Shown: positions 1-44,476 of the stretch, one piece after another
How the letters are laid out: the number at the start of each line of letters is the position of its first letter
How positions within the stretch are numbered: position 1 is the first letter of the stretch
NCBI GenBank assembly: GCA_013824715.1
Contig: PNOH01000036.1
Span: 1 to 44,476, forward strand
DNA length: 44,476 nt
Source of the DNA: Odoribacter sp.
GTDB lineage: Bacteria > Bacteroidota > Bacteroidia > Bacteroidales > Prolixibacteraceae
Reading direction: 5' to 3'
Notes under the pieces: generated by a model
What the model was told of the DNA's origin: nothing
The model's database searches: none
The model's input: the letters and a program-made list of their open reading frames with translations, nothing else
Translations under genes and position numbers: made by a program

Positions 1-472
1 ACGCTAAGCTCAAACACTGCCCAAAAACCAACCTTCACTGCTCCGGAAGTAGCTGCCAACACAAACTATACCTTCTCGCTGGTGGTCAATGACGGAAGTC
101 TCAGCTCTACAGCCGACCAGGTAGTTATCACCGTTAAACAGGTGAATAAAGCGCCAATTGCCAATGCCGGGTCCGATCAGTCGCCCAATGAAGGAACCCT
201 GGTTGCCCTCGATGGTTCTGCCTCGTCCGATCCCGATGGCAGCACACCGTTAACTTATTTATGGACCCCACCGGCAGGAATCACTTTAAGCTCAAACACT
301 GCCCAAAAACCAACCTTCACTGCTCCGGAAGTAGCTGCCAACACAAACTATACCTTCTCGCTGGTGGTTAATGACGGAAGTCTCAGCTCCACTGCCGATC
401 AGGTAGTTATCACCGTTAAACAGGTGAATAAAGCGCCGGTCGCCAATGCCGGGCCGGATCAAACTGTTGCCC
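1..472 (+). repeat. 282-bp tandem PKD-coding repeat, nearly identical copies
   Basis: The DNA from base 1 to about 190 recurs from base 283 to about 472 with only a few silent-looking changes, a period of 282 bp (94 codons). Later units of the same gene encode similar protein but differ much more in DNA. This points to a recent duplication or gene conversion at this end of the array. The window edge cuts the array, so the number of near-identical copies cannot be seen. Confidence 0.85.
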
Positions 473-3207
473 AGAACCATCTGGTTAGTTTGAACGGTTC
501 GTTATCTACTGATCTGGATAACGACCTTTTAACTTACCTTTGGACTGCCCCGGCAGGTATTGTTTTATCCAATTCAAATATGGCAAATCCAGAATTTCAA
601 TCTCCCAATGTTACAATAGATACTGATTACTCATTCACGCTGAAAGTGAATGACGGTGCGCTGGATTCACCTGAAGATAAAGTAGTTGTACGGGTGCTTA
701 CGTACCGGGTTCCCATTGCCAACGCTGGCTCCGATTTCTCATCCAACGAAGGCTTGATTGTTTCGCTGGATGGATCTGCCTCTTCCGATCCTAAGGGAGG
801 TGCCCTAACCTACCAATGGACTGCGCCTTCCGGAATTATTTTAAGTTCAAATACCGCACAAAAAACCAGTTTTACAGCTCCGCAAGTTGCACAGGATTCG
901 CCATATACCTTCTCTTTGATCGTAAATAATGGAGTGAGCAACTCTTTAGCGGATCAAATTACTATAACCATCAAACATGTAAATAAACCTCCGGTGGCAA
1001 ACGCTGGTAATGATTCTTCACCTTATGAATCTACTTTGGTTACCCTAAATGGATCAGAATCATTTGACGAGGATAATGATGAAATTTCTTATTTGTGGAC
1101 ACCTCCAGCAGGAATTAATTTGAATTCCAATTCAGTGATGAAGCCCATATTTTTTACACCAAGCGTTGATTCAGAAACCTATTATACTTTTAAACTCACT
1201 GTTCACGATGGCAACCTTACATCCTTGCCCGACTATGTGGTTATTACAGTCAGAAATACAAATAAAAAACCTGTTGCCAACGCCGGTACCGACAAATTGG
1301 TAGATGAAGGTACGATTACAACCTTAGATGGAACCAGCTCTTCCGATCCTGAAAACGATGCACTTACTTATTTATGGACTGCTCCAAACGGAATAACACT
1401 CAATTCGCCAAGTGCTTCAAATCCAACATTCACAGCTCCTGAAGTTCAAACCGACCAGACTTATACATTTACACTGACAGTGAATGACGGAAAGCTTGAT
1501 TCATTTACCGATGAAGTAATAATTACCGTTAAACAAATCAACAAAGCGCCTATTGCCAATGCAGGCAGAGATCAAACGGTAATCGAATACAGTATTTACG
1601 CTTTAGATGGATCAGAATCGTTTGATCAGGAAAATGATGGATTAGTTTATTTTTGGACAGCGCCAACAGGGATTAACCTGAATTCTAACTCGGCTATGAA
1701 ACCAGTATTTTTTACGCCAAGTGTTAATTCCGCCACCGAATATACTTTTAAGCTTACTGTTAACGACGGCTTCCATACTTCTTTGCCCGACTTCGTGGTT
1801 ATTACTGTCAAAAAAGTCAATGAAAAACCTGTTGCCAATGCTGGTATCAATAAATCAGTAAATGAAGGTGCGATTGCATCGCTCGATGGAACCGGATCCT
1901 CCGATCCTGAAAACGAAGCTATTACCTACTTATGGTCTGCTCCAAACGGAATAACACTCAGTTCCTCAAATGCTTCAAAACCAACATTTACAGCTCCTGA
2001 AGTTCAATCCGACATAACTTATACATTTACACTGACAGTGAATGACGGAAAACTTGATTCTTATACTGATGAGGTGGAAGTTACCATTAAGCAGGTCAAC
2101 AAAGCGCCTTTTGCTGATGCAGGCACAGATCAAACGGTAAATGAAAAAAGTGTTTGCACATTAGATGGATCAACTTCGATGGATTCGGATAGCGACGCAC
2201 TAACTTACCTGTGGACATCTCCTGCCGGAGTTACTCTTAGTTCGAATACCGCCCAAAAACCAACCTTCACTGCTCCTGAAGTTTCAGTCAATACCAGTTA
2301 TACATTCACATTAGTCGTGAATGACGGAAAATTGAATTCATCCACAGATCAGGTTGTCATCACAGTTAAACAAGTCAATAAAGCGCCTGTTTACAACTCT
2401 TTCAAAACATTTAAAGCCAATGAAGGTGAACCGGTCGAATTCACATTGGGGGGTAGCGACATGGATAATGATCCAATCGTTTTTTCAATTGAGAATCTGC
2501 CATCTTTCCTGAAACTCACTAAAAAAACTGCTAATACTGCTGTTTTATCAGGAACCTTTTCTAAGCAATATGTTGGCAACAATCCTTTCAAACTAACACT
2601 CTCTGATGGTGCTTTGAGTACGAATGAAACAATCATCATTGAAGTATCCTTTTTAGATGTTGCCCCCTACGTGAAAGACTCAATTAAAAATATGTCGGTT
2701 GAAAAAATGTCTTCAGATAAAGTCATTGATTTGCGAACCGTATTTGCCGATGATAACCCCGGCGATGAACTTACTTTCCGCGTAAGCTCAAATACTAATA
2801 AGGATATCGTTATACCGAAAATCATAGGGTCATATCTTATTTTGAGCTTTTCAACTGAAAAAATTGGAATTTCAGAAATAGTGGTAACTGCAAGTTCAAA
2901 CGGAAAAGAAGTCAATTCGAAATTTACTGTTGAAGTTAACATTCCGACTGGGATTGTACCCGGGATTAATGATCCGGATGTCAGCATTTATCCAAATCCG
3001 GCAAAAGAGAAAGTATTTCTGAAATTCAGTCAACTTCCGAAGACAGGTACATGCGTAACAGTTTACACCCATACAGGTATAATGATGTCCAGACATTTAG
3101 CTGACGGGCAGGAAGAATTCATTGACATGAAAAATCTTCCATCAGGATTGTACCTGATAAAAATTGACCAATCAGTTTCAAAAACCTATAAAGTAGTTTT
3201 AGAGTAA
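1..3207 (+). CDS. T9SS-secreted PKD-repeat surface protein, 5' end outside window
   Basis: The reading frame is open from base 1, so the true start lies upstream and at least 1068 residues are visible. The visible part has a partial and then eight full PKD/REJ-like beta-sandwich units of about 94 residues, each opening with a variant of N-K-A-P-x-A-N-A-G and carrying L-D-G-S-x-S-x-D and L-T-Y-x-W motifs. After base 2380 there is a different Ig/cadherin-like module (NEGEPVEF, then SDMDNDP) and a second less clear beta module. The last ~80 residues, from about base 2960, are a type A T9SS sorting domain (YPNPAKEKVFLKF, then GLYLIKI and a terminal KVVLE). Such domains are known to direct export by the type IX system and anchoring or release at the surface. 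Adhesion or matrix binding is inferred from the repeat architecture; no catalytic domain is visible. A rho-independent terminator follows. Confidence 0.9.
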   Translation, partial: TLSSNTAQKPTFTAPEVAANTNYTFSLVVNDGSLSSTADQVVITVKQVNKAPIANAGSDQSPNEGTLVALDGSASSDPDGSTPLTYLWTPPAGITLSSNTAQKPTFTAPEVAANTNYTFSLVVNDGSLSSTADQVVITVKQVNKAPVANAGPDQTVAQNHLVSLNGSLSTDLDNDLLTYLWTAPAGIVLSNSNMANPEFQSPNVTIDTDYSFTLKVNDGALDSPEDKVVVRVLTYRVPIANAGSDFSSNEGLIVSLDGSASSDPKGGALTYQWTAPSGIILSSNTAQKTSFTAPQVAQDSPYTFSLIVNNGVSNSLADQITITIKHVNKPPVANAGNDSSPYESTLVTLNGSESFDEDNDEISYLWTPPAGINLNSNSVMKPIFFTPSVDSETYYTFKLTVHDGNLTSLPDYVVITVRNTNKKPVANAGTDKLVDEGTITTLDGTSSSDPENDALTYLWTAPNGITLNSPSASNPTFTAPEVQTDQTYTFTLTVNDGKLDSFTDEVIITVKQINKAPIANAGRDQTVIEYSIYALDGSESFDQENDGLVYFWTAPTGINLNSNSAMKPVFFTPSVNSATEYTFKLTVNDGFHTSLPDFVVITVKKVNEKPVANAGINKSVNEGAIASLDGTGSSDPENEAITYLWSAPNGITLSSSNASKPTFTAPEVQSDITYTFTLTVNDGKLDSYTDEVEVTIKQVNKAPFADAGTDQTVNEKSVCTLDGSTSMDSDSDALTYLWTSPAGVTLSSNTAQKPTFTAPEVSVNTSYTFTLVVNDGKLNSSTDQVVITVKQVNKAPVYNSFKTFKANEGEPVEFTLGGSDMDNDPIVFSIENLPSFLKLTKKTANTAVLSGTFSKQYVGNNPFKLTLSDGALSTNETIIIEVSFLDVAPYVKDSIKNMSVEKMSSDKVIDLRTVFADDNPGDELTFRVSSNTNKDIVIPKIIGSYLILSFSTEKIGISEIVVTASSNGKEVNSKFTVEVNIPTGIVPGINDPDVSIYPNPAKEKVFLKFSQLPKTGTCVTVYTHTGIMMSRHLADGQEEFIDMKNLPSGLYLIKIDQSVSKTYKVVLE

Positions 3208-3242
3208 ATGGTGATTTTCTTATAGCGTTCCAATATTTTTTC

Positions 3243-3276
3243 AACCTCCGTCAGCTTGGGCTTTCGGAGGTTTTTT
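3243..3276 (+). terminator. rho-independent terminator of the PKD-protein gene
   Basis: An 8-bp perfect stem (AACCTCCG with CGGAGGTT) around a 14-base loop runs into a run of T on the plus strand, 36 bases after the stop codon. The VanZ-like gene ends on the opposite strand just beyond it. Confidence 0.85.
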
Positions 3277-3283
3277 AATGATA

Positions 3284-3685
3284 TTATTTTTTTCGGGATT
3301 GTGATTCTCTGACAGCAACAACAAAAATCACAATACCAACAAATACGCCCAAACTATTTGCAAAAATATCATACCACGAAAAAGACCGTCCGGCATGCAT
3401 CGTTAATTGGATAAACTCCATAAATATACCCCAGCCAATGGTAGCCAGAATGATGAATAATAATCTGTAATAATTCTTTTCAATCCTCAAAGCCCAACAG
3501 AATAAAAGAGAAAATACGAGATACATCAAAAAATGTATAATCTTGTCAGCTCCGGGGAAAAGGGGTATTTGAGGCAAATCCTTAGGTGGCAGCAACGAAA
3601 TGGTTGCTATGCAGCAAATATATAAAATGACTATAAGTATTCGAACAGGCTGTCGCACAGCTAAAAGGAAATATATCATATTCAA
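3284..3685 (-). CDS. VanZ-like family membrane protein
   Basis: A 133-residue protein with about four hydrophobic segments. It carries the family pattern of a D-K-I-I-H-F motif (near residue 46), then M-E-x-I-Q followed by G-R-x-F-S-W-x-D-I-x-A-N before the last membrane segment. VanZ itself gives low-level teicoplanin resistance, but most family members, including short ones like this in Bacteroidota, have no proven role; an envelope function is the most that can be inferred. It converges with the PKD gene and diverges from the RND operon. A TAGATTTG box on the minus strand at 3784-3791 could be a -7 element, but no matching -33 element is visible. Confidence 0.85.
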   Translation of the reverse strand: MNMIYFLLAVRQPVRILIVILYICCIATISLLPPKDLPQIPLFPGADKIIHFLMYLVFSLLFCWALRIEKNYYRLLFIILATIGWGIFMEFIQLTMHAGRSFSWYDIFANSLGVFVGIVIFVVAVRESQSRKK

Positions 3686-3878
3686 AAAAGTAATTCATTT
3701 TAATTCGTTAACAAACAGAAAGAACCTATTTAGGTTTATATATTAGTCAAATATCGAAACTTTTTGTCAAACCAACGTCAAAGCAAATCTAATTATTGCG
3801 AACTTTATGCGATTCTGTTAAACCATTCGGCCAAATAATTGTCGAATTAATTTATTTATAAACTAAACCAACAAGTAT

Positions 3879-5045
3879 ATGCAACACGATAGTCTTCCGA
3901 ATCCTGTTCTTTCTTCAGCCAAAATTAAAATTTTGAGTTATAGAAACATCCCTTTATTTCAATCTAAGTTTTTATTTATTTGTAGCTTTTGCATGCTCAT
4001 CATATTCGGATTTACAGCCTGTAACAAAAAAAATCTGTCAGTACCGGGAACAAAAGGAAGAAAAGCTGGTCCGGTTTCTGTTGAGGTTAAAGTTGTTCAA
4101 CCCGAATTACTTCTAAATACCGTTTCAGCTACAGGTACTATTCTGGCCAATGAAAAAGCCGAAATCAGGCCTGAAATTTCAGGAAGAATCGTAAAAATTT
4201 TGTTTGAAGAGGGCGCCTCTGTTCAGAAAAACAAACTTTTGGTCAAGATGAACGACAGCGATTTGCAAGCCCAGCTTAAACGGAACGAAGCCCAGACGAT
4301 GTTGTTGAACAACGACGAATTTCAGAAACGCAAATTGCTGGAAATAAAAGCGATCAGTCAGGACGAGTACGATGTTGCCAAAAGTTTGATGCTGGTAAAT
4401 CAGGCCGACAAACAATTGTTGGAGGCACAAATAGCTAAAACCGAAATTTTTGCGCCTTTCAACGGAAAAGTTGGATTGCGGGCCGTGAGCGTTGGCAATT
4501 ATGTGGCCAGCAATACGCTAATCGCAACCATACAGCAACTCGACCCCGTAAAAATCGAATTTGACGTTCCGGAGAAATACAGCAGTTTCATTAAGCCTGG
4601 TATGGAAATAAGCTTTGGCATTGATGCCCTGGATTCTGTATTTATGGCCAAGGTATATGCTGTTGAATCGGCCATAACCACTGAAACACGCACTCTTAAA
4701 GTACGGGCTTTATGCTCCAACAAAGCCAATTTGCTTAATCCCGGCACCTTTGCCCGGGTAAATATGATTCTTGAACGGTTTTCAGAAGCAATAAAAGTTC
4801 CGTCAGAAGCAGTCATGACTGTGTTGGACGGCAATTCAGTTTTTATCTGTAAAAACGGCAAAGCGGTTGTTGTTCCCGTTAAAACCGGAATCAGGACCGA
4901 CCGCGAAATACAAATTACTCAGGGCGTTTCGGCAGGCGATAGCCTGATCACGACCGGACTCTTACAGTTGACGAACGGAGCAACTGTGATGGTAAAAAAG
5001 AAAAAAACTGAAACTCAGACTGTTCCAACCAAAGAAAAAATGTAA
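3879..5045 (+). CDS. RND efflux periplasmic adaptor (membrane fusion protein), lipoprotein
   Basis: A 388-residue AcrA/MexA-type adaptor that would link the inner-membrane pump to the outer-membrane channel. The N-terminus has a rather long polar stretch, then a hydrophobic segment (residues ~31-46) ending in a lipobox with Cys48 (FTAC). Residues ~80-200 contain the split lipoyl hairpin (ATGTILANEKAEIRPEISG, later FAPFNGKVGLRAVSVGNYV) around a short alpha-hairpin rich in Lys, Gln and Glu; the beta-barrel (DPVKIEFDVPE) and membrane-proximal domain follow. It is the first gene of a three-gene operon, 61 bp before the permease. Substrates cannot be deduced. No regulator gene adjoins it. Confidence 0.93.
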   Translation: MQHDSLPNPVLSSAKIKILSYRNIPLFQSKFLFICSFCMLIIFGFTACNKKNLSVPGTKGRKAGPVSVEVKVVQPELLLNTVSATGTILANEKAEIRPEISGRIVKILFEEGASVQKNKLLVKMNDSDLQAQLKRNEAQTMLLNNDEFQKRKLLEIKAISQDEYDVAKSLMLVNQADKQLLEAQIAKTEIFAPFNGKVGLRAVSVGNYVASNTLIATIQQLDPVKIEFDVPEKYSSFIKPGMEISFGIDALDSVFMAKVYAVESAITTETRTLKVRALCSNKANLLNPGTFARVNMILERFSEAIKVPSEAVMTVLDGNSVFICKNGKAVVVPVKTGIRTDREIQITQGVSAGDSLITTGLLQLTNGATVMVKKKKTETQTVPTKEKM

Positions 5046-5106
5046 AACGACTTTGGCAATCTTTACAGATTGAAGATTTAATTCAGCCAATTAACACTCA
5101 ATTCTC

Positions 5107-8100
5107 ATGAACTTTTCAGGAATATTTATAAAACGACCGGTACTTGCAATGGTTCTTTCCATCCTGGTAGTATTGTTCGGGATCATCGGATACAACTTTT
5201 TAGGTGTTCGCGAATATCCAAGTATCGATCCGCCAACAGTAACGGTCAGTACCTCATATCCTGGCGCCAATGCCGATGTAATTGAGAGCCAGATTACCGA
5301 ACCACTCGAAGAAAGTATCAACGGGATTGCAGGTATCCGCACCCTGACCTCTTCCTCGCGCGATGGAGGAAGTAACATTACGGTTGAGTTTCAGATTGGA
5401 ATTGAAATGGAGGCGGCAGCCAACGATGTACGCGACCGGGTATCGCAGGCACGAAGACAACTTCCTCCAGATGTCGATCCTCCCATCGTGGTAAAATCGG
5501 ATGCTGACTCCAGCCCCATTTATGTGATGACCGTCCAAAGCGATAAGCGCAACTTGCTGCAATTGTCGGAACTGGCCAACAATGTCCTGAAAGAACGGCT
5601 GCAAACCATCCCCGGAGTTAGTGATATCCGCATTTACGGCGAAAAGAGGTATGCCATTAAATTATATATCGATCCGCTCAAATTAGCCGGCTATAAACTT
5701 ACCCCACTGGATGTGCGCGATGCCCTCAACCGCGAAAATGTTGAACTGCCAACAGGCAGGATTGAAGGTTACGGATCAGAGCTTTCGGTTCGAACACTGG
5801 GCAGAATGACTACTGCCGATGATTTCAACAACATGATTATCAAAGAATCGGCAGGGACGCTGGTTAAATTTAAAGACATTGGAAATGCAATACTGACCGC
5901 TCAAAACGAAAAAACCGTGATGCGCGGTGAAGGCGGGATCAAAATGGTTGGATTGGCCGTTTCGCCCCAACCGGGAGCCAACCACATTGCGATTGTTGAT
6001 GAACTGAAAATCAGGCTTGAACAAATCAAAAAAGATTTGCCCGAAGATATCACGCTCAGAATGATTTCCGATACGACCCTGACCATTCGAAACGCCATCA
6101 CAGAGGTTCAGGAAACCATCCTGATTTCATTTTTATTGGTCGTTATGGTGATTTTCCTTTTCCTGCGCGAGTGGAGAACCACTTTAATCCCGGTTTTTGC
6201 AATCCCGATTTCACTCATCGGAACTTTCTTCCTGATGTACATGGCTGGTTATACCATCAACATTTTAACCCTGTTAAGCATTGTACTTGCTACCGGATTG
6301 GTGGTTGACGATGCCATTGTGGTACTCGAAAACATCTACAGCAAAATCGAAAAAGGCATGAACCCAATGGAGGCTGGGATGATCGGTTCGAAAGAAATCT
6401 TTTTCGCTATTCTTTCGACTACAATTACCCTCGCGGCCGTCTTTCTTCCTATCATTTTTCTTGAAGGTTTTACCGGAAAATTGTTTCGTGAATTTGCCAT
6501 CGTAATGGCTGGCGCGGTGATTATTTCGGCCTTTGTTTCGCTCACACTGACCCCCATGATGAGCGCCCACTGGCTTCGCCACAGCGAACACCACAGCAGG
6601 TTCTACGTTTACTCCGAGAAGTTTTTTGTCGCTCTAATTTCAAAATACAACCGCTCGTTGCAGCATTTCCTGAAACACAGGTGGATCGCATTCGTCATCA
6701 TGGGCATTTCGGTTATTCTGGTTGCTATCCTTTGGCCAAGGATTCCTTCGGAACTGGCTCCTATGCAGGACAAAAGCCGGGTTATGGTCAATGTTACAGC
6801 TCCGGAAGGGACTTCGTTCGAGAGAATGGACGAATACATGACGGCAATGACTGTCATCGTTGATACCATTCCTGAAAAACTTTCCTTCATGAGCATGACT
6901 TCCCCCGGTTTTGGAGGATCTTCCACCAATTCAGGATTCGTCAGGATAACATTGACCCAGCCGGGTGAACGTCAGCGATCGCAGTCAGAAATTGCCGATA
7001 TGCTTTCAGGCATTACCCGGAAAATGACTTTCGCCCGCGCCATCGTGAGCCAGGAACAGACTATTCAGGTTGGAAGGGGCGGTGGCCTGCCTGTTCAATA
7101 TATCATTCAGGCACCCACCCTGGAAAAACTTAAAAAAGTACTCCCCGAATTCATGGAAAAAGCCCAAGCCGATCCGGCTTTTCAGGTTGTTGACCTTAAC
7201 CTGAAGTTTAACAAGCCTGAAATGACCATCCAGATAGACCGCGAAAGGGCCCGGACTTTGGGAGTCACCATCCGCGACATAGCCGAAACCCTGCAATTGT
7301 TCTTTTCAGGACAGCGAATGGGTTATTTCATTTACAACGGCAAACAATACGAGGTAATCGGGCAAGCCGACCGTACTTTCCGTGATAATCCGATGGATTT
7401 GAGTACCGTTTATATCCGCAACCGTCGTTCAGAATTGGTTCAGCTCGACAACCTGATTCAGGTTAAATACAGCTCGAGCCTGCCACAGTTATACCGTTTT
7501 AACCGGTATGTGTCGGCCACAGTTTCGGCCAACCCTGCCGATGGATACACGCTGGGACAAAGTATCGAAGCCATGGACCGCATCGCGAAGGAAGTTCTCG
7601 ACGATACCTACTCAACGAGCCTTTCGGGTCCTTCGCGCGATTTTGCTGAAAGTTCGAACACACTGCTCTTTGCTTTTGGACTCGCACTGATCCTGATTTA
7701 TCTGATCCTTGCCGCCCAGTTCGAGAGTTTCCGCGATCCGATGGTGATCATGTTTACTGTTCCACTGGCCATTGCCGGAGCATTGATTTCGCTGATTTCA
7801 TTCGGACAGACAGTCAATATCTTCAGTCAGATTGGGATGATCATGCTCATTGGAATTGTGACGAAAAACGGGATTCTGATAGTTGAATTTGCCAATCAGA
7901 AGAGAGAGGCCGGAGCCAATCTGATGCAAGCTGCAATTGAAGCATCAACTCAACGTTTCAGGCCAATCCTGATGACGAGCCTGGCCACGGTTTTGGGAGC
8001 TTTACCTATTGCACTTTCGCTGGGCGCGGGTTCAAAAAGCCGTGTTTCGATGGGGATTGTCATTATCGGAGGACTGATGTTTGCCCTCATCCTGACTTTG

Positions 8101-8196
8101 TATGTTATTCCGGCTTTATATACTTATTTCTCGGCACTGGGAAAAGAACACCCGCACTCTGCAGAATTTGTGGAAAATCAGGAAGTGAAAGACTGA
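5107..8196 (+). CDS. RND multidrug efflux permease (HAE1/AcrB type)
   Basis: A 1029-residue inner-membrane proton/drug antiporter, full length for the AcrB family. It starts with the typical N-terminus (FIKRPVLAMVLSILVVLFG), then a large periplasmic loop with the porter motif SYPGANADVIE. Six central membrane segments follow, with the proton-relay pair Asp401-Asp402 in GLVVDDAIVVLENI. After a second periplasmic loop come the last membrane segments, with the relay lysine in GIVTKNGILIVEF. Nothing looks missing or frameshifted. Drug, bile-salt or solvent export is a family-level expectation; the real substrate is unknown. It lies between its adaptor and its outer-membrane channel gene and would form a tripartite pump with them. 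Confidence 0.96.
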   Translation: MNFSGIFIKRPVLAMVLSILVVLFGIIGYNFLGVREYPSIDPPTVTVSTSYPGANADVIESQITEPLEESINGIAGIRTLTSSSRDGGSNITVEFQIGIEMEAAANDVRDRVSQARRQLPPDVDPPIVVKSDADSSPIYVMTVQSDKRNLLQLSELANNVLKERLQTIPGVSDIRIYGEKRYAIKLYIDPLKLAGYKLTPLDVRDALNRENVELPTGRIEGYGSELSVRTLGRMTTADDFNNMIIKESAGTLVKFKDIGNAILTAQNEKTVMRGEGGIKMVGLAVSPQPGANHIAIVDELKIRLEQIKKDLPEDITLRMISDTTLTIRNAITEVQETILISFLLVVMVIFLFLREWRTTLIPVFAIPISLIGTFFLMYMAGYTINILTLLSIVLATGLVVDDAIVVLENIYSKIEKGMNPMEAGMIGSKEIFFAILSTTITLAAVFLPIIFLEGFTGKLFREFAIVMAGAVIISAFVSLTLTPMMSAHWLRHSEHHSRFYVYSEKFFVALISKYNRSLQHFLKHRWIAFVIMGISVILVAILWPRIPSELAPMQDKSRVMVNVTAPEGTSFERMDEYMTAMTVIVDTIPEKLSFMSMTSPGFGGSSTNSGFVRITLTQPGERQRSQSEIADMLSGITRKMTFARAIVSQEQTIQVGRGGGLPVQYIIQAPTLEKLKKVLPEFMEKAQADPAFQVVDLNLKFNKPEMTIQIDRERARTLGVTIRDIAETLQLFFSGQRMGYFIYNGKQYEVIGQADRTFRDNPMDLSTVYIRNRRSELVQLDNLIQVKYSSSLPQLYRFNRYVSATVSANPADGYTLGQSIEAMDRIAKEVLDDTYSTSLSGPSRDFAESSNTLLFAFGLALILIYLILAAQFESFRDPMVIMFTVPLAIAGALISLISFGQTVNIFSQIGMIMLIGIVTKNGILIVEFANQKREAGANLMQAAIEASTQRFRPILMTSLATVLGALPIALSLGAGSKSRVSMGIVIIGGLMFALILTLYVIPALYTYFSALGKEHPHSAEFVENQEVKD

Positions 8197-8210
8197 TTAA
8201 TTTTGCATGT

Positions 8211-8230
8211 CCGTTGGCTGAAGCCAACGG
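8211..8230 (+). repeat. short perfect hairpin inside the RND operon
   Basis: CCGTTGGCT and AGCCAACGG form a 9-bp perfect stem around only two bases, 14 bases after the permease stop. There is no T-run, so it is not a classic terminator. It could stabilise the upstream mRNA or weaken expression of the downstream channel gene, or be one copy of a dispersed intergenic palindrome; which of these cannot be told from one copy. Confidence 0.6.
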
Positions 8231-8300
8231 CAAAGGATACAGGGCTTTCTAAATATAAATTGACACTATTTGAAATTTGAATCTTTGAACTCAATAGAAA

Positions 8301-9623
8301 ATGAAACTTCGAATCACAATAACTGTTTTCATCATTACACAGGGAGTATTGACTTTTGCACAGGACACCCTTAAACTGAAAGATGCGATCGTGTTGGCCC
8401 TTCAGAACAATTACTCCATTTCGCTGGCCGAAAACACCGCAAAGATTTCCGAAATCAGCAATTCTGCAGGTATGGCAGGAATGTTGCCAAAACTAGATAT
8501 GACAGGGGCAAGATCAATATCTCTCAACAATTCAAAAGCGGTGTATTTTGATGGCAGGAAACGTGATGTGGCCGATGCAGAAACAAACTTTCAAAGTGCC
8601 GGACTCCAACTTTCATGGACTATTTTCGATGGTTTGAACATGTTTATCCAACGCGACAAACTGAATGAATTACAGCAACTTAGCAACACCCAGTTAAGAG
8701 GGGTAGTCGAAAATTTGGTTTCACAGGTTAGCAGGGCTTATTATGATATTGTCGTTCAAAAAAAATTACTCGGTTTATACCACGAATCGCTTCAGATTTC
8801 GACCCAACGCAAACAATTCGCTAAAGCCAGACTTGATTTAGGCAGCGGTTCAGAACTGGCTTACCTCCAGTCAACCGTTGACATGAATGCCGATAGCGCC
8901 AATTACATGAAACAACAGGCTGTAGTCCAAAATTCATTATCCGACCTGAACCTGCTCCTTTGCCGCGATTTAAAAACAAAGGTACTGGTCGAAAAAAATA
9001 TCCCGGTAAACGATGCTTTAATTTATGACGAACTCTGGAATATGGTTCAGGAGCAAAGCCCGGATTTGCAGGAAGCCCGAAGCGCAATTAATTTGGCCAA
9101 TTTGGTAACTAAAGAAATTAAATCAGTCCGATTACCACGTTTGAGTATCAATACGGCATATTCTTATAATAAAACACAATCCGATGTCGGGACTTTTATC
9201 AGCAACCGTAACCTTGGATTTTCGGCAGGAGTAACCTTGAATTACAACATTTTCAATGGCTTTACCAACAATCAAAAGCTAAAGGTTGCGCAAATCAGGG
9301 AAGAGTCTGCCATTCAGGATGCCGAATTACAAAAAATAAGTTTGGAGGCTAACTTATTACAAGTTTATAATGATTTTCAGACCAACCTGAAACTGGTTCG
9401 TTTCGAAAAAGAAAACATGATGTTTGCCCGCTTGAACTGGGACATTGCACAGGAAAAATACAGACTTGGCGCAATGAATGATATAGAATTGCGCGATACC
9501 CAGAAAAAACTGATGGATGCCGAGAACCGGCTTCTGCAATCGCTTTTTCAGTGCAAATCGGCCGAAATCGAACTATTGCGAATCAGTGGTCAGCTTTCCG
9601 GTTCGGTTGCTCCGGTGAAATAG
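8301..9623 (+). CDS. TolC-family outer membrane efflux channel
   Basis: A 440-residue outer-membrane protein with a clear Sec signal peptide (MKLRITITVFIITQGVLTFA, cleavage near residue 20). The mature part has two homologous halves of long amphipathic helices, each beginning with an outer-membrane-factor pattern: LKLKDAIVLALQNNYSISLA, and later SPDLQEARSAINLA. A beta-strand pair (LSWTIFDGLNMFIQ, and LNYNIFNGFTNNQ) follows in each half. Such proteins form trimeric channels through the outer membrane. It is the last gene of the RND operon, 104 bp after the permease, with a hairpin in the gap. Confidence 0.93.
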   Translation: MKLRITITVFIITQGVLTFAQDTLKLKDAIVLALQNNYSISLAENTAKISEISNSAGMAGMLPKLDMTGARSISLNNSKAVYFDGRKRDVADAETNFQSAGLQLSWTIFDGLNMFIQRDKLNELQQLSNTQLRGVVENLVSQVSRAYYDIVVQKKLLGLYHESLQISTQRKQFAKARLDLGSGSELAYLQSTVDMNADSANYMKQQAVVQNSLSDLNLLLCRDLKTKVLVEKNIPVNDALIYDELWNMVQEQSPDLQEARSAINLANLVTKEIKSVRLPRLSINTAYSYNKTQSDVGTFISNRNLGFSAGVTLNYNIFNGFTNNQKLKVAQIREESAIQDAELQKISLEANLLQVYNDFQTNLKLVRFEKENMMFARLNWDIAQEKYRLGAMNDIELRDTQKKLMDAENRLLQSLFQCKSAEIELLRISGQLSGSVAPVK

Positions 9624-9652
9624 CTGATTGGAGTTGGTATTAGATTATTGAT

Positions 9653-9726
9653 TTGTCATTGATAGTCATTCAATTGTCATTAATTGTCAACTAAACGACA
9701 CGAAGCTAATGACTACAAATGACATG
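9653..9726. repeat. GTCATT/AATGAC short repeat cluster
   Basis: GTCATT occurs at 9655, 9665 and 9676 with a further TTGTCA at 9684, and its reverse complement AATGAC occurs at 9708 and 9718. The same words make up the spacer at 11918-12030, so this is a recurrent spacer type in this genome region. Confidence 0.6.
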
Positions 9727-9845
9727 AAACTAAAGGCTATTCCTGACACTTTCTTACTGAAACATCCAAGCCACCCTTCCCAACTTTCCTGTTATACAAC
9801 AATTCTGCAAAAATGGGCGATCATTCCTAATAACACTCCACAATA

Positions 9846-9862
9846 TTTACTAAGTTAGTAAA
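9846..9862. promoter_or_regulatory. 17-bp perfect palindrome, possible operator
   Basis: TTTACTAA-G-TTAGTAAA has two perfect 8-bp arms and a single central base, the size and symmetry of a dimeric repressor site (TetR, MarR, HxlR or similar). It is about 100 bp upstream of the acetyltransferase gene and 220 bp after the RND operon. No regulator gene adjoins it, so the binding protein is unknown. Confidence 0.4.
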
Positions 9863-9960
9863 CGACAAAACTGAAATATCAGTTCATATCCAACAACTTG
9901 TTTTACTGAATTTTATATTTTTATAATTGGTACGACAAGTTACAAATTTGAAAATAATTG

Positions 9961-10479
9961 ATGTTCAGTTTTACCATGAAACTAAAGCCAATCACCATGC
10001 AGATTGATTTATCCAAAATTAAGGTTCGTGCAATTGGTACCAGCGAGGTTGAACTCCTGACCACTTACCGGATGGCCTACCTCACCGAAATGCAGGGCGA
10101 AAGAAGCGAGGAATACCAGTTGAAACTTAAAACCGAACTAAATCAGTATTTCACAGATGCCTTGAATGAAAAACGTGTTTTCGCTTTTCTGGCTGAACAG
10201 AATGGCGAAGCATTAAGTTTTGGCGCCATGGTGCTAAAAAAAATCCCGGGTGATTTCAATCAATCCATGTACCTCGAGGGCGACATCCTGAACATGTACA
10301 CCGTTCCTTTTGCACGCCGGAAAGGAATTTCAGCCCTGATCCTTCAGGAACTTCTGAATGAAGCCCGCAACAGAGGAATAAGCAAGGTATCGTTACACAC
10401 CTCAAAAGACGGTGAAAAACTGTATCGCAAATTTGGTTTCAGCGAACCGGTTTATCCGGTTTTGGAGTTGAGTTTGTAA
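9961..10479 (+). CDS. GNAT-family N-acetyltransferase
   Basis: A 172-residue acetyltransferase expected to move an acetyl group from acetyl-CoA to an amine. The acetyl-CoA pyrophosphate loop is visible as F-A-R-R-K-G-I-S-A-L-I-L after the strand LNMYTVPF, and the C-terminal part has the usual helix and strand (KVSLHTSKDGEKLYRKFGF). The substrate cannot be predicted. Three in-frame ATGs (9961, 9976, 9997) are possible; the GNAT fold begins near IKVRAIG just after the third, so the protein may be up to 12 residues shorter. It stands alone between repeat-rich spacers. Confidence 0.88.
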   Translation: MFSFTMKLKPITMQIDLSKIKVRAIGTSEVELLTTYRMAYLTEMQGERSEEYQLKLKTELNQYFTDALNEKRVFAFLAEQNGEALSFGAMVLKKIPGDFNQSMYLEGDILNMYTVPFARRKGISALILQELLNEARNRGISKVSLHTSKDGEKLYRKFGFSEPVYPVLELSL

Positions 10480-10539
10480 CAAGAAATAGATAGTAGCTGT
10501 CAGAAAAATGAAAAAATATCCAATTTTGAATAATCAATA

Positions 10540-10583
10540 ACCAATTTCCAACCCACTTGGAACTTGAAATTTGGAACTTGAAA
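10540..10583. repeat. short direct repeat TTGGAACTTGAAA before the SpoIID gene
   Basis: TTGGAACTTGAAA occurs twice in a row (from 10557 and from 10571), preceded by related words such as CAATTTCCAAC. The second copy runs into the start of the SpoIID gene and creates an alternative TTG start there. It is a low-complexity spacer like those at 9653 and 11918. Confidence 0.55.
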
Positions 10584-10585
10584 CT

Positions 10586-11917
10586 ATGTTAGAACCACAT
10601 TTAAGCATTGGAATCATGTATCAGCAGGAAATTATTTTCAGGCTGAACGAACGGTATTTATTAGCGCCGTATGGTGTACCGTTGGAAGGAATCCAGAAGG
10701 TTGAATACCTTGATGGAAAAATCTGGTTAAACGGTGAAATTTCCGACGAAGAAGAACTTCTTTTTGAACCGGTCAGGTACCGCGAATCATCCTTCGAATT
10801 AAACGATGTAACCATCGGTATTCAGTTCCATTGGGAACGGAAAGAAGATCAAACATTTAAAGGCTCGCTTAAAATCATTATCGAAAATGAAAAGCTGACT
10901 GCCATAAACATTTTACCGCTTGAAGATTATCTGGTCAGTGTAATTTCGTCGGAAATGAGTGCGACAAGCAGCTCCGAACTTTTAAAAGCACATGCCGTCA
11001 TCTCGCGCTCGTGGCTACTGGCACAGATTGAAAAAGGCAAGGTACTGCAAAAATCAGGTAAAGTTTATCAAAGCATAGTTGAAACTCCGGAAGAATACAT
11101 CCGTTGGTACGATCGCGAAGACCATCAGAATTTCGATGTCTGCGGCGATGATCATTGTCAGCGTTACCAGGGCATTACCCGCCAATCAACCAAATTGGTT
11201 GAACAGGCCGTTTCTGAAACGCGTGGAATGTTGCTGATGAGTGAAGGGAAAATATGCGATGCCCGCTTTTCGAAAAGCTGCGGAGGAATTGCTGAAACCT
11301 TCGAAAACGTGTGGGAACCCGAAGTTCATCCTTATTTGCAGGCTATCATTGATAACCCGGTGGCTCCGGAAGGTTTTGATACCGATCTGACCAGTGAATC
11401 TGCCGCCGATAAATGGATCAGGAATACTCCGGCAGCATTTTGCAACACCCGCGATAAAGAAGTTCTCTCGCAGGTATTGAACGATTACGATCAGGAAACC
11501 AAAGATTTTTACCGCTGGAACCTGACCTGTCAGCAAGCCGGTTTGGCCGAACTCATCGCCAGAAAATCAGGAAAGGAATTTGGGGCCATTGTTGATTTGA
11601 TTCCGGTTGAACGCGGAAAATCGGGCCGGTTGAAAAAGTTGAAAATTGTGGGCACTAAACTTACTCTGACTATCGGAAAGGAACTTGAAATCCGTAAAAC
11701 TTTATCTGAATCACATTTATACAGCTCTGCTTTTGTGGTTGACAAAATGAACATTGAAAATGGCATTCCGGGCGAATTTAAACTCACCGGTGCAGGCTGG
11801 GGACACGGGGTAGGCCTTTGCCAGATTGGCGCTGCTATGATGGGAGCCAAAGGCTATCAGTACAATGAAATATTATTGCACTATTTTCGCGGGGCAACGA
11901 TTTCAAAAGAGTATTAA
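10586..11917 (+). CDS. SpoIID/LytB-domain protein, putative lytic transglycosylase, no signal peptide
   Basis: 443 residues from the ATG at 10586; an in-frame TGA at 10565 rules out a longer N-terminus. The SpoIID domain starts near residue 108 with ILPLEDYLVSVISSEM, where Glu123 matches the catalytic glutamate of Bacillus SpoIID. It continues with LKAHAVISRSW, a SKSCGGIAE motif and, near the C-terminus, GAGWGHGVGLCQIGA. SpoIID proteins cleave glycan strands that lack stem peptides. Unlike exported relatives, this one starts with a polar, non-hydrophobic N-terminus, so it may act in the cytoplasm. The next gene is an AmpG-like muropeptide permease, which fits cell-wall recycling. The biochemical role is inferred. 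Confidence 0.88.
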   Translation: MLEPHLSIGIMYQQEIIFRLNERYLLAPYGVPLEGIQKVEYLDGKIWLNGEISDEEELLFEPVRYRESSFELNDVTIGIQFHWERKEDQTFKGSLKIIIENEKLTAINILPLEDYLVSVISSEMSATSSSELLKAHAVISRSWLLAQIEKGKVLQKSGKVYQSIVETPEEYIRWYDREDHQNFDVCGDDHCQRYQGITRQSTKLVEQAVSETRGMLLMSEGKICDARFSKSCGGIAETFENVWEPEVHPYLQAIIDNPVAPEGFDTDLTSESAADKWIRNTPAAFCNTRDKEVLSQVLNDYDQETKDFYRWNLTCQQAGLAELIARKSGKEFGAIVDLIPVERGKSGRLKKLKIVGTKLTLTIGKELEIRKTLSESHLYSSAFVVDKMNIENGIPGEFKLTGAGWGHGVGLCQIGAAMMGAKGYQYNEILLHYFRGATISKEY

Positions 11918-12034
11918 TGTCATTCATTGTCATTTGTTTCGCGTCATTGATGGTCATTTGCTTCGCGTTGCATCTACAATCAATGACCATGAATGACCAT
12001 TGAATGACTATTGAATAACCAATTCCAATAACCA
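11918..12034. repeat. GTCATT-type direct and inverted repeat cluster
   Basis: The spacer between the SpoIID and AmpG-like genes holds TCATTTGTTTCGCGT (11930-11944) and TCATTTGCTTCGCGT (11954-11968), a 24-bp period with one mismatch. Inverted copies follow as AATGACCAT (from 11982 and 11992) and AATGAC (12003). The halves can fold onto each other. No promoter-like box stands out in it. Confidence 0.65.
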
Positions 12035-12052
12035 ATAATCAAAATTCTCTAA

Positions 12053-13927
12053 ATGAAAGAAAATACCGGAGCTCCAAAACAGCGAAACCCCTGGGCGTGG
12101 ATCCCAACTCTTTATTTTGCTGAAGGAATACCGTATGTGGTGGTAATGACCGTGTCCGTCATCATGTTTAAACGCCTGGGCATTTCGAATACTGACATTG
12201 CTTTATACACAGGTTGGCTGTATTTGCCCTGGGTAATTAAACCACTTTGGAGCCCAATTGTGGATTTGCTGAAAACCAAACGCTGGTGGATTATCATCAT
12301 GCAATTGATTATTGGTGCGGCCTTGGGTGGCATTGCACTAGCCATCCCACTGCCTGTTTTCTTTAAGGTGACGCTCATTTTCATGTGGCTGCTGGCATTC
12401 AGCTCGGCTACCCACGACATAGCAGCCGATGGATTTTACATGCTGGGCCTCAACGAACACCAACAGGCGTATTTCGTTGGAATCCGAAGTACCTTTTACC
12501 GCATTGCCATGATTACCGGTCAGGGTTTACTGATTATTCTGGCAGGCTTCTTTGAAACTTCAACAGGCTTGCCTCCAATTGAAATAAACGTAATGGCCAG
12601 CCCGTCTTCCGTTAAGGAAATCTGTCTTCCCGAAGCTCCTCAAAGTTCGGAAACCGCAACAGATGATAGCTACTTCGCTGTTTTCCCTCAAAAAGCTGAA
12701 TTATCAACCCAAAATATTCCTACCTCACATCTCGACTCCATCCGAAAAGTAGTTTCAACCTATAATCAGGAAAATGGATTTGTAATCAGTCATTCAGGTT
12801 TGAGGAATGGTCAGAAAGGCAGTACTCAAGTTTCGTGGTGGTCACAACAGGTTTCTGTACCATCAAAAGAATTTCTGAAAAAACAGTTTGGGGCAAACAA
12901 AAAAGCGGTTGATGGTAAAACCCTGACAGGCAATGTGAGTATTGTGGCGGTAAAATTGAGTTCAAAACCCGAAGATAATAAGGAAATGGTACTGAATACA
13001 AGGTTCAGGAACGGAGATAACAGCATCCGGCTTCTTGAAGGAGAGCGTTTCACTTTCAACGCTTCGAATTACAACAAACCAGCTTACCTCCTCTTTCAAT
13101 GCGACCCAAAACTGACTCAATCCAGCGAAGCTGTATTTAAAGGCATATCAGGCAATATCCATCTGGCTTGGAGCATCACATTTATCATTCTCGTAGTCAT
13201 GTTTGTACTGTTTTCGATTTATCATCGGTTTATTTTGCCACACCCTGCTTCTGACAGGCAGCTTACTGAACATCAGAACCTGTTTAAAGAGTTTTTCATG
13301 ACTTTCGGTTCCTTTTTCAGGCGAAAAGATATTGGCCTGATCATTTCATTCCTTTTACTTTATCGTCTGGGCGAATCGCAGATCGTAAAAATGGCTTCAC
13401 CATTTATGCTTGATTCAAGGCAATTGGGCGGATTGGGACTGACCACCGGCCAGGTAGGACTTATTTATGGTACATTTGGAATACTGGCGCTCACTACCGG
13501 AGGAATTCTCGGAGGGTTTGCAGCCGCAAAAAAAGGATTGAAATACTGGATCTGGGTAATGGCACTGGCAATCAATATTCCGCATCTGACATACGTTTAC
13601 ATGTCGTATGCCCAACCCGATAGTCAGTTCATTATCGGGCTTTGCGTGGTCATTGAGCAATTCAGTTACGGATTTGGCTTTACAGCTTATATGCTCTTTA
13701 TGATATACGTTTCGGAAGGTGAGCATAAAACGGCCCATTTTGCCATAGCGACCGGATTTATGGCTTTGGGAATGATGATTCCTGGTATGTTCTCCGGGTG
13801 GTTACAGGAAATTATCGGTTATCAGCATTTCTTTGTTTGGGTAATGCTATGCATGATTCCGGGACTGATACCTGTTTTCTTTGTGAAAATTGCACCGGGA
13901 TTTGGTATCAAGAAAAAGATCGCTTGA
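12053..13927 (+). CDS. AmpG-like MFS transporter with large periplasmic domain
   Basis: A 624-residue major-facilitator permease. The first half has six membrane segments with AmpG-family signatures: YFAEGIPYVVV, LPWVIKPLWSPIVD, and SSATHDIAADGFYM followed by a conserved R-x-x-x-Y-R. AmpG carries anhydromuropeptides from periplasm to cytoplasm for recycling. Residues ~170-365 between the two six-helix halves are an inserted soluble region that reads as secreted beta-rich sequence. It is not in Escherichia coli AmpG, which is about 490 residues. The second half (from LAWSITFIILVVMF) is normal. Its position after a SpoIID gene supports cell-wall recycling; another substrate cannot be excluded. 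Confidence 0.87.
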   Translation: MKENTGAPKQRNPWAWIPTLYFAEGIPYVVVMTVSVIMFKRLGISNTDIALYTGWLYLPWVIKPLWSPIVDLLKTKRWWIIIMQLIIGAALGGIALAIPLPVFFKVTLIFMWLLAFSSATHDIAADGFYMLGLNEHQQAYFVGIRSTFYRIAMITGQGLLIILAGFFETSTGLPPIEINVMASPSSVKEICLPEAPQSSETATDDSYFAVFPQKAELSTQNIPTSHLDSIRKVVSTYNQENGFVISHSGLRNGQKGSTQVSWWSQQVSVPSKEFLKKQFGANKKAVDGKTLTGNVSIVAVKLSSKPEDNKEMVLNTRFRNGDNSIRLLEGERFTFNASNYNKPAYLLFQCDPKLTQSSEAVFKGISGNIHLAWSITFIILVVMFVLFSIYHRFILPHPASDRQLTEHQNLFKEFFMTFGSFFRRKDIGLIISFLLLYRLGESQIVKMASPFMLDSRQLGGLGLTTGQVGLIYGTFGILALTTGGILGGFAAAKKGLKYWIWVMALAINIPHLTYVYMSYAQPDSQFIIGLCVVIEQFSYGFGFTAYMLFMIYVSEGEHKTAHFAIATGFMALGMMIPGMFSGWLQEIIGYQHFFVWVMLCMIPGLIPVFFVKIAPGFGIKKKIA

Positions 13928-13957
13928 TATCCAAACCATATTTTAAAGATATATTTG
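13924..13957 (+). promoter_or_regulatory. candidate promoter of the DUF4440-like lipoprotein gene
   Basis: A perfect -7 box TATATTTG (13950-13957) lies 18 bases before the ATG. The nearest TTG (13924-13926) is 23 bases upstream of it, at the long end of the range seen in Bacteroidota, and overlaps the end of the transporter gene. Confidence 0.5.
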
Positions 13958-13975
13958 CCTCAATGTCTATAAGAT

Positions 13976-14440
13976 ATGAATTCAAAAATTCAAGTTATGC
14001 AGAAGACGTTTTTACTCGTTTGTTTGGTTTTAGCCTTGTTTTCATGTTCCGAAAACAAACCGGTTGCAGATCCCCAGGTTTTAGCAGATGCTGATATCGC
14101 TTTTTCAGATTATTCGGCCAGGCATGGTATTCAGAAGGCATTCATCGAATTCGCCGACGACAGTGTCGTTATACTTAAACCTAAAAGGATGCCTATTATC
14201 GGAAAGCAAAGTTTGATAGAAAGTTACGCAGGCAAAAGCGACAGTGGAGTTGTGCTGACCTGGAAACCGGAAAAAGCATTAATTGCTATAAGCGGCGAAT
14301 TGGGTTACACTTACGGTTTCTGGACCTTTATTGCGGCCGGAGATACTACTCAGGGTTCTTACCTTACCATCTGGAAAAAGGATGCGAGCGGACATTGGAA
14401 ATATATTGCCGATACCGGAAATGAAGGACTAACAAAATAA
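13976..14440 (+). CDS. small lipoprotein, SnoaL/DUF4440-like fold
   Basis: 154 residues with a lipoprotein signal peptide ending in L-F-S-C. A start at the second ATG (13997, MQKTFLLV) would give a more typical signal length and may be the real one. The mature part has an NTF2-like/DUF4440 pattern: an N-terminal helix with ADIAFSDYSARHG, then ADDSVVILKP, a G-Y-T-Y-G-F-W strand and a terminal GHWKYIADTGN. Such proteins in Bacteroidota are periplasmic or outer-membrane-bound and of unknown function. It ends eight bases from the convergent START-like gene. Confidence 0.8.
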   Translation: MNSKIQVMQKTFLLVCLVLALFSCSENKPVADPQVLADADIAFSDYSARHGIQKAFIEFADDSVVILKPKRMPIIGKQSLIESYAGKSDSGVVLTWKPEKALIAISGELGYTYGFWTFIAAGDTTQGSYLTIWKKDASGHWKYIADTGNEGLTK

Positions 14441-14448
14441 ACTGTTAT

Positions 14449-14835
14449 TTATTCCTCAAAAAGTTCATTAAGGCCTTTGTAATAATCTTCTTCCCAACCT
14501 TCAGCAATATTACGGTAGGCGTCGTCAGGGATGTTCGTTTGGTTAACCTCCATGATAGTGCCTTTTTTATCAGGATGAAGTTTGATGGTTACAATTGACT
14601 TTTTTTCTTCGTCTTCCTCACCGAAGTACCATTCCTGAACAATTTTATGATCCTTTTCAAATTCGAGGTTCAACCCGTTTATACTTTCTTCCCACATCGA
14701 AAATTCGGTGCCAGGAGTATCTTCCATCACAGCGTCTTCACCAGTCCATATTTCGATTATAGTTTTATTGGTCAGTGCATTATATACATCAGCAGGAGAT
14801 GCGGTTATTTTGAAGTATTTTTTATAGGTCTTCAT
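14449..14835 (-). CDS. START-like (SRPBCC/AHSA1) domain protein
   Basis: A 128-residue single-domain protein. The opening KKYFKITASPADVYNALTN, the following W-T-G-E-D-A-V, the central strand with IVQEWYFGEE, and the C-terminal helix EGWEEDYYKGLNELF are those of the START-like family common in Bacteroidota. The fold forms a hydrophobic pocket for lipids or other small ligands; no ligand is known here. It is cytoplasmic, with no signal peptide, and acidic. A promoter-like -7 box lies just upstream. Confidence 0.85.
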   Translation of the reverse strand: MKTYKKYFKITASPADVYNALTNKTIIEIWTGEDAVMEDTPGTEFSMWEESINGLNLEFEKDHKIVQEWYFGEEDEEKKSIVTIKLHPDKKGTIMEVNQTNIPDDAYRNIAEGWEEDYYKGLNELFEE

Positions 14836-14872
14836 TTTTTTATGTTTAATGATTCGAAATTCAGAGGCCCGT

Positions 14873-14900
14873 CAAATATAAGGGATTATCCTTAGTCTAA
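14873..14900 (-). promoter_or_regulatory. candidate promoter of the START-like gene
   Basis: On the minus strand a perfect -7 box TATATTTG (14873-14880) lies 38 bases before the ATG. A TTA at 14898-14900 sits 17 bases further upstream where TTG is expected, so the -33 element is imperfect. The site overlaps the end of the upstream DUF3078 gene and suggests separate transcription. Confidence 0.5.
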
Positions 14901-16697
14901 TTTCTTTTGCGTATATATCCGCTTGTTTATTTTGTATGAAAAGCCAACGGTCATTAATTCCCTGGTTTGCCATTTTGGTTTGAAAATGGCCTTTCCATAC
15001 GAATCCATTTTCCCGGTGTTGAAGGTAACATTGTCGTCATAAAGCATATAAAGCATAAATGTCATATTTATCCGGTCGGTCAGTTGGGCTACCACGGTGT
15101 TCTCCCAGTTGATATCCACTTTTTTGAATGGTTCCTGGTAATTAAGGAACATCTTGAATTTGGTTTCATAACTGATTCGGGGAGTAATATCCATTTTATA
15201 CCTCAGATCGGCATTTAAACCCGGTTCCCAGAAACTTCGGCTATCGGCTGAAACTCCAAATCTGGTTTGATCAATAAGGGCTGTATCGCGCACAAATACA
15301 TATTTTGCTGTAAGCGGAGAAATGAATAAAGAAAAGTTTTTATTTGGTTTATAGTCGAGACCTAACTTAATCAAAGTTTTGGCAGGCGACATATAACTTG
15401 AAATGGGATTTGTTTTGTCAGGATAATTATATCCGTTAAAGAACTGGGTAACAAAATCAATTTCACCACTGTAATACCATTTTTTAAAAGCGCTGACGCC
15501 CAGTCGTGAAATCAATTCCAGTTTATCATCATTTTTCTGAGTCTGATCAATATTACCACCCTGCCTGATCCAACCGTTACGAATTTCCCCGCTGTTTTCC
15601 CATTTCAGTTTTGAATTTGAATAATTGGCATATCCTTTCAGTACCATCAGGAACGAAAAGGCGCTTTTACCGCCGGCTTTCCAGTTATTCAGATAAGTCT
15701 GAGTAAAACCAAAAGTGCCATTTCCGCCCAAATCCCAGGGAGTAAGTATCTGGTATTTTTTTTGAATTGCAGTCAGTTTTTGTTTGGTATCATTTTTTTC
15801 GAATACAAAATCACGTCGCTGTTTCTGCACAATCCGGTTAAAAGTTACATCATCGTCAATGGCAATTCCAAGGGTATATTTATCCAGATTCATCATTCGG
15901 ATGGCCAATGAATCGTTCTGCTCATTTTTAATGTAAAGTCTGTTAATTGAACGTTGATTGTTACGCAACCATAATTGTGTTGGTTTTCCTGAGATGCTTT
16001 GAATCATGACCAAAACCGAATCATTACTGGCATAACGCTGTAATTTTTGCACAAAATGGTTGATGGAATCGTTTACAGACCGAACAATTGAATCGTTATA
16101 ATGAATCAGCAATTGTTTGTTCTGCAAATTCAATGAATCACGAAGTTGCGTCTGCAACGAATCGGAGAAAACTCGGACAGCGTATTTTCGGTAAGCCGTA
16201 ATGGCCGAATCGAGGTTCAACCCGGAAATAGCAGGAATTTTTCCATTAGGTCCGGCAATCAGGTTTTCAGGTAATGGAATGCTTTTCATATCTACCCCAT
16301 TCCAAATGGCTCGGTCAAGCTGTTTCATCTTCTCCAGAATGACCGGATAAGAATTATATCCCGGCACTTTCAGCGAATCACTGACAAAGTCTGGTAAACG
16401 GTTGATGTACCTGAAATTTTCGGTTTTTTGAATTTTTTCGAGTTTAACCAAAATGGTATCAATGGATTCGTTTTCAGCAAAATGAATCAATCCGCTAATA
16501 AACTTCGATATTTCAGGATTATCAGATTGCCAGTGATTGTTTGGTTGAATATACTTTTTCAGGTAATCGATACCAATCAGAAGTGAGTCCCTGGAACTGC
16601 TAATTTTTCCCTTCTCTCTGTTAATTGGAATAGTATCGGCAAATATTGACATACTAATCAGGATAAGCGACCCTGAAAAAAGCTTTTTAAGCTGCAT
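14892..16697 (-). CDS. DUF3078-domain outer membrane beta-barrel protein
   Basis: 601 residues with a signal peptide (MQLKKLFSGSLILISMSIFA). Residues ~30-320 form a helical, Ser/Asn/Asp-rich region with repeated D-S-L or D-S-I words and no recognised domain. From about residue 325 (WDLGGNGTFGFTQTYLNNW) the sequence is the DUF3078 region: alternating polar and hydrophobic strands with many aromatic residues, ending in a strand near FSYKINKRIY. This suggests a barrel of about ten to twelve strands in the outer membrane. The function of the family is unknown. It lies 66 bp after the CYTH gene on the same strand and may be co-transcribed with it. Confidence 0.83.
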   Translation of the reverse strand: MQLKKLFSGSLILISMSIFADTIPINREKGKISSSRDSLLIGIDYLKKYIQPNNHWQSDNPEISKFISGLIHFAENESIDTILVKLEKIQKTENFRYINRLPDFVSDSLKVPGYNSYPVILEKMKQLDRAIWNGVDMKSIPLPENLIAGPNGKIPAISGLNLDSAITAYRKYAVRVFSDSLQTQLRDSLNLQNKQLLIHYNDSIVRSVNDSINHFVQKLQRYASNDSVLVMIQSISGKPTQLWLRNNQRSINRLYIKNEQNDSLAIRMMNLDKYTLGIAIDDDVTFNRIVQKQRRDFVFEKNDTKQKLTAIQKKYQILTPWDLGGNGTFGFTQTYLNNWKAGGKSAFSFLMVLKGYANYSNSKLKWENSGEIRNGWIRQGGNIDQTQKNDDKLELISRLGVSAFKKWYYSGEIDFVTQFFNGYNYPDKTNPISSYMSPAKTLIKLGLDYKPNKNFSLFISPLTAKYVFVRDTALIDQTRFGVSADSRSFWEPGLNADLRYKMDITPRISYETKFKMFLNYQEPFKKVDINWENTVVAQLTDRINMTFMLYMLYDDNVTFNTGKMDSYGKAIFKPKWQTRELMTVGFSYKINKRIYTQKKLD

Positions 16698-16763
16698 ACT
16701 TATTGGGTTTATGGCTAATTAAAAACGATTATTTTTTGAACCTATTGCCCGCCGTTTCAAAAA

Positions 16764-17240
16764 TCAGGCCATGTCGTTGTCCCATTCCTGAAACGGGCAT
16801 AATGAAAGATAAGAATTATAATACCTTTCATCGCATGTAACTTCATCCATAAGCCAATCAGGTAAAGGGAAATCCTGCGATTCTGAATCAAGTTCGATCT
16901 CAGCCATAACCAAATCTGAATTTTTGCCTGAAAATACATCCACCTCCCAGATAAAACCTTCGTGCTGAATCTCATACCTCATTTTTTCAACCGGATTGGA
17001 GATCGCCAGGTTCAGCATTTCCTGTGCATCCTCCACCGGAATCCCGTATTCAAACTCGGGACGCGCAAACGATTCGGAGCGGCCTTTTATGGTCAGAAAA
17101 GCTTTCTCTCCTGCAATCCTGATCCTAACAGTCGGATAAGGAGCAAGCCCGAGATAAGCCTGTACTATTTTCGTTCCCTGGCAATTTGGACTCCATTTAT
17201 TTTTGTTGACTAAAAATTTACGTTCAATTTCGAGTGGCAT
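16764..17240 (-). CDS. CYTH-domain protein, putative inorganic triphosphatase
   Basis: 158 residues, the usual length for a single CYTH domain. The N-terminal signature E-I-E-R-K-F (Glu4, Glu6, Lys8) and later alternating basic and acidic strands (TVRIRIAGEKAFLTIKG; VDVFSGKNSDLVMAEIEL) line the triphosphate tunnel. Characterised short bacterial relatives hydrolyse inorganic triphosphate or thiamine triphosphate using Mg or Mn; adenylate cyclase activity is also known in the superfamily. The substrate is therefore inferred. It diverges from the HD-domain gene, with 53 bp between the two start codons. Confidence 0.9.
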   Translation of the reverse strand: MPLEIERKFLVNKNKWSPNCQGTKIVQAYLGLAPYPTVRIRIAGEKAFLTIKGRSESFARPEFEYGIPVEDAQEMLNLAISNPVEKMRYEIQHEGFIWEVDVFSGKNSDLVMAEIELDSESQDFPLPDWLMDEVTCDERYYNSYLSLCPFQEWDNDMA

Positions 17241-17293
17241 CGTATTGTGTTTTGTTTTTGCTAATTTGCAGCAGCAAAAATAAAACTACTGCG

Positions 17294-17848
17294 ATGATTT
17301 CACGTGAAAACGCCTGTAAACTTTTGAATCAACACATTCAAAATGCAAATATGATTAAACATTGTGTGGCAAGCGAAGCGGTGTTGCGTGCCATTGCCCT
17401 GAAAATGGGCCAGAATCCCGACGAATGGGGACTTGCAGGATTACTTCACGATATTGATGTGGAAATTACGAATGCCGATCCGTATAAACATGGTCCACAC
17501 GCTGCCATAATCCTCGATGGCTTGCATACTCCTGAAGCCATTGATGCCATTGTGATGCACAACGAAGTGGCCACCGGAAAGGAGCGGACCACCGTTTTTC
17601 AACATGCCCTGGCCGCCGGAGAAACCATTACCGGACTGATCATGGCCACAGCAATGGTTTATCCGGATAAAAAACTGGCTTCGGTGAAGACCAAGTCAAT
17701 CACCAAACGGATGAAGGAAAAAGCGTTTGCCGCCTCTGTTAACCGCGAAACTATTCTGGAATGTGAACTGATTGGTATCCCAATTCAGGACTTTGCCGAA
17801 CTGGCGTTGGTGGCTATGCAGGGGATTAGCGATGAACTGGGATTTTAG
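17294..17848 (+). CDS. HD-domain phosphohydrolase-like protein
   Basis: 184 residues from the ATG at 17294. A longer start at 17234 (GTG) would overlap the start of the divergent CYTH gene and adds no conserved sequence. Metal-binding residues of the HD fold are visible: His23, the pair His52-Asp53 in LLHDIDVE, histidines at 66 and 69 in KHGPHA, and His89 in IVMHNE. The family includes nucleotide phosphohydrolases and related enzymes; this short type is usually described only as an HDIG-domain hydrolase. No partner domain is present. Its 3' end faces a long palindrome. Confidence 0.87.
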   Translation: MISRENACKLLNQHIQNANMIKHCVASEAVLRAIALKMGQNPDEWGLAGLLHDIDVEITNADPYKHGPHAAIILDGLHTPEAIDAIVMHNEVATGKERTTVFQHALAAGETITGLIMATAMVYPDKKLASVKTKSITKRMKEKAFAASVNRETILECELIGIPIQDFAELALVAMQGISDELGF

Positions 17849-17903
17849 TCAGAGTCTCTCCCGATCGCTCCAAAACTTATTTTCATACAAAAATACGCAT
17901 ATC

Positions 17904-17976
17904 ATCAATACAAATACGTCCTGAAAGCCAGTCTGCGGGCGAGGCAGACTGGCTTTCAGGACGTATTTGTATTGAT
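17904..17976. repeat. 73-bp near-perfect palindrome, 33-bp arms with 7-base loop
   Basis: Arms 17904-17936 and 17944-17976 are exact reverse complements, separated by GGGCGAG. It fills the gap between two convergent genes and ends eight bases before the stop of the T9SS cupredoxin gene. It may stop transcription from both sides, but neither side has a proper T-run, and the arms are far longer than in usual terminators. It may instead be a dispersed palindromic element. Confidence 0.9.
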
Positions 17977-17983
17977 CAGCTAT

Positions 17984-19267
17984 TTATTGTTTCAAAAACT
18001 TCAAGACATCTTTGCGGCTAGAGGTATTGACTTCAATAAAATACACTCCGTTTTTATATCGGCTGATGTCGTACCTGAGATCGTCAGAGTTTCCGGACAA
18101 TACCTTTTGGTCAATTAATGAACCGGTAACGGAATAGATTTTCAGATAACGGATTGCAGCATAATCGCGCGGTACTTTAAGTTCGATGTATTGGGTAGCC
18201 GGATTGGGATACAGCGTAATTTTGCCGGAAGCTTTTGCCAGACCCTCACTTGAAGTAATGCTGAAAATATCGGTAAACGTGGTATTGTGCACAAAATTGA
18301 TTATTGTATCACTTTTCACCGTGTTCAGCGGAAGTCTCCAGGCGTGATCTGCCGGCGGAGCATTATACACACCGTTCTTGTTGTGATCGGCATAAAAATC
18401 AATATTATATGATATTCCGGGTTTGATTTTCCAGGAAGAAATATCGAATGTAGCCGAGGCTACCGAAGCAACAACAACTGTATCCTGATAGATTCCGTTG
18501 CTGGTCTGTTTCAGAAAAAGCGTCACTTTTTGCCCAAGGTGTGGAGTCATGCCGGTAAAATGAACAGTGAGCTTGTTTTTCCAGTCCACATCGGTAAATG
18601 TAGTATTGTGTACAAAATTGAGTGTGGAATTATCGGTCACATTATTGAGAGTCAGTCTCCATGCATGATCGGCAGGCGGGACGTTATAAACACCGTTTTT
18701 GTTGTGGTCCGAATAAAAATCAACAAAATACGATTTGCCCGCTTCAATTCCATTGACATCAATTGTAAATGCTGCCGTAGTCACACTCTTTTTAACCCGT
18801 CCGATTTCCTTTTTTGTGGCCTGGTCAATCACGGCAAGCCAAAGTGTTTGCCCGACGTGAGGCGTCATGGACGTAAAATTGACTGTAAGAGTGAATGGCC
18901 CGGATGAGGCTGGAGGGTTAACAATTATTTTTCCTACCATTCCCCCACCTGCGTGCGGATTGCAATGGTAATCGTAGGTTCCCGCAGTGTTGAACGTAAA
19001 TTCATAGGTCCAGCCTGCACTTACAGCATTCCCGAAGGATTCAGGATTGGAAGGAAAAGTTGTTTTTGTTCCGTTCACATTGTGCGAACCTTGAGTGTTT
19101 GTCCAAATTACTTTATCACCAACATTAATCGTTAATTGTGATGGGGTAAAGACATAGTTCGTAACTGACACATTGTGGGTGGTCTGTCCATTTAAACTCA
19201 GTGAAAGAGCCAAAATAATAAACATGGCAAAAAAACTGAAGGTTTTTGAAGTAAAATTTGCTTTCAT
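17984..19267 (-). CDS. T9SS-secreted cupredoxin protein with twin DHNKNG repeats
   Basis: 427 residues. A signal peptide (to about residue 28) is followed by a plastocyanin-like cupredoxin domain (residues ~29-117) with all type-1 copper ligands: His62, Cys102, His105 and Met110 (GSHN; YHCNPHAGGGM). Two homologous ~100-residue beta domains follow (125-226 and 231-333), each with an acidic loop D-H-N-K-N-G-V-Y-N and the words PPADHAWRL. A type A T9SS sorting domain ends the protein (YPNPATQYIEL, then GVYFIEV). The copper domain is likely an electron carrier or metal binder outside the cell. The loop D-x-N-x-N-G looks like an EF-hand or dockerin calcium loop, which is an inference. Convergent with the HD gene. 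Confidence 0.88.
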   Translation of the reverse strand: MKANFTSKTFSFFAMFIILALSLSLNGQTTHNVSVTNYVFTPSQLTINVGDKVIWTNTQGSHNVNGTKTTFPSNPESFGNAVSAGWTYEFTFNTAGTYDYHCNPHAGGGMVGKIIVNPPASSGPFTLTVNFTSMTPHVGQTLWLAVIDQATKKEIGRVKKSVTTAAFTIDVNGIEAGKSYFVDFYSDHNKNGVYNVPPADHAWRLTLNNVTDNSTLNFVHNTTFTDVDWKNKLTVHFTGMTPHLGQKVTLFLKQTSNGIYQDTVVVASVASATFDISSWKIKPGISYNIDFYADHNKNGVYNAPPADHAWRLPLNTVKSDTIINFVHNTTFTDIFSITSSEGLAKASGKITLYPNPATQYIELKVPRDYAAIRYLKIYSVTGSLIDQKVLSGNSDDLRYDISRYKNGVYFIEVNTSSRKDVLKFLKQ

Positions 19268-19348
19268 CGGCGGCGAAAATTAAAGTGAATTATAAACTCT
19301 TGTCATATTCAGTAACACACGAGAAATCAGTTTGTTTACAATTTAAGA

Positions 19349-19356
19349 CAAATTTA
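19349..19356 (-). promoter_or_regulatory. possible -7 promoter box of the cupredoxin gene
   Basis: TAAATTTG on the minus strand fits TAnnTTTG and lies 81 bases before the start codon. No TTG is found at the expected distance upstream, so the call is weak. Confidence 0.3.
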
Positions 19357-19428
19357 TCTTTAATTCTATTTTTGCACGGATGTTATTTGTTAACCGGTAG
19401 ATTTTTTTTTATAGTTGCATCTAAATCA

Positions 19429-19464
19429 AAAATGCCCGCTCAACTGTAGCTGAACGGGCATTTT
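19429..19464 (-). terminator. rho-independent terminator of the GH5 gene
   Basis: A 10-bp perfect stem (AAAATGCCCG with CGGGCATTTT), extended by three further pairs after one mismatch, lies 22 bases beyond the stop codon of the glycosidase gene and is followed by T-rich sequence on the minus strand. It insulates the cupredoxin gene. Confidence 0.85.
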
Positions 19465-19486
19465 CATAACCTGTCAAACTCAATGG

Positions 19487-20584
19487 CTATTTCCGGATTA
19501 CTTCCTGAATCATGGCTTCGTATTTTACACCATCGCCATTCAGCAAACCAAACGAACCGCTTTTATAGTTCCAGTTTGCCGATGCAATTCCATTTTTATT
19601 AAACACCGAAATCATATCGTTGTACCAGCGAATCTTGTCTGCTTCAGGAGCGCTGTCAATAACTCCATATTCGCCGCAATACACCTGCAATCCGAGTTCC
19701 TTCGACTTTTGAAGTGGAAGCTGCATCATTTGTTCCAACTTTTCCACGCTCCATTCCACTCCAACCCAATCTTTGGCAATGGCTTGCTGGTCGGGCGACA
19801 GTACATCAAATTCTTCCTGTGTCAGTAAAACTCCGGGATAATGAATTGGACCTGAATAATCGCGAATACCTGTCCAACTTGCCTGGTGATGGGTAAGAGG
19901 GAATGGTTCATAAAAATGAAAACTCAGAATGATGTTTTTATCAACCGGCACTTTCAATACATCAAAAGTACTGGCCGATTGCCACTTGTTTGAGCCTACG
20001 ACAATGATACGCTCCGGTTCCACCACCCGGATAGCTTTCATGGCATTGGCCAGGAGGTTATTCCATTGTTCCGGGTCGTCGGCAACAGCTTCGTTCATCA
20101 GTTCGTATGCCACGTCAGATAGCGGATAGTCTTTCAGTACGGAAGAAAGATCGATCCAAAGCCGGTAGAACTTTTCCTGTTCCAGTGGGTCAGTCCAAAG
20201 CGGTTTAGTTTCGGCATTAAAATGGTGCGAACGTAAAATATGAAGGTCCACAATCACTTTAAGCTGATGTTTCCGGCACCAGTCCAGACAGTTGGTCATC
20301 AGTTTAAAAGCATCTTCATGGCGGACACCGTTTTCATCCCACATTTGTTCTTCGTCAATAGGCAAGCGCAGGTGATCGAAGCCCAGCGATTTAATCATCA
20401 ATACATCCTTTTCCTGAAAAAAGCTGTCACGCTTGCTACCGCGGGCATCCGACTGCGAAAGCCAGTGCGCGATATTAGTTCCCTTAAAGATTTTGAAATC
20501 GGCTGGCGATCCGTTTGAAACAGGTTTAGGCTTACATGAAGATATAAGCACAATGGCAAAAGCTAATAAAAGAAGGTTTTTCAT
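19487..20584 (-). CDS. glycoside hydrolase family 5 lipoprotein (cellulase-like)
   Basis: 365 residues. A lipoprotein signal peptide ends at Cys17 (LISSC), so the enzyme is likely anchored in the outer membrane. The rest is a GH5 (beta/alpha)8 barrel: KGTNIAHWLS near the start, LGFDHLRLPID with the conserved arginine, VIVDLHI, the acid/base Glu165 in YELMNEA, and the nucleophile Glu305 in YCGEYGV. The family splits beta-1,4 or beta-1,3 glycosidic bonds in glucans, mannans and related chains; the exact substrate cannot be told. No SusC/SusD pair or other carbohydrase adjoins it, so it is not in a typical polysaccharide utilisation locus. Confidence 0.92.
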   Translation of the reverse strand: MKNLLLLAFAIVLISSCKPKPVSNGSPADFKIFKGTNIAHWLSQSDARGSKRDSFFQEKDVLMIKSLGFDHLRLPIDEEQMWDENGVRHEDAFKLMTNCLDWCRKHQLKVIVDLHILRSHHFNAETKPLWTDPLEQEKFYRLWIDLSSVLKDYPLSDVAYELMNEAVADDPEQWNNLLANAMKAIRVVEPERIIVVGSNKWQSASTFDVLKVPVDKNIILSFHFYEPFPLTHHQASWTGIRDYSGPIHYPGVLLTQEEFDVLSPDQQAIAKDWVGVEWSVEKLEQMMQLPLQKSKELGLQVYCGEYGVIDSAPEADKIRWYNDMISVFNKNGIASANWNYKSGSFGLLNGDGVKYEAMIQEVIRK

Positions 20585-20833
20585 CGGATTTAGATTTTGT
20601 TGGTTGGTAAAAAGTTAATTTACTGCCAATTTATGGTTTTTTCATGAAAGTTCCAATCCCGGACAATACTCTTATGACTGCCTTCGGTGCGCGGGGAGCA
20701 TTTCTTAGATCAGCATTTGCTACCATGAAATAATGTCGGTAAATCATGATTCTCGTCTGAAATAATTGGTCAGTTTATCATTTTTTTTCATTTCCTTTAC
20801 TATATCAAACAAAATTAGTTTCCTCACTTTCAA

Positions 20834-20841
20834 TAGGTTTG
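20834..20841 (+). promoter_or_regulatory. possible -7 promoter box of the receiver/kinase gene
   Basis: TAGGTTTG fits TAnnTTTG and lies 22 bases before the start codon at 20864, a typical distance. A clear TTG at -33 is missing (TTA is nearest). The rest of the 279-bp gap from 20585 shows no other feature. Confidence 0.35.
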
Positions 20842-20863
20842 AAGGGCTGTAAAATAATGCAAA

Positions 20864-22027
20864 ATGAATAATCCAAAAACTGAAAGGCTATCGATACTGG
20901 CGGTAGATGATAATCAGATGAACCTGATGGTAATGAGAAGTATGTTCAAATATCAGGATTATCGGCTTTATTATGCCGACTGCGGAAAGCTGGCTATTGA
21001 GATGGCCAGGCAAATTCGGCCAGATATGATTTTACTTGACGTGGTAATGCCCGATCTTAGCGGATTCGAGGTATGCCGCATTTTAAAAGAAGATGACTAT
21101 TTCAAGGATATTCCGGTTCTTTTTATTACTGCGGCCGACGAAATTGAATTTATAATTAAAGGATTCGAGTCCGGAGGGGTTGATTATATTACGAAACCTT
21201 TCCGTAAAGAGGAAATCATGCTTCGCATCAAAACCCATTTTGAGTATAAACTGACCCGCGACCAGCTTTTTGAAACTACCGTGACGCTGATGAGATTGAA
21301 TAAAGTGAAAGACCGGCTGTATTCGATCATCGGACACGATTTGCGAAACCCCATCGGCAATGTCAAAATGGTGCTTGAATTTATGTCGAAAGGAATCATA
21401 GACCCTACCAAAGGCGACCAGTATAAAAAAACAGTTAACGAATTGCTGCGCAACACCGATGAGGTATTTTCGCTGCTCGAAAACCTGACTGCCTGGACGA
21501 CATCCGAAAGTGGTAAGCTGGCTAATATTCCCGAAAACCTTAAACTTAAAGAGGCGGCAGTTAGCATTGTTAACCTTTATCAGGCCGGTTTTAGCAGCAA
21601 GAACATCAAACTCTCTATTAACATTGAACCTGAACATGTGGTTTTTGCCGACCTTCACATGATAAAGACAGTTATCAGAAACCTGTTTTCGAATGCCATC
21701 AAATATACTCCCGAGGGCGGAACTATTACCTTCAATTCGTGGATGAACGACCAAACCGTCAATATCTGCGTTTCTGATACCGGCAAAGGAATGACTCAGG
21801 GTGAAATTGATAAAATTCTGAATTCCGACTTTTACTATTCAGCGATTGGACCAGATGATGAAAGCGGCAGAGGACTTGGCCTGAAACTATGTAAAGATTT
21901 TATTGAAAAAAGTGAAGGGAAAATCTGGATCGATAGTATTCCAGGAGAAGGAACTCAGGTGTTTTTCACTCTTCCGGCGCAAAAAGCAGAAATCGTTATT
22001 GAAGACGCCAGAACCTTGGTTTGGTAA
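20864..22027 (+). CDS. soluble response regulator-histidine kinase fusion
   Basis: 387 residues with no membrane segment. Residues ~9-128 are a receiver domain with the acidic pair Asp15-Asp16, the phospho-acceptor Asp59 (ILLDVVMPDLSG) and Lys111 (ITKPF). A linker leads to a HisKA dimerisation domain with the phospho-histidine His158 in IIGHDLRNP. The ATPase domain has the N box (IRNLFSNAIKYTPEGG), the G1 box SDTGKGM and the G2 box GRGLGLKLC. The receiver precedes the kinase, so the kinase is probably gated by phosphorylation from another kinase. No output domain and no adjacent partner. It ends six bases from the convergent decarboxylase operon. Confidence 0.92.
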   Translation: MNNPKTERLSILAVDDNQMNLMVMRSMFKYQDYRLYYADCGKLAIEMARQIRPDMILLDVVMPDLSGFEVCRILKEDDYFKDIPVLFITAADEIEFIIKGFESGGVDYITKPFRKEEIMLRIKTHFEYKLTRDQLFETTVTLMRLNKVKDRLYSIIGHDLRNPIGNVKMVLEFMSKGIIDPTKGDQYKKTVNELLRNTDEVFSLLENLTAWTTSESGKLANIPENLKLKEAAVSIVNLYQAGFSSKNIKLSINIEPEHVVFADLHMIKTVIRNLFSNAIKYTPEGGTITFNSWMNDQTVNICVSDTGKGMTQGEIDKILNSDFYYSAIGPDDESGRGLGLKLCKDFIEKSEGKIWIDSIPGEGTQVFFTLPAQKAEIVIEDARTLVW

Positions 22028-22032
22028 CTTTA

Positions 22033-23187
22033 TTATGCCAGAAAGCTGAGCAGAATACCGGCGGCAACTGCCGAACCGATCACACCGGCTACGTTTGGCC
22101 CCATTGCGTGCATGAGCAAATGGTTTGTTTTGTCGTATTCCAAACCCACAACCTGCGAAACACGGGCGCTGTCGGGCACTGCCGAAACTCCGGCATTACC
22201 AATCAGCGGGTTCATTTTGTTACCTTCTTTCAAAAACAGGTTGATGATTTTCACAAACATCACCCCGCCAAAAGTAGCAATCACAAAAGAGAATGCACCG
22301 AGTATGAATATTCCTACTGATTTAACGGTCAGGAAAGTAGTAGCCTGGGTTGATGCACCAACAGTTAACCCAATCAGGATGGTCACAATGTCAATCATCG
22401 GGCCTTTTGCAGTATCTGCCAAACGTTTGGTAACGCCACTTTCTTTGAGCAGGTTCCCGAAGAAAAGCATACCCAAAAGTGGAAGACCGCTGGGAACAAT
22501 AAACGTTGTGAGCAACATACCTGCAATGGCAAAGATTACTTTTTCCACTTTTGACACTACACGCGGAGGTTTCATGCGGATTAGCCGTTCTTTCGGAGTA
22601 GTTAATAAACGCATGACCGGAGGTTGAATTACTGGTACGAGCGCCATGTACGAATAAGCGGCAATGGCAATAGCGCCCATCAATTCGGGAGCAAGTTTCG
22701 AGGATAGGAATATAGCTGTTGGTCCGTCAGCGCCACCAATAATGGCAATTGCACCAGCTTCTGTCGGACTAAAACCCAACGCCAAAGCAATACAGTAAGC
22801 GCCAAATATTCCTAACTGGGCAGCAGCACCTATCAGGATAAGTTTGGGGTTCGAAATCAAAGCCGAAAAGTCGGTCATTGCACCAATTCCAAGAAAAATG
22901 AGGGGAGGATATATGCCCTGAAGTACCCCGAAATAGAGATAATTCATAACGCTGCCAGATTCATAAACACCTATCTGATAGCCGGGAGCAAATGCAACAT
23001 TTCCTATCAAAATACCAAAACCAATCGGGATCAGCAACATCGGTTCAAATTCTTTTGCGATGGCCAGATAAATAAAAACCAAACCTACACAAATCATAAT
23101 AACGTGACCGATGGTCATGTTCGCAAAAGCAGTAAATTGAAGGAATTGCGCTAAGTGTTCGATAATAAAATCAATGAATTTACCCAT
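22033..23187 (-). CDS. Na+-translocating decarboxylase beta subunit (methylmalonyl-CoA decarboxylase type)
   Basis: 384 residues with about ten membrane segments. It belongs to the OadB/MmdB/GcdB family: it begins near a helix with NMTIGHVIMICVGLVFIYLAI and contains PLIFLGIGAMTDFSALI, the motif GGADGPTAIFLSSKLAP and, near the C-terminus, PLIGNAGVSAVPDSARV. In characterised complexes this subunit decarboxylates the carboxybiotin on the carrier and couples that to pumping of Na+ out of the cell. It is the last gene of the minus-strand operon, four bases after the biotin carrier gene. Confidence 0.95.
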   Translation of the reverse strand: MGKFIDFIIEHLAQFLQFTAFANMTIGHVIMICVGLVFIYLAIAKEFEPMLLIPIGFGILIGNVAFAPGYQIGVYESGSVMNYLYFGVLQGIYPPLIFLGIGAMTDFSALISNPKLILIGAAAQLGIFGAYCIALALGFSPTEAGAIAIIGGADGPTAIFLSSKLAPELMGAIAIAAYSYMALVPVIQPPVMRLLTTPKERLIRMKPPRVVSKVEKVIFAIAGMLLTTFIVPSGLPLLGMLFFGNLLKESGVTKRLADTAKGPMIDIVTILIGLTVGASTQATTFLTVKSVGIFILGAFSFVIATFGGVMFVKIINLFLKEGNKMNPLIGNAGVSAVPDSARVSQVVGLEYDKTNHLLMHAMGPNVAGVIGSAVAAGILLSFLA

Positions 23188-23190
23188 GTC

Positions 23191-23634
23191 TTAGTCTCCT
23201 ATAATTATTAGCACATCGCCTTCCATCACACTGTCGCCTTTATGCTTCAGTATCGAAACCACCTTGCCTGCTTTATCGGCTTCAATGTTGTTTTCCATTT
23301 TCATGGCTTCCAGCATCAGCAGTTTTTGTCCCATTTTTACATCATCGCCTTCTCTCACAAACATTTCCAGAATAACTCCCGGTAGCGGCGATTTGATGCT
23401 TCCTGCACCTTTGGGGCCGGCAGGGCTACTGGTTTTGGCAACCGATGGATGGCTGTCGGTAGAAGGAATTACCGTTTGGCGAATTAATTTCGGAGTTTTT
23501 GTAGCTTTCATCGTTTTATCAACTTCAACTTTATACAAAGTCCCGTTTACTTCAACTTCGGCAAGGTTGTCTTCAACATTGAGAATCTCGGTGTCGTATT
23601 GATTGCCGTTTATGATAAATTTGAATTTTTTCAT
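23191..23634 (-). CDS. biotin carboxyl carrier subunit of the decarboxylase
   Basis: 147 residues. The C-terminal half (from residue ~79) is a biotinyl domain with the motif EAMKMEN, where Lys112 carries biotin. The N-terminal ~50 residues are a beta-rich region seen in decarboxylase gamma subunits (FKFIINGNQYDTEI) and a short Pro/Ser/Gly linker joins the two. It would shuttle the carboxyl group between the carboxyltransferase (24550-26109) and the membrane beta subunit, and lies directly between the OadG-like and beta-subunit genes. Confidence 0.95.
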   Translation of the reverse strand: MKKFKFIINGNQYDTEILNVEDNLAEVEVNGTLYKVEVDKTMKATKTPKLIRQTVIPSTDSHPSVAKTSSPAGPKGAGSIKSPLPGVILEMFVREGDDVKMGQKLLMLEAMKMENNIEADKAGKVVSILKHKGDSVMEGDVLIIIGD

Positions 23635-23645
23635 TTCTCTAATTG

Positions 23646-24545
23646 TTAACGAGGTGATTTTCTAAGTGTATATATTTTTGAACTCCACGGAGAATAGTTT
23701 CTTGATACTTTCTGAATAGTCAGAACGGTATTTTCCTCATCGTGCAACTCGCTTTGGTACAAGTATAAAGCCAAAGCAATCGCGGCATTTACTTCTCCTG
23801 ACATTTCTTCATCCTTAGCAATATTGCCGACCATTACTGGCATCTTTTCTTTTTTTGGAATTGCTTTCCGGATAAAGAACCTGCCCATGTTTTTGTATAT
23901 GATAAAAAGAATAGTCAATGCTGAAAATACAACGAACATGGCAATCATGGTCATCCCGATTCCGAATGGATCCATTTCTACAAAACTTTCTCCAGCCGAT
24001 TTTTTCTTGGTATAATCGTTATTTGCACCAGGAGTTGATTTTTCCAGATATACCCAATTTTGACTTTCATTGGTTGGTCTTCCATAAGTAACGTCAGCTT
24101 TATGGTCTGCCGGAAGCTCAACTTTGTCGATCAGCGTTTTGCCGCTTGCATCGAACAATGCGATGGTTTTTGCATCCTTTAGATGGAAATTTAAATGAAA
24201 AATACCACGGGTTGGTTTATCATCAGCCCAGAAAACCATATAATTTCTCGACGAAATCTTTGTAGCCGGATCGCCGGTAGGAATCCAGTATTTAGTTGGA
24301 TTGCCGAGGTCGTCGGTTAAGTAACATCCGCCGATATTTACCGTGTTGTATGCCGAATTGAATATTTCAATCCAGGCCGTATGCACCCCAAAATCATCAA
24401 CGCTGCTTGAATCGTTCAGTACCAATATTTCGTTGAATTTTAAGTCGCCGGCATTTTGAGCCTTCACCAGATTAGTTCCTGCAACGATCAGTATGAGCGC
24501 TGCAATTCCGGATAAAAAATGGTCAATTCTTCTCTGCATCATCAT
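23646..24545 (-). CDS. lamin-tail domain/OadG fusion, small decarboxylase subunit
   Basis: 299 residues, over twice the size of ordinary OadG/MmdD subunits. A signal peptide or membrane anchor (residues ~11-28) precedes a lamin-tail-like Ig domain (about 33-175: FNEILVLNDSS, AWIEIFNSAYNTVNIGG, STPGANND). A membrane helix (194-217) and a cytoplasmic tail (250-299, AAIALALYLY) then follow as in OadG. In related pumps the OadG helix and tail hold the complex together. The position in the operon, between carboxyltransferase and biotin carrier, fits that role. The extracytoplasmic domain is an addition of unknown purpose; its lamin-tail assignment is by pattern only. Confidence 0.87.
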   Translation of the reverse strand: MMMQRRIDHFLSGIAALILIVAGTNLVKAQNAGDLKFNEILVLNDSSSVDDFGVHTAWIEIFNSAYNTVNIGGCYLTDDLGNPTKYWIPTGDPATKISSRNYMVFWADDKPTRGIFHLNFHLKDAKTIALFDASGKTLIDKVELPADHKADVTYGRPTNESQNWVYLEKSTPGANNDYTKKKSAGESFVEMDPFGIGMTMIAMFVVFSALTILFIIYKNMGRFFIRKAIPKKEKMPVMVGNIAKDEEMSGEVNAAIALALYLYQSELHDEENTVLTIQKVSRNYSPWSSKIYTLRKSPR

Positions 24546-24549
24546 TTAG

Positions 24550-26109
24550 TTATAATGGAAGGTTAGCATGTTTCTTGGCTGGCATAAAATCTTTCTTGGT
24601 TGCCAGGGCCTGAAGGGCACGGATAATCCGGAACCGGGTGTTTCTCGGTTCAATTATGTCATCAATGTAACCATATTCGGCTGCTTTATAGGGATTTGCA
24701 AATTTTTCCTTGTATTCTTCTTCTTGTTTGGCAATGTATTCTGCACGTTCAATTTCATTTTCAATAGCAGTAATTTTTTTGCCCCGAAGTACTTCAATAG
24801 CGCCTTTAGGTCCCATTACTGCAATCTCGCCTGTTGGCCAGGAATAATTAATATCGCCACGAAGGTGTTTTGAACTCATTACGCAATAGGCGCCACCATA
24901 TGCTTTCCGGAGAATAACCGTCACTTTTGGAACTGTTGCCGATCCGTATGCAAACAATAATTTGGCTCCATGTGTGATAATTCCGCCGTATTCCTGAGCT
25001 GTTCCCGGAAGGAATCCCGGTACATCAACAAGGGTTACAATTGGAATATTAAATGCATCGCAGAACCGAACAAAACGGGCAGCTTTGCGCGAAGCATTGA
25101 TGTCGAGTACCCCGGCAAGATAGTTTGGCTGATTGGCAACGATACCAGTTGAAATACCGTTAAAACGGGCGAACCCGATCACAATATTCTGTGCGTAGTT
25201 ACGGTGAACTTCAAAAAATTCGTTGTAGTCAACAATTGAATGAATTACATCTTTAACATCGTAAGGTTTGTTCGGATTGTCGGGAATCACCGAATTGAGA
25301 GAATCTTCCAAACGATCGATCGGATCGTCACAAGGAATCAATGGTGCATCTTCCAGGTTGTTTTGCGGAAGATAGCTCAATAGTTTTCGGATTAGCAGGA
25401 TTCCTTCCTGTTCGTCTTCAGCAACAAAGTGAGTAACACCTGATTTTGATCCGTGAACTGAAGCGCCACCCAATTGTTCGTCGGTTACTACTTCGCCCGT
25501 GACCGCTTTCACCACTTTAGGCCCTGTTACAAACATGTAGCTGGTGTTCTTGCTCATGATGATGAAATCGGTCAATGCTGGTGAATAAACAGCGCCACCG
25601 GCACATGGCCCGAAAATGGCAGAAATCTGAGGAACGACACCTGAAGCCATGATGTTCCGCTCGAATATTTCGGCATAACCGGCCAAGGCGGTAACACCTT
25701 CCTGAATACGTGCGCCGCCTGAGTCATTGATACCAATCACAGGAGCGCCTACTTTCATGGCCATGTCCATTACCTTGCATATTTTGAGTGCATAAGTTTC
25801 AGACAATGAACCTCCAAAAACAGTGAAGTCTTGCGCATATAAATACACAACGCGTCCATCAATAGTCCCTTGACCGGTTACAACGCCGTCGCCCAGAAAT
25901 TTGTTTTTTTCCATTCCAAAGTTGACGCAACGGTGTGTCACGAACATGTCGTATTCTTCAAAACTGCCTTCGTCAAGCAACAGTTCGATTCGTTCGCGGG
26001 CGGTTAATTTGCCCTTTTCGTGCTGTGCTTGAATTCTTTTTTCTCCACCTCCGAGTTTTGCTTCCACTCGCAGGTCAATGAGTTTTTCTATTTTATCCTG
26101 GTTTTTCAT
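24550..26109 (-). CDS. acyl-CoA carboxyltransferase (methylmalonyl-CoA decarboxylase alpha / propionyl-CoA carboxylase beta type)
   Basis: 519 residues, full length for the family. Two crotonase-like halves are visible: the first with [21 protein letters not shown] and the acyl-CoA site [14 protein letters not shown] followed by [13 protein letters not shown]; the second with [15 protein letters not shown], then [13 protein letters not shown]. The enzyme moves the carboxyl of methylmalonyl-CoA to biotin on the carrier protein. The same fold also works in propionyl-CoA carboxylase, but no biotin carboxylase gene is present and a Na+-pump beta subunit is, so the decarboxylating direction is favoured. 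Confidence 0.95.
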
Positions 26110-26133
26110 TGGTTGTATGGATAGATAAGTTGA

Positions 26134-26538
26134 TTATTTATCAGAACATAGTTCAGTTAATACACCCAGTGTTGATTTTGGGTGAAGGAATCCGATGGTC
26201 AATCCTTCAGCACCTTTACGTCCGGCTTTATCAATGAGTTGGACGCCTTTTGAAGCAACATCATTCAATGCTTCGTTTACGTTTTCAACTGCAAATGCCA
26301 GATGGTGTACTCCAGGTCCTTTCTTTTCAATAAACTTACCAATCGGGCCTTCCGGATCAGTTGATTCCAGCAGTTCAATTTTGGTCTGCCCAACTTTGAA
26401 GAAGGCTGTTTTAACTTTCTGGTCGGCCACTTCTTCAACAGCATAACACTTCAGGCCCAAAACATTTTCATAGTATGGAATGGCCTCTTCCAGATTGGCA
26501 ACAGCTATCCCAATGTGTTCAATATGTGATATTTCCAT
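26134..26538 (-). CDS. mce: methylmalonyl-CoA epimerase
   Basis: 134 residues, normal length. It belongs to the glyoxalase/vicinal-oxygen-chelate family: two beta-alpha-beta-beta-beta modules with metal ligands in IEHIGIAV (His8) and PGVHHLAFAV, and a final glutamate in GVLTELCSD. It interconverts the (2R) and (2S) forms of methylmalonyl-CoA, the step between methylmalonyl-CoA mutase and the decarboxylase. It sits between the CoA-transferase and carboxyltransferase genes, with short gaps that imply one transcript. Confidence 0.95.
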   Translation of the reverse strand: MEISHIEHIGIAVANLEEAIPYYENVLGLKCYAVEEVADQKVKTAFFKVGQTKIELLESTDPEGPIGKFIEKKGPGVHHLAFAVENVNEALNDVASKGVQLIDKAGRKGAEGLTIGFLHPKSTLGVLTELCSDK

Positions 26539-26556
26539 TTTGAGTTGTATTTTATA

Positions 26557-27873
26557 TTATATTCTGCTTCTATCTTTTACAAAGTGGAAGTGTGATCCGT
26601 AACGTTCAAAAGCTGCTTTTTCCAATGATTCCCTATGTGCCGGGTGGGCAACTGAAATAATCAACCTGGCGCGTTCCTGCAAGGTTTTACCGTAAAGATT
26701 TACTACACCATGTTCGGTAACTACCCAGTGAATGTTGGCACGGGTACTTACAACACCTGAACCTTCAATCAGAGTTGGCGAAATTTTTGAACCCCCTTTT
26801 GCAGTTTCAGAAGTCATTGCAATAATTGGTTTCCCACCTTTTGAATGACCGGCGCCTCGAATAAAATCTATCTGTCCACCTACTCCTGAATAATGCCTGA
26901 TACCGATTGAATCGGCGCAAACCTGTCCGGTAATGTCGATGGCGAGTGCCGAATTGATGGCAGTTACCTTATCGAGTTTGCGGATCACAGCCACATTGTT
27001 GGTGTGGGCTACGTCCATCATGGCAACGCGGGGATTGTCGTCAACAAAGTCGTACAATTCCTGCGTTCCCATCAGGAACGACGCGACCATTTTCCCTTTG
27101 TCTATGTTTTTATATTTCCCGGTAATGATACCTTTCTCAACCAACGGAAGAATTCCATCGGTAAACATTTCGGTGTGTACACCAAGGTCTTTATGATTAC
27201 CAAGTTGGGCAAGCACCGCGTTTGGAATACCACCGATCCCCATTTGCATACAGGCGCCATCTTCAACCAAAGTGGCCACATTTATACCAATCTGTATCTC
27301 TTCTTTGGTTAACGGGCCAAAGGAATGTGTATATAGTTTAGCTTGGTCTTCAACAAAGATATCAATCTGTTCAACAGAAATCATGGCATCGCCCCAGCAT
27401 CGGGGCACATTGGGGTTCACCGCTGCGATGACCACATCGGCACATTCAACGGCAGCCAAAGTGGCATCAACCGAAGTTCCAAGTGATACAAATCCGTGTT
27501 TATCCGGAGGAGAAACCATGATCATGGCAACATTTACATGAACATATCCTTCACGAATCAATTTCTGTGTTTCGCTCAAAAATACCGGAATATAGTCAGC
27601 GTAGCCAGTCTGAGTTTGTTTGCGCAGGTTTCCGCCGACAAAAAATTGTTCTGTTTCGAAAATACCTTCAAACTCCGGATTGGCATATTCAATTTGGCCT
27701 TCAACATGGATATGCTGAATGATGACGCCATACAGTTCGCCATTCCGGCCGCGTTCTACCATAGGTTTGATGAGGGTATGCGGTGTTACCGCAACTGAAC
27801 TCAAATGAACCCGGTCGCCTGATTTAATGACTCTTACTGCTTCCTGGGGAGATACGTATTTGATTGGTTTCAT
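26557..27873 (-). CDS. acetyl-CoA hydrolase/transferase family CoA-transferase
   Basis: 438 residues of the class I CoA-transferase group that includes 4-hydroxybutyrate and succinate/acetate CoA-transferases. Visible motifs are MQMGIGGIPNAVL and the catalytic glutamate Glu235 in HTEMFTDG, then SGVGGQIDFIRGA and a C-terminal VVTEHGVVNLYG. As first gene of the operon it probably moves CoA from propionyl-CoA to succinate or acetate, closing the cycle of succinate decarboxylation to propionate. The exact acid pair is inferred. A strong promoter precedes it. Confidence 0.92.
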   Translation of the reverse strand: MKPIKYVSPQEAVRVIKSGDRVHLSSVAVTPHTLIKPMVERGRNGELYGVIIQHIHVEGQIEYANPEFEGIFETEQFFVGGNLRKQTQTGYADYIPVFLSETQKLIREGYVHVNVAMIMVSPPDKHGFVSLGTSVDATLAAVECADVVIAAVNPNVPRCWGDAMISVEQIDIFVEDQAKLYTHSFGPLTKEEIQIGINVATLVEDGACMQMGIGGIPNAVLAQLGNHKDLGVHTEMFTDGILPLVEKGIITGKYKNIDKGKMVASFLMGTQELYDFVDDNPRVAMMDVAHTNNVAVIRKLDKVTAINSALAIDITGQVCADSIGIRHYSGVGGQIDFIRGAGHSKGGKPIIAMTSETAKGGSKISPTLIEGSGVVSTRANIHWVVTEHGVVNLYGKTLQERARLIISVAHPAHRESLEKAAFERYGSHFHFVKDRSRI

Positions 27874-27908
27874 AATATGATTCTGGATGATTTACCTTTA
27901 ATCGCGGG

Positions 27909-27936
27909 CAAATATAGAGATTAATTTTCCACTCAA
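27909..27936 (-). promoter_or_regulatory. promoter of the propionate/decarboxylase operon
   Basis: On the minus strand a TTG (27934-27936) is followed after 17 bases by a perfect TATATTTG (27909-27916), the Bacteroidota primary-sigma pattern. It lies 36 bases before the CoA-transferase start codon. Confidence 0.75.
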
Positions 27937-28142
27937 TCTTCATAGAAATCCTATTTAAACCGTATCTGCATAAAACAAAGATTTTGTAAAATTTGTGTTA
28001 AGAAATACCTTTTATGCTTAATCACAGTTAGATATGTAGAAGTTTGGATGTGTTAGATTATATGAATTCGGAATTCCTAATTAAAATCTAAGACAGAACA
28101 ATAATACTACAAATGCATTTTCCTGATAGATTGTTAAAAGTA

Positions 28143-28178
28143 AATGAGCCAATTGAATCCATGTTCAATTGGCTCATT
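28143..28178 (-). terminator. hairpin, probable terminator of the minus-strand accessory block
   Basis: Perfect 15-bp arms (AATGAGCCAATTGAA and its complement) around a 6-base loop. Read on the minus strand it is followed by the T-rich TTTACTTTT, and it lies 127 bases beyond the small lipoprotein gene. The T-run is broken, so the call is moderate. Confidence 0.55.
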
Positions 28179-28304
28179 AAAAAGAAATATTTAAAGCAAA
28201 TAATGAGTAAAGTTAATCAAGGTATTGATAACAAATAATTTTATTCTATCCGATAATTTATAACATTGGATTATCTATTTTCAACTCTTAATTCGCTAAA
28301 TTTT

Positions 28305-28643
28305 TTATTCTAATATTCGAACATATTTGTTCGTTTTTTTTTGATTCTTTAAAACCAATGAATCGTTTCTGAAATAGAATGTTCCTTTGTACCTCCATTC
28401 ACCATATTCGATAAAAATGGAATCTTTACTGATCGAATATTTATAACTTTTAAAATACTCCGGGTAATAAATTGAATCTGTATCTATCCTAAAACTCGCA
28501 TTTTCACTTTTTGACTGACTCCAAACCCCAAGTAACTTAACTTTTTCATTTTCTTGTCCAACTTTCGTTTTATTACTTTTGCACATAGGTAGTATAAAAA
28601 TCAACAAAATATATGCACCAGCTTTCAGAATATTAGCTTTCAT
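28305..28643 (-). CDS. small lipoprotein of unknown function
   Basis: 112 residues. A lipoprotein signal peptide (AYILLIFILPMC) ends at a cysteine near residue 21. The mature part begins GVWSQSKSEN and alternates short strands ending in aromatic residues, with several D-S-I or D-S-L words (TDSIYYPEYFKSYKYS, FRNDSLVLKN). This pattern resembles small lipocalin-like lipoproteins of Bacteroidota that measure or bind hydrophobic compounds, but no family can be named. It lies 17 bp after the M15-like gene on the same strand and is probably translated from the same message. Confidence 0.72.
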   Translation of the reverse strand: MKANILKAGAYILLIFILPMCKSNKTKVGQENEKVKLLGVWSQSKSENASFRIDTDSIYYPEYFKSYKYSISKDSIFIEYGEWRYKGTFYFRNDSLVLKNQKKTNKYVRILE

Positions 28644-28660
28644 TTTTTTTTTTTGAATTT

Positions 28661-29581
28661 TTATTGAGGAATTTCTAAATGATAAACAGGATCATCAGGG
28701 GGAGAAATAAACCTACTAACCCCATAATTTGAATTAACGCAATTCTCAAATGCACCTTGGTTCGAAATCGAAGACGGAGAAATGTCAATTACATTTAAAA
28801 CAGTTGGATCTGCACAATGTTTTGAAACATTGGTAGGCCCAACCTCATAAATTTTCGAAACCATATTTGCAATTATTTGATCTCTTGTAAGATGATTAAT
28901 ACTTCCTTCAAAATATACTTCAATCACCTGATCTCCAGCATTTGCATATAGATTATATTGATTTTCAACTCCTAGATTCTCACAATTATCATACATAGCT
29001 GATGCTTGAGACTCAGGATCTCTAGTTGTGCTTGTGATCGTAAGTGATGTAATTCCAGCGCATTGCATAATTTCTTGAAGAATGCTGACAGTAGTTGAGC
29101 TAACGGTAGCACTATTGATTCCACTAGCATAGTTGATTGTTCTTGAAATCGGAGTTGGACTTGGCGTAACAACCACTCCAGACCAAACTCCTGATGTATA
29201 ATCCCAATAGTTCCATTCTGGTTGGCTGCTTGTGGGGATAGAATGCCATAAATCACTCATACTTAGATCTACAGGTGAATTACTCATGTTTGTACCATAA
29301 ATGATAGTTTCATTCAAATTAACATGGTACGCACAATCAATGCAATAACCCCAATCCCCATTGCCATTATTAAAATATGTACCGGGTGTATAGTTAAATC
29401 TAAACAATAAATCGTCTAACCAACTAATCCCAGTTTGCCAAGTACCTTCTGCCGCCTGTGCATAAGTTTGTTTCATCCCAATTGATATTCCTTTGGGTGT
29501 AAAGTTAATGCATAAATTCAGCGAAAGAATTAGAAATAGGGTAAAATGTTTCCTGTATTTTTTTAATAATTTTGTTCTCAT
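28661..29581 (-). CDS. secreted protein with divergent M15-like zinc-peptidase features
   Basis: 306 residues. A hydrophobic segment (residues ~12-27) suggests export. The middle (~50-150) is rich in Trp, Tyr and Asn with a C-x-x-C pair (Cys80, Cys83) and matches no family I know. The C-terminal ~140 residues have the order of elements of M15/hedgehog-type peptidases: strand plus T-R-D-P-E-S-Q (Arg187, Gln192), then S-K-H (His255), a V-I-D-I strand (Asp266), a helix with AFENCV, G-V-S-R-F-I, and a last strand with Y-H-L-E-I (His301). His255, Asp266 and His301 would be the zinc ligands. The His-to-Asp spacing (11) is longer than usual (7), so a peptidoglycan or peptide-cutting role is a hypothesis. 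Confidence 0.6.
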   Translation of the reverse strand: MRTKLLKKYRKHFTLFLILSLNLCINFTPKGISIGMKQTYAQAAEGTWQTGISWLDDLLFRFNYTPGTYFNNGNGDWGYCIDCAYHVNLNETIIYGTNMSNSPVDLSMSDLWHSIPTSSQPEWNYWDYTSGVWSGVVVTPSPTPISRTINYASGINSATVSSTTVSILQEIMQCAGITSLTITSTTRDPESQASAMYDNCENLGVENQYNLYANAGDQVIEVYFEGSINHLTRDQIIANMVSKIYEVGPTNVSKHCADPTVLNVIDISPSSISNQGAFENCVNSNYGVSRFISPPDDPVYHLEIPQ

Positions 29582-29663
29582 AATTCAATCAATTAAATTG
29601 TAGATTGTGTTATAGTGCCCAGCATTAGGTAATTGGCGTTACTTGCAGGGCATTTATTTTGTT

Positions 29664-31217
29664 TTATTGTTTTATAATTACTTGAGTATAAGTTTCGGTA
29701 TTAGTCATTAACCTGACGATATATTGTCCAGGAGATGTATTAAGCTGCAAATTCTCGGTATATTTTCCCGCTGGCATGACTCCCAAATTTTTTTGAAATA
29801 CCAAACCTCCGTTGGCATTAAAAATATTTAGCTTAACCTCTGTATTTTCATTAATCTCGTAAGTAATTTTTATTTCGTTTTTGAATGGGTTGGGATAAAC
29901 TGTCATTTTGGGCAACTTATTTTTAAAATAATTTAAAACTTGTTTTGACATTACATCTTTATTTGCCGAGTTATTATTGCTACTTACCAATGTCTGGTCA
30001 ACTTGGGCTTCATAAATTGTTTTTTCTTCAACTGTTTTTATTTTGTTTGTGGTTGCAGTAGAGTCAAGTAAGGCCGATTTATGTTGTACTTTTGTCATCA
30101 CAATATAGCATGGATACCCTGGTTCTTTTGTATAAGTAGAATAACTCTCGATGTTACCTGCTAAATAATTAACATCAGCGTTAATTGCTTCAAACTGGGC
30201 TACTTTAAATTGCATGGGAAGTGGGTCCCCAAACCGGTTGCTTCCCGTAAAATGGCAACCATCAAAAACGATTTGACCATCGATTACCATACCATTTAAA
30301 TTAACAACCAGTCTTCCATTTTCAAACCATTTCCCGGTTATTTTATTTTCGGTTTGTTGTAAGTTTACTTCCAGTGTATCTTCCCTGATAATGTGCTGCC
30401 CAGACCAATCGTAAAAATACCTTGTTCCAACCCAATTGCCGTTTAATGAAAGATTGTTTTGGTGCTTTAATAGTTTTCTAAAATGGTCTTCCTGCTGAGT
30501 TTCATCTGCTAGTTTCCCATTGCTTTTCTTTTGGTTGAGACTATTCCCTTCAACTTCTGGTCTTTTCTTTTTAAGTTCTTTATCAGCCATAGGAACTTTT
30601 AGTGCTGATGCTCTTTTCAGCAACTTGATGGCTTCTTCTTCGTTTTGTTCTACTCCATATCCATTTCGGTAGCAGTCTCCCATCATAAAAGTGCAGGCAG
30701 GGCAATTCTTTTCAATACCTTTTTGGAACCATTTTACTGCTTCATCATAGCTTTGTGATGTTCCTAAACCTTTAAATTTACAATATCCTGCTCCATACAT
30801 TCCTCCGTGAAACCCCTTTTCAGCACTGGCTTTAAAGTATTCATAAGCTTTACTGTAATCTATGTTTACCCCTTCACCCATTTTGTACATGGATCCAAGA
30901 TAAAACATACCGATTGGATCACCTTTTTCAGCGCTTTTTGAGAACCATAAATGAGCTTTTGCTAAGTTTTTTGTTACACCTTTCCCATTTTGATACATTA
31001 TGCCCAGTTGGTTCATCGCAGAAGGCATTTTGCCGTTTTCGGCACAATCTGCAAATAGTTTAAGTGCTTTATCAGTATCCATGGGCAAACCCTCGACGGT
31101 AAGATGCTTTTGAGCTGTAATATACCTGGCAAAATAGGTGGCAGCATCAGTTGTTTGTGCAAATAAGTGAGGGCAAAACAGCAAAAACAACAATAATACA
31201 AGTAGAGTTCTTTTCAT
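29664..31217 (-). CDS. T9SS-secreted Sel1-repeat protein
   Basis: 517 residues with a signal peptide (to Ala20). Residues ~66-208 are four Sel1-like helical repeats of 36 residues, with the pattern A-x-x-L-G-x-M-Y-x-x-G-x-G-V and K-A-x-x-W-F-x-K-S-A-E-K-G. A beta-rich domain of unknown type follows (~258-375, GNWVGTRYFYDWSGQ, then ITGKWFENGRL). The last ~80 residues are a type A T9SS sorting domain (VYPNPFKNEIKITYEI, PGQYIVRLMT). Sel1 repeats usually hold protein partners, so this may be a surface scaffold; its target is unknown. It lies downstream of a LytTR regulator gene after 170 bp without a recognisable promoter. Confidence 0.85.
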   Translation of the reverse strand: MKRTLLVLLLFLLFCPHLFAQTTDAATYFARYITAQKHLTVEGLPMDTDKALKLFADCAENGKMPSAMNQLGIMYQNGKGVTKNLAKAHLWFSKSAEKGDPIGMFYLGSMYKMGEGVNIDYSKAYEYFKASAEKGFHGGMYGAGYCKFKGLGTSQSYDEAVKWFQKGIEKNCPACTFMMGDCYRNGYGVEQNEEEAIKLLKRASALKVPMADKELKKKRPEVEGNSLNQKKSNGKLADETQQEDHFRKLLKHQNNLSLNGNWVGTRYFYDWSGQHIIREDTLEVNLQQTENKITGKWFENGRLVVNLNGMVIDGQIVFDGCHFTGSNRFGDPLPMQFKVAQFEAINADVNYLAGNIESYSTYTKEPGYPCYIVMTKVQHKSALLDSTATTNKIKTVEEKTIYEAQVDQTLVSSNNNSANKDVMSKQVLNYFKNKLPKMTVYPNPFKNEIKITYEINENTEVKLNIFNANGGLVFQKNLGVMPAGKYTENLQLNTSPGQYIVRLMTNTETYTQVIIKQ

Positions 31218-31387
31218 AATCGCTATTTTTTTGATATTGTTTGTTAAAAAAAATTAATTGATAGTCGTATTACGTAAGGTTGTAATAGGATACTTGGATA
31301 AAATTATATTATACTTGAGATAATAATCAGCGACCCAGTTAAAGAGGTTAAAGTACTTTCCCTAACTGAGAATTTATTTTCCTAACA

Positions 31388-31792
31388 TTAACTTTTGGGT
31401 GCTGAGATTTGGCTATCTTTCTTTTTGTTGCACCCAAAAATGATTTCAACTTTATCGAGGAAAGCTGGTTTAAGATGAATTGCAAGGGGAATACAGGACC
31501 CATCGTTCAACTTTATACCTTTATCGGAGTGATAACTTTTTGTGTGAAGTAAATTAACTATATGTGATTTGTGGCTTCTAAAAAAGTAGGAATAAACTTC
31601 TAACTTATCTTCAATTTTTTTCAAGGGAAATGATAAAACCAATGGATCTCCGTCTTGAATATATATTTTGCTATACGAGCGTAAAGCTTCAATGCGAATA
31701 ATCTGCCTAACTTCTATAAATTCAATTGAACGCGAACATTTAATCATGATGCGATCAGTATTTATTTGTGGTTCTTGGGTTTTTACGTTCAT
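31388..31792 (-). CDS. LytTR-type DNA-binding protein without receiver domain
   Basis: 134 residues made almost wholly of a LytTR domain (about 12-115): RSIEFIEVRQIIRIEALRSY, then FPLKKIEDKL, the characteristic FFRSHKSHIVNL and LNDGSCIPLA. LytTR proteins bind direct repeats in promoters and often control surface polysaccharide, secretion or virulence genes. There is no phospho-receiver, so control must come from expression level or a partner. The ATG overlaps the stop of the O-antigen-ligase-like gene by four bases, implying coupled translation; a target inside the same cluster is likely but unproved. Confidence 0.88.
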   Translation of the reverse strand: MNVKTQEPQINTDRIMIKCSRSIEFIEVRQIIRIEALRSYSKIYIQDGDPLVLSFPLKKIEDKLEVYSYFFRSHKSHIVNLLHTKSYHSDKGIKLNDGSCIPLAIHLKPAFLDKVEIIFGCNKKKDSQISAPKS

Positions 31793-33549
31793 AAACTGTG
31801 ATTTGGATTTAAAAGAAAATTCTTGACCTCGCTTTTAATTTTTTCAATTTTTGGTAGATTAACTTTTACAGGTATTTGATCTATTTGACGGGCGATAGCT
31901 TTTGCTTTTTCATAACTATTCAATCGAAGGTACATCCTAAATAATGCATAATGGGGTTGATACATTGAAGGATACAATGCTGATGAATGCAAATAATCCT
32001 GCTCAGCTTCATTCGTTTTTCCCATTAGTTCATAGCAACCTCCTGATACAAAATATATCTGGTAATATGAAGAATATTGTTTTGCAATATTCAAATTCTT
32101 GATAGCCTCCTGATATTGTTTCGCTTTTATTAATGATAATGCATAATTGAAAAGAAATTGAGGATCTTCTTTGTTGGAATGGTAGTACTTCTCAAATGTT
32201 TTCAGTTGTTTGTTAAGTTTGGCGGTTTTATCATTTATGGAGTATGAAAGGTGATAGTCGGCAATCAATTGATTGCTTGAATAGGGTCCAAGAAAAAGGC
32301 TAGAAGCAATCAGAAGTGGAAATAATGTAACCTGTTTCAAATTGATCGCTTTTATAGGCGTGGCAAACGTCGCCAGAATTCCCAAATGGACAAATAGAAA
32401 GAACTCAATAATGACCAAATAGAATGTGTAAGAAAAAGTCGATATTAAAAATAATCCTGCAAGTGTTACTGAAGAGGTAAATTTTAACGGGCTACTGCTT
32501 TTTGTAAACGATTTTGCCAAGTGATAAACTGATATTCCCCAAAGGGTTAGATATAGAGCAACATATATAAATCCACCCGTCAACCAACAATATAAGTATT
32601 CATTGTAAGGTTGCCTTATGTATCCGGAAGTATAAATTTCGGCTTGTGTTATTCCCTTTTTTTCTAAATAAAGACTCTGGTGTAAATTATATTCTTTTTC
32701 AAAGTTGGAAAACCCGAATCCGATAAACGGTTTGTTTCTGATTAGGTCCAACGAGACCTTCCAAATTAACATTCGGCTTACGTTAGAGTCTTTTTTCTGT
32801 ACATTAATATGTACGAAAACCGAAATAAGGCTGATAATAAGAATGAAAATCAGCAATAGCCTTTTTAGATTCCATTTGGGAATACTACGGATGGCATAAG
32901 TGATAATTAAAAAAATTGACAAGACAATTGCACTCCTGCATTTACTAAGAACGATAACAATAATAAACAGTAAAATAAAAATCAGGTATAAGTATTTATT
33001 CCGTGATGCAGTAAAAAACCTATAGAATGATAGTGGAATGAGTATCGCCAGAAAAATTGCAACTACATTTGGATTAGCTAAAGTACCATTTATCGAGTGA
33101 ATAGAATCAGTGGAAAAACTAAATAGTTTTAGAGCCTCTACTATAACAAAAAATACCTCTATTATTCCTAAAATAAGAAAGATATCAAAAAGTTGGTTTA
33201 CCTTCTCCTCTTTTTCTCCTAAAGTTTTAAAGAATAAAAAAACAATGGCACCAGCCATAGCTCTTGATGCTACTTGTAAATCAAAGTATTTACTGTATAT
33301 CACTTGATGTGCAGAGACATAGAGTACTATTGCTAATACAATAATATCAATTGTAGTGAGTTTGATAGAATGCTCAGTTTGCTTAAGGGCTTTGATAATC
33401 AATGCAAAACACAAAATTACAGCAGTTAGGCAGTAAATAATGGTGTGATATTGATCCCCATAAGAATGGTACATTGGAATTAATATAGGTAATAGTAGTA
33501 ATCCAATGAGGAATTGGGATGATTTCAAGTTTAATCGAATGTTAGTCAT
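31789..33549 (-). CDS. O-antigen ligase/polymerase-like membrane protein with C-terminal TPR
   Basis: 586 residues. About eleven membrane segments occupy residues 10-415; between them is the long outer loop of the Wzy/WaaL/PglL family, with GFGFSNFEKEYN and a following histidine-containing stretch. The C-terminal ~160 residues are cytoplasmic or periplasmic TPR repeats (FLFNYALSLIKAKQYQEAIKNL; GCYELMGKTNEAEQDYLHSSALYPS). The family joins or transfers polysaccharide chains to lipid A or to protein; the specific reaction cannot be read from sequence. Partner glycan genes are absent here. The gene is co-transcribed with, and overlaps, the LytTR gene. It is visibly AT-richer than the core genes around it. 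Confidence 0.85.
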   Translation of the reverse strand: MTNIRLNLKSSQFLIGLLLLPILIPMYHSYGDQYHTIIYCLTAVILCFALIIKALKQTEHSIKLTTIDIIVLAIVLYVSAHQVIYSKYFDLQVASRAMAGAIVFLFFKTLGEKEEKVNQLFDIFLILGIIEVFFVIVEALKLFSFSTDSIHSINGTLANPNVVAIFLAILIPLSFYRFFTASRNKYLYLIFILLFIIVIVLSKCRSAIVLSIFLIITYAIRSIPKWNLKRLLLIFILIISLISVFVHINVQKKDSNVSRMLIWKVSLDLIRNKPFIGFGFSNFEKEYNLHQSLYLEKKGITQAEIYTSGYIRQPYNEYLYCWLTGGFIYVALYLTLWGISVYHLAKSFTKSSSPLKFTSSVTLAGLFLISTFSYTFYLVIIEFFLFVHLGILATFATPIKAINLKQVTLFPLLIASSLFLGPYSSNQLIADYHLSYSINDKTAKLNKQLKTFEKYYHSNKEDPQFLFNYALSLIKAKQYQEAIKNLNIAKQYSSYYQIYFVSGGCYELMGKTNEAEQDYLHSSALYPSMYQPHYALFRMYLRLNSYEKAKAIARQIDQIPVKVNLPKIEKIKSEVKNFLLNPNHSL

Positions 33550-33827
33550 GTCGGATTATGGTTGTCAATGACTCCTCGAATATATTGAAAGACATTATGA
33601 TCTGCAATTATATTTGAGATTTTATACATGAACCTATTGAATTTCAGCATGAATGGTCGTATTTGACAGATGAAATGATTTGATTTTGTGTGAATGAAAA
33701 TGGATTTCATTGGAAAATATAACCCAAACCCAATAATCGAAAGAGTAAAAATCTTCATCAAAGGATTAGTGTCGTTATTCTCAATCTGGATACCCATGAG
33801 ATTGTACGAGCCATTCCCTTTACCCAT
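33546..33827 (-). CDS. possible small membrane protein, uncertain
   Basis: A 93-codon frame whose TGA overlaps the ATG of the O-antigen-ligase-like gene by four bases, which is typical of coupled genes. It has one hydrophobic stretch ([14 protein letters not shown]) and many Asn, His and Ile residues; no family is recognised. It could be a chance frame in an AT-rich leader. The start codon is unsure. Confidence 0.3.
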
Positions 33828-33860
33828 TTGTTAACACTTTCCTGTTATTTACTTTTTTAA

Positions 33861-33889
33861 CTGGTTTAATCCTGAAATCTTTATCTTTG
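33861..33889 (+). promoter_or_regulatory. candidate purL promoter
   Basis: A perfect -7 box TATCTTTG (33882-33889) lies 33 bases before the ATG at 33923. An imperfect -33 (CTG at 33861-33863) sits 18 bases upstream. The box overlaps the alternative upstream start at 33887, which supports the later start. Confidence 0.55.
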
Positions 33890-33922
33890 CCGCTGTTGAT
33901 AGCTTTTATTAAATATTCCAAA

Positions 33923-36900
33923 ATGATTCTATTCTTTAAAACCCCACAAGACACTTTTATTGCTCTACAATCGGTTCAAAGCCTTGATCAGGAAGATATT
34001 TCTAAGTTAATCTGGTTGTTTGGCGAAGCCGAAAAGCTCAACGAAGAGGTTTTAAACGGATGGTTTGTAGGGCCTCGTAAAGAAATGCTAACCCCCTGGA
34101 GTACCAATGCAGTTGAAATTACCCAAAACATGGGAATTCAGGGGATTCAGCGAATTGAGGAATATATCGAGGTTGCCGACCGGTCTGCCGGATTCGACCC
34201 AATGCTGAAAGCTTTGTATCATAACCTTGATCAAACGATATTTACAATCAATAAAAAGCCGGAACCTATTCTCGAAATTGGAGATATTGCATCCTACAAT
34301 GAACAAGAAGGGTTGGCCCTTAGCGAAGATGAAATTGAGTATCTGAATTCGGTTTCCGAAAAATTAGGGCGGAAATTAACTGATGGCGAAGTTTTTGGTT
34401 TTTCGCAGGTGAACTCCGAACATTGCCGTCATAAAATCTTCAACGGCACCTTTATTATTGACGGTGTTGAACAAGAAATGTCGCTCTTTCAATTAATTAA
34501 AAAAACATCGAAAGAAAATTTCAATAAGATTATTTCGGCTTACAAAGATAATTGCTCGTTTGTGCAAGGTCCGGTTGTAGAGCAATTTGCTCCTAAAACG
34601 CAGGATAAACCTGATTTTTTTGAAATAACTGACATCGAAACTGTACTTTCATTAAAAGCCGAAACCCATAATTTCCCGACAACAGTCGAACCTTTTAACG
34701 GGGCAGCAACCGGTACCGGTGGCGAAATCCGTGACCGTATTGCAGGAGGAAAAGGTAGTCTGCCCATTGCGGGGACTGCCGTTTACATGACTTCGTACCC
34801 TAGAAACAAAACAGCCAGCCCCCTAAATCCCCCGGACTTAAACGACCAGGTTCCAAGAAATACAGGTGAATTTGTTACTTCAGAAGTCCCCCCTTCGGGG
34901 GGATTTAGGGGGGCCGTTGGTCTTAAAGCCTCCCCTTCGGGGAGGTTGGGAGGGGCTGGTGCTTCATGGGAAAGGGCTTTTCCTGAACGCGACTGGCTGT
35001 ACCAGACTCCGGAAGAAATACTGATCAAAGCATCGAACGGGGCCAGCGATTTCGGAAATAAATTCGGTCAACCCATAATTACCGGTTCAGTACTTACCTT
35101 CGAACATTTTGAGAATAACCGGAAATATGGCTTCGACAAAGTGATCATGCTGGCCGGAGGTATTGGCTTTGGTGCGAAGAAAGATAGCCTGAAAGGAGAA
35201 CCAACCAAGGGCGACAAAGTGGTTCTTTTGGGTGGCGACAATTACCGCATCGGAATGGGCGGTGGGGCTGTTTCGTCGGTAGCAACCGGAGAATTCGAAA
35301 ATCACATCGAGTTGAATGCCGTTCAGCGTGCCAATCCTGAAATGCAGAAACGAGTTTACAATGCCATTCGCGCATTAGCTGAATCATCTGAAAATCCAAT
35401 TATTACTGTTCACGACCACGGTGCAGGCGGTCACTTAAATTGTCTTTCGGAACTGGTGGAAGCAACAGGTGGAAAAATAGATACTTCGAAATTGCCGGTT
35501 GGCGACCCAACGCTTTCGCAAAAGGAAATCATCGGAAACGAATCGCAGGAGCGCATGGGGCTGGTGATGCACGAAAAAGATGTTCCACTTTTGCAGCGGA
35601 TTGCTGACCGTGAACGTGCGCCGATGTATGTGATTGGCGAAGCTACCGGCGACATGCAGTTTACTTTCGAAAACTCGAAAACGGGCGAAAAACCGATCGA
35701 CTGGCAGCTTGCTTACATGTTTGGAAAACCGCCAAAAACTGTTTTGACCGATACCACCCGAAATGAAAAGTTTGCTGACCTGGAATACGATAAGGTTAAA
35801 ATAGAAGATTACCTCGAAGATGTGCTTCAATTGGAAGCTGTTGCCTGTAAAGACTGGCTCACCAACAAGGTTGACCGCTCGGTAACCGGACGAATTGCCA
35901 AGCAGCAATGCGCCGGACAATTGCAGCTTCCTTTGAATAACGTTGGTGTAATTGCGCTCGATTATCAGGGCGAAAAAGGATTAGCCACGTCTATTGGTCA
36001 TGCGCCAGTTGCAGCTTTGGTTGATGCCGAAGCCGGATCGGTACTTTCAATTGCCGAATCGCTGACCAACCTGGTTTGGGCGCCACTTTCCGATCAGTTG
36101 AAGGGTGTTTCGCTGAGCGCTAACTGGATGTGGCCGGCTAAAAATGAAGGTGAGAATGCCCGTATTTACAAGGCTGTAAAGGCTGCCAGCGATTTTGCCT
36201 GCGAACTGGGAATCAACATCCCGACCGGAAAAGATTCGATGTCGATGACCCAGAAGTACAAAGACGGAGTAGTATATTCGCCGGGTACTGTAATTATCTC
36301 GGCTTCCGCAGAAGTTTCGGATGTGAAAAAAGTGGTTGAGCCAGTATTGATCAACGATCCGAAATCTTCCATATATTTTGTTGATTTCTCGAAAATGAAC
36401 CGTTGTTTGGGCGGAAGCGCTTTCTCGCAAATCATCAATAAATTGGGCAATGAAGCGCCTTCGGTTGCCGATTCAAAATACTTCGCCGCGGCGTTTAATG
36501 CCATTCAGGATTGCATCGAAGACCTGAATATCCTTGCCGGACACGATATTTCATCCGGAGGCTTGATTACCACCCTGCTGGAAATGTGTTTTGCAGATAA
36601 CTATTCAGGAATGACGCTTGATTTGAGTGGAATCGGTGAAGCTGACAACGTTAAGTTGCTATTTAGCGAAAATCCGGGAGTGGTTGTTCAGGTTGCTGAC
36701 GCCAAGGCTTTTGAATCAGTAATGAATGTGGCTGGAGTTCAATTTTTACTGATCGGGAAGCCTTCAGGAAGTCGTGTTTTTACACTGAAAAATGGCGCTG
36801 ATGAATTTAATTTCGATTTGAATTCTCTGCGCGAGTTGTGGTTCAAATCATCGTATCTGCTCGATCGGAAACAATCAGGAGAAAAACTGGCGCAGGAACG

Positions 36901-37768
36901 TTTTCAGAATTATAAAAAGAATGAGCTGAAATTCGATTTCAAAGGATTCACCGGAAAAGCTGCTGATTTGGACATAGACCTGAAACGCAGGAAGCCGAGT
37001 GGAATCAAGGCAGCCATCATCCGAGAAAAGGGTGCGAATGGCGACCGCGAAATGGCATATATGATGTACCTGGCCGGAATGGATGTAAAAGACGTGCACA
37101 TGACCGACCTGATTGCTGGCCGTGAAACGTTGGAAGATGTGAACATGATTGTTTTTGTGGGCGGTTTCTCCAATTCAGATGTGCTGGGATCGGCCAAAGG
37201 CTGGGCCGGCGCTTTCAAATACAATGAAGCCGCCAAACTGGCACTTGAGAATTTTTACCAACGTGAAGATACATTGAGTCTGGGCGTTTGCAATGGCTGT
37301 CAGCTTATGGTTGAATTGGGTTTGGTTTACCCCGGCCATGCAGAAAAACCAAAGATGATGCATAACGAATCGCATAAATTTGAATCAGGCTTTGTTAATG
37401 TCGAAATCCTTCCGAGTAAGTCGGTCATGTTGGAGTCAATGACCGGAATGAAACTCGGTATTTGGGTAGCCCACGGAGAAGGAAAATTCAGTTTACCACA
37501 GGAGGAATCAGCATACCTGATTCCGATGAAATATTCGAATACGGCTTATCCCGGAAATCCGAATGGTTCAGATTACGATGTGGCTTCATTGTGTTCGGAA
37601 GATGGCCGCCATTTGGTTATGATGCCGCATTTGGAACGTGCCTTCAAACCGTATCATTGGCCTTATTATCCGTTCGACCGTAAATTTGACGAAATTGCTC
37701 CCTGGATGGAAGCCTTTGTAAATGCCCGGAAATGGATGGAGAAAAAAACGAATATGAAAATTTTTTAG
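33923..37768 (+). CDS. purL: phosphoribosylformylglycinamidine synthase with in-frame inserted segment
   Basis: 1281 residues from the ATG at 33923; a start 36 bases earlier would lie on the promoter. This is the large one-chain PurL that makes FGAM from FGAR, ATP and glutamine in purine synthesis. Visible parts are the N-terminal PurS-like domain, [43 protein letters not shown], the second synthase half ([13 protein letters not shown]) and a C-terminal glutamine amidotransferase with the nucleophile cysteine in [13 protein letters not shown] and a later histidine in WVAHGEGK. Between Arg294 of MTSYPR and Trp349 of [10 protein letters not shown] about 48 extra residues rich in Pro, Gly and Ser replace a short linker of relatives. 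They come from palindromic repeat DNA. The frame is kept. Confidence 0.95.
34805..34966 (+). repeat. palindromic repeat inserted in frame in purL
   Basis: Exact inverted arms lie at 34819-34833 and 34898-34912 (CCCCCTAAATCCCCC and its complement), with an inner pair GGACTT (34834-34839) and AAGTCC (34884-34889), and a C6/G6 hairpin with loop TTC at 34888-34902. A second hairpin, CCTCCCC/GGGGAGG, lies at 34929-34945, followed by TTGGGAGGGGCT. This composition is foreign to the gene and looks like spacer repeat DNA. It reads through without stop and matches the extra residues of the PurL product. Exact ends need alignment. Confidence 0.85.
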
Positions 37769-37805
37769 TTGAGAGGGGTTTATTTCATCAGATATCCCCC
37801 TTTTA

Positions 37806-37836
37806 TTTGCTATTTATGGCACACCTGTTATCTTTG
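37806..37836 (+). promoter_or_regulatory. promoter of the DedA-family gene
   Basis: TTTG (37806-37809), 19 bases, then TATCTTTG (37829-37836): an essentially perfect Bacteroidota promoter. The start codon follows 26 bases later. Confidence 0.75.
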
Positions 37837-37862
37837 GCAGAACCTAACATATATAAACTACT

Positions 37863-38480
37863 ATGGTTGATTATTTTCAGGCAATAGCTGATTGGTACAT
37901 GCACCACATGAACTACTTTACGATTACACTTTTAATGATTATAGAAAGTTCATTTATTCCTTTTCCGTCGGAAATAGTAATACCTCCAGCCATCTGGAAA
38001 GCAGCTTCAGGAGAATTGAATATGTATTTGGTTGTCGTATTTGCTACCATCGGGGCATTAATTGGGGCCTTGGTTAATTACTATCTGGCCAAATGGCTGG
38101 GCCGTGCAATTGTTTACAGGCTGGTTGATACCAGGGCCGGAAGGATGTTTTTGTTGAGCAGTTCAAAAATTGAACATGCAGAAGCCTATTTTAACCGACA
38201 TGGCAAGAGTTCCACATTCATTGGCAGGCTTGTTCCAGGTATCAGACAGCTAATTTCAATACCTGCAGGATTAGCTTTGATGAATATGAAAACATTTATC
38301 TTATTCACAATTCTTGGATCAGGATTATGGAATATTATTCTGGCCGTTTTAAGCTATTCTCTATATAAACAGCAGGATTTGCTCTACAAATATATGCACG
38401 AACTCTCTTATTTTTTGCTCGCCTGCGGTGCAGCTTTTGTAGGTTATCTGATCTGGAAATACCGGAAGAAAAAGGAATAA
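37863..38480 (+). CDS. DedA-family membrane protein
   Basis: 205 residues with about five membrane segments. Family (VTT/SNARE-associated) motifs are visible: E-S-S-F-I-P-F-P-S-E-I in the first re-entrant region, LIGALVNYYLAKWLGR, and F-I-G-R-L-V-P-G-I-R-Q-L-I-S-I-P-A-G-L in the conserved second region, including the paired arginines. DedA proteins act in transport of lipid carriers such as undecaprenyl phosphate or other lipids and support membrane-potential homeostasis; which lipid is moved here is unknown. Own promoter upstream; convergent with the OmpA-like gene. Confidence 0.92.
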   Translation: MVDYFQAIADWYMHHMNYFTITLLMIIESSFIPFPSEIVIPPAIWKAASGELNMYLVVVFATIGALIGALVNYYLAKWLGRAIVYRLVDTRAGRMFLLSSSKIEHAEAYFNRHGKSSTFIGRLVPGIRQLISIPAGLALMNMKTFILFTILGSGLWNIILAVLSYSLYKQQDLLYKYMHELSYFLLACGAAFVGYLIWKYRKKKE

Positions 38481-38529
38481 GGGCAATTGTTAATACTTTT
38501 GTTTTATATGCCTGCTCATAAATTTTATA

Positions 38530-39402
38530 TTAGCTTTTCTGGAGTATCTTAAAAAGTTCGTCCAATTTCGGAGAAAGTATAATTTCGGTTCTTCTGTTTT
38601 TTGCTCTTCCTTCGGATTCCTCATTTGTTGCAACCGGGAAATATTCTCCTTTTCCAGATGCGGTCAACCGTTTGGGATTTACACTATATTCTTCATTCAG
38701 CATTCGAACAATGCTTGTGGCTCTTGCAACACTCAAATCCCAATTATCTTTATAAAGGTTTGTTTTTATTGGTACATTATCGGTATGTCCCTCAATTGCG
38801 ATATCAATTTCGCTGTTTTTATTCAGTACTCCTGCAAGTTTTTTTATGGCCTGTTTCCCTTTTTCTTCAACAGCCGCGCTCCCTGATTTAAAAAGAAGCT
38901 TGTCTGTCATTGAAACGTAAACTTTTCCGTTTTTCATTTCTACTGAAAGTTCATCAGCTTTGAATCCGAGCAAAGCATTTTTCACAATTTTATTCAATGC
39001 CTTTGTGATAGAATCCTGTTTTGAAACAATTGCTTCCATTTCTTTCAAGCGCTGTTCACGGTCCTGTAGGAGTTTTTCTTTCCTTTCCAGCTCTTTAGAT
39101 TTAGATTTTAGATCCTCATTGAGCTGAGCAAGCTGCATTCCAGACTTGTTCGATAAATTATTGTACTCTACTTTTAGTCCTGAATATTCATTTTTAATTT
39201 TTCTGAGTTCAATTCCGAGTTCTATGGTGTCTTTTTTTAATTGCTGGGCTTCAGCATATAAGCTATTTCGGTCTTTAAGTGTTTCCTTGTATCTTTTTGA
39301 CTGGAAAAACTGATCAACCTTAGTGACAAGTTGGCTATTTGTTTTACAGGACATAAGGCTTAGAACAAACACAATACCTATATAATATTTTAAGATTCTC
39401 AT
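38530..39402 (-). CDS. OmpA-family lipoprotein with coiled coil
   Basis: 290 residues. A lipoprotein signal ends at Cys19 (LMSC). Residues ~40-140 are a long charged coiled coil (QLKKDTIELGIELRKIKNEY; KELERKEKLLQDREQRLKE). The C-terminal ~125 residues are an OmpA/MotB peptidoglycan-binding domain: KLLFKSGSAAV, IAIEGHTDNVPI, NWDLSVARATSIVRML, and the terminal RAKNRRTEIIL. The protein thus would tie the outer membrane to the cell wall over some distance. It lies 150 bp after the coiled-coil protein on the same strand with a terminator in between, so the two are likely independent transcripts. Confidence 0.9.
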   Translation of the reverse strand: MRILKYYIGIVFVLSLMSCKTNSQLVTKVDQFFQSKRYKETLKDRNSLYAEAQQLKKDTIELGIELRKIKNEYSGLKVEYNNLSNKSGMQLAQLNEDLKSKSKELERKEKLLQDREQRLKEMEAIVSKQDSITKALNKIVKNALLGFKADELSVEMKNGKVYVSMTDKLLFKSGSAAVEEKGKQAIKKLAGVLNKNSEIDIAIEGHTDNVPIKTNLYKDNWDLSVARATSIVRMLNEEYSVNPKRLTASGKGEYFPVATNEESEGRAKNRRTEIILSPKLDELFKILQKS

Positions 39403-39463
39403 GTGTATTAATTTTATTAAAAAAAACCATTTCGATTAAATACCTGAAATTCAAAGCTGGTTC

Positions 39464-39499
39464 AAAAAACATCCGGGTGCATTTTCAGCACTCCGGATG
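39464..39499 (-). terminator. rho-independent terminator of the coiled-coil protein gene
   Basis: Stem CATCCGG-GTGC with GCAC-T-CCGGATG (11 pairs with one bulged T) around a 7-base loop. On the minus strand it is followed by TTTTTT (complement of 39464-39469). It lies 54 bases beyond the stop codon. Confidence 0.8.
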
Positions 39500-39552
39500 A
39501 ATCATTATTAGCTATTGCACAACTAAATTGAGTATGTTTCCTTGATTTTTAT

Positions 39553-40416
39553 TTATCGCAACTTCACATTGCAGGCGCCGATATACTTGTCGCCGTTATA
39601 CATTTCTATTTTGTAAATGCCAGGTTTCTGTTTTTCTTTGGGTGTATATATCATTTCAATTTTCTTGGAAACTTCTATAGTACCGCCGGAAATACTTGCA
39701 GTTAAGCCTTCATCTCCAGTAACCACTTTGAAGGCAATCCCACTGTCTTTTCCATCAACCTGAGTGCCATCCGGTTTTGTTAATTTGAAGGAGATATCTT
39801 CCACCATGTTTTCGGGAACATTAAACGACATAGTTATTTTTTTTGCGCGCTTTGCAATAACGGTTAATCTGTCTTTCCGTTTGGTTGTTTCAACCAAATA
39901 ATTATCGGCGGTTAACGAACTTAAAATTTCAAGGTTTGTCGCAAGTTGTTTATTTTCTTTTTGAAGGGACGTAATAGTCTCATTCATGGCATCTATTTCC
40001 TTATTCAATTTCTGGATTGTTTCATTCAGGGCAGCTACCTGGTTCTCAAAATCCTTTTTCAGTTGAGCCAGTTCTGCGAGTTCTTTTTTCAATGTTTTGA
40101 TATTTCCATTTTCGCGAACGATGCGATTCAATTGGGCTTCTTTTTCGCTTAATTTCTGACTGGTCTCGGCCAATAGTTTGTCAAGGTCGGCATTTCGGCC
40201 AGTAAGTGAATTAATCTGGTTCTTGAAGTTTTCGATTTCTTTCTGCAGCTCAAGTTTTTCAGATAGCATCATCTCTGATTTGAGTTTTTCGGTGTTCAGA
40301 TTTTTAGTAAGCGATCTGTTAGAGCTGTAAAAAAGTCCGGTGCCTATTATCGCAGCAATTAAAAGTACTACTACAATTGTAAAACTGGTATTTCCACTTT
40401 TCTCTATTGTTTTCAT
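39553..40416 (-). CDS. single-pass membrane coiled-coil protein
   Basis: 287 residues. One membrane helix (residues ~12-29, FTIVVVLLIAAIIGTGLF) anchors a long Lys/Glu/Leu-rich coiled coil (~35-165). A C-terminal ~115-residue beta domain follows, with the pattern RAKKITMSFNVPENMVEDISFKL, then PDGTQVDGKDSGI, and an ending IYKIEMYNGDKYIGACNVKLR like an Ig-type domain. The topology suggests a periplasmic rod reaching from the inner membrane. No known family can be named; it resembles proteins annotated only as hypothetical in Bacteroidota. It shares coiled-coil character with the next gene (OmpA-like), which may be a partner. Confidence 0.75.
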   Translation of the reverse strand: MKTIEKSGNTSFTIVVVLLIAAIIGTGLFYSSNRSLTKNLNTEKLKSEMMLSEKLELQKEIENFKNQINSLTGRNADLDKLLAETSQKLSEKEAQLNRIVRENGNIKTLKKELAELAQLKKDFENQVAALNETIQKLNKEIDAMNETITSLQKENKQLATNLEILSSLTADNYLVETTKRKDRLTVIAKRAKKITMSFNVPENMVEDISFKLTKPDGTQVDGKDSGIAFKVVTGDEGLTASISGGTIEVSKKIEMIYTPKEKQKPGIYKIEMYNGDKYIGACNVKLR

Positions 40417-40508
40417 GATTTCTTATTTTTAATGATTGTTTATGTCGCAAACATCTAACCCAATCATTAAATTGAGATTATAACTAAATTAAAATTGAAT
40501 TAAAATTT

Positions 40509-40715
40509 AGGAAAGGAAAGGAATGCTTATGGTTACTATTGTTCCTTTATTAAGTTGGGAGTCTATAGAGATATTTCCATGGATTTATCAGAGGAAAATT
40601 TGCAGGCATTATCCAACAGGTTGACGATGGCTGTTTGAAGTAAATGGTCGTTGCCAAGTACCGTTAATTCCTTTTCATCCTCAATAGGTTCACTGAATTT
40701 TATTGAAATGTTGTA
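40509..40715 (-). pseudogene. remnant of a sensor histidine kinase gene 3' end
   Basis: On the minus strand this stretch matches the 3' end of the intact kinase gene to the right. 40509-40566 corresponds to 43623-43680 (I count two mismatches in 58), and 40582-40715 to 43880-44013 (about seven in 134). Fifteen bases here stand against 199 there, so the middle of the ATPase domain is deleted and a stop follows. The readable part still gives FSEPIEDEKELTVLGNDHLL and an N-box NLLDNACKFS. No start remains; it is a partial, decayed copy. Confidence 0.88.
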
Positions 40716-40773
40716 GTCATTGATGCTGAAAAAGTCACAAGTCAGTTTTTTTTTATTAAATTTCAGATTAAAA

Positions 40774-42153
40774 ATGATAACTGTAATTATACCTACTCTA
40801 AACGAGGAAGAACACATTGCAAGTGTTATTAATTTTGCAAAAGGACAGCCCAATGTTAGTGAGGTAATTGTGGTAGATGACAAATCGCTTGATCGAACCG
40901 TGTCAATAGCTCAGCAAAATGGGGCAAAAGTTATTACCAGCACCAAACTTGGCAAAGGGGCTTCGATGAAAGATGGAATTCTTTTTTCAACGAATGAAAT
41001 AATAGCCTTTCTGGATGGAGACATTGATCCCTATCCACATTACACCATAAAATTACTAACTGATCCCATTATTCAGGGAGAAGCCGAATTTGTGAAATCA
41101 TCATTCAGCAGAAATGCAGGCAGGGTGACTGAACTCGTTGCAAAACCACTTTTAAGCATTTTTTTTCCAGAGTTACTTCGATTTAGTCAACCACTAAGTG
41201 GAATGATTGCAGGTAAGAAATCGATTTTTCAAAAATTGGATTTCAGAGAAGATTATGGTGTGGACATTGGTATCCTGATTGATATGTATCTGATGAACAT
41301 TAGAATGAAAGACGTAGAGATCGGTTATCTCGAAAATAAAAGCAAACCATGGCAGGCACTGGGGAAAATGAGCAAAGAAGTTGCACAAGCTATTATTGTT
41401 AAAGCATCCACTTCAAAAAATCCACGGTACAATTTTGAAGAACTCGGTGCGTTAAACGAAATCCGTTCACAAATGGATTTTGCACTCGAAAACCAAATAG
41501 GAGAACTAAACAAGCTGGTTGTTTTCGATATGGACAACACCATTCTGATGGGAAGATTTATCGACATGTGTGCTGACACCTTTGGGTTCAAAGCAGAATT
41601 GATGGATATCCGTTCCTCGGAGACGGATGTTGTCGCCCTGAATAAACGGATTGCTATCTTACTTAAAGGCAAGACTATAAGTGAGATAATTTCCGTTGCT
41701 GACAGTATTCCCATCGTATATGGGACCAAAGAAATAGTTTTAGAATTAAAGAACCGGGGTTATATCGTTGGGATTATTTCAGATAGCTATGATTGTATTA
41801 CTAACCACATCAGAATCAAGCTTGAGATGGATTTTTCGCTTTCAAACGAATTAGAGTTCTCAAAAAGCATTTGTACAGGTGAAGTTAAAATTCCATCCTT
41901 TCTTTTCAGTAATCCCAACAGTTTGTGTAAACACTCCCTTTGCAAAACCAATGCCTTACTAAATGTTTTAGCCAAGTACAACATCAAGAGGGAGAATAGT
42001 ATTGCAATTGGAGATAGCATAAACGATCTTTGTATGATCAAAGAAGCCGGACTTGGTATCTCATTTTGTTCAAAGGATGAATTAGTTAACCATCATGCAG
42101 ATGTAGTTATTTCGAATCCAACCTTCAGCGAATTATTAAACCTTGCCAGGTAG
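40774..42153 (+). CDS. glucosyl-3-phosphoglycerate synthase-like GT fused to HAD phosphatase
   Basis: 459 residues from the ATG at 40774, just before the glycosyltransferase core (MITVIIPTLNEEEHI). Residues 1-~235 are a GT-A glycosyltransferase with VDDKSLDRT and the metal motif D81-G-D83. They resemble GpgS (GT81) more than plain GT2: GRVTELVAKPLLSIFFPEL, SQPLSGMIAGKK, YGVDIGILIDMY. Residues ~247-455 are a SerB-like HAD phosphatase: D252-M-D254-N-T, motif II S336 in GIISDS, K391, and G-D-S-I-N-D (413-418). Together these could make glucosyl-3-phosphoglycerate and remove its phosphate to give glucosylglycerate, a compatible solute. Acceptor and sugar are inferred. The gene is AT-rich; 73 bp separate it from the DUF389 gene. 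Confidence 0.82.
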   Translation: MITVIIPTLNEEEHIASVINFAKGQPNVSEVIVVDDKSLDRTVSIAQQNGAKVITSTKLGKGASMKDGILFSTNEIIAFLDGDIDPYPHYTIKLLTDPIIQGEAEFVKSSFSRNAGRVTELVAKPLLSIFFPELLRFSQPLSGMIAGKKSIFQKLDFREDYGVDIGILIDMYLMNIRMKDVEIGYLENKSKPWQALGKMSKEVAQAIIVKASTSKNPRYNFEELGALNEIRSQMDFALENQIGELNKLVVFDMDNTILMGRFIDMCADTFGFKAELMDIRSSETDVVALNKRIAILLKGKTISEIISVADSIPIVYGTKEIVLELKNRGYIVGIISDSYDCITNHIRIKLEMDFSLSNELEFSKSICTGEVKIPSFLFSNPNSLCKHSLCKTNALLNVLAKYNIKRENSIAIGDSINDLCMIKEAGLGISFCSKDELVNHHADVVISNPTFSELLNLAR

Positions 42154-42226
42154 ATTGTGCCGGATATAATTGTTAAATGCCTATGTTCCAATATATATCT
42201 TCTTCATTCATTTAAATATCCCCCAG

Positions 42227-43540
42227 ATGAAGCCCAAATTTGATATTTTTCATTACCTGAACATGGACGACGAAGTTGATGACTTTGCCAGTATCCATTC
42301 AGCGATCGAAAAAGACATCGTTTTCAAAGGAACCAATCTTTGGATTCTGGTCTTTGCGATTATTGTCGCATCAGTTGGTCTCAATATGAATTCGACAGCT
42401 GTAATTATTGGTGCCATGCTTATTTCTCCATTAATGGGCCCGATCAATGGAATGGGTTATAGCATTGCGACATTCAACTTTCCACTCTTCAGAAAAGCAA
42501 TTAAAAATTTTTCTTTTGCTGTTGTAGCAAGTTTAATTGCTTCAACAACTTACTTTGCAATAAGTCCGGTTTCTGTTGCTCATTCAGAACTGCTGGCTCG
42601 TACAAGTCCAACCATTTATGATGTTTTAATTGCTTTTTTTGGTGGATTGGCAGGAATTATTGCTATTAGCAGTAAACAAAAGGGAAATGTGATCCCGGGG
42701 GTTGCCATTGCAACGGCGTTAATGCCACCACTTTGTACAGCCGGATATGGCCTTGCTACTGCGCAGTTTTACTATTTCTTTGGTGCCTTATACTTATTTA
42801 CGATTAATACTGTCTTTATTGCTCTTTCGTCAGTTGCAATTGCCCAAATTTTAAAATTTCCAATCACAACCCTTGTTAATCCCGAACAGAAGAAGAAAGT
42901 AAACCGATGGATTTCAGCCATAATTTTGATCACCGTAATACCGAGTATTTACTTTGGTTATGGCTTAGTTCAAAAAGAGAAGTTCAATGAAAAAGCATCT
43001 AAATTTTTAAATAGCGTTAACATTGTGGAAGGAAATTACTTGCTAGATCATTCTATTTCATCTTCAGAAAAATCAATCAGTCTTATTTATGTTGGCAACA
43101 CATTAACCGATAAACAAATCGAAATTATTAATGAAAAAGCTGATTTATTTTCGATCGATAAATCGAAACTTTCAATAAAACAAGGTTTTTCTTTAGATGA
43201 AAAGAATAGTAAAAATACAGAAAATGAGAACCTTAGGATTGAAATCAATCGATTGTCTAAGGAAATCAAAATGAAGGATGATTTACTGAAAGCGAATAAC
43301 GATCAGAAACTTATTGGAAATCAATTACTATCAGAATTGAATTCTTTATTTCCTAATATTCATTCATGCTCTTATTCAGAATCATTTATTTTTCGAAAAG
43401 GATCGGATCAATCAAGTCAAATTCGGATTATATTAATAAAAACAGAATCTCAAGAACTCAGAAATTCAGAAAAAGAAAAGATTCGAAAGTGGATGGAAAA
43501 CCGTTTTGCGTCCAACCAGATGGAAGTTTATTTTGAGTGA
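42227..43540 (+). CDS. DUF389-family membrane protein
   Basis: 437 residues from the ATG at 42227; a longer frame from 42170 adds a weak N-terminus. The DUF389 (TIGR00341-like) core has about six membrane segments with GLNMNSTAVIIGAMLISPLMGPI, then AFFGGLAGIIAISS and GVAIATALMPPLCTAGYGLA. The C-terminal ~190 residues are soluble, with a coiled coil (ENLRIEINRLSKEIKMKDDL). The function of the family is unknown; a channel or transporter is likely from topology. It follows the glycosyltransferase-phosphatase gene and may handle solute or ion balance together with it, but that is a guess from context. Confidence 0.88.
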   Translation: MKPKFDIFHYLNMDDEVDDFASIHSAIEKDIVFKGTNLWILVFAIIVASVGLNMNSTAVIIGAMLISPLMGPINGMGYSIATFNFPLFRKAIKNFSFAVVASLIASTTYFAISPVSVAHSELLARTSPTIYDVLIAFFGGLAGIIAISSKQKGNVIPGVAIATALMPPLCTAGYGLATAQFYYFFGALYLFTINTVFIALSSVAIAQILKFPITTLVNPEQKKKVNRWISAIILITVIPSIYFGYGLVQKEKFNEKASKFLNSVNIVEGNYLLDHSISSSEKSISLIYVGNTLTDKQIEIINEKADLFSIDKSKLSIKQGFSLDEKNSKNTENENLRIEINRLSKEIKMKDDLLKANNDQKLIGNQLLSELNSLFPNIHSCSYSESFIFRKGSDQSSQIRIILIKTESQELRNSEKEKIRKWMENRFASNQMEVYFE

Positions 43541-43620
43541 TAGATATTTTTATTTGTTTTAGCAATGATCTTAGGGCTAGTGAAATATAAATTACTTCAA
43601 TCATTGAAATTGGATTAAAA

Positions 43621-44476
43621 TCAGGAAAGGAAAGGAATGCTTATGGTTACTATTGTTCCTTTATTAAGACGGGAGTCTATCGAAATAGTTCCGCGGTGTA
43701 TTTGGATAATTTTATCAGTGAGCGAAAGGCCCAGTCCGTTTCCGGATACAGTTATGGCATTTTTAGCCCTGAAAAAAGGCTGAAATATTTTTTCCATGTC
43801 TGCTGAGTCAATGCCTATACCTTTATCTGCAAATTCAACAACAATAAAATTGGCTTTTACAGATAAAAATATTTCAACGGATTTATCAGTGGAAAATTTA
43901 CAGGCATTATCCATCAGGTTGACGATGGCTGTTTTAAGTAAATGGTCGTTGCCAAGTACCGTTAATTCCTTTTCATCCTCAATAGGTTCGCTGAATTGAA
44001 TTGAAATGTTGTATTCTTTTTTCCGTTCAATGAGTTCCGCCCTTGTCTCCCAAAGAATTTCATCAATTCGCAATGTTCGCAGTGCTATTGCAGAAATATC
44101 AGAACTTGCCTTTGCCAGATCAAGCAATCCATTAGAAAGCGAATTCAGATTTTTGATGTCTTCCAGTACAGATTCCAGGATGGCTTCATATTCTTCCTGA
44201 GTTTTTGATTCCATTAAAGAAACTTCCAATTGTCCGGTTATGGAAGTTAATGGTGTACGCAATTCATGCGAAGCATTTGAAACAAAACTCCTTTGCATTT
44301 CAAAAGCGGCTTCCAATCGTACAAGCATTTTATTAAAAGTGATGGCAAGTTGTGCAATTTCATCAGTTCCGTTTCCTTCATTTACACGCATGTTCAAACT
44401 GGCTATGGTTATTTTATCCACCTGTTTCACCACATCCGACATGGGTCTAAGCGCCCTGAAGGCGTATATTCTGCCT
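43621..44476 (-). CDS. HAMP-type sensor histidine kinase, 5' part outside window
   Basis: The frame is open to the window edge on the minus strand, so the sensor region is missing. Visible parts are the end of a HAMP linker (AFRALRPMSDVVKQ to LAITFNKML), the HisKA H-box with phospho-histidine in SNASHELRTPLTSI (His59 counted from the methionine at 44442), the N box NLMDNACKFS, a G1 box DKGIGID, an F box FQPFFRA and a G2 box GNGLGLSLT. This is a membrane two-component kinase of the BaeS/CusS type. A response regulator gene probably lies beyond the edge. Its 3' end is partly duplicated at 40509-40715. Confidence 0.9.
   Translation of the reverse strand, partial: GRIYAFRALRPMSDVVKQVDKITIASLNMRVNEGNGTDEIAQLAITFNKMLVRLEAAFEMQRSFVSNASHELRTPLTSITGQLEVSLMESKTQEEYEAILESVLEDIKNLNSLSNGLLDLAKASSDISAIALRTLRIDEILWETRAELIERKKEYNISIQFSEPIEDEKELTVLGNDHLLKTAIVNLMDNACKFSTDKSVEIFLSVKANFIVVEFADKGIGIDSADMEKIFQPFFRAKNAITVSGNGLGLSLTDKIIQIHRGTISIDSRLNKGTIVTISIPFLS

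Follow-up and report, generated by a model that had tools for sequence, protein, structure and literature searches.

How did palindromic repeat DNA come to lie in frame inside purL, and what kind of element does it represent? The question arises from a stretch of 44,476 nt (the window) of a 4.6-Mb draft genome, labelled G000, whose nearest public records in the genus are labelled Prolixibacteraceae or Bacteroidota bacterium. The features concerned are the following.

About 33923..37768, + strand: purL (phosphoribosylformylglycinamidine synthase), the host gene; a single open frame of 1281 aa counted from the first ATG.
34805..34966, + strand: in-frame insert in purL, recognized by comparison with 16 empty and five other insert alleles of the genus.
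34817..34839, - strand: left repeat unit of the insert, with an inverted arm at 34819-34836; longer versions occur in L019, L043 and L047.
34840..34882, no strand: spacer of about 43 bp between the units, compared by blastn and tblastn.
34883..34917 (core 34887-34913), + strand: repeat unit 1, TCCCCCC-TTC-GGGGGGA-TTT-AGGGGGG; covariance-model E 1.1e-8; a seed of the model.
34925..34957 (core 34929-34955), + strand: repeat unit 2, CCTCCCC-TTC-GGGGAGG-TTG-GGAGGGG; covariance-model E 4.3e-10; a seed of the model.

The in-frame insert in purL

The purL product matched the PurL structure 1t3t of the PDB (E 9.7e-210), and its frame runs uninterrupted across 34805-34966. The insert was defined by an alignment of six insert alleles and one empty allele. 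After MTSYPR, 53 residues replace the TEDAR of the empty alleles, which read MTSYPR-TEDAR-SWEQATEERDW, and the net gain is 144 bp, or 48 codons. TTC-loop hairpins were located at 34887-34903 and 34929-34945, and inverted arms (18 nt, 94% complementary) at 34819-34836 and 34895-34912. What an earlier note had read from the letters of the window, namely palindromic DNA in frame within purL, two TTC-loop hairpins with inverted arms and some 48 extra residues, was therefore borne out. When folded as RNA, the insert had a z of -3.04 and none of 200 shuffles was equally stable; DNA folding was weaker (z = -1.46; 15 of 200 shuffles equally stable). An AlphaFold model of a 431-residue PurL fragment around the insert (alignment of 41 rows) had a mean pLDDT of 45, too poor to use for judging whether the insert occupies a surface loop, as the earlier note had proposed.

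Unit 2 is the top match of the covariance model in the genome and forms an imperfect direct repeat of unit 1 (75% identical, 42 bp apart), and the left minus unit is 6 bp shorter than its counterparts in G002, G007 and G009. The insert ends in this shortened minus unit on the left and in the two plus units on the right, which is the -/+ orientation of the repeat-ended DUF559 element described below; no DUF559 gene lies between these ends, where there is only the spacer of ~43 bp.

Alleles of purL in relatives

The same site was compared in 22 congeners. As the earlier note had stated for relatives, a short linker (TEDAR) was found in most of them: 16 alleles are empty, five carry other in-frame inserts of +81 to +108 bp and one (G001) was unreadable. 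Close homologues do not all share the loop of the source genome, and most of the relatives that were read lack an insert. In the six insert alleles (source genome and five congeners) every length difference from the empty allele is a multiple of three, and by inspection all six show a minus unit to the left and a plus unit to the right. A similar left flank is common to five of the six, that of G010 being shorter. A common origin of the six inserts is likely. The two plus units of G000 may stem from recombination between types of allele.

Among 80 named PurL loci, 75 were readable, and in 72 of these the distance between two fixed motifs is 47 or 48 residues; the remaining three have inserts whose loops are identical to those of the congeners G009, G010 and G015. 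No large insert was found at this loop in 29 other genomes of the phylum sample with a close PurL (one of these, G260, has a PurL break elsewhere), and the idea of a phylum-wide insertion hotspot at the PurL loop was rejected on this account. A DUF559 domain inside purL was seen in none of the 21 readable congeners, the 75 readable named loci and the 29 further phylum genomes, which counts against the explanation favored below.

A single clade of insert-bearing congeners was rejected for the PurL tree (p-AU 0.0003), and a second PurL tree, used without an AU test, showed three changes of insert state. Since the insert carriers are not one clade in these trees, a common origin must have been followed by recombination, transfer or loss, and this distribution is a further point against the favored explanation. 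An rpoB tree was unsafe: the aligned row of G002, with a branch length of 10, is probably out of frame, and rpoB is present twice in G011. The p value of this tree was set aside. The two copies in the draft genome G011 (L195 and L210) are different from each other, which suggests that this draft is contaminated; the empty purL of G011 may also be contamination.

A dispersed repeat unit with mirror geometry

The insert DNA has other copies in the source genome. BLAST returned 43 matches at E<=10, eight of them, including the insert itself, at E<=1e-3. A covariance model built from 20 seed units, which had been found by a mirror scan, returned at least 97 units at E<=1 (both purL plus units included) and at least 65 at E<=0.0021; both numbers are lower bounds because 150 of 471 first-look candidates were scored. 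The units are G/C-rich and 25-35 bp long, and are composed of a pyrimidine tract, a short loop (often TTC), a complementary purine stem, a short loop and a second purine tract, with stems mostly of 6-8 nt and many pyrimidine tracts.

In 61 of the 65 units the purine stem is asymmetric, so that a mirror can be distinguished from a direct repeat. The third tract is a perfect mirror of the second in 56 of the 61 and a perfect direct repeat in one. This mirror covariation does not depend on the 20 seeds: when they were left out, 38 of 41 asymmetric units had a perfect mirror and 286 of 289 mirror positions matched, compared to a maximum of 261 in 2000 permutations. A purine-only pattern search in G000 gave 12 matches, of which 11 are by inspection paired hairpins, all of them exact mirrors, with six different pyrimidine tracts. 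As the third tract mirrors the second, the units fit an intrastrand Y-R-R triplex of the kind proposed for TMECO (see below); alternative hairpins would need a direct repeat.

Neighboring units within 250 bp of each other were oriented '-+' in 18 cases, '--' in three, '++' in two and '+-' in none, and the G-rich ends of paired inverted units face outward. Units are open in a mean of 4.8 of the six frames, as compared to 3.8 for random 35-mers, and 20 of the 65 are open in all six. A shorter form of the unit pattern matches 14 of the 23 genomes of the genus. The 7-3-7-3-7 pattern was rejected as an order-wide sign, as it matches nine of 198 genomes of the order and the matches, except those in G000 and perhaps G065, look like chance poly-purine.

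The spacers of '-+' pairs are unrelated to each other by blastn; no shared sequence was found among the 19 tested, that of purL included, and the purL spacer had no clear blastn similarity to the 18 others or to DUF559. Its best tblastn score against DUF559 was 18.1 bits, a value reached by one of 100 of its own shuffles (the mean best of the 19 shuffled spacers was 17.7). Remnants of DUF559 in the 19 spacers were rejected: overall, tblastn or six-frame comparison did no better than shuffles, and the blastn matches were short, a further point against the favored explanation. One spacer of G000, at C2:182676-182735, has an unexplained 20-bp, 95% match to the DUF559 DNA of L299 (E 1.6e-4); its translated match to DUF559 was no better than shuffles.

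Other host genes in the source genome

Flanking sequence was obtained for 76 of the 97 units, and 16 of them lie well inside open frames of at least 150 aa, some of which are probably spurious. Among the hosts, Pfam identified valS (two sites), a DegT-type aminotransferase, a histidine kinase, an Eco57I-type methylase and an epimerase that we take for a GDP-fucose synthase; two more, a tape-measure-like protein and another kinase, were assigned by reading only. Unit-free relatives were established for purL and valS, and the aminotransferase was compared with solved structures only.

At valS site 1, G000 and G010 carry one unit (translated as ESSPSGGVEGA) and nine congeners none; in seven congeners a unit-DUF559-unit arrangement of about 140 residues is found, and an eighth, G016, has it as well. 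At the second valS site (HRIPVWY...EDVLDTW, L262-L279) units occur at one or two closely spaced positions in several congeners and are absent from others, and they surround an apparently native stretch, FVVAxxEEKARxLA. Both here and in the histidine kinase, unit pairs appear to flank native host sequence, which implies that single units can also originate on their own, spread or undergo local copying. At L100 (G000 C76) there are two adjacent histidine kinase-like genes with a unit at the same position after NAFYAV, and one of the two has a second unit 15 residues further in. Apart from its triplex unit, the GDP-fucose synthase-like gene at L248 1148-2407 (G000 C5) contains another stretch that looks repeated, HVIANEVKQS...LSRNDALT, and that may resemble CGTC-type repeats.

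DUF559 genes framed by repeat units

DUF559 (PF04480) is present in 14 of the 23 genomes of the genus. G000 itself gave no match, which counts against the favored explanation. Of the 28 PF04480 matches in the genus 25 were examined, and 14 of these loci are nested in frame in other genes: eight in valS, three in ileS and three in type ISP-like proteins (Pfam on four of the 14). Many of the genomes are metagenome drafts rather than isolates, and some of the nested or polymorphic states depend on these, which also weighs against the favored explanation. Units were found within 150 bp of 14 of the 25 loci, comprising 12 of the 14 nested and two of the 11 free-standing ones; that free-standing genes mostly lack units is again a point against the favored explanation. 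Nine of the nested loci have units on both sides, and the orientation is '-' on the left in 11, '+' on the right in 10 and '-' on the right in one. The nested loci at which the scanner found no unit are L312 and L313, again a point against; they account for the two of the three type ISP loci that lack one. With the same scanner, none of 16 rpoB loci had a unit, other control loci contained two units in 151 kb, and reversed sequences gave two units in the genus set and one in the phylum set.

The nested valS DUF559 is under purifying selection, with a mean pN/pS of 0.28 (28 pairs) and a dN/dS of 0.12 (23 pairs with finite dS); the corresponding values for the valS host flank are 0.07 and 0.03. 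This selection indicates that the nested domain probably has a function. Among solved structures it matched 3hrl, an endonuclease-like protein (E 4.2e-19); a match to 3r3p, a 'mobile intron protein', was not significant (E 0.029).

The association is also seen beyond the genus. In the Bacteroidota, PF04480 was found in 60 of 118 genomes and loci were taken from 30; units lie within 150 bp of 24 of these 30 loci, at a density of 4.88/kb near the gene versus 0.20/kb farther out, an excess of about 25-fold. Orientation in this set is mixed (13 '-' and 10 '+' on the left; 13 '+' and seven '-' on the right), for which reason the favored explanation is held slightly less firmly. Fourteen of the 30 loci lie in frames of over 300 aa. 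By Pfam, DUF559 is flanked by host domains to its left and right in leuS (four cases, spread over two sites), metH (two), recG, hsdR (two) and one Eco57I-type protein; one-sided host domains were a DNA methylase in three further proteins and a peptidase M23 in one.

With YcjD of E. coli K-12 as the query, 43 plasmid records matched. Eleven plasmid loci were fetched, from Cyanobacteria, Alpha- and Gammaproteobacteria, Deinococcus and Bacillota, and units, with up to two mismatches allowed and in mixed orientations, lie within 300 bp of DUF559 in 10 of them, the exception being Thermoactinomyces. The ycjD gene of K-12, itself a DUF559 gene, has one TMECO-type unit (two mismatches) on one side, 167 bp past its 3' end (L320 2205-2240). 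A 1101-bp query around this unit had one place covering at least 80% of it in 3333 of 5426 E. coli genomes. A clean empty site for ycjD was not obtained in E. coli, the single ycjD-less strain examined having other genes beside fabI.

Origin of the insert

Purifying selection on the nested domain, its match to an endonuclease-like protein, the published assignment of DUF559 to the EDxHD homing endonucleases and a search that found neither intein nor intron lead us to propose a homing-type nuclease element with triplex-type ends. Its ends would be formed by Y-loop-R-loop-R' units in inverted orientation, with the G-rich ends outward, and its full members would hold a DUF559 nuclease gene between these ends, in frame in conserved genes, the host protein carrying the nuclease as an extra, apparently unspliced domain. 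The nuclease would cut the uninserted allele, and repair would copy the element across in a homing-like manner. The units would function in recognition or repair and, since more of their frames are open than in ordinary DNA, could also serve as Gly/Pro/Ser-rich linkers. Later loss of the nuclease would leave solo or paired units, as the valS of G000 suggests and as we infer for purL. We consider it more likely than not that the purL insert is such a non-autonomous or decayed, nuclease-less relative of a repeat-ended, homing-endonuclease-like DUF559 element.

One alternative is a REP-like population moved by RAYT (Y1/HUH) transposases, with DUF559 as a frequent cargo or neighbor and nothing more. 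The source genome has 11 Y1_Tnp matches and no DUF559, paired inverted units resemble REPINs, and a different REP-like repeat does lie beside at least one Y1 gene (C5:98113-98243 and C5:98297-98641). However, the repeats beside that gene belong to another family (ATCCCTTCGGGAT with TATAATC), and units were found within 150 bp of none of the seven Y1 transposase loci examined (of the 11 matches in the genome), in contrast to 14 of the 25 DUF559 loci of the genus; we regard this scenario as quite unlikely. Alternatively, replication slippage, template switching or gene conversion between G/C-rich units might produce the pairs and inserts with no dedicated enzyme, DUF559 being attracted to, or preserved at, such sites. 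The unrelated spacers, the apparently native sequence between units in the histidine kinase and valS, and the second purL plus unit as an imperfect copy of the first all agree with local copying, and in PMC4666352 motifs of this type are tied to local instability in E. coli. Slippage does not easily yield opposite neighbors that are exclusively '-+' (18 versus no '+-'), nor a single nuclease family that recurs with units in Bacteroidota and on plasmids of other phyla, and we regard it as unlikely.

A third reading, in which purL carries a splicing element (an intein, an intron or what is left of one) and not a translated insert, is highly improbable. It is suggested by the discussion of a DUF559 gene under inteins, as an EDxHD homing endonuclease, in PMC9403480. 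The inserts, however, seem too short for a splicing domain and keep the frame in all six purL alleles. Pfam found host and DUF559 domains and no intein domain in four congener (E<=0.001) and 14 phylum (E<=1e-5) proteins, PurL not among them, and at Rfam gathering scores there was no intron in the window or in seven nested DUF559 loci. The nuclease-bearing, repeat-ended element remains our preferred source of the purL insert, although its mobility, its nuclease activity, the lack of protein splicing and the derivation of the purL insert from a copy with a nuclease are all presumed here.

Comparison with known systems

The closest described motif is TMECO, a G/C-rich intrastrand triplex motif formerly called the PIT motif (Holder 2015, PMC4666352). 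In that paper TMECO is reported to lie between genes in every case in E. coli MG1655, to form a triplex in vitro by CD and NMR and to be linked to local instability. The paper found neither a triplex that is stable in vivo nor a connection of TMECO with mobile elements, which counts against our explanation. The units described here share with TMECO the Y-loop-R-loop-R' geometry, the short loops, the dispersal and the occurrence in inverted pairs. They differ in lying also inside coding genes and beside DUF559, and in their varied stems, mostly of 6-8 nt, which do not follow the TMECO consensus with 9-nt stems.

In-frame repeats as such are already known: according to PMC3733652, repeat clusters encode 43-82 aa in Thauera and R. 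conorii, and intragenic REPs and the Rickettsia palindromic elements are, like our units, palindromic repeats translated inside genes. The likeness to Rickettsia elements proposed in the earlier note holds for in-frame insertion with an open frame, a trait seen in all six purL alleles; beyond this it is an analogy only, since our units are of the mirror or triplex type, go with DUF559 and, by inspection of 65 unit sequences, carry no GTAG or CGTC tag at their ends. A gene flanked by inverted repeats together with dispersed solo and paired repeats is also the arrangement of REP/RAYT systems (REPINs, REPtrons), except that a DUF559-family nuclease here takes the place of the Y1/HUH transposase. 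In a cyanobacterial genome paper (PMC9403480), DUF559 is assigned to the EDxHD homing endonucleases (I-Bth0305I), a nuclease family that likewise occurs within conserved genes; unlike these, the domain found here has no detected intein or intron, seems to be kept as part of the host protein and has triplex-type repeats around it. In the open-access literature searched, no paper was found that describes DUF559 beside repeats or nested in other genes, nor one that joins triplex-type repeats with DUF559 or reports its apparently unspliced nesting in important genes.

Triplex-motif repeats in bacteria have been described without a known carrier, and DUF559 is of unknown function in Pfam. That the two occur together, both in Bacteroidota and on plasmids from other phyla, and that the nuclease is nested in frame within aminoacyl-tRNA synthetases, methionine synthase and RecG, offers a testable explanation for both. 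There is perhaps an even chance that triplex-geometry repeats and DUF559 make up a bacteria-wide class of selfish elements. Each would consist of a homing-type nuclease gene with triplex-forming ends, would sit in frame as a translated, unspliced domain in conserved, often essential genes and would seed nuclease-less copies such as that in purL. If true, DUF559 would have in this class its equivalent of REP/RAYT, and the triplex motifs known from E. coli and cyanobacteria would be accounted for. The findings also suggest a route by which important enzymes acquire low-complexity inserts, and suggest that such an insert in a gene like purL or valS is not necessarily an assembly error.

A separate dispersed REP-like family (CATCCCTTCGGGATT with TATAATC) was observed in G000, in one case next to a Y1 transposase gene, at C5:98113-98243, C2:38202-38264, C11:77959-78020 and other places (L068-L094).
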